A stretch of 41,562 nt of DNA from a virus: positions 1 through 41,562 of IMG/VR virus record IMGVR_UViG_3300050133_000061. One strand, written 5' to 3'. A program made the translations under genes and the position numbers. A model generated the notes under the pieces. It did no database searches. It worked only from the letters and a program-made list of their open reading frames with translations, and was not told the origin of the DNA. Shown here one piece after another: positions 1 through 41,562 of the stretch (positions are counted from its first letter, which is position 1; each line of letters begins with the position of its first letter).

Positions 1-112
1 AAACCCCTTGTGGTGGGGCTCGCGAGGTTCGGGAGCGATAGTCTGCAGGCCAGGCTAAAAGCCCGCAGCATCCCAAACCGCGCGAGATTCTATCAGCTTG
101 CAAGCGTCTGCG
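1..112. other. intergenic region downstream of mutS
   Basis: No gene is visible here. Read on the minus strand, the outermost bases form a short GC-rich hairpin (CCCC, a 7-nt loop, GGGG) followed by TTT at the window edge. It could be a terminator for mutS or for the next gene beyond the window, but it is cut off and cannot be judged. Confidence 0.4.
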
Positions 113-2692
113 TTATATCCGAACTTGCAGTGCATATAACATTTCTAGCGCTTTACGCGGGGTCAGGCCGTCCAGGTCAAGCTTGGCCAGTTCATCCAGC
201 ACCGGGTGAGGCAGGCTGGCGAACATGTCGCTCTGGTGCGGCGCGGCCGGTTTGCTGCTGGCTTTTTTAGGGCTTGCCACCACGGTTTCATGGGGCAAGG
301 CCGTGGTTTCCAGGCGGCTGAGGTGCTCGCGAGCGCGGGTGATCACATCGCCCGGCACACCGGCCAATTGCGCCACGGCCAGGCCGTAACTCTGGCTCGC
401 CGGCCCTGGCAGCACGTGGTGCAGAAACACGATACGTTCGTTGTGCTCAGTGGCATTGAGATGCACGTTGGCCACCAGCGGCTCGCTTTCCGGCAGCACG
501 GTCAGCTCGAAATAGTGCGTGGCGAACAATGTATAGGCGCGCAAATGCGCCAATCGCTCGGCCGCCGCCCAGGCCAGCGACAGCCCGTCGAAGGTGCTGG
601 TGCCGCGGCCGACTTCGTCCATCAGCACCAGGCTGCGTTCGGTCGCGTTGTGGAGGATGTTGGCGGTTTCGCTCATTTCCACCATAAAGGTCGAACGGCC
701 ACCGGCCAGGTCATCGCTGGAACCGATCCGCGTGAAAATACGGTCGACCAGCGACAACTCGCAACTGGCCGCTGGCACAAAGCTGCCGATATGCGCCAGC
801 AGCACGATCAACGCGGTCTGGCGCATGTAGGTGGATTTACCGCCCATGTTCGGACCGGTGATCACCAGCATGCGGGTGTCGTCATCCAGCGACAGGTCGT
901 TGGCGACGAACGGCGTGGTCAACACCTGCTCCACCACTGGGTGACGCCCCTGCACGATGCGCATGCACGGCTCGCTGACAAACCGCGGGCAGTTCAGGTC
1001 AAGGTTCAGCGCGCGCTCGGCCAGGTTGCTCAACACATCCAGTTCCGCCAGGGCCGCGGCGGTGTCCTGCAGCGGCGCGAGACGGCTGATCAAGTCTTCG
1101 AGCAGGGCTTCATAGAGCATTTTCTCGCGCGCCAGGGCGCGGCTCTTGGCCGACAGCGCCTTGTCTTCAAACGCTTTGAGCTCCGGCGTGATAAAACGCT
1201 CGGCACCTTTGAGCGTTTGGCGACGCTGATAGTCGATTGGCGCCGACTCGGCCTGCTTGCTCGGCAACTCGATAAAGTAGCCGTGCACGCGGTTGTAACC
1301 GACCTTCAAATTGGCCAGGCCTGTGCGGGCCTTTTCGCGAGCTTCCAGGTCGATCAGGAATTGCCCGGCGTTTTCGCTCAGCGATTGCAGTTCATCCAGC
1401 TCGGTGTCGTAACCGGTTTTCAGCACGCCGCCGTCACGGATGATCGCCGGCGGGTTGTCGATGATGGCTTTTTCCAGCAGCGCTGCGAGGTCCGGGTAAG
1501 TGCCGGCGGTCACGGCCAACTGTTGCAGGTGCGGCGTGTCGAGGTGGGCCATCGCCGCTTGCAACTGCGGCAGCGCGCTCAAGGCATCGCGCAGACGCGC
1601 CAGGTCGCGCGGCCGCGCATTGCGCAGGCCGATCCGCGCCAGGATGCGCTCGATATCGCCGATTTCCTTCAGCTGCGGCTGCAGCGTTTCAAAGCGATAG
1701 CCATCCAGCAGGCAGGTAATAGAGGTTTGGCGCGCTTGCAGCACGGTCAAATCCCGCAGCGGCCGGTTCAGCCAGCGGGTCAGCAAGCGGCTGCCCATGG
1801 CGGTCTGGCAACGGTCCACCACCGATTGCAGCGTGTTGTCGCGGCCACCGGCCAGGTTGGTGTCCAACTCGAGGTTGCGACGGCTGGCGCCATCAAGCAC
1901 CACGGTGTCGTCCAGGCGCTCATGGCGCAGGCTGCGCAAATGCGGCAGGGCGGTGCGCTGGGTTTCCTTGGCATAACCGAGCAGGCAACCGGCGGCGCCG
2001 ATGGCCAGGGTCAGGGTTTCGCAGCCGAAGCCTTTGAGGTCTTGCACCGAGAACTGCTGGCACAGACTTTTCAGCGCCGAATCACGCTCAAAATCCCACG
2101 GCGCACGACGCTTGGTCCCACGACGCTTTTCTGCCGGCAAATCCTTCGGCCAATCATCCGGAATCAACAACTCCACCGGGTTGATGCGCTCAAGCTCCGC
2201 CAGCAGGTTCTCCCAGCCCTTGATCTCCAGCACGCTGAAATTGCCGCTGGTGATGTCCAGCACCGACAGGCCGAACAAACGCTCATCGCCCAGCACCGCC
2301 GCGATCAGGTTGTCACGACGCTCGTCCAGCAACGCCTCATCACTCACCGTGCCCGGCGTAATAATGCGCACCACCTGACGTTCCACCGGCCCTTTGCTGG
2401 TCGCCGGGTCGCCGATCTGCTCACAGATCACCACCGACTCGCCCAGCTTCACCAGCTTGACCAGGTAGCCTTCCAACGAGTGGTAAGGAATCCCACACAT
2501 CGGAATCGACTGCCCCGCCGACTGCCCGCGCGCGGTCAAGGTGATGTCCAGCAACTTGGCAGCCTTCTTCGCGTCTTCGTAGAAGATCTCGTAGAAGTCG
2601 CCCATGCGATAGAACATCAACTGATCAGGGTGCTGGTTTTTCAGACGCCAGTACTGCTGCATCATTGGAGTGTGGCTTGAAAGGTCTGTCAT
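113..2692 (-). CDS. mutS: DNA mismatch repair protein MutS
   Basis: MutS recognises base mismatches and small loops in newly replicated DNA and, with MutL, starts methyl- or clamp-directed repair in the cytoplasm. The 859-residue length matches gamma-proteobacterial MutS. The mismatch-reading F-x-E motif is visible near residue 33 (GDFYEIF), the Walker A motif GPNMGGKST lies in the C-terminal ATPase, and the signature region with [12 protein letters not shown] follows. The gene looks intact. Its 5' end lies only 51 bp from the stop codon of the phage integrase, which reads in the same direction. In fluorescent pseudomonads this spot, between mutS and cinA, is a known prophage insertion region (established knowledge). 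The native promoter must either fit in that 51-bp gap or be replaced by phage transcription. Confidence 0.98.
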
Positions 2693-2743
2693 ACGGGGCT
2701 TTCGGCTCTACCTGTCTATTTGACAATTCACATCTGTCTAATA
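2693..2743. other. host-phage junction, probable left attachment region
   Basis: This is the 51-bp gap between mutS and the integrase gene. It is AT-richer than its surroundings and carries CTGTCTA twice as a direct repeat, at 2712-2718 and 2734-2740 (22 bp apart). Integrases usually sit next to their attachment site, so attL is expected here or just inside int, but the core cannot be fixed without the right end. No hairpin with a T-run is present for leftward transcription. Confidence 0.45.
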
Positions 2744-3733
2744 CTACAGGGATTTTTTAGGCATTGTTGGCGGCAGGCCTACGTTGATTTTGCGCAGGCG
2801 CAGATAACGTTGCGTCATCTTGGCGTCTGTGTGGCCACCGAGCTTCTGTGCATCGTTGCCCTGGTCGTCTGTGTCGGAAAGCGACTTGGCGCGTAGGTCA
2901 TGGAGGCTTGCATCCTCGACGCCGGCCTTCTTGCAACTGATCGCAAAGGCGTCCTTGACCGAACTGTAGTGCACCGGCTTTCCGCCGCGCGGCGAGCAGA
3001 ACAGCGTGAGCCCGCGGATCTTCCGTGGCAGCGCTTTCGCGCGGGCCACCAGGTCCTCTAGATCTGGTGTCATCTGCACCAGCAGCCTCGCGTTCGTTTT
3101 TTCCTGTTTGAAAGCGATGCCCTCGGGGCTGATGTCGGCCAACCGGATGGCCAGCACGTCACCGATGCGCTGTCCGGTCAGGTAGCACATCTCGTAGATG
3201 ACGCGCATGTTGTCGCTTGAGTTGGCGCATATCGCCTGGAATTCGCCGTGGGTGATATACCTGTCGCGCTTGTGCTCCAGGTGCCGCCGCACGCCGATGC
3301 ACGGATTCGAATCGACGATCTGCTGCTCCAGGGCGTAAGTGAATACCGCCCGAAGTACCGAGATCACCCGGTTCGACATGTTAGGCGTGTCCGCCATGTG
3401 CAGCTTGAGCGCGACGACGTGCCGCTGAAGCACCTCGCGCGGCTCGAAGTCGGCGAAGGTTTCCTTCAGGCGCTCGCAAGCCGCCTCGTACTGCTTGAGC
3501 GTGTTTGGCTTGAGTGGAGGCTTGGTCCTGGTGCGCATGTGTTCGAGCGCATCGTCGATCAGTTTGGGCATCCCGCCCAGGTTGCGCCTGTCCAGCAACA
3601 TAGCGTATTCAGCGAGAGACGCCTGAAACTCTGTGCCGAGGCGCACCCACTTGCCCTTGCGGACCAAGTAGTAAGCGCCGTGCTTCTGGTACATGCACGC
3701 CGGCAGGTGCCGGTCCTTCTTGCGCGGTCGCAT
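2744..3733 (-). CDS. int: phage tyrosine integrase
   Basis: This site-specific tyrosine recombinase is expected to integrate and excise the phage genome at the site beside mutS. All catalytic residues of the family can be placed: R189 in TGQRIGD, K212 in the EKTN hairpin, H278-x-x-R281 in LHDLR, H301 in LGGHTDAKMTQ and the nucleophile Y310. The N-terminal 60 residues look like an arm-type DNA-binding domain, and residues 70-150 form the core-binding domain. It is the last gene of the leftward early operon, directly after the DUF4224 gene, and it points into mutS. Its length (329) is normal for the family. A second recombinase of a different subtype lies at 19938-21218. Confidence 0.95.
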   Translation of the reverse strand: MRPRKKDRHLPACMYQKHGAYYLVRKGKWVRLGTEFQASLAEYAMLLDRRNLGGMPKLIDDALEHMRTRTKPPLKPNTLKQYEAACERLKETFADFEPREVLQRHVVALKLHMADTPNMSNRVISVLRAVFTYALEQQIVDSNPCIGVRRHLEHKRDRYITHGEFQAICANSSDNMRVIYEMCYLTGQRIGDVLAIRLADISPEGIAFKQEKTNARLLVQMTPDLEDLVARAKALPRKIRGLTLFCSPRGGKPVHYSSVKDAFAISCKKAGVEDASLHDLRAKSLSDTDDQGNDAQKLGGHTDAKMTQRYLRLRKINVGLPPTMPKKSL

Positions 3734-3743
3734 CTATCTCACC

Positions 3744-3938
3744 TCAGCACAGCCGCAACTCCGGCCCCTTCCTCGATTGAATACCACCCAGCCGCCCGAT
3801 GACAACCTGGCGCAGCACCTTTGGGTGCCCATCACCACCTACCGCGAACCCGTATCGTTCGGCGGTCAGCCACTTTATCTGTGCCCCTGGCTTTTTGTAT
3901 CCGGTCAGCTCGGCAACTTCCTCTGCTGTCAAAAACAT
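3744..3938 (-). CDS. DUF4224 domain protein
   Basis: This 64-residue protein begins MFLTAEEVAELTGYKK and matches my memory of the DUF4224 family. These are small helix-turn-helix-like proteins often encoded immediately upstream of phage integrases, where an excisionase-like or accessory recombination role has been suggested but is not proven to my knowledge. The start is set by the strong ribosome site GGGAGG ahead of the ATG at 3938; upstream in-frame starts would overlap the next gene. It ends 10 bp before int, consistent with co-transcription. Family assignment is likely; function is inferred only from position. Confidence 0.8.
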   Translation of the reverse strand: MFLTAEEVAELTGYKKPGAQIKWLTAERYGFAVGGDGHPKVLRQVVIGRLGGIQSRKGPELRLC

Positions 3939-3940
3939 AA

Positions 3941-4162
3941 CTACCTCCCGCCGGCCGCCGTGGGCCGCGCTGTCTTGATGATGTGAATGGCAATGCCGAA
4001 GCTGAACAGCAGCCAGGCGCAGGTGCCGGCAAAGGCACCGAGGATGTCTGCCGTCTCGCCATCCATGAGCAGGCAGGGGCCGATCCAAAAGAACCAGCAG
4101 GCCGTGGCTGACACGTAGAGCAGAACGCCCAGCATCAGGAGGGTTAGTTTTATTGCGAACAT
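3941..4162 (-). CDS. small two-helix membrane protein
   Basis: The 73-residue product has two clear hydrophobic segments, roughly residues 5-30 and 43-63, joined by a short acidic loop (MDGETADI), with a basic C-terminus (KTARPTAAGGR). It should sit in the inner membrane. An AAGGA ribosome site precedes the start. It lies in the leftward early operon next to DUF4224. I do not recognise the family; short membrane proteins in this operon sometimes affect superinfection, but nothing in the sequence shows that here. Confidence 0.7.
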   Translation of the reverse strand: MFAIKLTLLMLGVLLYVSATACWFFWIGPCLLMDGETADILGAFAGTCAWLLFSFGIAIHIIKTARPTAAGGR

Positions 4163-4198
4163 GTGGTGTCCTTGCCGCGCTGGGCGGCAGAAGGTGGG

Positions 4199-4471
4199 TT
4201 AGGGTTTGGCGGAGTGCTTCGTGAGCATCGCCCTCTTCTTGGCGATGGCGTCCGCTCTCTTCTGAAGCGCACTCCACTGCTCATCCAGCCGGCGCCAACC
4301 GGCCTCAATGGCTCTCTCCTTGGAGGTGAACAGATCCACCTGGTGGTAGGTCTTCCGACTCTGGGCTCGCATCCAGCCGTCCGAGCTGTAGATTCCAACG
4401 ATCTCGACTTTCTTTGGCGCGAAGCCGGCGGTCAGCACCCAGGCCTCATAGGGAAATTGGTTTTCAGTCAT
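4199..4471 (-). CDS. hypothetical phage protein (90 aa)
   Basis: Start MTENQFPYEAWVLTAG is chosen because a GAGG motif lies 9 bases upstream; a longer reading frame to 4663 has an arginine-rich, non-phage-like extension. The first half has alternating hydrophobic residues typical of beta strands (AWVLTAGF, VEIVGIY), and the second half is helical and charged, ending KKRAMLTKHSAKP. It probably adopts a small alpha/beta fold. It is part of the leftward operon. No family is recognised. Confidence 0.65.
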   Translation of the reverse strand: MTENQFPYEAWVLTAGFAPKKVEIVGIYSSDGWMRAQSRKTYHQVDLFTSKERAIEAGWRRLDEQWSALQKRADAIAKKRAMLTKHSAKP

Positions 4472-4527
4472 GCAGGAATACCTCGCCCGTCGCTCACCGG
4501 CAGGCATGTAGGGGGATTGGAAAATCT

Positions 4528-4851
4528 TTAATCGACTTGGTAGTACACGTAGCAGTCGACGCCCTGACTCTTGAGCGACTCGTACATGGCTTGGACGCCT
4601 GCATAGCGGCGATTTCCGATACCTGCAAACGGTGTGTCCAGGTGAAAACCGCGCTGGTGCCAACCGTGTGCTTCCTGCAGGTATCCGCGCAAGCCCTCAA
4701 CCCAAGTCGCGCGCACGCCCGGCATTCGTATAACGACCCGGTCACAGTTGGCGCTGCCGCCGTCATTGGCGCACGCTTCGGCTGCGGCGTGGCCGGCCTT
4801 CATTGCGATTTCTATTTTTGGCGGTAGAGTTGCTATTTCGGCTTTCTTCAT
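4528..4851 (-). CDS. hypothetical phage protein (107 aa)
   Basis: Start MKKAEIATLPPK is preferred over an upstream ATG at 4890 because an AAGGGG ribosome site precedes it. The protein contains VVIRMPGVRATWVEGLRGYL and GVDCYVYYQVD, suggesting an alpha/beta fold, with no motif I can name. It belongs to the leftward early operon between a small orphan gene and the HNH endonuclease. Such genes vary between related phages. Confidence 0.6.
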   Translation of the reverse strand: MKKAEIATLPPKIEIAMKAGHAAAEACANDGGSANCDRVVIRMPGVRATWVEGLRGYLQEAHGWHQRGFHLDTPFAGIGNRRYAGVQAMYESLKSQGVDCYVYYQVD

Positions 4852-4900
4852 GGCCTCGGCCCCTTGTAGATGAAGACGTAGGCGAACCAAAGGGTGGCGC

Positions 4901-5458
4901 TCACGGCGTCACCCGCTTGAACTCGACGCCTGGCGCCAAGTAGCTCCGGTTGTAAATGATGGATTCGATGGTGCTTACGCTCACGCCAAACTCGGCCGCG
5001 AGATCCTTGACGCGCGCGCCGGCTCTCCGCCTTGTGCGAATCGCCACAGCTTGGCCACCGGTCAATTTGGCGCCGTGATGATTGCTCCCGCCGAGATACG
5101 TGCCGTGTCGTTTTCGATCCTCGGCGTTTTCAGTATTGGTGCCGTACTTCAGGTTTTCGGAGGAGTTGTCTGAGGACACCCCGTTCAAGTGTCGAACTAC
5201 CAAGCCATCTGGGCATGCGCCGTGAAAAGCATCCGCCACCAGCTGATGAACTCCGATAGGTCGAGACTTCCCGTTAGGCAGCATGACCGACGCGGTCTTG
5301 TAGCCCTTGCTGGTAGTCTGCTGCGCGAGCTCATACATAAAGGCAGGGTCAATGGTGGAAACTGATCCACGCTGAGCCCCTTGTCCGCGACGGCGGTGGG
5401 AAAACACTCGGCCATCATTGGTTGCTGAGTATCCGGGGAATGAAGGACACGGTTTCAT
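4901..5458 (-). CDS. NUMOD4/HNH homing-type endonuclease
   Basis: The N-terminus (residues 5-20, [14 protein letters not shown]) is a NUMOD4-type segment. It is followed by an HNH core: H71 in [13 protein letters not shown]90 in GLVVRHLNG, then N102 in [13 protein letters not shown]. The C-terminal residues 130-172 form a resolvase-like helix-turn-helix ([19 protein letters not shown]), the usual DNA-recognition module of these enzymes. Such free-standing endonucleases cut related phage genomes lacking the gene and so spread themselves. The start at 5458 has GGAGGG upstream and overlaps the end of the preceding gene by 4 bp (ATGA), so translation is probably coupled. The gene looks intact. 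Confidence 0.88.
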
Positions 5459-6180
5459 TGCTCGACCCTCCGAAATGAAACGCACCAGACCCACGGGTTG
5501 GCGTCCCAGTCACCGCCGGTGGCGTTCCACAAGTTGGCGAATGCAAAGCGCGGTGTGAAAAGGCATTGTTCGTGGCTTGTGGTTTTGTCCCATGCCCATC
5601 CGTTGCGCTGCTGGTGGCCTACCTGAGCCGGGCAATCACCGACATCTTTCCAACCTTCGCCACCGTGGAAGCACTGCTGGCCGTAGTCGGTGAAGAAGCA
5701 GCCCTCGGCCTTGGCCTGGTCGTCGCTGATGTCCTGCAACCGCTCGACGCGCACGTCGGTGATCTCCAGCAGGATGCGGCTGGCCCAGCGCGGCATGTGG
5801 ATGCTTGGCTTCCAGGTTGGCTGCTCCTGCTCGTACGGCGCCAGGCCGTCGGCGCCGTAGACCAGCGTCCCGTCCTCGAGCGCTTCACGGATGTCCAGGT
5901 CATCCGGTTTGAGGTAGGGGCCGCGCATCACTTCGAAGTGATCGCAGTACCAGGTCTCGCGCACCCACAGCCGGTCGCCGGGCTTGCCGTAAGGGCATCT
6001 AATTTTTCCGTATGCGGGACCTTTGGTGAACAGATGCTGGCCATCTTTTTCCAGACCCTGATAGCTGGTGCCTCGCTCAAGATCTTTGACCGGCCGCCGC
6101 GTGACCGTCTTCCGGCCTTCCAGGATGGCGCGCACCATCGGCGCCGAGAACAGGATGGGGCGTTCTTTGATTGCGGTCAT
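5455..6180 (-). CDS. ASCH/PUA-like phage protein
   Basis: The N-terminus [22 protein letters not shown] resembles ASCH-type (PUA-like) proteins found in many temperate phages, where the conserved GRKTVTRR stretch and later [10 protein letters not shown] are typical. These folds are thought to bind RNA or modified nucleotides; some annotations call relatives morphogenetic proteins without good evidence. The C-terminal part is rich in Trp and ends [12 protein letters not shown]. It overlaps the HNH gene by 4 bp. Family placement is from memory of the motif; function is unknown. Confidence 0.7.
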
Positions 6181-6183
6181 GGC

Positions 6184-6495
6184 TTACTCCGTCCCAGCGA
6201 GGTATGACGGCTCCGTGGCGGCGGCCAGCCATTCGCGCAACGTGCCGACGATCTTCGTGCGGTCATCTTCATCGCACCACGGCTTGTCGAGCCATTCATC
6301 ACTGACCAGCTCGACATCCCAGTCGTCGTAGGCGCCTGGCTCTTCGCCGTTCATTTCTTCGAGCACCCGACGTGCGCCTGCCTCATCGACAGCCGCAACC
6401 CAATCGCAGTCGCCGACCATGAAGGCGAGCAATGGAAGTGGTGCAGGTTGGTCGCCGTTCAATTCGAATACTTCTTTTCCATTTTCCACGGGCAT
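6184..6495 (-). CDS. acidic hypothetical phage protein
   Basis: The 103-residue product is strongly acidic, with DE-rich stretches (EEMNGEEPGAYDDWDVELVSDEW) and several Trp residues. This composition is common in small phage proteins that mimic DNA or bind host proteins, but no family is recognised. AAGGA lies upstream of the ATG. It ends 3 bp before the ASCH-like gene, so the two are likely co-translated. Confidence 0.65.
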   Translation of the reverse strand: MPVENGKEVFELNGDQPAPLPLLAFMVGDCDWVAAVDEAGARRVLEEMNGEEPGAYDDWDVELVSDEWLDKPWCDEDDRTKIVGTLREWLAAATEPSYLAGTE

Positions 6496-6545
6496 GACTT
6501 CGTCCTTGCCGCTATAGCGGCTGACTTTGAAGGGGGGAGGGGTTA

Positions 6546-7439
6546 CTAGGCGTTGATGCGGGTGAATTCTTCGAGGCAGGCGTCAGTGATCTCGTAGAGC
6601 CGGGCCTCCTGGTCAACAACGGGCACAAAGTCGTCGTCCGACATTGTGCCGACTGACCAAGCGTTCCAGACCCTGGTGCAGTCGTAGGTGTCGCCGCCGA
6701 TGGCCTGGGCGATTATGTCGCGGAGGGTGTCGCGGTCTGGCAGCACTGCCGCTACAGGTGCTGGCTGCGCCCGATAAAGCTCGCAATGACCATCTTCTGC
6801 GCACAATTCCTGATCCTCGTCAGCGATCAGCAACATTGCGCCAGCCCAAAGCTCGGAAGTTCCGCCCTCAAGAATCCATTCAGGGACCAGGCCGCCGTCG
6901 CCATCGTCCCGTAATACTCCAACTGCAGTAAATGCCACCGGATCGGCCTGGGGTTGGGTGGCTGGCTGGCAGTCGGGACAATCTTTCACGAGCTCGATTG
7001 GCCCATTTTCGTAAGGTATGCCACCAGCCGAGCATTGCAGGGCGCCGTCACTTACAAGGCGCGTGCCACTGCAGGATTTGCAATTGTTTGCGGGGGCCTG
7101 AGCAGTTTGAAGCGCGCAAAGAATGCTCGCTGCGTGGCTTTCGTGCAGGCCGTAGCCGAGTCGATTCATCTCGTTGGCAATAATTCCAACCAACCCTGAA
7201 TCCCCTTTCTGGTGCGTTGGCGGCCGCTCGTGCGCTGGGTTTTTCGCATAAAAACCTGTGTCGTACCCAGCCTGCCATGCGCGATTGAGCGCTGACGCAG
7301 GGTCAGCGGGTGCGTCCAGCAGCGCGCGAATCACTGTCGCTTTGTGCCCATCAGGCTGGATGCCCAGCAGGTGGCAAAGGCGTAGCGAGAGTTCGAGAAA
7401 ATCACGCGGCACGCCGTCGATAGTTTGTTTATCGGTCAT
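6546..7439 (-). CDS. hypothetical phage protein with zinc-ribbon motif
   Basis: The 297-residue protein has a helical N-terminal part, then a CxxC...CxxC pair (CKSCSGTRL near residue 118 and CPDCQ near 153) that could bind zinc. A C-terminal region, including LPDRDTLRDIIAQAIGG, resembles small modules seen repeatedly in Pseudomonas phage early proteins. It starts with ATG overlapping the previous stop by 4 bp, indicating translational coupling. It probably arose by fusing several small phage modules. Function is unknown. Confidence 0.7.
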   Translation of the reverse strand: MTDKQTIDGVPRDFLELSLRLCHLLGIQPDGHKATVIRALLDAPADPASALNRAWQAGYDTGFYAKNPAHERPPTHQKGDSGLVGIIANEMNRLGYGLHESHAASILCALQTAQAPANNCKSCSGTRLVSDGALQCSAGGIPYENGPIELVKDCPDCQPATQPQADPVAFTAVGVLRDDGDGGLVPEWILEGGTSELWAGAMLLIADEDQELCAEDGHCELYRAQPAPVAAVLPDRDTLRDIIAQAIGGDTYDCTRVWNAWSVGTMSDDDFVPVVDQEARLYEITDACLEEFTRINA

Positions 7440-7954
7440 TGTTGCTCACCATCACGCTGCATCATGTAGGCCAGCTGTTCGTTGGTTGGACTGGCAGTGG
7501 CAAATCGGCTTCGAACCGATTGGTGCCATTCACAAAAAAGGGTGCCAGGCGTGCGTGGGTCAGTGCAGCCGATGGCGGCACATGGATCTCCACCAGCGTC
7601 TGCCGGCCTGAATACGCCCAAAAATTCACGCATTTCTTTGAGCACCTGGTCATGTTCAAGGTCGTTCGGCGCAATGTCTTCGTGGTATTGGATTTCGGTG
7701 TCGAAGTTGGCGACGTAGCGCTGAACGAGTGATGTTGCTGTATCAGCTCGCTGCTCAGCGGCGGTGAGGCGCTGTTGCAGTTCGTCTGCGCGCGCCGCCT
7801 CCAGTCGCTTACCGCGCTCCAGGCCCATGGCGTACGCGGTATCCTGGAACACCATCAGGTCATCGGAGAGTCGCTCTACCTTGCCCACGTACTGCTGGTG
7901 CAGGCGCTCAATGGCATCGTGATCGTCGGGATGATTTCGGTTTTCTGTGGGCAT
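7436..7954 (-). CDS. hypothetical coiled-coil phage protein
   Basis: Start MPTENRNHPDDHD is set by an AAGGA site; the longer open frame to 8134 runs through the methyltransferase 3' end and is not used. Residues 15-110 are helical with heptad-like spacing (LHQQYVGKVERLSDDLMVF, LQQRLTAAEQRADTA), probably a coiled coil. A later Cys/His stretch (CAAIGCTDPRT...FCEWH) may bind zinc. It overlaps the following gene by 4 bp. No known function. Confidence 0.7.
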   Translation of the reverse strand: MPTENRNHPDDHDAIERLHQQYVGKVERLSDDLMVFQDTAYAMGLERGKRLEAARADELQQRLTAAEQRADTATSLVQRYVANFDTEIQYHEDIAPNDLEHDQVLKEMREFLGVFRPADAGGDPCAAIGCTDPRTPGTLFCEWHQSVRSRFATASPTNEQLAYMMQRDGEQQ

Positions 7955-7997
7955 GGATAATCCTTGCCGGGCCAGGCCCGGCAGTGGTGTGGTGAAC

Positions 7998-10295
7998 TTA
8001 GGCGGCTCGAGCCTGGCGCTCTTCTGCTCGCCATGGATCGTTGGCATTCGCGATAGCCGCCATGGGCGGTGGGCTGACGCTGTTACCGCACATGTGCACC
8101 TGCTGGGTGATGGTGAAGGGCTGGCCGTCGGCACCGTGGCTGATGATGTAGCTCGCCGGAAAGCCCTGCGCCTTGTACAGCTCGGGCGGTTTCAGCATTC
8201 GCAGGCAGATATCGACGATCACGTACGGCGTTCCCTGCACCATCACCGTGACCAGTGCCAGGCGATCTTTGGTGGTGATCGTCGGCGCTGGTGCGTCGCA
8301 GGCGCTGGTGTTTTCGGTGCCGTAGTAGCTGATCAGAAAGGCGGCAACGCGCAGTGCTCCGGCCTCATGCTCTGGCGAGAGTTTGAGCGAAACCACCGAG
8401 CTTTTTCCGCCGCCGCCGGCCGTGATGGTCGGCGCTGGCTCTTCCAGGCCCTGGCCCACGCTACCGCCGAATGCACGCTCCATGAATGCGCTGACTAAAC
8501 CGTGGTGCTGGCCGCCGGCGCTGATGGTGTGCAGAGGGTCGTTCGCGTCCCGGGCATCACAGTTTCCTCGCATGTGCACCAGGTGCGCGGTCGTCAGGGC
8601 GTGGTGCTGACCGGTCGTCACGGTCGGCACAGGGCTATCCAGGTCGGTTGGTGCGTGGCCGGAGGTATTCGTGACCAAGGTAGCCGTCATCAACTGTTGC
8701 TGGCTGCCGGTGTTGGTTACCGTTGTCATCGGTTCGCGAATGTCCTTGGCGTGCACGGTGTTGAACCCGCCGTTTGCCTGGATCATCACCGCAGTGCTGA
8801 CAGACTGACCGCCGCCGCTGGCGGTGACGGTGCCGACCGGACCACAAATATCATTCACCCCATGGGATCGACGCTTGTTCGCCCCCGAGCCTTCACCGTG
8901 TCCGGCCTGGACCATGCACGCCGAAGCGACCGCACGGTGGCTTCGAGTCATGACAGTGCCGACGGGTTGGTCCGCAGCTACCGGGTGTCCGGCATATACC
9001 GGCCCCCCAGCACCTACCAAAACTGAGCTGGTCAGGGCGTGCTTGACGCCGCCGGCGACCACTGTCCCCAGCGGTTTATCCAGGCCTGGCACTCTCGGCT
9101 CCTGGCCCTGGCGCTCGCCATAGCCCGATTGAATCAGCGTTGGGCTGATCAGCGTCAGCTCGCCGCGGTTCGCGCACGTCACCGTGGGCAGCGGGGCGAG
9201 TGGGTCGTTGATTCGGTCGCTGCCCTGGTGCGTGGCCGGCGCGATAATTGGGCTGACCACCGAGAAGGCTCCGCCCTTCGGGTAGGAGGTGATGGTGCGC
9301 AGCGGCTCATCTGCTGACTGCACTGTATGCCCTGACCAGTTTGCTATCGGCACGATGAACGGCGCGGGGTTGTCGATGACGAATTTCTTCATGCCCTTGG
9401 CAACGCGGCGCAGGGTAGCGTCGGCCAAGTCTTTCTTGCGGCCGAAAATGCTTTTGCCCAAGTCGCTGAAGTCGATGCAGTCGGCGGCCGTTTTCCACTT
9501 CTGCTGGCCTTTAACGGGGTTCTTTGCATGGGTTGGCTCAGGCCACACCACCGGACGCCCGTCGCACCGGGCGATCATAAATAGTCGCTCCCGGCTGGTT
9601 GGCGCGCCGAAGTCGCACGCCCTGATCACCTTCCATTCCACGACGTAACCCATGCCTTCCAGCAGGGCCACGAACCGGCGCCAGGTGCGGCCGCGGTGTT
9701 TGGGGTCAGGCACCAGGAACTGATTGGAGACCGGTACTCGTTCACCGGGTGCAGCCACACGGTTAATGGTCTTGCCCGCTTTGGTGGGGTGCGGTACCTG
9801 ATCCAGGGTCACCACTCGCCCGGTGGCGCTGTCCCGTTTAGCGATCAGGCGGCCCCACTGCAGGATCTGTTTCACGTTCTCCAGGCTGATCACCCGGGGC
9901 CGCTTCATGCCCGCCCATTTGAGGCCGATCCACGACAGGTTGCGGATCTCTCGTTTGCGCGGTTGACCGCCGGCCGCCTGGCTGTGGTGAGTGCAATCCG
10001 GCGACATATGGAACCAGCCCACGGCCTTGCCGCCGCATTCGGTGTCCGGATCACCCTCGAACACGTCGGTGGTGAAGTGCTGGGCGCCTGGGTGGTTCAT
10101 CGTGTGCATGCTGATGGCTTTCGGGCTGTGGTTCTTTGCCACATTCACCGCGCGGCCTAGGCCCATTTCCAGGCCGGTGCCGGCGCCGCCGCCACCACAG
10201 AAGAAGTCGACCACGATTTCATCATCTTGTGGGCTGAAGCCCAGGCCATACTGCGTTTTGAAATCAGAGGGTTGCTGTTTCAATCGTGCGGACAT
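7998..10295 (-). CDS. DNA cytosine-C5 methyltransferase with repeat-bearing middle region
   Basis: This 765-residue protein transfers a methyl group from S-adenosylmethionine to C5 of cytosine in DNA. Motif I is FFCGGGGAGTGLEMG (from residue 31), the catalytic Cys is C101 in MSPDCTHHS, motif VI is ENV (139-141), AQGFP is near 709 and motif X is GNSVSPP (737-743). Between about residues 311 and 684, in the place of the target-recognition domain, are about ten imperfect copies of a 30-40-residue unit of the form P-x-x-T(V/I)T...(H)AL...LV. The start at 10295 follows GAGGAT. Phage enzymes of this type usually protect phage DNA from host restriction. No cognate endonuclease is visible, so it is probably an orphan enzyme. 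Confidence 0.93.
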   Translation of the reverse strand: MSARLKQQPSDFKTQYGLGFSPQDDEIVVDFFCGGGGAGTGLEMGLGRAVNVAKNHSPKAISMHTMNHPGAQHFTTDVFEGDPDTECGGKAVGWFHMSPDCTHHSQAAGGQPRKREIRNLSWIGLKWAGMKRPRVISLENVKQILQWGRLIAKRDSATGRVVTLDQVPHPTKAGKTINRVAAPGERVPVSNQFLVPDPKHRGRTWRRFVALLEGMGYVVEWKVIRACDFGAPTSRERLFMIARCDGRPVVWPEPTHAKNPVKGQQKWKTAADCIDFSDLGKSIFGRKKDLADATLRRVAKGMKKFVIDNPAPFIVPIANWSGHTVQSADEPLRTITSYPKGGAFSVVSPIIAPATHQGSDRINDPLAPLPTVTCANRGELTLISPTLIQSGYGERQGQEPRVPGLDKPLGTVVAGGVKHALTSSVLVGAGGPVYAGHPVAADQPVGTVMTRSHRAVASACMVQAGHGEGSGANKRRSHGVNDICGPVGTVTASGGGQSVSTAVMIQANGGFNTVHAKDIREPMTTVTNTGSQQQLMTATLVTNTSGHAPTDLDSPVPTVTTGQHHALTTAHLVHMRGNCDARDANDPLHTISAGGQHHGLVSAFMERAFGGSVGQGLEEPAPTITAGGGGKSSVVSLKLSPEHEAGALRVAAFLISYYGTENTSACDAPAPTITTKDRLALVTVMVQGTPYVIVDICLRMLKPPELYKAQGFPASYIISHGADGQPFTITQQVHMCGNSVSPPPMAAIANANDPWRAEERQARAA
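8244..9365 (-). repeat. tandem protein repeats in the methyltransferase
   Basis: About ten degenerate repeats, 32-43 residues each, are encoded here (residues about 311-684). Each carries a core such as PVPTVTTG, PVGTVTAS, PAPTITAG or PMTTVTNT, followed by a short polar turn, a segment like HHALTTAHLV, and a variable loop with GHG or GG. The core is conserved; the loops differ in length and sequence. Repeat borders are my visual estimate. Confidence 0.75.
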
Positions 10296-10308
10296 AGGGG
10301 ATCCTCGC
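10292..10308 (-). repeat. 17-bp leader repeat, copy 1 (methyltransferase start)
   Basis: A 17-bp sequence, acataggggatcctcgc, covers the start codon and ribosome site of the methyltransferase. It is identical to 11191-11207 at the start of the PP-loop gene. A gcgtgaa string follows both copies, at 10314 and 11214. Confidence 0.85.
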
Positions 10309-10336
10309 AGGGTGCGTGAATTTTGGGGAGTTAGGA

Positions 10337-11194
10337 TCAGTCGCCGCAGAAGCAATCGATTGCCACGTCGTGTTCGGCGAACATATCGAACTGTGTATCC
10401 GAGTAGTCGAGCATCTGCTGGTAGCTGGGCCGGTCGCTGCGGAAGCGGGCGCCGTCGCCGGTGAACTTGCCGCCCGACACAACTGAGCTTTCCATGCGTG
10501 CCCACCACTCGGCCTTGGGCCGGTCGCTGGCGATGATTGAATAGATCTGCTTAGCACCCTTCAGGAAGCAAAGATCGCAGTTGCCTTCCAGCGTCCTGCC
10601 GTTGATTGTCGGTAGCATCAGATCGAATGGTTGTCCTGCCCAGAAGTCCGTAACGTCCTGCACACCGACTCCGGCGTCAGCCAGCGGCATCACCATCGTG
10701 GCCCACTTGCTTTCGCTGGTGCTTTTGCGGTGCCGGATCTTCACGACGCGGCGCGGCTCATCGGCACGGATGCCTGTCATCATGTCCACCGGCGCTTCCT
10801 CGGTCGAAAGGCCCAAGCTGCGCAGGTACTTGTGGATGATGCGGATCTTCAGGTCGATGGTGCAGAACCTGGTCACAGGGTTGGGCAGGTACTTGCGTTT
10901 GCGGATCAGGGCTTCGAACGGTTCGCCCTGTCGGCTGGCGGTGGCGTAATCCACCACCGCAAACCCTGTGTCATCGTCGCGAAACTCCAGCCAAACAATC
11001 GGCACCGTCCAGTGCTCGGCACACTCACGGACGAACTCCAGGGTGGCCGGGTGTTCCTTCCCGGTATTGGCGAAGGTGATGACCAGATCGCTCAAGTCTT
11101 CGTTGTTGTCCAGCACCTGGCGCAGCATATAGGCGCTGGTGCGGCCGCCGGAAAAGCTGACGACCGTCGTCCCGGACAATTTGTAGGGAGACAT
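10337..11194 (-). CDS. PAPS-reductase-family PP-loop ATPase
   Basis: The N-terminus has a PP-loop, SFSGGRTSAYM (residues 13-23), typical of adenine-nucleotide alpha-hydrolases of the phosphoadenosine-phosphosulfate reductase family. Cysteines C111, C206, C209, C281 and C283 (FCTIDLK, NCDLCF, DCFCGD) could hold an iron-sulfur cluster, as in the DNA-sulfur protein DndC, a distant relative. The substrate is not known: it could modify a nucleotide, nucleic acid or sulfur carrier. It lies 41 bp upstream of the methyltransferase in the same operon and shares a 17-bp leader with it, suggesting matched expression. The 285-residue length is typical of the phage members. Confidence 0.88.
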   Translation of the reverse strand: MSPYKLSGTTVVSFSGGRTSAYMLRQVLDNNEDLSDLVITFANTGKEHPATLEFVRECAEHWTVPIVWLEFRDDDTGFAVVDYATASRQGEPFEALIRKRKYLPNPVTRFCTIDLKIRIIHKYLRSLGLSTEEAPVDMMTGIRADEPRRVVKIRHRKSTSESKWATMVMPLADAGVGVQDVTDFWAGQPFDLMLPTINGRTLEGNCDLCFLKGAKQIYSIIASDRPKAEWWARMESSVVSGGKFTGDGARFRSDRPSYQQMLDYSDTQFDMFAEHDVAIDCFCGD

Positions 11195-11207
11195 AGGGGA
11201 TCCTCGC
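11191..11207 (-). repeat. 17-bp leader repeat, copy 2 (PP-loop gene start)
   Basis: This is identical to 10292-10308. Just upstream of it on the minus strand is a 12-bp perfect palindrome, CGCCAGCTGGCG, that the other copy lacks. Confidence 0.85.
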
Positions 11208-11273
11208 CAGCTGGCGTGAAGTGAATTTGTGGGCTATTGGTATCTGCGTTGCTCCACCTGGCAGGAGGCCGCC

Positions 11274-11459
11274 ATGAGACTGCAAAGCGATATCGATGCA
11301 CTCGCAGCAATCGAGGAAGACGCTTTAATGATGCTCAAGTGGATTGGGCTTCCAGACGGCAAGCAGAAACTGGAGATCGTCGTTTGTTTGCGGCAAATCG
11401 TTGATCTGGCGACTTATCGAAAGGAGATCAGCGAGCATTCGGAGAAATTGGCTCGATAG
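11274..11459 (+). CDS. small plus-strand ORF, hypothetical
   Basis: This 61-residue ORF (MRLQSDIDALAAIEEDALMM...) reads against the surrounding leftward operon. A strong AGGAGG site lies 7 bases ahead of the ATG and the codons look genuine. The product is predicted to be all-helical and acidic at the N-terminus. It is divergent from the PP-loop gene, with 79 bp between the two starts. It could be a moron or a small regulator; no family is recognised. Confidence 0.55.
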   Translation: MRLQSDIDALAAIEEDALMMLKWIGLPDGKQKLEIVVCLRQIVDLATYRKEISEHSEKLAR

Positions 11460-11518
11460 CGCGTAACTGGCTTGATTCCTTGATATGGGGTATCACGGGT
11501 GATCGGCATGGAGCTGGA

Positions 11519-12121
11519 TCAAGCGGTGAGACGTTCGCCAATCACCGTGGTGGTGAACTGAATTGTGTACTCGGTGACAAGTTCGAACTCGCCGCCGCAG
11601 GTGTCGCAGGTCATTTTCTTGTCGCCGTAATCTTCAGACTCGATGTGGATGACCGTGGCGCAATGCGGGCATTTGCATTCGTCCTGGCTGCGATAGTCCC
11701 ACTCGTCATATTCGGTCTCGGCGACCTTGGCCAGCGCTTCGGCCTTAGCAGCGGCGTCTTCTGCGTCCTGACAAGGCTTACAGGTGAACCCGTCAGGATG
11801 GCCCCACGGTGTTTCCGTGAGCTTCGAGCGGTGAGTGCTGCACAGGCGGCAAACGTTGTGCTTGTCGCACACCGAGTAGCTGTACTTCTCACCTGTTCCG
11901 TTGCATTTAGCGCAGCCGGATACCCAGTACCAAGCGCCATCGATACGCTCGGCGTACAGGCCGTTTTCCGGGGGCCGCAGGCTGACTTCAGGCAGGTCAG
12001 TAGTGGTACGGTGAAATCGGTGATGATCCGCCCCGTTCCACACGTTGAGGCTGCCGTTACGCTGGCGCTGGGTCCACTCACCCGGGATCTCCGGGATCAG
12101 GATCTTGGTGTTCTTGTCCAT
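11519..12121 (-). CDS. hypothetical phage protein with zinc ribbons
   Basis: The 200-residue protein has several CxxC pairs: CAKCNGTG (DnaJ-like knuckle), CRLCSTH, CKPCQD, CPHC and CDTCGG, enough for two or three zinc sites. The last pair lies in a ribbon of the form CPHCATVIHIE...MTCDTCGGEF. Such proteins often bind nucleic acid or protein partners. AGGGAGAG precedes the ATG. It sits 12 bp after the neighbouring early gene, so the two are probably in one operon. Function is unknown. Confidence 0.72.
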   Translation of the reverse strand: MDKNTKILIPEIPGEWTQRQRNGSLNVWNGADHHRFHRTTTDLPEVSLRPPENGLYAERIDGAWYWVSGCAKCNGTGEKYSYSVCDKHNVCRLCSTHRSKLTETPWGHPDGFTCKPCQDAEDAAAKAEALAKVAETEYDEWDYRSQDECKCPHCATVIHIESEDYGDKKMTCDTCGGEFELVTEYTIQFTTTVIGERLTA

Positions 12122-12133
12122 GGCACTCTCCCT

Positions 12134-12694
12134 TTAGGCAGCCTTCCGCTGATCCAGCACCAGTTGGCGAGCCGCTTCAAACTCGCTGCCAAGGATCTCG
12201 GCGGCGCCCTCGATGTTCTCTTGTCCATCCTCAAGCCTTAGGCCGAGGTTCAGGTAAACAACCCCATCCAGCTCGAAGAACACACCGCCGCACATCCAAA
12301 GCGCGCCAGGGGTCAAGCCGATCGCCTCCCAGGCTTCGTCCATGTCGATACTGGCGGGGCAATGTTCCTTCCACAGTGCCGAAAGGCGCTCATGCTCGAC
12401 GACCTGGGCGGCGCGCGCTTCCTTTGGTGTTCCTTTCGCCGGCTTGGCGCTTGAGCGCAGGGCGCGGTAGTCGTACTGGTCGGGGCGGCACCAGTGCACG
12501 TCCAGTTCGCGGCTATCACTGATCTTCACGCCGCCGACGTAGCTACGATTACCTGAACGCATCGGCGAGGCCGCACCACCGAACACCTGGCCAAGTTTGG
12601 CGCGCTGGGCGTCCCACTCTTTGCGCTTGGTTTCCCATGCGATGACCGCCGCAACCACGGCAGGGGCGGCGGTCTTGTACATGTAGTTGCTCAT
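12134..12694 (-). CDS. hypothetical phage early protein (186 aa)
   Basis: Start MSNYMYKTAAPAVV is supported by GGAGATAAT just upstream. The protein is a mixed alpha/beta polypeptide with a Trp-rich N-terminal helix (AVIAWETKRKEWDAQRAKLGQVFGG) and a beta-rich C-terminal part (ALWMCGGVFFELDGVVYLNLGLRL). Similar proteins occur in Pseudomonas phages to my recollection, without function. It is in the leftward operon. Confidence 0.65.
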   Translation of the reverse strand: MSNYMYKTAAPAVVAAVIAWETKRKEWDAQRAKLGQVFGGAASPMRSGNRSYVGGVKISDSRELDVHWCRPDQYDYRALRSSAKPAKGTPKEARAAQVVEHERLSALWKEHCPASIDMDEAWEAIGLTPGALWMCGGVFFELDGVVYLNLGLRLEDGQENIEGAAEILGSEFEAARQLVLDQRKAA

Positions 12695-12751
12695 GGATTA
12701 TCTCCAGTCAGGCGCCGCCCTCCGGTTACCGGATGCAGCGAGTAGGGTGGG

Positions 12752-13063
12752 TTATGCGGGTTCGATGCCGGTCTTGCGGAATTCTTCAAGCTGTCGCGAC
12801 TGTGTTTCGGTAACTGTGAAAGCAGGTCGCGACATGATGGTGAAGCGGGCGGATTCTTCGGCGGGCGCTGCTGCCAAGTTGATAAGTAAGGTCGATATGG
12901 TTTCTTGCCACTCCTCGAAGTCGTGGCGATCGCCCAATAACTGAAGCGCATCATCGAGCGCTTTCGAGACAATCAGCGTTCGCTTCTCGGCGCCGATCCG
13001 CTCGAGCAGCGCCTTCTCTTTCGCGCGCTTGTCCCGCTGGATCTGCGCGTTGTCCTTGGCCAT
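12752..13063 (-). CDS. hypothetical phage protein (103 aa)
   Basis: The N-terminal 35 residues are highly charged and helical (MAKDNAQIQRDKRAKEKALLER), followed by a region (LIVSKALDDALQLLGDRHDFEEWQETISTLLINLA) that resembles ribbon-helix-helix or dimerising helical segments. AGAGGTAGG precedes the ATG. Proteins with this kind of start are common in Pseudomonas prophages. A DNA-binding role is possible but not shown. Confidence 0.65.
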   Translation of the reverse strand: MAKDNAQIQRDKRAKEKALLERIGAEKRTLIVSKALDDALQLLGDRHDFEEWQETISTLLINLAAAPAEESARFTIMSRPAFTVTETQSRQLEEFRKTGIEPA

Positions 13064-13144
13064 GGCCTACCTCTTCGATTTCATGTGCTGGCAAATCAAG
13101 CCACGCCTGCCGTCGGCGCTTCCGCACCTGGTTGTTGATGCGCT

Positions 13145-13459
13145 TCACGGGCTGTCGGTGAACTTGAAGCCGTTCTCTCTGGCAATGAGTCGGGCGCGCT
13201 TGCGGTCGATGCCGAGTGCAGCCGCCGCCTTGTTGATCGACGTGCCGCTCTCGGCCAGCTGCTTGAGGCCAGGTGCCAGCCTGTCGCGTTCGGCGCGCAG
13301 CCTGCTGCTGTGCCCACCACCGTAGGTGCCGTCCTTAACGCCGGTGACACCTTGGGCAATTTCTTGTACCCCTTTACCGGCGCCGAAGAAGGCATCCATT
13401 TGCCGATTAAGGTCAGCGATCACCGCCTCTTTCGGGTCGGGCATTGGCACGCCAATCAT
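13145..13459 (-). CDS. helix-turn-helix phage protein
   Basis: The 104-residue protein ends with a clear helix-turn-helix: LAESGTSINKAAAALGIDRKRARLIARENGFKF (residues about 68-100), where TSINKAAAALGIDRKRAR is the two-helix unit. It probably binds DNA and may be a small regulator. Its ATG at 13459 overlaps the stop of the preceding gene as ATGA, and no separate ribosome site is obvious, so it is likely translated by coupling. An alternative start lies at 13444. About 80 bp without a convincing gene follow. Confidence 0.7.
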   Translation of the reverse strand: MIGVPMPDPKEAVIADLNRQMDAFFGAGKGVQEIAQGVTGVKDGTYGGGHSSRLRAERDRLAPGLKQLAESGTSINKAAAALGIDRKRARLIARENGFKFTDSP

Positions 13460-13818
13460 TGCTGCGCACCGTAGTAGGCGAACACCGCGAGCATGACAGC
13501 GAAGCCAACTGTCCAGCGCAGCATGTGGCGCCCGAAGCGACGCGAAGTAGCCTTGGCGGAATCGAAGAAGTCGGCGTTTCGCTCGAGCTGATCGGCATAC
13601 TGGCAAGCGCCGTCGTGGCCGGTGCGTGCGCCGCGGGATACGCCGCTGGAGCGCTCGACCACATCAAACAAGTTCTTGCCGAGCGGCACCACGTTAAAGC
13701 GCGGCACCTTCACAGGCTCTTCGCGACCGATCATCACGTACATCTCCGAAGTGGAAAGCTGAACACGGGCGCGCAGGGCCTGCAGCACGGCTTGGCTTTG
13801 TTGGATGGCTGAGTTCAT
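13456..13818 (-). CDS. hypothetical protein with C-terminal membrane anchor
   Basis: The 120-residue product is soluble for about 95 residues and ends in one hydrophobic segment, WTVGFAVMLAVFAYY, with only a few residues after it. This arrangement suggests a tail-anchored inner-membrane protein facing the cytoplasm. AAGGAGTC precedes the ATG. A perfect 18-bp inverted repeat lies 25 bp upstream of the start, so expression may depend on that structure. No family is recognised. Confidence 0.65.
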   Translation of the reverse strand: MNSAIQQSQAVLQALRARVQLSTSEMYVMIGREEPVKVPRFNVVPLGKNLFDVVERSSGVSRGARTGHDGACQYADQLERNADFFDSAKATSRRFGRHMLRWTVGFAVMLAVFAYYGAQQ

Positions 13819-13842
13819 GCCGACTCCTTGGTTGTGGTTGCG

Positions 13843-13910
13843 TTTATTCGTCAGCGCCCTGACCGCCTGGTGGGTGCCGGTGGGCCCAGGGGAGGGCGCT
13901 GACGAATAAA
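13843..13910. repeat. perfect 18-bp inverted repeat
   Basis: The arm tttattcgtcagcgccct at 13843-13860 is matched exactly by its reverse complement at 13893-13910, with a 32-bp spacer that itself is GC-rich. There is no T-run after either arm, so it does not look like a simple terminator. It lies in the untranslated gap ahead of the gene starting at 13818. Confidence 0.9.
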
Positions 13911-13919
13911 GGCGAGCAA

Positions 13920-13949
13920 AAGAAAGGCCCGTGGACGTTCGGGCCTTTC
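13920..13949 (-). terminator. intrinsic terminator inside the leftward operon
   Basis: A 10-bp perfect stem, gaaaggcccg (13922-13931) with cgggcctttc (13940-13949) and an 8-nt loop, is followed on the minus strand by TTTT. It should stop leftward transcription unless antitermination acts. Confidence 0.8.
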
Positions 13950-13983
13950 ACAGATGCATTGGTTTGAGTTTTTGGCGGGACCG

Positions 13984-14127
13984 TCAGCGCCAGAACGCCG
14001 AGGCCCCGGTGGTACATCGCCAAGCCTCGAGGTGGAGGCGCACTTGATCGACTGGCACGCTTGCAAGCACTTGAGGTTCTGGCCTCTCGTAACTCAGCGT
14101 GGCACCGATCAGGATCAGTTGGAGCAT
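13984..14127 (-). CDS. small hypothetical phage protein (47 aa)
   Basis: Start MLQLILIGATLSYERPEP is chosen because GGAG lies 8 bases upstream. Coding character extends further up to an ATG at 14202, giving a 72-residue version that starts MSGLWDADDQY but has no ribosome site. The product has a hydrophobic start, then VLASVPVDQVRLHLEAWRC. The gene is followed by the terminator at 13920-13949. Function is unknown and the reality of the gene is uncertain. Confidence 0.45.
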   Translation of the reverse strand: MLQLILIGATLSYERPEPQVLASVPVDQVRLHLEAWRCTTGASAFWR

Positions 14128-14228
14128 GGTGTTCTCCAGTGGGTTGTTGATGCAGGTGGCCGCGAAGCGGTATTGGTCGTCCGCATCCCAAAGCCCACTC
14201 ATCGAATGGGCAGAGGTGATGCTTTCGT

Positions 14229-14534
14229 TTAAGCGATAAAGACACCATCGTTCGATTCTCCTGTTGGGCCTTGAGGATTCGGGCTTTCAGGAAGGCCAAC
14301 GATGATTTCGCGCCGCATCGCCTCGGCCACCAGCGCCGTTTGGCGAGTCACGCCGAGCTTGAACATCGCGCTGGATAGGCGCTTCGCCACAGTGCAGGCC
14401 GCCACGTTGAACTGGCGCGCAATCTCTTTGGCTGTCATGCCCTGAGCGGCGCCCAGTAAGTACTGCAGCTCCCTAGGGGCCAGGCCCATGCCCAGATAGC
14501 CCTTCCATAATCCACTCACGATTTTCGGTTTCAC
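14229..14534 (-). CDS. LuxR/GerE-type helix-turn-helix protein
   Basis: Residues 18-75 form a GerE-type DNA-binding domain: LAPRELQYLLGAAQGMTAKEIARQFNVAACTVAKRLSSAMFKLGV, with the usual T-x-x-EIA and TV-x-x-x-L pattern. There is no receiver or ligand domain, so it is a stand-alone DNA-binding protein of 101 residues. The start is GTG at 14534, supported by AGGAGGG 7 bases upstream. It is the first clearly recognisable gene of the PL operon and probably controls phage or host genes early in infection. The target is unknown. Confidence 0.8.
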   Translation of the reverse strand: MKPKIVSGLWKGYLGMGLAPRELQYLLGAAQGMTAKEIARQFNVAACTVAKRLSSAMFKLGVTRQTALVAEAMRREIIVGLPESPNPQGPTGESNDGVFIA

Positions 14535-14563
14535 TGACTTCCCTCCTGGTTGATTTCCCGTCA

Positions 14564-14581
14564 GGCCCTCTTGCGAAGGCC
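14564..14581 (-). promoter_or_regulatory. hairpin with GNRA tetraloop in the PL leader
   Basis: On the minus strand the RNA would fold as GGCCTTC-GCAA-GAGGGCC, a 7-bp stem (one G-U) closed by a GCAA tetraloop. Lambda-type boxB hairpins also present a GNRA-like loop to N protein. It lies between the small basic ORF and the LuxR-type gene. I found no clear boxA next to it. Confidence 0.45.
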
Positions 14582-14629
14582 TGCCAGTGAAATCTTGTAG
14601 TGCTGCTTGCCGGGTTCCCGCTGCTGGCG

Positions 14630-14767
14630 TCAGTCGCCGACGTCTTCAAGTTGTTCTTCCAGCCGCGGGCCTTTCGGCTTGTTCTCCCGCTGGATAACTG
14701 TTCTTGGCGCTTTACGCTGCGCACCCGGGTCAGTTGCCAACCCTCTGAACCGTTGAGGCCGGTTCAT
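14630..14767 (-). CDS. small basic ORF in the position of lambda N
   Basis: A 45-residue ORF begins MNRPQRFRGLATDPGAQ and ends EEQLEDVGD. The first 30 residues carry about nine Arg/Lys, the rest is acidic. GGAAGG lies 5 bases upstream of the ATG. It is the first ORF after the PL promoter, exactly where lambdoid phages keep the N antiterminator, an Arg-rich RNA-binding protein. There is no visible sequence match to lambda or P22 N, whose sequences diverge strongly. An overlapping 83-residue frame (14473-14724) was considered and set aside. Confidence 0.45.
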   Translation of the reverse strand: MNRPQRFRGLATDPGAQRKAPRTVIQRENKPKGPRLEEQLEDVGD

Positions 14768-14809
14768 CGCTGCCTTCCATCTGGCCGGTTGTTATCCGGC
14801 GATGGGGCA

Positions 14810-14838
14810 AATATGTACCAATGGTTCATATTGGTCAA
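14810..14838 (-). promoter_or_regulatory. PL-type early leftward promoter
   Basis: On the minus strand TTGACC (14833-14838) and CATATT (14810-14815) are separated by exactly 17 bp, a near-consensus sigma-70 promoter. The -10 box overlaps the operator at 14813-14829 and the -35 box overlaps the one at 14837-14853, so repressor bound there would block polymerase. Confidence 0.75.
14813..14829. promoter_or_regulatory. left operator 1
   Basis: ATGTAC-N5-GTTCAT, the same half-sites and spacing as the right operator at 16002-16018. Confidence 0.75.
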
Positions 14839-14853
14839 GTACCAAAAGTACAT
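14837..14853. promoter_or_regulatory. left operator 2
   Basis: AAGTAC-N5-GTACAT, a near-perfect dyad 24 bp (start to start) from left operator 1. The same 24-bp step is seen between two right operators. Confidence 0.7.
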
Positions 14854-14870
14854 ATTTTTCAGGAGGGCAA

Positions 14871-14895
14871 TAAAAAGCCCGCTCGACGGCGGGCT
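14871..14895 (-). terminator. terminator of the repressor operon
   Basis: On the minus strand AGCCCGC (14889-14895) pairs with GCGGGCT (14876-14882) across a 6-nt loop and is followed by a run of Ts. It ends transcription from the repressor gene just before the PL promoter region. Confidence 0.8.
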
Positions 14896-14910
14896 ATGGG
14901 GAGAGGTTTT

Positions 14911-15162
14911 CTATTCTTTCCGGATAGTTGATGAAGGGCCGAATTCGGATTCGTAATCTTGAACCATCTTCTGGCAAGCGCCCCGTACGAACCTGCGATT
15001 ACTCAGAGACTGAAGGCTGTCATCCACGCCTTTCCAGCACAGATCGATCGCGTCCCTAGCTCGGGACTTCAGCTTTCCTTCGGGGGTGTTACCGATTATG
15101 GCGCCGTAACCTATGAACAATATCATTGCTACAACTATGCCTATAGCGATCTTACCGACCAT
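14911..15162 (-). CDS. small single-span membrane protein in the rex position
   Basis: The protein (83 residues from MVGKIAIG; 86 from an upstream ATG at 15171) has one N-terminal transmembrane helix, IAIGIVVAMILFIGYGAII, followed by a charged domain with two cysteines (DLCWKGVDD, RGACQKMV). The ATG at 15162 is preferred because AGGA lies 9 bases upstream; at 15171 AGGA abuts the start codon. It lies 53 bp after the repressor gene and before its terminator, so it should be expressed in the lysogen with the repressor. Genes there in lambdoid phages (such as rexAB) often exclude other phages. That role is an inference from position. Confidence 0.7.
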   Translation of the reverse strand: MVGKIAIGIVVAMILFIGYGAIIGNTPEGKLKSRARDAIDLCWKGVDDSLQSLSNRRFVRGACQKMVQDYESEFGPSSTIRKE

Positions 15163-15202
15163 TGAGTCCATTCCTATGTATTAATTTCCATCGAGCCGAG
15201 CA

Positions 15203-15226
15203 GCATGCTGACCAGCTACAGCATGC
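15203..15226. repeat. inverted repeat across the repressor stop codon
   Basis: GCATGCTG at 15203-15210 and CAGCATGC at 15219-15226 form a perfect 8-bp hairpin with an 8-nt loop that includes the TAG stop of the repressor. It may affect expression of the downstream membrane protein or mRNA stability. Confidence 0.6.
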
Positions 15227-15953
15227 CCCCGCGCCAAACCACACGCCCGATAATTCGAACCTCGTTTATCTCACCATCACGCAACGTCTCGTCACCGTAG
15301 CGAGCCTTGTCTGGGTTGTCGCTACGGATAATCCACCCATCAAAATCGGACTGCACCAAACGCTTCACGATCGTGCCTTTCGATTCGCTCTGCATGGCGA
15401 ATATCTGTCCATGCTTCGGCTCAATCTTCGACTCATCCACCAGCAGCACGTCGCCGTCGCTGATCGTAGGTTCCATGCTGTTTCCGCTGGCGTAAATCAC
15501 GTCCAGGTGCTTCTGGCTGAGGTGATTGGCACGTAGCCATGCTGACTTGAATGCCATGACACCGCGAATCTCGACGTGCGGGTTGTCGTCGCCGTCACCA
15601 GTTGATCCGCGCGCTGTGAGTTGCAGCACACCAGTGTAATCAGGCTCATTGTTCAGATCGAAGCTGCGCGGGGGCGTGCGAGGATCCTCAGGGGGAAGTG
15701 CTGCTGATTCGCGCATTTCACCGCGACCATATTCCAACCACTCAACCCTCACGTTAAGCGCGGTAGCTAAGGCAAGCATCTTGGCGCCCCCAGGCATAGA
15801 TTCGCCGTTGAGCCACTTACTACAGGCCTTAGGGGTCACTTTCGCCATTTTCGCCAAGCGCACACCAGCACCCCACTCAGGAATCCCGGCCTCTGAGAGG
15901 GATTTCTTTAGGCGCGCTGCGAAAGAATTGCGGATTTCTTCTATCTGAACCAT
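15216..15953 (-). CDS. CI-type phage repressor with S24 peptidase domain
   Basis: The 245-residue protein has an N-terminal helix-turn-helix (residues about 25-60, AGVRLAKMAKVTPKACSKWLNGESMP) and a C-terminal LexA/CI-type S24 domain with the catalytic pair S159 (ASGNSMEPT) and K197 (GTIVKRLV). It should maintain lysogeny by binding the ATGTAC-N5-GTTCAT operators and respond to RecA after DNA damage. The linker (residues 80-135) contains no Ala-Gly or Cys-Gly pair, the usual self-cleavage site, so induction may use a different bond or mechanism. The ATG has no good ribosome site and lies inside an operator, which would fit autoregulation or a leaderless mRNA. Confidence 0.93.
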   Translation of the reverse strand: MVQIEEIRNSFAARLKKSLSEAGIPEWGAGVRLAKMAKVTPKACSKWLNGESMPGGAKMLALATALNVRVEWLEYGRGEMRESAALPPEDPRTPPRSFDLNNEPDYTGVLQLTARGSTGDGDDNPHVEIRGVMAFKSAWLRANHLSQKHLDVIYASGNSMEPTISDGDVLLVDESKIEPKHGQIFAMQSESKGTIVKRLVQSDFDGWIIRSDNPDKARYGDETLRDGEINEVRIIGRVVWRGGML

Positions 15954-15961
15954 GGGTTCAT
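15945..15961. promoter_or_regulatory. right operator overlapping the repressor start codon
   Basis: CTGAAC-CATGG-GTTCAT; the inner TGAAC-N5-GTTCA is a perfect dyad with the same 5-bp spacer as the other operators. It covers the repressor ATG (15951-15953), so binding would be autoregulatory. Confidence 0.6.
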
Positions 15962-15977
15962 GTTCTCACGCGCTTGC

Positions 15978-15994
15978 ATGTACTTTCAGTTCCG
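15978..15994. promoter_or_regulatory. right operator, middle site
   Basis: ATGTAC-TTTCA-GTTCCG: one perfect and one degenerate half-site, 24 bp (start to start) from the next operator. Confidence 0.6.
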
Positions 15995-16001
15995 AATTAA
16001 G

Positions 16002-16018
16002 ATGTACCGTAAGTTCAT
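16002..16018. promoter_or_regulatory. right operator proximal to the Cro-like gene
   Basis: ATGTAC-CGTAA-GTTCAT, half-sites identical to left operator 1. It lies just upstream of the Cro-like gene. The rightward promoter is less clear: TTGCAT (15974-15979) and TAAGAT (15998-16003) with 18 bp between is the best candidate I see. Confidence 0.7.
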
Positions 16019-16036
16019 ATTTGAATCGGAGGCCAT

Positions 16037-16276
16037 ATGCGGCCGCTCAAGAAAACGATCGATGACGCAGGTGGTGTTCCGAACGTGGCTTTGGCCTGCG
16101 GAAAAACCCCGCGCGCCATTTACAAGTGGCTGGCGGCGGACGCGCTACCACGCACCGAGTACACGGGTGAGACAAATTACGCCAACAAGATTGCCGAGCT
16201 TGCTGCTGCCAGGGGCAGGCCCTTCGACCCAGCCTGGCTGCTTAACGAGGCTCATCCAAAAAAATCAGTTGCTTAG
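16037..16276 (+). CDS. Cro-like repressor
   Basis: The 79-residue protein begins MRPLKKTIDDAGGVPNVALACGKTPRAIYKWLAADALP, a YdaS/Cro-type helix-turn-helix in which GVPNVALACGKTPRAIYKW is the binding unit. It is divergent from the repressor gene and immediately downstream of the right operators, the position of cro. It should compete with the repressor for the same sites and favour lytic growth. GGAGG precedes the ATG with good spacing. The C-terminal part (AAARGRPFDPAWLLNEAHPKKSVA) is typical of Pseudomonas phage Cro-like proteins. Confidence 0.88.
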   Translation: MRPLKKTIDDAGGVPNVALACGKTPRAIYKWLAADALPRTEYTGETNYANKIAELAAARGRPFDPAWLLNEAHPKKSVA

Positions 16277-16371
16277 CCGTTTGATGTCGCCATTTTCCAG
16301 CGAAGCGGGGATGGCAGATAGAGATTCTGGATCAGCTGTTAATTCATACAGTGCATAGGAAGGGAATAGAG

Positions 16372-16665
16372 ATGGCAGACAAGATCGTTGAATCGGGATT
16401 TCCAGTTGATGGTGGGGCAGACGAGAAGCTCGCCCACATCACCAAACAGATCGCCCTAGGCGCCATGTTTTCCAGTGATCGTGAAATCGATGGTCAGCCG
16501 GTCTGGTCTCTCATGAACGATGGAAGCTTTGTACTCAATGGCGCACAGATTCGCTCTGTACGGCGGCAAGGATGTTTTCGTGCCCTTGCGAAATCACTTT
16601 TAGCGCCGATTCGTACGCTTCTTTCGCGGCTCCGGAAGTGCAGCCAGCGCCAGGGTTCGCGATGA
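16372..16665 (+). CDS. hypothetical phage protein overlapping an antisense gene
   Basis: Start MADKIVESGFPVDGG follows AGGGAA. The first 65 residues look like a genuine protein (LAHITKQIALGAMFSSDREIDGQPVWSLMNDGSFVLNGAQ); the last 30 are Arg/Leu-rich and lie opposite the C-terminal coding part of the convergent gene at 16535-16783, over about 131 bp. A one-base shift after NGAQIRS would give LYGGKDVFVP and an earlier stop, so a frameshift near 16560 is possible. Function is unknown. Confidence 0.5.
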   Translation: MADKIVESGFPVDGGADEKLAHITKQIALGAMFSSDREIDGQPVWSLMNDGSFVLNGAQIRSVRRQGCFRALAKSLLAPIRTLLSRLRKCSQRQGSR

Positions 16666-16783
16666 AGTACTCGGCTGCCTTGGTGAGCGCTGCCCCATCA
16701 AATCCCGGGGTTGCGCGAACTACGGCTACCAATGAAGCCAGTGATACGAGAAGGCCCATTTCAAAAGGTGAAGGGTTAGACAT
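16535..16783 (-). CDS. hypothetical phage protein, convergent to its neighbour
   Basis: This 82-residue ORF (MSNPSPFEMGLLVSLASLVAVVRATPGFDGAAL...) has GGAGA ahead of its ATG and a plausible composition: one hydrophobic segment at 9-25, then a helical, Ala-rich domain. It reads leftward inside the rightward early region and overlaps the 3' end of the gene at 16372-16665. It may be a separately expressed lysogenic gene. No family is recognised. Confidence 0.55.
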   Translation of the reverse strand: MSNPSPFEMGLLVSLASLVAVVRATPGFDGAALTKAAEYFIANPGAGCTSGAAKEAYESALKVISQGHENILAAVQSESVRH

Positions 16784-16872
16784 GTCTGGTCTCCGTGACC
16801 TTGCTGTGTGGAATCAGAAAGCTACCACGGATACGCCGGACACCCATAACGCCTGAATCGCAGGCATAAAAA

Positions 16873-16892
16873 AACCGCCTGGCAGGGCGGTT
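16873..16892. terminator. terminator-like hairpin before the Rha gene
   Basis: AACCGCC (16873-16879) pairs with GGCGGTT (16886-16892) over a 6-nt loop. A run of As on the left gives TTTTTTT for leftward transcripts; rightward it is followed by CTTTC. It may act in both directions, like an early rightward terminator. Confidence 0.6.
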
Positions 16893-16926
16893 CTTTCAAC
16901 AACTTGTAAAACACAGTGGGGCCATT

Positions 16927-17631
16927 ATGAACACACTCGTCGCTCCAAGCAATACCGTCACGATGTCTAGCCGGGAGATCGCCGATCTTACCGGCAAGCA
17001 GCACAAGGATGTCATCCGTGACGTTCGCGTGATGCGAAAGGCGCTTGCCGATGATGGCGCAGATCTGCGCCATCTTCACGAGATCAAGGATGGCCGGGGG
17101 TACACCGCCGAATTCCACCTTGACCGCGTGCTGACTGAAACCCTACTGACCGGCTACAGCATTCCACTTCGTCATCGTGTCGTGACACGTTTGGCAGAAC
17201 TGGAAAACGTGTCACGACACGGTATCACGATACCGCAGTCTCTCCCTGAGGCTCTCCGTCTGGCTGCCGACTTGGCCGACAAGAATGGCGAGTTACAGCG
17301 TCTGGTATCAGATCAGGCGCCGAAGGTCGCCGCTATCAAACGTTTGGCCGCCGCCGGCGGTGCCATCTGCATCACGGATGCTGCCAAGCAGCTTGGCGTG
17401 GCGCCATATCGACTCTTCGCCTGGCTTGAACAGCACCGCTGGATATTCCGCCGCCACGGCTGCAAGCGCTGGGTCGCATACCAGCCGCGCATAACTTCCG
17501 GGTACATGACTCACAAGGTAACTGCGTTGAAGCCTGACCCGGAGACCGGCATCGACCGCGCCACCTTCGACCCAATGATCACTCCAAAGGGGCTGACACG
17601 CCTCGCCGAACTACTGCAGGAGGCCGCGTAA
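16927..17631 (+). CDS. Rha-family phage regulatory protein with antirepressor-like C-terminus
   Basis: Residues 10-95 match the Rha domain (MSSREIADLTGKQHKDVIRDVRVM, and YTAEFHLDRVLTETLLTGYS). Rha-type proteins block growth of temperate phages when integration host factor is absent and act as early regulators. The C-terminal half (ITDAAKQLGVAPYRLFAWLEQHRWIFRRHGCKRWVAYQ) is a KilAC/Ant-type domain found in phage antirepressors, so the protein is a Rha-Ant fusion, a known combination. It overlaps the O-like gene by one base (TAATG), indicating coupled translation in the rightward operon. Confidence 0.88.
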   Translation: MNTLVAPSNTVTMSSREIADLTGKQHKDVIRDVRVMRKALADDGADLRHLHEIKDGRGYTAEFHLDRVLTETLLTGYSIPLRHRVVTRLAELENVSRHGITIPQSLPEALRLAADLADKNGELQRLVSDQAPKVAAIKRLAAAGGAICITDAAKQLGVAPYRLFAWLEQHRWIFRRHGCKRWVAYQPRITSGYMTHKVTALKPDPETGIDRATFDPMITPKGLTRLAELLQEAA

Positions 17632-18383
17632 TGGCCGGCGACTGGATCAAATTCGAACTCACCACCTTGGACAAGCCTGAGGTTTGCCAGATCGCCGACC
17701 TGGCCGATATCGATTTGGATGCGGTCATTGGGAAGTTGATGCGTGTGTGGGGCTGGTTCGACCAGCAAACAGAAAAAGGTAACGCTCCGAGCGTTAGTAA
17801 AAAGTTACTGGATCGTCTCGTAGGCGTTAATGGTTTCTGCGAGCACATGAAATCGGTGGGCTGGATGATTGAGGTCGATGGCTTGATAAGCCTTCCGCAC
17901 TTCGATCGCCACAACGGCAAGACCGCTAAAAACAGGTCTCTTGGGGCAAAGCGAGCCGCCAACCACAAGGCGAGTAACGGTAAAAGTAACGCTGCTAGCG
18001 TTACTAGTGCGTTACCTAGAGAAGAGAAGAGAAGAGAAGATCAAAACCCTCTCTCTGCGCATGAGCCTGTCGATCCTCGCATGCCCAGCGAAATGACCCT
18101 CGACTGGGCGCCTGACCAAAAGCTGCTCACCACCTACGCGTTTCACCGGGGTCTGGCTCTGGAGCTGTTCACCGAGGAAGTCCGCGTAGCCTTCACTGCT
18201 CACTACGAGCCTCAAGGGCAGGTCAACACGCAGGCCGAATGGGTGAGCATGCTGGTCAAGTGGGTTAACAACGACAAGGTCCGCGCCGCCGCCACCAATG
18301 TCACTCCGATACGTCAGAAGCCGGCACCGGCATCGGACTTCGACGACGACAGCACCGATTGGCAGAACGGGGTGCAATCGTGA
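17631..18383 (+). CDS. O-like replication initiator (DnaT-type C-terminal domain)
   Basis: The 250-residue protein begins MAGDWIKFELTTLDKPEV, an N-terminal domain common in phage replication proteins. It carries a charged linker (residues 105-145) and ends with a DnaT-like DNA-binding domain (LDWAPDQKLLTTYAFHRG...WVSMLVKWVNND). It should bind the phage origin and, with the next gene product, recruit host DnaB helicase. Two palindromic clusters and a purine tract lie inside its coding sequence (17780-18040), as origin iterons lie inside lambda O. It overlaps the next gene by one base. Confidence 0.82.
   Translation: MAGDWIKFELTTLDKPEVCQIADLADIDLDAVIGKLMRVWGWFDQQTEKGNAPSVSKKLLDRLVGVNGFCEHMKSVGWMIEVDGLISLPHFDRHNGKTAKNRSLGAKRAANHKASNGKSNAASVTSALPREEKRREDQNPLSAHEPVDPRMPSEMTLDWAPDQKLLTTYAFHRGLALELFTEEVRVAFTAHYEPQGQVNTQAEWVSMLVKWVNNDKVRAAATNVTPIRQKPAPASDFDDDSTDWQNGVQS
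17780..18040. other. candidate phage replication origin inside the O-like gene
   Basis: The motif GTAACG and its complement recur: TAACGCTC-C-GAGCGTTA at 17780-17796 (8-bp arms), then GTAACG at 17974 and 17986, and CGTTAC at 17999 and 18010. The central element, 17985-18005, is a perfect dyad (AGTAACGCT, 3 nt, AGCGTTACT). A purine tract of four GAGAA units follows at 18019-18038. Origins made of repeats within the initiator gene are known in lambdoid phages. Confidence 0.6.
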
Positions 18384-19072
18384 TGAAGCAGGTATCCGCC
18401 GTGACCCAGGGCCTATGGGCCAACCCCGCAGCCGGCGAGTTCATCCCGAAAGATGAGATACAGGCTCCACAGGATGAGGGTCGCCGCCAGATGGCGGTCG
18501 CTATCAATGATTTGTTCACTGAGCTTCGTCTCATTCGCTCAGCGTGGCGCCAAGCCTGGCCGGACAAGGAGACGTACCGAGCGGCTAAGGTTCAGTGGAT
18601 GCAGGCGTTCCTCGACGAAGGCATCCGCACCCAAGGGCAGATCGAGTTCGGCATGATCAAGGCGCGCAAGCAGGTGTCCGACTTCATTCCAAGCCCTGGG
18701 CAGTTCATCGAGTGGTGCAAACCGACCCCCGAAATGCTCGGGCTTCCTAGCCTGGCGGCCGCGCATCGTGAAGCTGTTAGAAACGCCCATCCGAGCATGG
18801 CGGGGCAGGGCCGGTGGTCACATGACGCTGTCTGGCACGCTGCCAAAGAATGCGGTTTCGAGAGCCTGAACAAGCTCGATGCAGCGCTCAGCCTCAAGCT
18901 GTTCGACCGGAACTACACCATCACCATTAGGCGCCTGCTCGATAGATTGCCGCTGCAGCCAATGCCCAAGGCGCTTCCCGCAAAGGTCGACGGGCGAATC
19001 ACCCCCGAGGTAGGGAAGGGCGCTATCGCTGAGCTGCGCGCTCGGCTTGCTGGTGGTGGTCCTCATGCCTGA
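18383..19072 (+). CDS. replication protein P-like
   Basis: The 229-residue protein (start MKQVSAVTQGLW at the TGATG overlap) matches the phage replication protein P type: a central LFTELRLIRSAWRQAWPDKETYRAAKVQWMQAFLDEGI and a later DFIPSPGQFIEWCKP. Lambda P delivers host DnaB helicase to O at the origin. Its position immediately after the O-like gene with coupled translation supports this. It overlaps the next small gene by 8 bp. Confidence 0.85.
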   Translation: MKQVSAVTQGLWANPAAGEFIPKDEIQAPQDEGRRQMAVAINDLFTELRLIRSAWRQAWPDKETYRAAKVQWMQAFLDEGIRTQGQIEFGMIKARKQVSDFIPSPGQFIEWCKPTPEMLGLPSLAAAHREAVRNAHPSMAGQGRWSHDAVWHAAKECGFESLNKLDAALSLKLFDRNYTITIRRLLDRLPLQPMPKALPAKVDGRITPEVGKGAIAELRARLAGGGPHA

Positions 19073-19274
19073 TCGCAGTCTGGCTGTTCCTGAAATCGAA
19101 ACCTACCGCTGGGCGGTTTTCTGCTGCTCGTTCAAGGTCGACTTGAGCTCGCCACCTGATCACGCGCTGGCGCTGTTCGCCGACGAAGCCATGGCCAGGC
19201 GCTACGGGTCGTGGATGTGGCCGGGGACTTACGAGGTGGTGGACGTCGTGACGGGGAAGCGGGCATGCGAGTGA
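19065..19274 (+). CDS. small hypothetical phage protein
   Basis: The 69-residue product starts MPDRSLAVPEIETYRWAVFCC within the end of the P-like gene (8-bp overlap), and its stop overlaps the next start by 10 bp. It has an aromatic-rich C-terminus (YGSWMWPGTYEVVDVV). The tight overlaps make it part of the replication operon. No family is recognised. Confidence 0.65.
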   Translation: MPDRSLAVPEIETYRWAVFCCSFKVDLSSPPDHALALFADEAMARRYGSWMWPGTYEVVDVVTGKRACE

Positions 19275-19567
19275 GTTCGAAGAAGCTCCGCGCCTCGGCC
19301 AATGGCCAAGAGTGCACCGTCCGGATGCCAGGCATCTGCAATCACAACCCAGAAACTACCGTCCTCGCGCACCTGCCGTGCGGACAGAAGGGCATGGGCA
19401 TGAAGGGATTCGACACCGTCGCGGTGTACGCCTGCAGCGCCTGTCACGACGTCATCGACGGCCGCGCCGCCGGCGATATCGATTGGCAGGACATGCCGCG
19501 CGCCATTGCCGAAACACACGAAGGCCTGATCCGGGCTGGAATTCTCACCGTTAAGGGGGCTGCATGA
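19265..19567 (+). CDS. DUF1364 family protein (putative nuclease-like)
   Basis: The 100-residue protein begins MRVSSKKLRASANGQECTVRMPGICNHNPETTVLAHLP and contains the later YACSACHDVIDGR, the Cys/His arrangement of DUF1364, a family found in the nin region of lambdoid phages and resembling HNH nucleases. A role in recombination or replication alongside RusA is likely. It overlaps both neighbours by a few bases. Confidence 0.8.
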   Translation: MRVSSKKLRASANGQECTVRMPGICNHNPETTVLAHLPCGQKGMGMKGFDTVAVYACSACHDVIDGRAAGDIDWQDMPRAIAETHEGLIRAGILTVKGAA

Positions 19568-19941
19568 TCGACATGACGCTGCCGTGGCCGCCAAAGGAAT
19601 TGAGTCCGAATGCGCGCGTGCACTGGCGGAAAAAGCACAAACACGCGAAGGCGTACCGCCGCACCTGCGGCCTGATCGCGTTGGCCCTGGATGCACCGCG
19701 CCTCATTGGCAAAAAGTACTTCTGGGTGACGTTTTGCCCGCCGAATCGCCGCTCCTACGACGATGACAACCTGCTGGCGCGCTTCAAGGCCGGCCGGGAT
19801 GGCATTGCCGATGGCCTAGGCATCGATGACAAGAACTTCGTCACCACGATCAACATCGGCGAGCCGGTGCCGGGTGGCGCCGTGCGCGTGCACATCCGGG
19901 ATTATCCAATCGACGCCGCACCGGCAGTGGTGGGTCAATGA
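19564..19941 (+). CDS. rusA: RusA-type Holliday junction resolvase
   Basis: RusA cleaves four-way DNA junctions formed during recombination and replication. The 125-residue length fits the family. The signature is visible: MTLPWPPKELSPNARVHW at the N-terminus and the acidic cluster Y-D66-D67-D68-N followed by FKAGRDGIADGLGIDDKNF, supplying the metal-binding aspartates. It lies in the nin-type block between DUF1364 and the second recombinase and overlaps both (4 bp each). Confidence 0.93.
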   Translation: MIDMTLPWPPKELSPNARVHWRKKHKHAKAYRRTCGLIALALDAPRLIGKKYFWVTFCPPNRRSYDDDNLLARFKAGRDGIADGLGIDDKNFVTTINIGEPVPGGAVRVHIRDYPIDAAPAVVGQ

Positions 19942-21218
19942 CTACCGCTGCACTGAGAATCACCGATGCAGAAATCAAGCGCCAGGCTGCTGGCGGCGCG
20001 CGCGACCTTCGTGACATCGAAGCCCGGGGCCTGTACCTGCGTTTCGCGAAAGATCGTGCCCGCGCCTCTTGGTACCTGGTGGTCAGGGGAGAGTGGAAGC
20101 TGATCGGCCGATACCCGGACCTCAGCGCTAAGCAGGTCGCCGCGGCGCTGCCAGGCATTCGCCTGCGCCTGGATGCCGGGGATGGCTCAAACCTGTCCAA
20201 GTGGCTGCTGGTGGGCGAGCTGCTGGACTGGTACGCCGATCGCATGGCCCGGGACCGGAGCCTGTCGAGCAAACGCAAGAAGACCGGTGCCTCATTGATC
20301 AAGTGCCACCTGAAACCACTGCTCGGCGCTGTGCCGCTGGCCTCGGTTGATAAATCCACCCTGGATGACCGGTTCATGTGGCCGGCCCAAGAATCCATCG
20401 GCATCGACTACGTGCGCTCGGCGTTCCAGTTGCTGGCCCTGGCCTTCCGCCAGGCATTCAAGCTGCGCCTGATCACCAGCAACCCGATGAAGGACGTAAA
20501 GTTCAGCGACTTCTCCAAGGCTAAGGTTGGGATTAAACCGTCGCGGCTGCGTGTCACCCAGCTCCAGGACCTGCTGATCCTGCTGAGCGACTCAATGGCC
20601 AGCTGCCCGGCTGACGCCATGCTGGCCCTGATGATGCTGTGCCACGGGACCCGGATCGGCGAGACCCGTCAGGCGCAGTGGTCGCACGTCAGCCTGGCGG
20701 AGCGCGAGTGGTTCATCCCGGCCGAGAACACCAAGACCGGCGTCGAGAACCACCTGCCACTGACCGACCAAGTTCGTCAGCTGCTAATCACCTACCGCGA
20801 CATCCAGTGGGCTGGCGGCTATGACGGCCAGTTCCTGTTTCCGTCCCGCAAAGGCAAGTCGCTCAGTGAGGGCCAGGCCTGTGCCGTGTTCACGCGCCTG
20901 GGTCAGGGTGAATGGACAAGCCACGACCTGCGCAAGGTGGCCAGGACCGGCTGGGCAGACATCGGTATTGACCATCTGATCGGTGAACTGCTGATCAATC
21001 ACGCCATGGGCCACAACGTGAAGGTGTACATCCAGTCGGACGTGATGGCCCGCAAGCGTGAGGCGCTGGATCGGTGGTGCGCATATCTAGACGCGAAGGG
21101 TTTCAAGCGCATTCACGACTTGACCGGCTTTAGATCGGGAGATTCAGGTAATGCGCTGGAAGCCACGGAACACAAGGGCTGCGAGGCCATTCAAGAAACA
21201 ACCATAGGCGAGGTTTAA
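19938..21218 (+). CDS. second tyrosine recombinase (P4-type) within the replication operon
   Basis: The 426-residue protein has an N-terminal DUF4102-like arm domain (GLYLRFAKDRARASWYLVVRGEWKLIGRYPDLS) and a full catalytic set: R239 (HGTRIGE), K266 (ENTKTG), H329-x-x-R332 (SHDLRKV), H355 (NHAMGH) and Y364 (VKVYIQ), in the spacing of P4-like integrases. It is translated with rusA (4-bp overlap) and is far from the attachment site, so it is unlikely to be the phage's own integrase. It could resolve multimers, invert DNA or be a remnant of an inserted element. Similar genes sit here in other Pseudomonas prophages, to my recollection. Confidence 0.92.
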   Translation: MTTAALRITDAEIKRQAAGGARDLRDIEARGLYLRFAKDRARASWYLVVRGEWKLIGRYPDLSAKQVAAALPGIRLRLDAGDGSNLSKWLLVGELLDWYADRMARDRSLSSKRKKTGASLIKCHLKPLLGAVPLASVDKSTLDDRFMWPAQESIGIDYVRSAFQLLALAFRQAFKLRLITSNPMKDVKFSDFSKAKVGIKPSRLRVTQLQDLLILLSDSMASCPADAMLALMMLCHGTRIGETRQAQWSHVSLAEREWFIPAENTKTGVENHLPLTDQVRQLLITYRDIQWAGGYDGQFLFPSRKGKSLSEGQACAVFTRLGQGEWTSHDLRKVARTGWADIGIDHLIGELLINHAMGHNVKVYIQSDVMARKREALDRWCAYLDAKGFKRIHDLTGFRSGDSGNALEATEHKGCEAIQETTIGEV

Positions 21219-21220
21219 AA

Positions 21221-21475
21221 ATGAAGAATCCACCGTATTTGTCCCTCGTCCATGATCGCGGCCAACAGGTCACGGTTCGATATTTTATTGCGGGAGTGCT
21301 TGTTAGAAAGGGGGTGATGGATGATCGCCCTGAGAAGTTCGACAACATTGTTTTTTACGGACAAGCCTACGAGCCATGCATGGTTATGGGTGTGGATAAG
21401 GGGATGCACGACGATCGTGGCGCCCTCATCCCGGCCCGCGCAGACGTGCATATGCGCAAGGTGACGGGCCAATGA
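21221..21475 (+). CDS. small hypothetical phage protein (84 aa)
   Basis: The product (MKNPPYLSLVHDRGQQVTVRYFIAGVLVRKGVM...) is rich in beta-strand-like segments. GAGG precedes the ATG, 3 bp after the recombinase stop. Its local base composition is less GC-rich than its neighbours, which may point to separate acquisition. It overlaps the next gene by 4 bp. Function is unknown. Confidence 0.65.
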   Translation: MKNPPYLSLVHDRGQQVTVRYFIAGVLVRKGVMDDRPEKFDNIVFYGQAYEPCMVMGVDKGMHDDRGALIPARADVHMRKVTGQ

Positions 21476-21789
21476 AGAAATCCCACGGCCCAACCTTTCG
21501 CGCTGTCCGGCTCGACCTGGCCAAGTGCCCGGCATGCCGTGGTCGCGCGGTGATCAAGGGTGTCTTCCATGAACTGCCCTGCGTGCAGTGCAACGCCTCG
21601 GGCTGGGTCACCGCCGAAACCGGCGAGGCTCTACCGCTGGAGGTGCTGGTGACGCAGCTGAGCATTCGTCTCCAGGCCGCCGACCGCCAGATAGCACAAT
21701 TCAACTGCTTCAAGCCTGCCGGTGCTGAAGCGCAGTACAACGATAACAACCGCCGCGGCGCCGGCGGCACCAACTACACAGGGGATTGA
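21472..21789 (+). CDS. small zinc-finger phage protein
   Basis: The 105-residue protein has a DnaJ-like zinc finger: CPACRGRAVIKGVFHELPCVQCNASGWV, two CxxC knuckles 18 residues apart. The rest is helical, then Asn/Gly-rich. It lies directly before the Q-like gene, a place where lambdoid phages carry small zinc-finger proteins linked to antitermination or the nin region. A nucleic-acid-binding role is likely. Confidence 0.75.
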   Translation: MKKSHGPTFRAVRLDLAKCPACRGRAVIKGVFHELPCVQCNASGWVTAETGEALPLEVLVTQLSIRLQAADRQIAQFNCFKPAGAEAQYNDNNRRGAGGTNYTGD

Positions 21790-21792
21790 GCC

Positions 21793-22146
21793 ATGGCCTT
21801 CACGCCGAGCTTTAAAGAACGCACCGCCGAGGATCTGCTGGAGCATTGGGGCCGCTGGGTTGTGCTGGGCTCTGGCGTGTCGTGCTGCGCATCACGCGAG
21901 AACACCATCTTGTCGCCGATGATCACCGACGACGACGCGCTGCTGATCGATGGGCTGATGGGCCGCTTGCTAAAGCGGTACCCGGAATGTGGCCAGGTGC
22001 TGATGAAGTACTACACCACCCGCGACAGTTCGCTGATGGAGGTCGGCAAGAAAATGGGGTTCGGCGAAGAGAAGACGCGCGGGCTCTGGAAGGCAGGAAT
22101 TGCCTGGATTGATGGGGCTCTAGATATTCGTCGTCAAGCTGCTTGA
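21793..22146 (+). CDS. Q-like late antiterminator
   Basis: The 117-residue protein begins with RTAEDLLEHWGRWVVLGSGVSCC, the pattern of phage antiterminator Q proteins of the sigma-region-4-like type, and has a C-terminal helix-turn-helix (SLMEVGKKMGFGEEKTRGLWKAGIAWID). Q proteins bind a site at the late promoter and let RNA polymerase read through terminators. The position supports this: its 3' end holds a consensus -35 box, followed by a terminator 55 bp downstream, then the late genes. Confidence 0.8.
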   Translation: MAFTPSFKERTAEDLLEHWGRWVVLGSGVSCCASRENTILSPMITDDDALLIDGLMGRLLKRYPECGQVLMKYYTTRDSSLMEVGKKMGFGEEKTRGLWKAGIAWIDGALDIRRQAA

Positions 22147-22171
22147 CAGCCCCGGTCCCCGCATATAGATT
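22143..22171 (+). promoter_or_regulatory. PR'-like late promoter
   Basis: A perfect TTGACA (22143-22148) overlaps the stop codon of the Q-like gene; TAGATT (22166-22171) follows after 17 bp. A short GCGG-TTTTT-CCGC hairpin at 22183-22195 and the terminator at 22201 lie just downstream. This is the arrangement of lambda PR', its pause site and tR'. Confidence 0.65.
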
Positions 22172-22200
22172 TCAGTTACTTTGCGGTTTTTCCGCGAGCA

Positions 22201-22227
22201 AAGCCCGACTCTAGAGTTGGGCTTTTT
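22201..22227 (+). terminator. tR'-like terminator
   Basis: AAGCCCGACTC (22201-22211) pairs with GAGTTGGGCTT (22214-22224, one G-U) and is followed by TTT, a strong terminator about 25 bp after the expected late start. Late genes beyond it would need Q. Confidence 0.85.
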
Positions 22228-22239
22228 GCATTCTGTAAT

Positions 22240-22388
22240 GCGGATGAGTGCGCAGGCTGATGCGCGAGGAAGCTAAACGGGTTTGCCGGCTAAATTCCGG
22301 TGCTCCTGCAAGGTTGTCGACAAAGGTTGCTGGTTCGAGTCCAGACGGAACCTTGCAAGCCGGAGATCAGCGCCGGCCATCCGCACCA
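22240..22388 (+). ncRNA. 149-nt tRNA-like structured RNA with encoded CCA (or degenerate tRNA)
   Basis: GCGGATG (22240-22246) pairs perfectly with CATCCGC (22378-22384), followed by A and CCA, exactly like a tRNA acceptor end. Inside are a D-like hairpin (GCGC, loop AGGCTGAT, GCGC; 22250-22265), an anticodon-like hairpin with a 7-nt loop (22285-22301), a 9-bp stem TGCAAGGTT/AACCTTGCA (22307-22315 with 22349-22357) that encloses a T-arm-like CTGG-TTCGAGT-CCAG, and a 5-bp hairpin touching the acceptor (22359-22377). It is far longer than a tRNA and the D-to-anticodon linker is 19 nt, so it is not a normal tRNA. A terminator follows directly. It could be a novel tRNA-like RNA or a decayed tRNA gene. 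Confidence 0.5.
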
Positions 22389-22394
22389 TTTATG

Positions 22395-22420
22395 AGCCTC
22401 GGCATTTGCCGGGGCTTTTT
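22395..22420 (+). terminator. terminator after the tRNA-like element
   Basis: GCCTCGGCA (22396-22404) pairs with TGCCGGGGC (22407-22415), followed by five Ts, then CGTTTT. It would end a short RNA covering the tRNA-like element. Confidence 0.85.
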
Positions 22421-22438
22421 CGTTTTCGGAGGTTCGGC

Positions 22439-22615
22439 ATGGCCCTGAGAAGTCTCGAAGAAACCAAGCCCTTTGTGGTGGTCGATAGCATCGTTTTCAT
22501 CAACTACGCGACGATCATTAATTCCGTGATCGAAAACGCAAAACATGCCGACTTGGTTACTCCAGAGCAGCGCTCTTTCCTGAAAGGACTCACGTTCGGG
22601 CCTATCAATCGTTAA
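22439..22615 (+). CDS. small protein between two terminators (58 aa)
   Basis: The product (MALRSLEETKPFVVVDSIVFINYATIINSVIENAKHADL...) has a hydrophobic middle but no clear membrane span. GGAGG lies 7 bases upstream. The gene is bracketed by terminators at 22395 and 22621, both followed by a TTTTCGTTTTCGG string, so it looks like an inserted cassette (moron) in the late control region. Function is unknown. Confidence 0.6.
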   Translation: MALRSLEETKPFVVVDSIVFINYATIINSVIENAKHADLVTPEQRSFLKGLTFGPINR

Positions 22616-22620
22616 TTCAT

Positions 22621-22644
22621 GGCCTGCCACTGTGCGGGCCTTTT
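22621..22644 (+). terminator. terminator after the 58-aa gene
   Basis: GGCCTGC (22621-22627) pairs with GCGGGCC (22634-22640), then TTTTCGTTTT. It is similar in its tail to the terminator at 22395. Confidence 0.8.
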
Positions 22645-22738
22645 CGTTTTCGGCCCCGCCATACCCTTCGCTCTGAGCTGGGAGTGCTGCTGGGGCTGAC
22701 CTATTACTGGCCAAGGCCATTTTATTCATGGAGTGACG

Positions 22739-23110
22739 ATGGATCCTACTGATCTCGGCCCAGGCACAGCTACCTGGCTGGGCGGTACTGGAACCGTATT
22801 GCTCGGCGGATTTCTGTGGCTGAGGAAGTTCCTCTCCAAGGACGCGACCGACCGTGCGATGGATAACGCTGATATCGGCACCGTCCGCCGACTGAATGAG
22901 CTGCTCGACACTGAGCGCGCCCGGGCGAACGCCGCCGAGGCCCGCGCCGACCAGTTCGCCAAGGAGCGCAACGAGCTTGCTGCAGCAGTCGGGCGGATGG
23001 AGGGCAAGATTGAAGCGCTCACCAGCCAGGTTGCCCAGCTAACCGATCGTGTGACGCAGCAGAGCGACGAGATCAACCGCCTGCGTACCAAGCTGGGAGG
23101 AGTCGCCTGA
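22739..23110 (+). CDS. membrane-anchored coiled-coil protein (possible holin-like)
   Basis: The ATG at 22739 follows GGAG at the right distance; a GTG six bases earlier is less likely. The 123-residue protein has a short Gly-rich hydrophobic segment (TATWLGGTGTVLLGGFLWL, residues about 10-30), then a long charged coiled coil (LNELLDTERARANAAEARADQFAKERNEL...). Proteins like this precede the HNH and terminase genes in Pseudomonas phages and are sometimes called holins or lysis accessory proteins. No endolysin is in the window, so the role is uncertain. Confidence 0.68.
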   Translation: MDPTDLGPGTATWLGGTGTVLLGGFLWLRKFLSKDATDRAMDNADIGTVRRLNELLDTERARANAAEARADQFAKERNELAAAVGRMEGKIEALTSQVAQLTDRVTQQSDEINRLRTKLGGVA

Positions 23111-23448
23111 TGGACAGATGCGCAATCAACTTCATCGCCCGCCACTGGTGGAGGCGAGTCGAGGTGTGGGTAATCGCGCTGCTGCTGGTAGCTGGCGGTT
23201 CGATCCTTGGCTACCAGGCCGGCGTGTGGTCAGCCAGCAGTGAGCAGACCAAGCAGCTCGCCGAGGTGCGCGCTGCGTACGACGCCGCCCTGGGGAAGCG
23301 TGACTTGCGCCTCACCAACTTGGCGGAGAAGACCCAGGACGCAGCGGTCAAGGTGCAAGAGGCATCAAACACGGCAGTCCAGGCGGCCGACGCGGCGGCC
23401 AAGGCTGCTGATAAGGCTGACGAAGCGCTCAGTCGAGCGGCTCAGTAA
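23110..23448 (+). CDS. single-span membrane protein with coiled coil
   Basis: The N-terminus carries one transmembrane helix (VEVWVIALLLVAGGSILGY, residues 17-35) after a basic stretch, then an Ala-rich coiled coil of about 70 residues. This N-in, periplasmic coiled-coil layout resembles an inner-membrane spanin such as Rz, but the sequence is not diagnostic and no lipoprotein partner is embedded. It starts at a TGATG overlap with the preceding gene, so the two are coupled and may act together. Confidence 0.68.
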   Translation: MDRCAINFIARHWWRRVEVWVIALLLVAGGSILGYQAGVWSASSEQTKQLAEVRAAYDAALGKRDLRLTNLAEKTQDAAVKVQEASNTAVQAADAAAKAADKADEALSRAAQ

Positions 23449-23609
23449 TGGCCTGCAGTGGATGCGCTGCCCGCCGCGCCAGAGCAGTCAAGTGGCTGAG
23501 GATCGCAGCAGAGCGTGCGGCCTCCGTTCTTTCACCGAAACAACACAACGGAGAGCTAACAGATGGGAAGGCTGAAGACCCTGGCAAACAGGGTGAAGAC
23601 CCAGCCTGA
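23448..23609 (+). CDS. tiny CxxC protein overlapping the HNH gene
   Basis: This 53-residue ORF starts at a TAATG overlap with the previous gene and reads MACSGCAARRARAVKWLRIA... The CSGC motif followed by a basic helix resembles very small Cys proteins in Pseudomonas phage late regions. Its last 47 bases overlap the HNH gene in another frame. It is short but the coupled start supports it. Confidence 0.5.
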   Translation: MACSGCAARRARAVKWLRIAAERAASVLSPKQHNGELTDGKAEDPGKQGEDPA

Positions 23610-23904
23610 TCGTCTGGCCGCCGTCAACACCAACTCATGGCGAGCCACCAAGGAAACGTCTGCCCAGCGCGGGTATGGATACAAGTGGCAGAAGGCCCGC
23701 GAGGGTTGGCTCCACGCCCATCCGCTCTGCGTCTATTGCGAGCGCCTTGGGCGAGTTACAGCTGGCTCAGTCGTGGACCACATCGAGGCTCACCGTGGCG
23801 ACATGGTGCTGTTCTGGGATCGGACCAACTGGCAGACCCTATGCAAGCCCTGCCACGACTCGGTCAAGCAGTCGGAAGAGGCTGGATCTGCACGGTCTTG
23901 GTAG
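23563..23904 (+). CDS. HNH endonuclease beside terminase
   Basis: The 113-residue protein has a zinc-bound HNH site: C56-x-x-C59, D72-H73 in VVDHIEAH, N89 in RTNWQTLC, C94-x-x-C97 and H98. HNH proteins encoded next to the terminase and cos site (as HK97 gp74) stimulate terminase cleavage of phage DNA during packaging. The location 160 bp before the small terminase gene fits this. GGAG precedes the ATG. Confidence 0.92.
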   Translation: MGRLKTLANRVKTQPDRLAAVNTNSWRATKETSAQRGYGYKWQKAREGWLHAHPLCVYCERLGRVTAGSVVDHIEAHRGDMVLFWDRTNWQTLCKPCHDSVKQSEEAGSARSW

Positions 23905-23970
23905 GGCTCACTCAAATGATAGGAATTCTCACTAACTATGCACCAAAGTGGTGCGATTGAGGATGCCTAT

Positions 23971-24025
23971 GGAGGGGGGGGTCTAAATATAGGGGGTGTA
24001 TCGCTTCCAGACCGCGCCCGATCCC
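23971..24025 (+). other. probable cos region
   Basis: The 159-bp gap between the HNH and small terminase genes holds a run of eight Gs followed by TCTAAATATAGGGGG, then CCAGACCGCGCCCG and a T7 tract. HNH-linked HK97-like phages carry a similar G-run and GACCGCGC arrangement at their cohesive-end sites, to my recollection. The exact nicking positions cannot be read. Confidence 0.5.
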
Positions 24026-24063
24026 ATTCGCACTTTTTTTCCAGACCCCAAGGTATTTTGTTA

Positions 24064-24552
24064 ATGGTGTTAACAGACAAACAACGACAGTTTGTTGACG
24101 CTAAGGCTCGGGGTGCGTCAAACAAAGAAGCGGCAGAAGCCGCAGGCTGTAAGGCTTCCACGGCATCCGCTGCCGGCTCCCGCTGGGCAAATGACCCGAA
24201 GATTTGCAGTGCAATCCTTGCGCGCAGATCCGAGCTGAGTGTTAAACCGGAAAAGCAGCGCAAGCAGAAAAAGAGCGCCGAGGACCAGGTACCCGAACAG
24301 GACGAGGCCGGCGGCGAGTACCTCGACTGCCTGCCCACGACTGAAGATCCTCTCGCATGGCTCTTGGCTCTGATGAATGAGCCCAGGGCCAAAATCTTTG
24401 ACCGCCGAAACGCAGCTCAGACCGCCGTGCCCTATGTGCACGGCAAAAAAGGTGACGCAGGTAAGAAAGAAGAAAGAGCGCAAGCCGCGAAAGAGGCGGG
24501 CAAAGGCAAGTATTCAGCGGGCAAACCGCCGCTCACTGTAGTTAAGAGGTAG
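24064..24552 (+). CDS. terminase small subunit
   Basis: The start MVLTDKQRQFVDAKARGASNKEAAEAAGCKASTASAAGSRW is typical of phage small terminases: residues 4-45 form the DNA-recognition helix-turn-helix. The protein (162 residues) has a Lys/Glu-rich middle and a basic tail that may contact the large subunit. AAGG lies upstream of the ATG; a longer frame to 23938 runs through the cos region and is rejected. It is 3 bp before the large subunit gene. Confidence 0.88.
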   Translation: MVLTDKQRQFVDAKARGASNKEAAEAAGCKASTASAAGSRWANDPKICSAILARRSELSVKPEKQRKQKKSAEDQVPEQDEAGGEYLDCLPTTEDPLAWLLALMNEPRAKIFDRRNAAQTAVPYVHGKKGDAGKKEERAQAAKEAGKGKYSAGKPPLTVVKR

Positions 24553-24555
24553 GCC

Positions 24556-26235
24556 ATGCAATGGACAACTGCCTGCCCGGACTGGTGGCGGCGCCTCTCT
24601 GCCGGTGAATCAATAATCCCTGCACCACTTTTTCCAGCTGAGGCTGAAGAAGGCCTTGAGGTTTTTCGTTCACTCAAGATCGTCGACGCGCCAGGCTGCC
24701 CCACGATTGAGTCGGCGTGCGCGCCTTGGGTGATCGACTTTGCCGGTGCGATTTTCGGGAGCTACAACAGCGAGACAGGCCATCGCCTGATTAGCGAGTA
24801 CTTCCTCTGTATCCCCAAGAAAAATTCAAAGTCCACGATCGCCGCCGCGATCATGTTGACGGCGCTGATCCGCAACTGGCGGCTCGAGGCCGAGTTCATC
24901 ATCCTGGCCCCAACCAAGGAAATTGCCGATAACGCCTTCAAACCATGCGCCGCAATGGTCAAGCATGATGAAGAACTCAGCGCACTGCTCCATGTGCAAC
25001 CTCACCTGAAGCTCATCACGCACCGGGAGACAGGCGCCACGCTGAAGGTGGTGGCGGCTGACAGTGACGTGGTTGGCGGTAAAAAGGCTGTCGGGGTGCT
25101 GATCGATGAGGCCTGGCTGTTCGGCAAGAACGTCAAGGCACCGGACATGATCCGCGAGGCCACTGGCGGCCTGTTGTCCAGGCCAGAGGGCTTCATTATT
25201 TGGCTGACCACTCAGTCAAACGAGCCGCCGGCCGGCATCTTCAGATCGAAACTGAGCTATGCCCGTGGTGTGCGCGAGGGTCGGATCGAAGATCCGCGCT
25301 TCCTGCCGGTGATCTACGAGTTCCCGCCCGAGATGATCGAGAGCGGGGAGGCCCGCCGGCCTGAGAATTTCCACCTGGTGAACCCGAATATGGGGTACTC
25401 GGTGGACAGGCCCACCCTCGAGCGCCTGTTTATGCAGGCCGAGATGGATGGCGAGGCAGAGGTGCGTGGCTTCCTTGCCAAATTCCTCAACATCGAGATC
25501 GGTCTGGCGCTTATGTCAGACAGCTGGGTCGGTGCTGACTTCTGGGAGCCCCAGGCCGAAGCCGGTCTGACGCTCGACTCGCTCATCGAGCGTTGTGAGG
25601 TGATCGTTGTTGGTGTTGACGGAGGCGGCCTTGATGACCTGCTGGGTCTTGCTGTCATGGGCCGCGTTCGTGACTCACGCACATGGCTGCATTGGGCCCA
25701 CGCATACGCTCACCCATCTGTGCTTACGCGACGAAAGACCGAAGCGCCGCGTCTCATGGATCTCGCGGCTGTTGGTGATCTGACCCTTGTGAAAAAAATC
25801 GGCGATGACGTCGAGCACCTTGCTGCAACGGTGGCCCGCATCAACCAAGCCGGTTTGCTGGACAAAGTTGGCCTTGACCCCGCCGGTATCGGCGCCGTGC
25901 TCGATGCGCTGGCTGACGCTGGGGTCGAGGAAGACAAAATTATCGGCATATCCCAGGGCTGGAAGCTCACCGGTGCGATCAAAACCACCGAGCGCAAGCT
26001 TGCTGAAGGCGCTTTTTTGCACTGCGGACAGCCGCTGATGGCCTGGGCTTGCGGTAATGCGAAGGGCGTGCCATCGGCAAACGCATTCCTCATCACCAAG
26101 CAGGCTTCGGGCACCGCGAAAATTGACCCACTCATGGCCACGTTCAACGCCGTATCGCTGCTTTCGCTAAATCCAGAGGCGCTCGGCGGCATGGACGACT
26201 ACCTCAATAACGGCTTTTTCGGACTAGTAGGCTGA
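24556..26235 (+). CDS. terminase large subunit (HK97 type)
   Basis: This ATP-driven packaging motor and nuclease pumps DNA into proheads. Walker A is CIPKKNSKST (residues 85-94), Walker B is VLIDEAW (181-187) with D184/E185, and the nuclease metal site begins with D355 in VVGVDGGGLDDLLGL. The 559-residue length fits the HK97 class, which cuts at cos and works with an HNH protein. AGAGGTAGG precedes the start. The portal gene follows 2 bp later. Confidence 0.95.
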   Translation: MQWTTACPDWWRRLSAGESIIPAPLFPAEAEEGLEVFRSLKIVDAPGCPTIESACAPWVIDFAGAIFGSYNSETGHRLISEYFLCIPKKNSKSTIAAAIMLTALIRNWRLEAEFIILAPTKEIADNAFKPCAAMVKHDEELSALLHVQPHLKLITHRETGATLKVVAADSDVVGGKKAVGVLIDEAWLFGKNVKAPDMIREATGGLLSRPEGFIIWLTTQSNEPPAGIFRSKLSYARGVREGRIEDPRFLPVIYEFPPEMIESGEARRPENFHLVNPNMGYSVDRPTLERLFMQAEMDGEAEVRGFLAKFLNIEIGLALMSDSWVGADFWEPQAEAGLTLDSLIERCEVIVVGVDGGGLDDLLGLAVMGRVRDSRTWLHWAHAYAHPSVLTRRKTEAPRLMDLAAVGDLTLVKKIGDDVEHLAATVARINQAGLLDKVGLDPAGIGAVLDALADAGVEEDKIIGISQGWKLTGAIKTTERKLAEGAFLHCGQPLMAWACGNAKGVPSANAFLITKQASGTAKIDPLMATFNAVSLLSLNPEALGGMDDYLNNGFFGLVG

Positions 26236-26237
26236 CC

Positions 26238-27455
26238 ATGGAATTTCGCTGGTACAACCCCCGCACATGGGGCTTTTTCGGCTACACCGATCCGACTATC
26301 GGTGACTATGTCGAGGTCGACATGGAAATCGGCGGTAAGCGTACGAAATCCGGCGTAACCGTCACTACCAAGACCGCGCTGTCGATCAGCATGGTCTGGT
26401 CTTGCGTGAAGATCCTTTCGGAGTCCTTGAGCGGGCTGCCTCTCAAGTTGTTTGAGGACGCGACTGAGGGTCGCAAGCTGGTTTCCGGGGCCGATCCAGC
26501 TCTCAAGCTTCTGCGCAAGCCCAACCCATACATGACGATGCTGAACTTCCTCAAATTCGTCGTGGTGAATATGGCGCTGCGCGGCAACGCGTTCGCGTTG
26601 ATCGAGCGAAATCGAAACGGTGACGCCATCGGCTTTGTTCCACTGGACTGCAACACCGTCACAATCGATACCGATGACGAGCTGATTTACTGGGTGACAC
26701 CCAAAGACGGAGATCGTTTTGCCGTTTCCCCTGAAAACATGCTGCATTTCAAGCTGTTCAGCCTCGACGGGGTCGTGGGCTTGTCGCCTATTGAATACCA
26801 GGCTGAAACGATGGGGTTGGCGAAGGCTGGTCAGCAGTGGTCATCGCGGTTTATGCGAAAGGGCGGGTTCACCGGCGGGTATGTCATCTACGAGAACTTC
26901 CTGACGAAGGCCCAACAGGCCCAGGTCATGGAAAAGTTTCCCGATGTGCGCAAGGGCGACGTGGACGACATTGGCAAAATGGCCATCCTGCAAGGTAATC
27001 CAAAAATTGTTCCCGCCGGCCTGAGCCAGCGCGATGCTCAGTTCATTGAGTCCCAGCAATTTCAGGAAGAGGCACTGGCCGGCATATATGGCGTTCCTCT
27101 TTGGCTGGCAAACAGGGCCGGCAAGACTTCCATCATGGGTTCCAACCTGGAGCAGCAGCTCACCGGGTTTATCACCTTTGGACTGAAGCCCTATATCGAC
27201 GCCGTTGAAGACGAATTCAACGACAAGGTCTACCGCAAGCTTTCCAGATTCGTCGAATTTACGGTGGAGGGGCTCTTACGTGCTGATAGTGCCGGGCGCT
27301 CCACCTATTACGGCAGCGCCTTGGGCGGCTCCGGAGGCTCCGGCTGGATGACCATCAACGAAGTGCGCGAGAAAGAGAATTTGCCACCCCTGGACGGCGA
27401 TGAATACAACCGGGTTACCCGGTGGGAGATGCAGAAAAATGCTGACAAAACTTGA
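26238..27455 (+). CDS. portal protein (HK97 family)
   Basis: The 405-residue protein matches HK97-type portals: MVWSCVKILSESLSGLPLKLFED at the N-terminus, LIERNRNGDAIGFVPLDCNTVTI, MLHFKLFSLDGVVGLSPIEYQ and the stretch IYGVPLWLANRAGKTSIMGSNLEQQ. Portals form the 12-subunit ring through which DNA enters and leaves the head. It overlaps the protease gene by 17 bp. Confidence 0.95.
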   Translation: MEFRWYNPRTWGFFGYTDPTIGDYVEVDMEIGGKRTKSGVTVTTKTALSISMVWSCVKILSESLSGLPLKLFEDATEGRKLVSGADPALKLLRKPNPYMTMLNFLKFVVVNMALRGNAFALIERNRNGDAIGFVPLDCNTVTIDTDDELIYWVTPKDGDRFAVSPENMLHFKLFSLDGVVGLSPIEYQAETMGLAKAGQQWSSRFMRKGGFTGGYVIYENFLTKAQQAQVMEKFPDVRKGDVDDIGKMAILQGNPKIVPAGLSQRDAQFIESQQFQEEALAGIYGVPLWLANRAGKTSIMGSNLEQQLTGFITFGLKPYIDAVEDEFNDKVYRKLSRFVEFTVEGLLRADSAGRSTYYGSALGGSGGSGWMTINEVREKENLPPLDGDEYNRVTRWEMQKNADKT

Positions 27456-28083
27456 TTGCCCGTTCGAGGTAAAGGCTGCCGATGACGCTGGCAATTTCGA
27501 GGGTTACGCCGCTGTGTTCGACAACGTCGACGACGGTGATGACGTCATCCTGAAGGGTGCTTTCACGAAAGTGAAGACCGCTCGGAATGGCCGCCTCAAG
27601 CTCGCGCTCTATCACGATCTGACCCGCCTTGTGGGTAACTCGGAGTTCACCCAGGACGAGCGCGGGCTTTTCCTCAAAGGCAAGGTCAATCTCGCAGTCA
27701 GCTACGCGCGCGATGCCTATGAGCTGATGAAAGACGGTTCGCTGGACAGTATGTCGATCGGCTTCAACACAATTGAAGCAACCTTCGAGCAGCGCGCCGG
27801 CCGTCAGGTTCGCGTGATCAAGTCGGCCGAGCTGTGGGAAGCATCTTTCGTACCATTCGGCATGAACACCGAGGCCGAAGTCCTCAGCGTCAAATCTAAC
27901 ATCCGAATTTTTGAGACGGCTTTGCGTGATCGCATGGGCCTCTCACAGAAGGAAGCGGCGGCAGTCGCTTCGCTCGGCTACCCAGCGCTACGCCGTGATG
28001 GCGGCAGCGAGGCCACGGCGATCGTGGAAGAGCTGAAATCAATTTCCACGTTATTTACCACCCACTTTGGAGTATCGCCATGA
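27439..28083 (+). CDS. prohead protease (HK97 family)
   Basis: This serine protease of the herpes-assemblin-like fold removes capsid delta domains during maturation. Visible are FEGYAAVFDNVDDGDDVILKGAF, the catalytic H59 in LYHD and the serine motif SMSIGF (S106). The 214-residue length is normal. The start at 27439 lies inside the portal end, with GGGAG upstream. The last residues run into the capsid gene by 4 bp (ATGA). Confidence 0.93.
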   Translation: MLTKLDCPFEVKAADDAGNFEGYAAVFDNVDDGDDVILKGAFTKVKTARNGRLKLALYHDLTRLVGNSEFTQDERGLFLKGKVNLAVSYARDAYELMKDGSLDSMSIGFNTIEATFEQRAGRQVRVIKSAELWEASFVPFGMNTEAEVLSVKSNIRIFETALRDRMGLSQKEAAAVASLGYPALRRDGGSEATAIVEELKSISTLFTTHFGVSP

Positions 28084-29282
28084 GCGAAGTAGCAGAACTG
28101 AAGGACTCCCTGGAGCTGCAATTGAAGACCGGTTTCAACGGCTTGCAGAAGAAGTACGACGATGCGATTACCGAAGTTGAAAAGGGCAATCAAGTCACCA
28201 CCGATCTGAAGAGCCAGATCTCCAAGCAGAAAGACGATCTGCAGCGCGTGATTGACCAGGTCCAGGACCTGGAACAGAAAGGCGTTAAGCTGCGCGGCCA
28301 ACAAACCGAGGGCAAATCGTTTATTGACCTCATCGGCACGCACGACAACTACAAAGGCCTGCAGCAGAAAAGCGTCAGTATGGCTGAAATCGAAGTCACC
28401 AAGTCCGACTTGGCTGGCATGAAGGAAATGAAGGTCGGTAGCGCCGGCATCGTCGCGCCGATCTATGATCCCGTGATCCAGCCCGGCATCCGTCAAGAGC
28501 TGCGCATCCGCGACCTGCTCACCACCATCCCGGTAACTGGCCAGAGCTACACCTATTTCCGCGAAAACGTGCACACCCGCGGCGCCGCGCCGGTCGCAGA
28601 AGGCGGGCTGAAGCCAACCAGCAACGTTACCTTCACCACTGCGACGGACCGTGTGAAGAAGATTGCTGTGTGGATGCCGGCCACTGATGAAGTGCTTTCC
28701 GATGTTCCGCAAATGTTCGCCTACCTGCGTCAACTGCTGCGCTACGACCTCAAGCTCGAGGAAGAAGGCCAGATCCTGAAGGGCGACGGTACCGGTGAAA
28801 ACCTGAACGGCCTTATGACCCAGGCGACCACCTACAACGCAGCCCTGAGCAAGGCGGGCGATACGGCAATCGACTTGGTGCGCCGTGCCATTTACCAGGT
28901 GCGCAAGCAGTCGCAAATGTCCGCCGATGGCGTAGTGATGACCGAGCTTGACTGGATGAACATCGAGTTGCAGAAAGACGGCGAAAATCGTTATCTGTTC
29001 GCCAACTTGCAGGGCTTGGTGACGCCAATCCTGTGGGGCCGTCCAGTTATCACCTCCGACAGCATGGATGAAGGCGACGCAGACACCGGCGGTGAATTCC
29101 TGGTGGCCAACTTCGCGCGATCGAGCACTCTGTTCGACCGTATGGCGTTCCAGTTCAAGATGGGTCTGATCAACGATCAGTTCATCCGCAACGAGATCGC
29201 GCTGCTGGTTGAAGAGCGCCTGGGCCTGGGCGTGCGCCGCCGCGAAGCGCTGGTCAAGGGCCAGTTCGCAGTAGCGCCGTAA
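28080..29282 (+). CDS. major capsid protein (HK97 fold)
   Basis: The 400-residue protein starts with a helical, coiled-coil delta domain of roughly 100 residues (LKDSLELQLKTGFNGLQKKYDDAITEVEKG...) that is expected to be cut off by the protease. The mature part begins after it and holds the HK97 fold (IQPGIRQELRIRDLLTTIPV, AVWMPATDEVLSDVPQM, GRPVITSDSM). Whether it forms the HK97 cross-link cannot be told. A terminator follows. Confidence 0.95.
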   Translation: MSEVAELKDSLELQLKTGFNGLQKKYDDAITEVEKGNQVTTDLKSQISKQKDDLQRVIDQVQDLEQKGVKLRGQQTEGKSFIDLIGTHDNYKGLQQKSVSMAEIEVTKSDLAGMKEMKVGSAGIVAPIYDPVIQPGIRQELRIRDLLTTIPVTGQSYTYFRENVHTRGAAPVAEGGLKPTSNVTFTTATDRVKKIAVWMPATDEVLSDVPQMFAYLRQLLRYDLKLEEEGQILKGDGTGENLNGLMTQATTYNAALSKAGDTAIDLVRRAIYQVRKQSQMSADGVVMTELDWMNIELQKDGENRYLFANLQGLVTPILWGRPVITSDSMDEGDADTGGEFLVANFARSSTLFDRMAFQFKMGLINDQFIRNEIALLVEERLGLGVRRREALVKGQFAVAP

Positions 29283-29299
29283 TTCACCCAACCTGGAAG

Positions 29300-29324
29300 A
29301 GGCCGGCACCTTGCCGGCCTTTTT
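29300..29324 (+). terminator. terminator after the capsid gene
   Basis: AGGCCGGCA (29300-29308) and TGCCGGCCT (29312-29320) form a 9-bp stem with a 3-nt loop, then Ts. Partial termination here would raise capsid over downstream genes. Confidence 0.85.
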
Positions 29325-29339
29325 GATTCTGGAGGCAGC

Positions 29340-29558
29340 ATGGATATCAAGACTTTGTGGGGTTTCGTCGGCAATGCAGAACTGCTAGGCGCCGAATCGC
29401 CCAAGATCAAAGCGGGCAAGGAGTTCAGCGGCGTGGACGATGAGTACGCACACGCATTGATCGGCAAGGGCCTGGCTGTTGAAATCGGCGGTGCCGATAC
29501 ACAGAAATCGGCGGCTCCGAAGGGAAATAAAGCCGCTGCGCCGAAAGAGAATAAGTAA
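29340..29558 (+). CDS. small phage protein before the head-tail connector
   Basis: The 72-residue product (MDIKTLWGFVGNAELLGAESPKIKAG...) has a compact N-terminal part and a Lys/Ala-rich tail (SAAPKGNKAAAPKENK). Small proteins with basic, Ala/Pro-rich tails often lie between capsid and connector genes in this phage group. GGAGG precedes it. Function is unknown; an accessory head role is likely from position. Confidence 0.7.
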   Translation: MDIKTLWGFVGNAELLGAESPKIKAGKEFSGVDDEYAHALIGKGLAVEIGGADTQKSAAPKGNKAAAPKENK

Positions 29559-29858
29559 ATGATCGACCTGGCGCTCGTGAAGCTCCACCTGCGGGTCGAC
29601 GGCGACGAAGAGGACACCTTGATCGGCGGCTATCTAGAAGCGGCCAAGGCTCACGTCGAACAGCACTGTGATCGAAAGCTGGTGGATGGTGATCCTGTTG
29701 ATCCCGCTGAAATGGGGCTTACCCGTGACGTTGAGCAGGCGTTGTTGCTGCTCGTCGGGCACTGGTACTCAAACCGCGAGGCCGTAGTGATGAGTGGAGC
29801 GCCGTCGGCCGTTCCTCTCGCAGTCGACAGGCTGCTCTGGTACAGGAAGCGCTTCTAA
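29559..29858 (+). CDS. head-tail connector (gp6-like)
   Basis: The 99-residue protein begins MIDLALVKLHLRVDGDEEDTLIGGYLEAAKAHVEQHC, the signature of HK97 gp6-like connectors, which form a ring below the portal. It is directly abutted by the previous gene and overlaps the next by one base. Confidence 0.9.
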   Translation: MIDLALVKLHLRVDGDEEDTLIGGYLEAAKAHVEQHCDRKLVDGDPVDPAEMGLTRDVEQALLLLVGHWYSNREAVVMSGAPSAVPLAVDRLLWYRKRF

Positions 29859-30199
29859 TGCAGGCCGGAAAACTGAGACATCGGGTTCGGATCCAGCACA
29901 AGGTGACATCACAGCACCCGGTAACCGGCGAGCAGCTTACGGATCAGTGGGTTGATTTTGCCAAAGTCTGGGCGTCGGTCGAGGACTTGAGCGCCCGCGA
30001 TATCATCGCGGCGCAGGCTATTCAATCTGAGGCCAAAAGCCGAGTTGTTATTCGCTACCGCGAAGGAATCACCGCTGCGATGCGGGTTGTGCTGAATAGC
30101 GGTGCAGTTTGCGCAATCGTTGGACCGCCTCTGATGGACCCCAACTCGCGCAAGGAATATCTCACGCTGCTGGTGTCTTCGGGGGTGAACGATGGCTGA
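29858..30199 (+). CDS. head-tail adaptor / head closure protein (SPP1 gp16-like)
   Basis: The 113-residue protein (MQAGKLRHRVRIQHKV...DFAKVWASVEDLSARDIIAAQAI) matches the head-closure family: short beta strands with the pattern LRHRVRIQ and WASVEDL. It plugs the connector and joins head to tail. It starts at a TAATG overlap and ends 8 bp inside the next gene. Confidence 0.9.
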   Translation: MQAGKLRHRVRIQHKVTSQHPVTGEQLTDQWVDFAKVWASVEDLSARDIIAAQAIQSEAKSRVVIRYREGITAAMRVVLNSGAVCAIVGPPLMDPNSRKEYLTLLVSSGVNDG

Positions 30200-30635
30200 T
30201 TGGGTCACCTACAACCTAACCGGCGCAGACGCTTTGTCAGCCAGGTTCAAGGGGCTGACGGAGGAGATGCGCCGCAAGGTGGTCACCCCGGCGGCCAAGG
30301 ACGCAATGGATATCGTGCTGCTCGACGCCAAGGATCGCGCCGCCCGCATCGATGACCCGGAAACCGCCAACTTCATCCCTGCCAACCTGGCGATGGTGGA
30401 GCGCAAAGCGCTGGGCGAAGAAGTCGGTGCGGTAGTGATCTCGGTCGGTGTTCGAATGCGCAAAAAAGGCCAGAAGGGCGGCAACACGTTCTATTGGTGG
30501 TGGGTGGAGCTCGGAACCGAAAAGAACCGTGCAAAACCATTCCTGCGGCCGGCCCTGGCCAATAACCGCGAACAGTTGTTCCAGGAATTCCTAAGCTCGG
30601 CGAAGTATCAGCTGATCAAACTGGGGGTGAATTAA
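30192..30635 (+). CDS. HK97 gp10-like tail completion protein
   Basis: The 147-residue protein has the family pattern (LTEEMRRKVVTPAAKDAMDIVLLDAKDRA and FYWWWVELGTEKNRAKPFLRPAL). HK97 gp10 family members act in head-tail joining or tail completion. It overlaps the DUF3168 gene start by one base. Confidence 0.9.
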   Translation: MADWVTYNLTGADALSARFKGLTEEMRRKVVTPAAKDAMDIVLLDAKDRAARIDDPETANFIPANLAMVERKALGEEVGAVVISVGVRMRKKGQKGGNTFYWWWVELGTEKNRAKPFLRPALANNREQLFQEFLSSAKYQLIKLGVN

Positions 30636-31000
30636 TGACCGCGCCCATTTTTCAGGTCTGCGCCGCAAGCCTGGCCGTCACTGCGTTGCTCGGCACCGGC
30701 CCCACGCGCCTTTACCCGCACGGCGAGGCACCAGAGGGAGTCGAGCGGCCCTACGCGGTCTGGCAGGTCGTCAGCGGTTCGCCGATCAACTACGTCAACG
30801 GCGTTCCGGACACGGATCGCTACGGCCTGCAGGTGGATGTTTACGCCGAGACAGCGTCATCCGCTGAGGCAGTTGTGAAAGCCCTGCGCGGGGCGATCGC
30901 CAAGCGAGCATATGTCACCGGTTTTGGCATTGATGCCCGGGACAAGGAAACGCGCAACTACAGAAAAGGCTTCGACGTCGCCTGGCTTGTAAGCCAGTAG
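30635..31000 (+). CDS. DUF3168 tail terminator-like protein
   Basis: The 121-residue protein (MTAPIFQVCAASLAVTALLGTGPTRLYPHGEAPEGVERPYAVWQVV) fits DUF3168, whose members cap the tail tube at the head end. It is the last gene of the connector block; a terminator and the tail-tube gene follow. Confidence 0.88.
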   Translation: MTAPIFQVCAASLAVTALLGTGPTRLYPHGEAPEGVERPYAVWQVVSGSPINYVNGVPDTDRYGLQVDVYAETASSAEAVVKALRGAIAKRAYVTGFGIDARDKETRNYRKGFDVAWLVSQ

Positions 31001-31018
31001 ATCTCACCAGAAAGAATG

Positions 31019-31040
31019 ACCCGCTCCGGCGGGTTTTTTT
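31019..31040 (+). terminator. terminator before the tail-tube gene
   Basis: ACCCGC (31019-31024), loop TCCG, GCGGGT (31029-31034), then seven Ts. Confidence 0.85.
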
Positions 31041-31086
31041 ATGCCCGTCAAAAAAGTGATTTCACAGGAAATCGGGGAGTACCAAA

Positions 31087-31815
31087 TTGACCATTAACAC
31101 TCAAGGCACGGAGCTTTTCGCGTTGGATCCGGCTAACAACAGCGTCATCGACGTCGGTTGCTTCACTTCTCTTGACGGGATTGACACTGCAATCGCGCAG
31201 ATGGACGTGACCTGCACCAAATCCAAAGCCCGCGAATATGAAGCCGGTTTGGCCGAGCCAGGGTCTGCATCGTTCGGCCTGAACATCGACCCGAAAAACC
31301 CTTCCCATTTGCGGCTGCACCAGCTGAAAAAAGCGGGTACCAAGCTCCAGTGGGTCGTTGGTTGGTCGGATGGCTATAACTTCGACAACGAGACCGGTAT
31401 TCAGCCTCTGGTAGGCGCTGAAGGTTCTCTGGCCGCCATCGTGTTGAACTCGGCAGGAACGGGCTACAACACGGCTCCAACGGTTGCAATCACCGGCGGT
31501 GGCGGTACTGGTGCGACTGCCACTGCCCAGATTGCGGACGGAAAAGTCACCGGTTTCACCATTACCAACTCGGGCGCCGGTTATACCACTGTCCCTACGG
31601 TGGCGCTCACCGGCGGCTCGGGCACCGGAGCATCAGCTCGCGCCCTGATCAACGACAGCGTCGATTTCGAGCTCCCGAATACCCGGACTTGGCTCACCTT
31701 CGAGGGCTACATGAACGCTTTCCCGTTCACCTTCGGACTCGGTGATGTTGTGAAGTCCAACGTCGGTATCCAGGTATCCGGCGAGATCGAACTGATCGCC
31801 AAAACCTCTATTTAA
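31087..31815 (+). CDS. major tail tube protein with inserted repeat domain
   Basis: The 242-residue protein forms the tail tube. The N-terminal (1-104) and C-terminal (190-242) parts are tail-tube-like ([54 protein letters not shown]). Between them, residues about 115-188 hold two copies of a Gly/Thr-rich unit ([29 protein letters not shown] and [28 protein letters not shown]), likely displayed on the tail surface. The start is TTG, with GGGGAG 8 bases upstream; no in-frame ATG gives a full-length product. Confidence 0.88.
31429..31650 (+). repeat. two-copy surface repeat in the tail-tube protein
   Basis: Two units of about 35 residues (residues 115-149 and 154-188) share G-x-GY-T-x-PTVA-TGG-GTGA. 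The DNA of the two copies differs at many third positions, so the duplication is old or the domain was acquired as a pair. Similar units occur in other phage structural proteins, to my recollection. Confidence 0.75.
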
Positions 31816-31824
31816 GGAATCCAC

Positions 31825-32265
31825 ATGGACCTGACTATCGCAGCGCTGGCAGCCGCCGGCGCGTTCGCCGCGCCGTCGGTGAAGAAGGAAATTAATTGGC
31901 ACTCGGGTGGCGTCCTTCAGAAAGCCACAGTCTACGTGGCTCATGAGTCGTATATCTCTGTGACCGAGCGCTGGGAGGCGCAGGACCGGGGTGTGGACAT
32001 TACCGCTCAACGAATTGCGTCGTGCATCGTCGACAAGGATGGTAAGCCAGTGTTTACCGTCGCTGATGTTGTCGGCGGAGCCGAGACCGGGCACGGCCCG
32101 CTGTGTGCTGAGCTGGCAATCGTCCTGCTTTCGGCGATTGGTGAGGTCAACCAGTTGAAAGAGGGCGCTTTAGAAAAAAAATCGACCCCGAGGAAGAGTT
32201 CTGGCACGAACTCGTCCTCGCGGGGATCGGCGGACGCACGATCGCGGAAGCCAAGCAAAACCTGA
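31825..32265 (+). CDS. tail assembly chaperone, short form (gpG-like)
   Basis: The 146-residue unshifted product keeps tape-measure protein soluble during tail assembly. Residues 1-119 are the ordered part; after the slippery site the zero frame continues for 27 residues of low-complexity Ser/Arg/Lys sequence (STPRKSSGTNSSSRGS) to a stop. AAGGA lies upstream of the ATG. It is directly between the tube and the tape-measure genes, the conserved position. Confidence 0.88.
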   Translation: MDLTIAALAAAGAFAAPSVKKEINWHSGGVLQKATVYVAHESYISVTERWEAQDRGVDITAQRIASCIVDKDGKPVFTVADVVGGAETGHGPLCAELAIVLLSAIGEVNQLKEGALEKKSTPRKSSGTNSSSRGSADARSRKPSKT

Positions 32266-32492
32266 GCTATGTCGAGGCAATGAACTGGATGCGATACGCC
32301 CGTAAGGCCGGATCGCTGAATCTGGGCATCCGCCTCGAACATGGCTTCGCAATGCTGGCGACGCTGCTCAACAACGTGCACGGCGGGAAGGCGACCTTTG
32401 ATGACTTCCTTCCCGATCGGGGCCAAAAGCCCGAGCCAAAAGAGGCTACGCCGCAGGATCTATTGGCACTGCTGCAGTCGGTCAAGAGGTGA
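31825..32492 (+). CDS. tail assembly chaperone, frameshifted long form (gpGT-like)
   Basis: A run of eight As (32174-32181, in GAA AAA AAA TCG) allows a -1 slip. After the slip the reading continues ATC GAC CCC GAG GAA (IDPEEEFWHELVLAGIGGRTIAEAKQNLSYVEAMNWMRYARKAG...) to a stop at 32492, giving a fusion of about 222 residues. The T part binds the tape measure. The frame after the slip is clearly protein-like and has no plausible start of its own. The ratio of short to long forms controls tail assembly in lambda (established). Confidence 0.85.
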
Positions 32493-32495
32493 TTT

Positions 32496-35387
32496 ATGGC
32501 GGTTGATTCGCTTGGCCAGCTAACGGTCGATCTGGTTGCCAATACCGGCGGCTTTGAAAAGGGGATGGACCGTGCTCAGCGTGCACTGAAGTCGACCACC
32601 AAGGAAGCGGCCTATCAGGCTGGCCAGCTTGACAAGCTGGTCGGCCAGATTGACCCGGTTATCGGGGCCTACGGTCGCCTCGACAAAATGGAAGAGCAGC
32701 TGCGCAAGCACCGCGCGGCTGGTCGGCTGGATAATGCCGATTTCACGATGTACCTCAACAAGCTGAAGGAACAGCGCGACGCTGTCGAGAAGGTAGACCG
32801 GGTCATGGCCAAGAACGGCCAGACCGCCAAGCAGTACGCTGCCAACCTCCGCGGCGTACCTGCTCAGTTCACTGATATCGCTGTGTCCTTGCAGGCAGGG
32901 CAAAACCCGATGACGGTTTTCCTGCAGCAGGGCGGTCAGCTCAAGGATATGTTCGGCGGGGTGGCACCTGCGGCCAAGGCGTTGGGCGGCTACGTGCTGG
33001 GACTGGTGAATCCGTTCACCCTTGCCGCTGCGGCAGCGGCTGTACTGGCACTGGCGTATAAGCAGGGTTCGGACGAGGGGACGGCCTTCACCACCTCGCT
33101 GGCGATGACAGGAAACACTGCCGGCACCACAGCCAGCAGCTTGGCAACCATGGCTCGCCAAGTGTCGAGCGCTGGCGGAACCGTCGGCAAAGCATCCGAG
33201 GTTCTGGCGCAGCTTGCAGCCACCACCAAGATCCCGGTGGCGGCGTTTGAGTCGATTTCAGAGGCGGCGATCAAGTTCGAATCGGCGACTGGAGTCGCGG
33301 CCAGCGCGACAGTCGAAAATTTCAAGAAAATCGCCAAGGACCCTGCCGGTGAGATTCTGAAACTCAACGAGTCGATGAACTTCCTGACGGCGACTACCTA
33401 CGAACACATCAAGTCATTGCAGGAGCAGGGTAAAACTCAGGAAGCTGCGGCGACGGCCACCGCGGCGTATGAGGACGGTTTGAACCGTACCTCAACGTCC
33501 ATCAAGCAAAACCTCGGGATCCTCGAGGCCAGTTGGGGTGCGGTGAAAAGCGCCGCTAAGGGGGCATGGGATGCGGCGCTTAACGTCGGGCGTGAGGAAA
33601 CGCTTGATCAGCAGATTGCCAAGCTGGACGAGCAACTCAATGCGATCGCCGACAGTGCCGCCCTGCGCAGCAAGCGCAACCCGAGAGGCAAACCGGCTGA
33701 CCCCTTCAGCAATCTGACGCCCGACGACAGCTACCGCAAGGAGGCGTTAGAGCGTGAGAAAACCGAAAAACTGGTGCTCAAGGCTGAGCAGGATCGGCGC
33801 GCCACATCGAAGGGGTACCAGCAACAGCAACAGCAGCAGGCGCTGGAAGACCAGGTGCGGTTGGACAAGCTGCGCAAGGAGACCGAGAGCAATTCGGTGA
33901 AGCGTGAACGCGAGCTGGCGGATTACCGTCTGCTGGTGGAGCGCCGGGTCACCCAGGCCAAGGCTAAAGGCGACAACTCCCTGCTGATCTCCGCTGAGCA
34001 GCAGGCGAAAGACATCGCTGCCATCAACGACAAATACAAGGATCCGAAGGCCGCCAAGACGCCTAAGTATCAGGAAGCCGCCGGCATCAAGGCGCTGGAC
34101 CAGGCGAAGCAGCAGTATGCGGTTCTTCAGCAGCAAAGCGCTCTGATCGGCGACCTGTCGGCCGCAAGCCAGACGCTTGGCGCCAATGCGAAAAAGCTGG
34201 TCGAGTGGGAGCAGCAGCTCGCCGACATCAAGGGCAAGAAAACCCTAACCGCCGAACAGCGGTCGCTGCTGGCCAATCAGGAACTGATCACCGCCCAGCT
34301 CAAGCGCAACGCTGCGCTCGAAACCGAGAACACGCTGCGCGAAAAGGGGCTGGAAACCCGCCGTAAGTTGGCGGCGTTCGATGAGAACCTCAAAAGCCAG
34401 CTTTCCAGTGCGCAGCAAGGCCTCGACAACAATCTGGCTGGCATCGGCCTGGGCGACGAGCAGCGCAAACGCCTGCAGGAGCAGCGCAGCATTCAGCAAT
34501 CCTACCAGTCGCAGATGGATAAGCTGACCTCGGACTACAACAAGAGCGGCAAGGATCAGTTCAGCACCGAACTGTACGACAAGGAGACGCAGGCGCTCAG
34601 ATCCGCACTGGATCAGCGCCTAGCGATGCAGACCAAGTATTACCAGGACGAAGACGCTGCGCGCAGCGACTGGCAACTTGGCGCTTCATCCGCGTTCGAC
34701 AATTACCTCAACCAAGCCCGGGATGTTGCCGGACAGGCGAAGTCGGCCTTCACGTCGCTATATGACGGCCTGACCGATGCTGCCGTGGATTGGGCATTTG
34801 GTGCTGATCAGAGCTTTGGCGATGTAGCCAAGAGCTTTGCCCGCATGATTGCCAAAATGGCCTTGCAGTCGGCGGCTTCGAATGTGTTTTCCAGCATTGC
34901 CGGAAGCGCGATCGGTGCCGCTTTTGGCGGTGGTGGAGGCGCGGCGGCATCTGCTGGGAGCACCGCCGCCGGCTACTCGGCTGATGTTCTGTCGAAATGG
35001 CAAGGATTCGATGACGGCGGCTACACCGGACCGGGCGGCAAATACGAACCGGTTGGTGTTGTGCACGGCGGCGAGGTGGTCATTCGCAAGGAGGTGGTGG
35101 ATCAGCCGGGAATGAAGGAATACCTGACGCGACTGAACAAGCGTGGCTATGCGGACGGCGGGTATGTCGGCCTGTCTGGAGGTTCATCGTCAGCACCGGC
35201 AGCCTCTGGGCAAATCGTCATCAGTCAATCTTTTCAGGTACAGAGCGCTGGCGGCGGGACCTCACAGCAAGACTCCCAAGCCCTTGGCCAAGCCTATGCG
35301 GATGTGGCTCGGCGTGGAGCTCAAGCGGAAATTGCCAAGGAAACACAACCCGGCGGACAGATTTGGAGGCTTGTGAATGGCCGTTGA
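32496..35387 (+). CDS. tail tape measure protein
   Basis: The 963-residue protein sets tail length and is partly ejected with DNA. The N-terminus (MAVDSLGQLTVDLVANTGGFEKGMDRAQRALKSTTKEA) is the common tape-measure start. Residues 120-190 carry a hydrophobic Gly/Ala stretch (GGYVLGLVNPFTLAAAAAAVLALAY). The middle is long Gln/Lys-rich coiled coil, and the C-terminus has GYTGPGGKYEPVGVVHGGEVVIRKE. AGAGGTGA precedes the ATG. It overlaps the M-like gene by 11 bp. Confidence 0.93.
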   Translation: MAVDSLGQLTVDLVANTGGFEKGMDRAQRALKSTTKEAAYQAGQLDKLVGQIDPVIGAYGRLDKMEEQLRKHRAAGRLDNADFTMYLNKLKEQRDAVEKVDRVMAKNGQTAKQYAANLRGVPAQFTDIAVSLQAGQNPMTVFLQQGGQLKDMFGGVAPAAKALGGYVLGLVNPFTLAAAAAAVLALAYKQGSDEGTAFTTSLAMTGNTAGTTASSLATMARQVSSAGGTVGKASEVLAQLAATTKIPVAAFESISEAAIKFESATGVAASATVENFKKIAKDPAGEILKLNESMNFLTATTYEHIKSLQEQGKTQEAAATATAAYEDGLNRTSTSIKQNLGILEASWGAVKSAAKGAWDAALNVGREETLDQQIAKLDEQLNAIADSAALRSKRNPRGKPADPFSNLTPDDSYRKEALEREKTEKLVLKAEQDRRATSKGYQQQQQQQALEDQVRLDKLRKETESNSVKRERELADYRLLVERRVTQAKAKGDNSLLISAEQQAKDIAAINDKYKDPKAAKTPKYQEAAGIKALDQAKQQYAVLQQQSALIGDLSAASQTLGANAKKLVEWEQQLADIKGKKTLTAEQRSLLANQELITAQLKRNAALETENTLREKGLETRRKLAAFDENLKSQLSSAQQGLDNNLAGIGLGDEQRKRLQEQRSIQQSYQSQMDKLTSDYNKSGKDQFSTELYDKETQALRSALDQRLAMQTKYYQDEDAARSDWQLGASSAFDNYLNQARDVAGQAKSAFTSLYDGLTDAAVDWAFGADQSFGDVAKSFARMIAKMALQSAASNVFSSIAGSAIGAAFGGGGGAAASAGSTAAGYSADVLSKWQGFDDGGYTGPGGKYEPVGVVHGGEVVIRKEVVDQPGMKEYLTRLNKRGYADGGYVGLSGGSSSAPAASGQIVISQSFQVQSAGGGTSQQDSQALGQAYADVARRGAQAEIAKETQPGGQIWRLVNGR

Positions 35388-35715
35388 AAAGTTTGACTGG
35401 TGTCCGATGATTGAGTCCACCAGCACGCCTGAATACCGAAATCGATCGTCGAAGTTCGGCAATGGCTACGAGCAGGTGGTGGGCGATGGCCCGAATAATC
35501 GGGTCGATTCCTGGCCTCTGACGTTCGTAGTTCGTGAGGCGGTCGCGCTGGACATCAAGGCGTTTCTTGATCGTCACGCCGGGCACAAATCTTTTTTCTG
35601 GACGCCGCCCCTGGGGGAGATTTCCTTCTATCGCGGTACTGCACCGTCGATCACGCCTAAAGGCGCTGGCTGGTACACCCTGACCACTACCTTCACCCAA
35701 TCCTTTCTTCCATAG
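35377..35715 (+). CDS. minor tail protein M-like
   Basis: The 112-residue protein (VEKFDWCPMIESTSTPEYRNRSSKFGNGYEQVVGDGPNNRVDSWPLTFV...) fits the lambda M family of tail-tip proteins, with conserved YRNRSSKFGNGYEQ and FFWTPPLGE. It is needed to complete the tail tip. It lies between tape measure and L, as in lambda. Confidence 0.9.
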   Translation: MAVEKFDWCPMIESTSTPEYRNRSSKFGNGYEQVVGDGPNNRVDSWPLTFVVREAVALDIKAFLDRHAGHKSFFWTPPLGEISFYRGTAPSITPKGAGWYTLTTTFTQSFLP

Positions 35716-35723
35716 GGGCAATC

Positions 35724-36473
35724 ATGCCGCTGATCAGTGATATCCAGTCGCTTGAGCCTGGCAGTGAAGTCCTGCTCTTTGAGTTGGACGGTACCGAGTT
35801 CGGCGCGGACATTCTGCGCTTTCACGGACACTCCATTCCGCACACGCCAGCGGAGCTGATTGCCGCCGGCGCCCAGGCTGACCAGCTGCCGGCCAAACCC
35901 ATCTATTGGCAGGGCGAAGAGTACGGCGCCTGGCCGATGCAGATCGACGGCATTGAAGCAAACGGCGATGGGACGGCGGTTCGACCTTCGCTGGCTGTCG
36001 GCAACGTCAACGGGCGCATCACTGCGCTTTGCCTGGCGTTCCAGGATCTCGCCGATTTCAAGCTGACCATGCGCCACACGCTTGGCAAGTACCTTGATGC
36101 CGAAAACTTCCCAGGCGGCAATCCAGCCGCCGACCCAACCCAGGAGACCATCGAGATCTGGTACATCGACCAGAAAACGAATGAGGACGGGGAATCGGTT
36201 AGTTGGGAGTTGGCCAGCCCGGGCGACGTCGGTGGTGAATCAATCGGCCGGCAGGCCACGACGCTCTGCCACTGGTGCCTCACCGGCGGCTATCGCGGCC
36301 CGAACTGTGGCTATACGGGCCCGTACCGTGACAAGGACGGCAACCTCACAGATAACCCTGAGCTCGACCAGTGTGACGCAACGCTGGGGCGCGGCTGCAC
36401 TCCTCGGTTCGGTGAGGGCAACCCATACCCATTTGGCGGTTTCCCCGCCGTATCCTTGATCGCCCGGAGCTGA
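35724..36473 (+). CDS. minor tail protein L-like
   Basis: The 249-residue protein belongs to the lambda L family. Its C-terminal half has five cysteines (C182-x-x-C185, C195, C217, C225), four of which may hold an iron-sulfur cluster as reported for lambda L. Typical stretches are VGNVNGRITALCLAFQDLADFKLTMRHTLGKYLD and CHWCLTGGYRGPNCGYTG. It precedes K by 2 bp. Confidence 0.92.
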   Translation: MPLISDIQSLEPGSEVLLFELDGTEFGADILRFHGHSIPHTPAELIAAGAQADQLPAKPIYWQGEEYGAWPMQIDGIEANGDGTAVRPSLAVGNVNGRITALCLAFQDLADFKLTMRHTLGKYLDAENFPGGNPAADPTQETIEIWYIDQKTNEDGESVSWELASPGDVGGESIGRQATTLCHWCLTGGYRGPNCGYTGPYRDKDGNLTDNPELDQCDATLGRGCTPRFGEGNPYPFGGFPAVSLIARS

Positions 36474-36475
36474 CA

Positions 36476-37231
36476 ATGCGCAAACACATTTTGAACGCGA
36501 TTAAGGCGCACGCGGCAGCGGAGTACCCAAAAGAGTGCTGCGGGCTGCTGCTGGCGGTGGGCCGGGCACAGAATTATTTCCCATGCCGCAACACTGCCAC
36601 CGAGCCCAGCGAAGAGTTTCGTATCGATCCGGAGGAATACGCCGCGGCTGAAGAAACGGGCGAGGTGATCGGCATCGTTCATTCGCATCCCGATGCCACC
36701 AGCCGGCCTTCGCCGCGCGACTTGGCAATGTGCGAGGCCACGGCGCTTCCCTGGCACATCCTCAGTTGGCCCGAGGGCGACATGCGCACCGTTATGCCCT
36801 CGGGCGCCGCGCCGCTGCTTAAGCGGCCTTTCGTGCACGGCGCCTGGGATTGCTGGCAGGTCTGCGCCGATTGGTACAAGCGCGAGTGGGGCCTTGAATT
36901 TGAGCCCTTCCAGCGCGCCGACGGCTGGTGGGAGAGTGCAGGCAACGTCAGCTTGTACGAGGCGAATTACGAGGCCGCCGGCTTCGTGCGCGTGGACAAA
37001 CCGCAGCGTGGCGACATGATCGTGATGCAGGTAGGCCGCACGGCCCACCCGAACCACGCCGGCATCTTTCTCGGCAGCGATCCAACACTGCCAGACGAGG
37101 ACGCTGCTACTTTCGGCCCTGGGCCGTTCCTTCTGCACCACCTGTACGGTCGGCCGTCGGAGCTGATCGTTTTTGGTGGCCCCTGGCTAGAGCGCACGCG
37201 CCTGGTGCTGCGCCACCGGGATGCTCGGTGA
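36476..37231 (+). CDS. tail assembly protein K-like (JAMM + NlpC/P60)
   Basis: The 251-residue protein has two peptidase-type domains. The N-terminal JAMM/MPN domain shows E20 (PKECCGLLL) and H69-S-H71...D82 (HSHPDATSRPSPRD). The C-terminal NlpC/P60 domain has C126 (GAWDCWQ) and H194 (HPNHAGIFLG). Lambda-type K proteins are thought to process tail proteins and cut peptidoglycan during DNA entry. Both active sites look complete. Confidence 0.92.
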   Translation: MRKHILNAIKAHAAAEYPKECCGLLLAVGRAQNYFPCRNTATEPSEEFRIDPEEYAAAEETGEVIGIVHSHPDATSRPSPRDLAMCEATALPWHILSWPEGDMRTVMPSGAAPLLKRPFVHGAWDCWQVCADWYKREWGLEFEPFQRADGWWESAGNVSLYEANYEAAGFVRVDKPQRGDMIVMQVGRTAHPNHAGIFLGSDPTLPDEDAATFGPGPFLLHHLYGRPSELIVFGGPWLERTRLVLRHRDAR

Positions 37232-37264
37232 TAAGGTAATTGCCTTTCCACAGGAGTGAACCGT

Positions 37265-37663
37265 ATGAAGTTGATTTTAGGCGTGCTGGTGGTATCGCTG
37301 TTGGCGGGTTGTGCGACATCGCCGGTCCCATCGGAGCAGGCAGACCCCGTGCCGCGCTCGCGCTTATTCGGATATCAGACGCAGGGCAGCACAGACGCCG
37401 TTTTGATCGTTACTCGCGATAAAGGCTTCGTCGGCGGCGGTTGCAACACGACGATCAGCATCGACGGGAAAAAATCCGCAGAAATTGGTACTGGCGAAAC
37501 GGCACGGTTCTTTGTTCCATCCGGTGAACACATAATCAGTGCGTCATCGTGCGGTAGCGGCTTGAAAGAACGTGAAGCGGATCTAAAGGCGGGAGCCACG
37601 AAGAAATTCAGAATCTCCATTGACTCATCAATGAGCATGGATTTATCACCCACAATGCAATGA
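37265..37663 (+). CDS. lipoprotein between tail genes K and I (moron)
   Basis: The 132-residue product has a lipoprotein signal MKLILGVLVVSLLAGCATSP, where LAGC is the lipobox and C17 the lipidated residue; the next residue is Ala, so outer-membrane targeting is likely. The mature part is beta-rich (DAVLIVTRDKGFVGGGCNTTISIDGKKSAEIGTGETARFFVPSGEHIISAS). AGGAG lies 8 bases ahead of the ATG and a strong terminator follows. Lambdoid phages carry lipoproteins such as Cor that block the receptor against superinfection; that role is inferred here. Confidence 0.8.
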   Translation: MKLILGVLVVSLLAGCATSPVPSEQADPVPRSRLFGYQTQGSTDAVLIVTRDKGFVGGGCNTTISIDGKKSAEIGTGETARFFVPSGEHIISASSCGSGLKEREADLKAGATKKFRISIDSSMSMDLSPTMQ

Positions 37664-37665
37664 GC

Positions 37666-37690
37666 AAGCCGCCTCCGGGCGGTTTTTTTT
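37666..37690 (+). terminator. terminator after the lipoprotein gene
   Basis: GCCGCC (37668-37673), loop TCCG, GGCGGT (37678-37683), then eight Ts in all. Confidence 0.85.
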
Positions 37691-37705
37691 CGATTGGAGA
37701 AAAAC

Positions 37706-38296
37706 ATGGCAGCCAGTGCGGTCAATTATGAGCCTGTCACCGTAATCAAGCTTACGGGCGCTCTTGCCAGAAAGTTCGGACCGGTTCACCGAAGGTCGCT
37801 GGATAGCGGTAGGTCTTGGGAAGTTTTTAAGGCGCTGAACTGTACGCTGGATGGTTTCGAGGCTGAGATCAAGCGCCTTGACGGTCTTGGTATGCGGTTT
37901 GCCATATACAGAAACGGTAAAAACATTGGTGTCAAAGACCTTGAAATCGGCGGCACCCGTGAGTTGAAAATCGTTCCGGTCATTCATGGCAGCAAGCGCG
38001 CAGGGCTGTTACAGACGGTTATCGGGGCCGTCCTCGTAGTTGCCGGTTCATATTTCGGTCAGACCTGGGCTGTTCAACTTGGCGTTGGCTTGGCTGCTGG
38101 TGGCGTGATTCAGATGCTCAGTCCCCAAGCATCAGGCCTAAAGCAAAGCGCCGCGCCGGAGAACTCCCCGTCCTACGCTTTCGGCGGCGCCAAGAACACC
38201 ACCGCCAGCGGTAATCCGGTGCCGATCTGTATCGGCGAGCGCGACTGGGGCGGCATGATCATCTCCGCATCGATTACCGCAGAAGACAAAACGTAG
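37706..38296 (+). CDS. tail assembly protein I-like
   Basis: The 196-residue protein starts MAASAVNYEPVTVIKLTGALARKFG and includes two hydrophobic Gly-rich stretches (LLQTVIGAVLVVAGSYFG, AVQLGVGLAAGGVIQML), then LSPQASGLKQSAAPENSPSYAFGGAKNTTASGNPVPICIGE, all typical of lambda I tail-tip proteins. It acts with J in the tail tip. GGAG precedes the ATG at 37706. Confidence 0.92.
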   Translation: MAASAVNYEPVTVIKLTGALARKFGPVHRRSLDSGRSWEVFKALNCTLDGFEAEIKRLDGLGMRFAIYRNGKNIGVKDLEIGGTRELKIVPVIHGSKRAGLLQTVIGAVLVVAGSYFGQTWAVQLGVGLAAGGVIQMLSPQASGLKQSAAPENSPSYAFGGAKNTTASGNPVPICIGERDWGGMIISASITAEDKT

Positions 38297-38315
38297 CCGG
38301 ACAAGTAAGACCGCC

Positions 38316-38339
38316 ACCGCCCCAGAGGCGGTTTTTTTA
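38316..38339 (+). terminator. terminator before the J-like gene
   Basis: ACCGCC (38316-38321), loop CCAGA, GGCGGT (38327-38332), then seven Ts. Confidence 0.85.
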
Positions 38340-38354
38340 TGCCTGGAGAAAAGC

Positions 38355-41300
38355 ATGGGCGCAGCAGAAAACATCGAGATCCACGGCGAGAAAGGCGGCA
38401 GCGCCAAGCCAAAATCGCCAGTTGAAGCCAGCGATAGCCTGCGCTCTACCAACTTGGCAAAAATCTTGATTGCGGTGGGTGAGGGTGAGTTCGACGAGGC
38501 CCCTACCGACTACACGGTGAAGCTGGACGGCACGCCAATCAGGGATGCCAGCGGCAACTACAACTTTCCGAATGTGAAGTGGGACTGGCGCCCAGGCTCC
38601 GTGGACCAGACCTATATCCCGGGCATTCCTTCGGTCGACAACGAGACGTCGCTGAATATCGAATTGCGGAGTGATGCCGCGTGGGTTCGATCGATCTCCA
38701 ACACGCAGCTCTCCGCAGTCCGCATTCGCCTGGCTTGGCCGGCTTTGCAGCGCGCTGACGATGAGGGTAACGTCGGTGGATACCGCATTGAGTACGCCAT
38801 TGACATCGCCACTGACGGGGGCGCCTATCAGCAGGTGCTGGTGGACGCGGTGGACGGAAAGACCACCACTCGATACGAGCGCTCGCGGCGCATCGATCTG
38901 CCCACGGCAACCGCGGGCTGGCAGATCCGGGTGCGCCGGCTGACCCAAAACCAGAACAGCAACAAAATCGCTGACACCATGCTGATCGCCGGCTACACCG
39001 AGGTGATCGACGCTAAGCTTCGGTACCCGAACACAGCGCTGCTGTACATCGAGTTCGACGCCGAGCAATTCACCAACATCCCCGTCGTCACCATGAAGTG
39101 CAAGGCACGCCGATGGATGGTGCCAAGCAACTACGATCCAGTCCAGCGCACGTACTCCGGAACCTGGGACGGCACCATGAAGTCGGCCTGGACGAACAAC
39201 CCTGCCTGGATCACCTACGGGATTTGCACAGAGGACCGCTTCGGCTTGGGCAAGCGCATCAAGTCGTTCATGGTCGATAAGTGGGAACTGTATCGGATCG
39301 CGCAGTATTGCGATCAGGCTGTGCCAGACGGCATTGGCGGTACCGAGCCGCGCTTTCTGTGTGACATGAACCTTCAGGGCAAAGCGGACGCGTGGTCGCT
39401 GCTGCGCGATATTTCCGCCATCTACCGCGGAATGACTTATTGGGCCCAGGGCCAGCTGGTGATGCAAGCCGATATGCCGCGCGCGCAGGACTTCGACTAC
39501 GTCTTCACCCGAGCCAACGTGGTCGACGGCAAATTTTCGTATGGTAGTGCCTCGGCGAAGACCCGTTACACCCGAGCGCTGGTCAGCTACGACAATCCGG
39601 CGAACAACTACGAAACCGACGTCATCCCGTTTTCGGAGCCGGATCTACAGCGCCGCTATGGCGACCGGCCGACCGAGCTGAGCCCCATTGGCTGCACCCG
39701 CGCATCCGAAGCCCAGCGTCGCGGAAAGTGGGCAATCTTGAGTAACAACCAAGACCGCACTGTATCGTTCAAGACAGGCATGGAGGGTGTGATTCCGCTG
39801 CCAGGGCACATCATCCCGGTGGCCGATTCATTGCTGGCGGGGCGAGAGGTCGGCGGGCGTATCTCGTGGGCCAATGGGCGAGTGGTGACTCTCGACCGCG
39901 ACACCCAAGCCAAGGTGGGTGACCGGCTGATCATCAACCTGCCGGGTGGCCGCGCCGAAGGCCGCACCGTGCAGAGCGTCAATGACCGTGCCGTGACTGT
40001 AACTGTCGCTTACAGCGAGCCGCCAGTTGCGCAGCTGCAATGGGCACTCGACGCCGATGATCTGGCGATCCCGCTTTACCGCGTGTTGCGCACAAAGCGC
40101 ACCACAGAGGGCGACTTCGAAATCAGCGCGTTGCAGTTCGAACCGAGCAAGTTCGCGCACATCGACACCGGGGCACGCCTGGAGGAAAGGCCGATCAGCG
40201 TCCTCCCAATCACGGTGGTGCCCGCGCCGGCCAGCATCTCGTTGACTTCAACGTCATCTGTGGTCCAGGGGTTGGCGGTGGCCACCATGACTATAAGCTG
40301 GCCAGCTGTGGATGGCGCGGTCGGGTACGACGTGGAGTGGCGCAAGGACAGCGGCAACTGGATCAAGATGCAGCGCACTGGCATGACCAACGTGGACGTA
40401 GTTGGAATCTACGCCGGAGCCTACGTTGCTCGAGTTCGTGCGGTGAGCGCGTTCGATATCAGTTCGGCCTGGCGCAATTCGATTTTGACGAACCTCAAAG
40501 GCAAGGAGGGTGTGCCGCCGGCGGTGTCGTTCCTGCGCACCACCAGCGAACTGTTCGGCATCGGCATCAAGTGGGGCTTCCCCGCTGGAGCCGAGGACAC
40601 CCAGCGCTCCGAGCTGTGGTACGGCCCGGCGAACAGTCTGCCGGCCGCAACCAAGCTGGCCGACCTGGCTTACCCGCAGGCCGACTATCGGATGCAGCAG
40701 TTGCAGGCGGGGGCAACGCTGTTCTTCTGGGCGCGCCTGGTGGACCGCACCGGCAACATAGGTCCGTTCTACCCGGTGGTGAATGGTGTGATGGGCCAGG
40801 CCAGTTCGGACGCTGGCCCGATCCTTGAACAGATCAAGGGGCAGATCAACGAAACGTCGCTTGGGAAGACGCTCAACGACCGTATCAACCTTGTCGACGG
40901 TGATGGCCCCGGTTCGGTGAAAAGCCGCATCAACACGGCCAAGCAGGAGCTGGAAGGCCTGATTGACCAGATCGTCGACGCCCTTGAGTACGTTCCCAGC
41001 AAGGCCTACGCCTTGAACGACATTGTGCGAGTGGGGCAGCACCTGTACCAGGCAAACGGAGCGGTACCGGCAAACAACCCGCCGCCGAACGCAACCTACT
41101 GGACCGATATCGGTACGGTAACGCAGACGGTAAACGCCCTGGTGACGCAGGTTCAGCAGAACTCGGCGACGATCAATCAGCACGGCCAGGACATCAGCGC
41201 TCAGGCGTCGCAGTTGAATGCGGTGAGGACGACGGTAAACGATCCAGTCACCGGCGTGGTTGCCACGGCGTCGGGCCTGAGCACGCTGAAGGCATCGGTT

Positions 41301-41562
41301 AAAACGCTCGACGGCAAGGTCTCAACCACGGCCGAGCGCGTTGACGGCATCTATCTGCAGGTCAATCCACCGCTGCAGGGCGACGATAGCGCGCTGATGG
41401 GTTCCGAAGCGGCCTACGTTGGGGTCTGGTCCACTCAGTCAGCATTGATCGAGGGGGATCTTGTCCAGGGGCAGAAAACCGAGGCCGTCGAGGTGAAGGT
41501 GGCGGCGACCGCCGCGGCAGTTGCAGAAGAGCAAACCGCAAGGATCAGCGGCGAGGGCGTGC
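38355..41562 (+). CDS. tail tip / host specificity protein J-like (cut by window end)
   Basis: An open frame of about 1069 codons runs from ATG 38355 (GGAG upstream) to the window edge. The visible N-terminal part has GYTEVIDAKLRYPNTALLYIEFDAEQF and ITYGICTEDRFGLGKRI, the conserved J signature, followed by DLQRRYGDRPTELSPIGCTRASEAQRRGKWAIL. Residues about 615-710 resemble fibronectin type III repeats (ATMTISWPAVDGAVGYDVEWRK), and the later part is coiled-coil/DUF1983-like. J forms the tip that binds the host receptor; the C-terminal receptor-binding part is missing here. Confidence 0.93.
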   Translation, partial: MGAAENIEIHGEKGGSAKPKSPVEASDSLRSTNLAKILIAVGEGEFDEAPTDYTVKLDGTPIRDASGNYNFPNVKWDWRPGSVDQTYIPGIPSVDNETSLNIELRSDAAWVRSISNTQLSAVRIRLAWPALQRADDEGNVGGYRIEYAIDIATDGGAYQQVLVDAVDGKTTTRYERSRRIDLPTATAGWQIRVRRLTQNQNSNKIADTMLIAGYTEVIDAKLRYPNTALLYIEFDAEQFTNIPVVTMKCKARRWMVPSNYDPVQRTYSGTWDGTMKSAWTNNPAWITYGICTEDRFGLGKRIKSFMVDKWELYRIAQYCDQAVPDGIGGTEPRFLCDMNLQGKADAWSLLRDISAIYRGMTYWAQGQLVMQADMPRAQDFDYVFTRANVVDGKFSYGSASAKTRYTRALVSYDNPANNYETDVIPFSEPDLQRRYGDRPTELSPIGCTRASEAQRRGKWAILSNNQDRTVSFKTGMEGVIPLPGHIIPVADSLLAGREVGGRISWANGRVVTLDRDTQAKVGDRLIINLPGGRAEGRTVQSVNDRAVTVTVAYSEPPVAQLQWALDADDLAIPLYRVLRTKRTTEGDFEISALQFEPSKFAHIDTGARLEERPISVLPITVVPAPASISLTSTSSVVQGLAVATMTISWPAVDGAVGYDVEWRKDSGNWIKMQRTGMTNVDVVGIYAGAYVARVRAVSAFDISSAWRNSILTNLKGKEGVPPAVSFLRTTSELFGIGIKWGFPAGAEDTQRSELWYGPANSLPAATKLADLAYPQADYRMQQLQAGATLFFWARLVDRTGNIGPFYPVVNGVMGQASSDAGPILEQIKGQINETSLGKTLNDRINLVDGDGPGSVKSRINTAKQELEGLIDQIVDALEYVPSKAYALNDIVRVGQHLYQANGAVPANNPPPNATYWTDIGTVTQTVNALVTQVQQNSATINQHGQDISAQASQLNAVRTTVNDPVTGVVATASGLSTLKASVKTLDGKVSTTAERVDGIYLQVNPPLQGDDSALMGSEAAYVGVWSTQSALIEGDLVQGQKTEAVEVKVAATAAAVAEEQTARISGEGV

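Follow-up and report, generated by a model that had tools for sequence, protein, structure and literature searches.

Why would a phage DNA (cytosine-5) methyltransferase carry ten short tandem units between two of its catalytic motifs, and what could such an array recognize? The question is raised by a single virus record of 41,562 bases, referred to here as the window. The window contains genes for an integrase, a CI-like repressor, an anti-repressor (Ant), a terminase and a major head protein; given the presence of the integrase, the CI-like repressor and Ant, the phage was considered temperate. Beside the integrase lies a gene (113-2692) for an 859-amino-acid protein with a full-length match to PHROG 8439. 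The start of the methyltransferase gene was picked by aligning relatives; an alternative, longer frame has a GTG start and runs from 10508. The gene and its catalytic motifs are as follows.

7998..10295, minus strand: DNA (cytosine-5) methyltransferase gene, 765 aa, ATG at 10295, stop at 7998; PF00145 (1.5e-23), PHROG 23072 and 116
10173..10211, minus strand: motif I, VDFFCGGGGAGTG, residues 29-41; alignment of relatives
9993..10004, minus strand: motif IV, SPDC, which includes the catalytic Cys, residues 98-101; invariant in alignments of relatives
9873..9881, minus strand: motif VI, ENV, residues 139-141; invariant in alignments of relatives
9579..9593, minus strand: motif VIII, RERLF, residues 235-239; alignment of relatives
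8157..8201, minus strand: motif IX, RMLKPPELYKAQGFP, residues 699-713; alignment of relatives
8067..8087, minus strand: motif X, GNSVSPP, residues 737-743; alignment of relatives

Motifs I, IV (with its Cys), VI, VIII (with RxR), IX and X thus occur in order on a Rossmann-type core, the arrangement of a C5-methyltransferase. The preliminary description had called the catalytic motifs complete, and all six are present, but motif IV reads SPDC rather than PPC. This is a property of the family: in an alignment whose rows came from viral contigs only, motif IV is SP[DE]C, with Asp or Glu preceding the catalytic Cys where the usual PPC has Pro. The catalytic Cys, ENV, RxR and motifs IX and X are invariant, or almost so, over diverse relatives. 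In a fold comparison, the well-predicted core of the window enzyme matched M.HhaI, M.HaeIII and DNMT1. Against the NCBIfam dcm model, the window protein (P0001) scored 64.6, below the cut-off of 100.65.

The array occupies residues 311-684 (window 8244-9365, minus strand), between motifs VIII and IX. Its units are 32-50 residues long, and each is made up of a variable loop and a conserved P-x-x-T-[VI]-T hairpin. They are listed here with their module types, beginning with type C, which took the first position in 116 of the 117 relatives having it.

9258..9365, minus strand: unit 1, type C, position-fixed first, residues 311-346
9138..9257, minus strand: unit 2, type F, residues 347-386
9033..9137, minus strand: unit 3, type A, residues 387-421
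8928..9032, minus strand: unit 4, type N, residues 422-456
8793..8927, minus strand: unit 5, type P, residues 457-501
8685..8792, minus strand: unit 6, type B, residues 502-537
8589..8684, minus strand: unit 7, type S, residues 538-569
8490..8588, minus strand: unit 8, type H, residues 570-602
8394..8489, minus strand: unit 9, type G, residues 603-634
8244..8393, minus strand: unit 10, type E, position-fixed last, residues 635-684; the stretch that lines up with the final recognition domain of M.phi3TI and M.SPRI

The motif P-x-x-T-[VI] was found ten times in residues 311-684, as opposed to an expected 0.37 and a maximum of 4 in 5,000 shuffles, and nowhere else in the 765-amino-acid protein. 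A unit HMM trained only on relatives whose core was less than 55% identical recovered exactly ten units in the window enzyme, scoring 15-45 bits each, whereas only 3 of 500 shuffled copies of the enzyme had any match of at least 3 bits. Across the family, 2,512 unit matches were counted in 358 relatives and a single match in shuffled copies. By motif count and by HMM, therefore, the earlier estimate of about ten tandem repeats at 8244-9365 was right in its coordinates, and the number is exactly ten. The units had also been described as degenerate, in agreement with their strong divergence and with a DNA-level search, which returned no tandem repeat family spanning them but only short chance-like matches. 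A recent tandem duplication was therefore rejected as the origin of the array, and since the units cannot be recognized as repeats in DNA, the array is old.

AlphaFold modeled the core of the window enzyme well, with pLDDT falling below 50 across residues 299-665; for a relative with four units, whose alignment was deeper, the core was again good and pLDDT was about 35-57 over most of the array. A comparison of the unit profile with solved structures returned no methyltransferase match.

We then considered how the array varies. Relatives were drawn from viral contigs, bacterial genomes, phage records (276 records) and plasmids (230 records); the loci are the best-scoring 80 per scan, which makes the sample uneven. 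Their hosts or phages include Pseudomonas, Burkholderia, Xanthomonas, E. coli, Klebsiella, Acinetobacter, Rhizobium, Caulobacter, Bacillota, and Gordonia or Mycobacterium phages. The 352 parsed relatives among those sampled contained 1 to 12 units per protein, with a mode of 7; some had only 2-4, and the longest array belonged to L383 (12 units). The single recognition domain of constant size that marks the orthologues of a monospecific C5-methyltransferase is thus not a feature of this family. The preliminary description had proposed comparing repeat number among relatives and held that an unchanging number would speak against its reading; the observed range excludes such constancy.

Even on nearly constant cores the arrays differ. 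The 104 relatives whose core shares 80% or more identity with that of the window enzyme carry 33 different arrays, most of which draw on a single, limited set of module types. DNA alignments reveal clean in-frame gaps of one module: 96 bp in L005 and L007, which lack module S; 105 bp in L003, which lacks N; and 117 bp, with ambiguous precise edges, in L002, which lacks A. Relatives that share a constant core thus either have or lack whole modules, as do enzymes of the SPR/phi3T type. On the core tree, modules A and N required at least 30 and at least 32 changes, respectively, versus 32.2 and 33.7 for shuffled labels, and so track the tree hardly better than chance; the counts for P, Q and S were 21, 25 and 18, versus 34.8, 32.6 and 25.2. 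Module turnover is thus much faster than core divergence, although some of it may be only apparent, where the core itself has recombined and blurred the tree. Module order is not fixed either: under coarse typing, 112 module pairs occurred three or more times, and 59 of them were found both ways round. Arrays, gaps and tree changes all bear out the earlier suggestion that the repeats recombine. A separate observation concerns Pseudomonas aylmerensis S1E40, in which contigs L335, L336, L355 and L356 all break inside the methyltransferase gene, near residues 48 and 345; a pair of prophages with an identical core and different arrays, collapsed in assembly, would leave such a pattern.

Arrays also avoid redundancy. 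Among 687 middle units from 151 dereplicated proteins, not one module type was repeated within an array, whereas about 30 repeats were expected and the minimum over 1,000 permutations was 13; because this null ignores shared ancestry, it serves as a guide and not as a probability. Coarse typing, with 44 types, yielded 2 repeats versus about 80 expected. Module typing depends on the threshold chosen, and the results were stable at four thresholds. Homologous deletion is not a likely cause of the missing repeats at the coarse level, where similarity between units is too low. Redundant specificities would be lost, in line with the absence of repeats. Repeats would be expected in an array that had grown by duplication, as they would in a TALE-like reader with its few base-specific unit types; the lack of any repeated type thus speaks against such a code and favors a separate specificity for each module.

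Individual module types are conserved across distant cores. In distant pairs, the type A module was 67% identical and the core 49%, with the module higher in 145 of 146 pairs; this type was seen in 204 sampled relatives, at core identities down to 43%. Among the types with enough distant pairs for comparison, the same held for R (71 versus 48%), U (65 versus 54%), N (58 versus 48%) and J (62 versus 49%), with type L as an exception based on three pairs. Raw loop identities within and between proteins differed little, and the informative test was the one based on types. On these results, the units look like individual SPECIFICITIES.

In our judgment, the window enzyme is probably an orphan, multispecific, anti-restriction C5-methyltransferase with about 8-10 recognition modules, which are exchanged between phages. 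By sequence it is an enzyme of the multispecific type, with an unusually long, modular and nonredundant array. One catalytic core would serve about ten target-recognition modules placed between motifs VIII and IX, the first and last of them position-fixed and the eight in the middle acting as cassettes, each about 32-45 residues long, that can be exchanged. The loop of each module would enter the DNA major groove in front of the enzyme's only active site, with targets handled singly, a mode of docking proposed for the Bacillus enzymes. If each module docks a different short site, several motifs would be methylated, and the phage DNA would be shielded against a number of host restriction enzymes. 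When modules are gained, lost or swapped in frame among related phages, the set of sites would change with them. The array, its modular makeup and exchange, its lack of redundancy and the conserved core are seen in the sequences; one site per module, the methylation itself and the benefit against restriction are parts of this scheme that we infer.

The neighborhood of the gene bears on the orphan status of the enzyme. The following adjacent genes were tested.

7436-8134, 6546-7439, 5455-6180, 10337-11194 and 11519-12121: tested neighbors, hypothetical, ASCH-like or PAPS-reductase-like

No cognate restriction endonuclease was recognized among these five genes, which fits an orphan anti-restriction enzyme. 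An HNH-type gene at 4901-5494 is similar to phage HNH endonucleases. The upstream gene, 10337-11194, encodes a PAPS-reductase-like ATP pyrophosphatase whose nearest relative in the defense library is SspD (5.8e-16). Similar genes also sit next to the methyltransferase in phages Eeyore, phiC725A and RR1-A; as a conserved partner of the methyltransferase the gene was rejected, being present at only 22 of 114 loci. In Escherichia phage Eeyore (L082, 2680-4014), the gene annotated as a PAPS reductase has a full match to the phage N6-adenine methyltransferase model (TIGR01712, 1.5e-60) and is a probable fusion of PAPS reductase and N6-adenine methyltransferase adjoining the cytosine methyltransferase. 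Gene 5455-6180 is ASCH/YqfB-like (a weak Pfam ASCH match, PHROG 874), and its relatives are found at 22 of 114 methyltransferase loci; Roseburia phage Jekyll also has one close to its methyltransferase.

The same array could be read in other ways. Its units might jointly form one extended DNA-reading surface, as in TALE or PUF proteins, that recognizes one long site or confers broad affinity; the tandem arrangement and the variable loops on a constant hairpin are what such a surface would have, and a repeat-built DNA reader had been put forward in the preliminary description. A base-by-base code, however, would reuse a few unit types along the array, and none was repeated in any array (0 repeats in 687 middle units). 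Modules are, moreover, freely removed, inserted and reordered among close relatives, and their types are conserved singly across distant cores, so that we regard the extended surface as very unlikely. The alternative of several recognition modules, raised at the same time, is strongly supported by discrete cassettes that are gained, lost and reordered, that distant phages conserve and that no protein carries twice.

It is also improbable that only one or two modules are at work, for instance the position-fixed first and last, in an otherwise conventional enzyme whose middle units are inert or silent spacers. The fixed positions of these two units and the relatives with few units would suit such an enzyme, as would the silent recognition domains that occur in Bacillus enzymes. 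Yet the middle modules A, N, R and U are conserved above the catalytic core in distant pairs, and arrays avoid redundancy; neither conservation nor nonredundancy is expected of filler. Lastly, the modules might bind partners other than DNA targets, for example proteins such as the restriction enzymes of the host, or the PDC sequence might make the enzyme dead, leaving the array as a decoy or scaffold. The change from Pro to Asp in motif IV is the reason to consider this, but the catalytic residues and motifs listed above are retained across diverse relatives and the array lies at the exact site of C5-methyltransferase recognition domains, which together make a decoy or a dead enzyme highly improbable.

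A multispecific enzyme with exchangeable modules, which we prefer, can be extended to the phage population at large. Here our opinion is evenly divided: a pool of more than 100 modules of ~35 residues, each with its own site, may constitute a phage-wide combinatorial code, in which nonrepeating sets of up to about ten specificities are re-assorted nearly independently of the core. Such a code would go far above the 2-4 specificities of the Bacillus phage enzymes. If each module does have its own target, the hundreds of natural arrays, with single-module differences on near-identical cores, are a ready decoding set. A handful of phage methylomes could then assign motifs to modules and supply a set of small cytosine-recognition modules for use as portable tools. 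It would also follow that temperate phages match the diversity of host restriction through nonredundant cassettes gathered in one gene.

Bacillus phage methyltransferases contain several target recognition domains per polypeptide and thereby modify several sequences (PMC12707154, PMC8936443). The enzymes of the SPbeta group of Bacillus phages (M.SPRI, M.phi3TI, M.rho11SI and M.H2I), together with M.BssHII, are the known systems closest to the window enzyme. The preliminary description makes no reference to this precedent. Like it, the Bacillus phage enzymes are orphan C5-methyltransferases of temperate phages with tandem domains between motifs VIII and IX. The recognition domains of the SPR and phi3T enzymes are about 40 amino acids each, and the window protein has ten tandem units of 32-50 amino acids in the same interval, which would be its recognition domains. 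In phi3T, SPR, SPbetaL3 and an Alicyclobacillus phage, the methyltransferase gene combines a constant core with whole domains that are present or absent, and most of these domains share with the window units a T-[LIV] hairpin (PTLTT, HTLSAS, FTVNT).

When profiles of a diverse part of the window family and of the Bacillus enzymes were compared, the result was a probability of 98.2 and an E value of 4.7e-14 for the whole alignment, with the last unit (EPLxTVxxxDRxGL) falling on the last Bacillus domain (EPAFTVNTIDRHGVA). On M.SPRI and M.phi3TI, the unit profile matched at recognition domains only. The match to the last M.SPRI domain was weak, at 7.1 bits, and the other domains scored about zero; none of 250 M.SPRI shuffles reached 3 bits. 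SPR and phi3T have the target GGCC in common, and the last domain, which they share, is the one for GGCC. That the last unit of the window enzyme may read GGCC is a lead.

The window enzyme is a member of PHROG 23072 and PHROG 116, with those of Pseudomonas phages F116 and phiC725A, among others; these families are annotated only as "DNA methyltransferase," and their array, exchange and nonredundancy are undescribed in the literature searched. Type I HsdS is similar in that recombinational swapping of its recognition domains alters methylation specificity, but HsdS is a subunit of its own that contains two large half-site domains and serves adenine methylation, whereas the window enzyme has many small modules within the catalytic chain. 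From the Bacillus phage enzymes the window enzyme differs in its core lineage, as indicated by the SPDC form of motif IV and the score below the dcm cut-off, and in its targets, which are proven for the Bacillus enzymes and putative here. It differs, too, in the length of the array, which runs to 8-12 units in the window family as opposed to 2-4 in the Bacillus phage enzymes.
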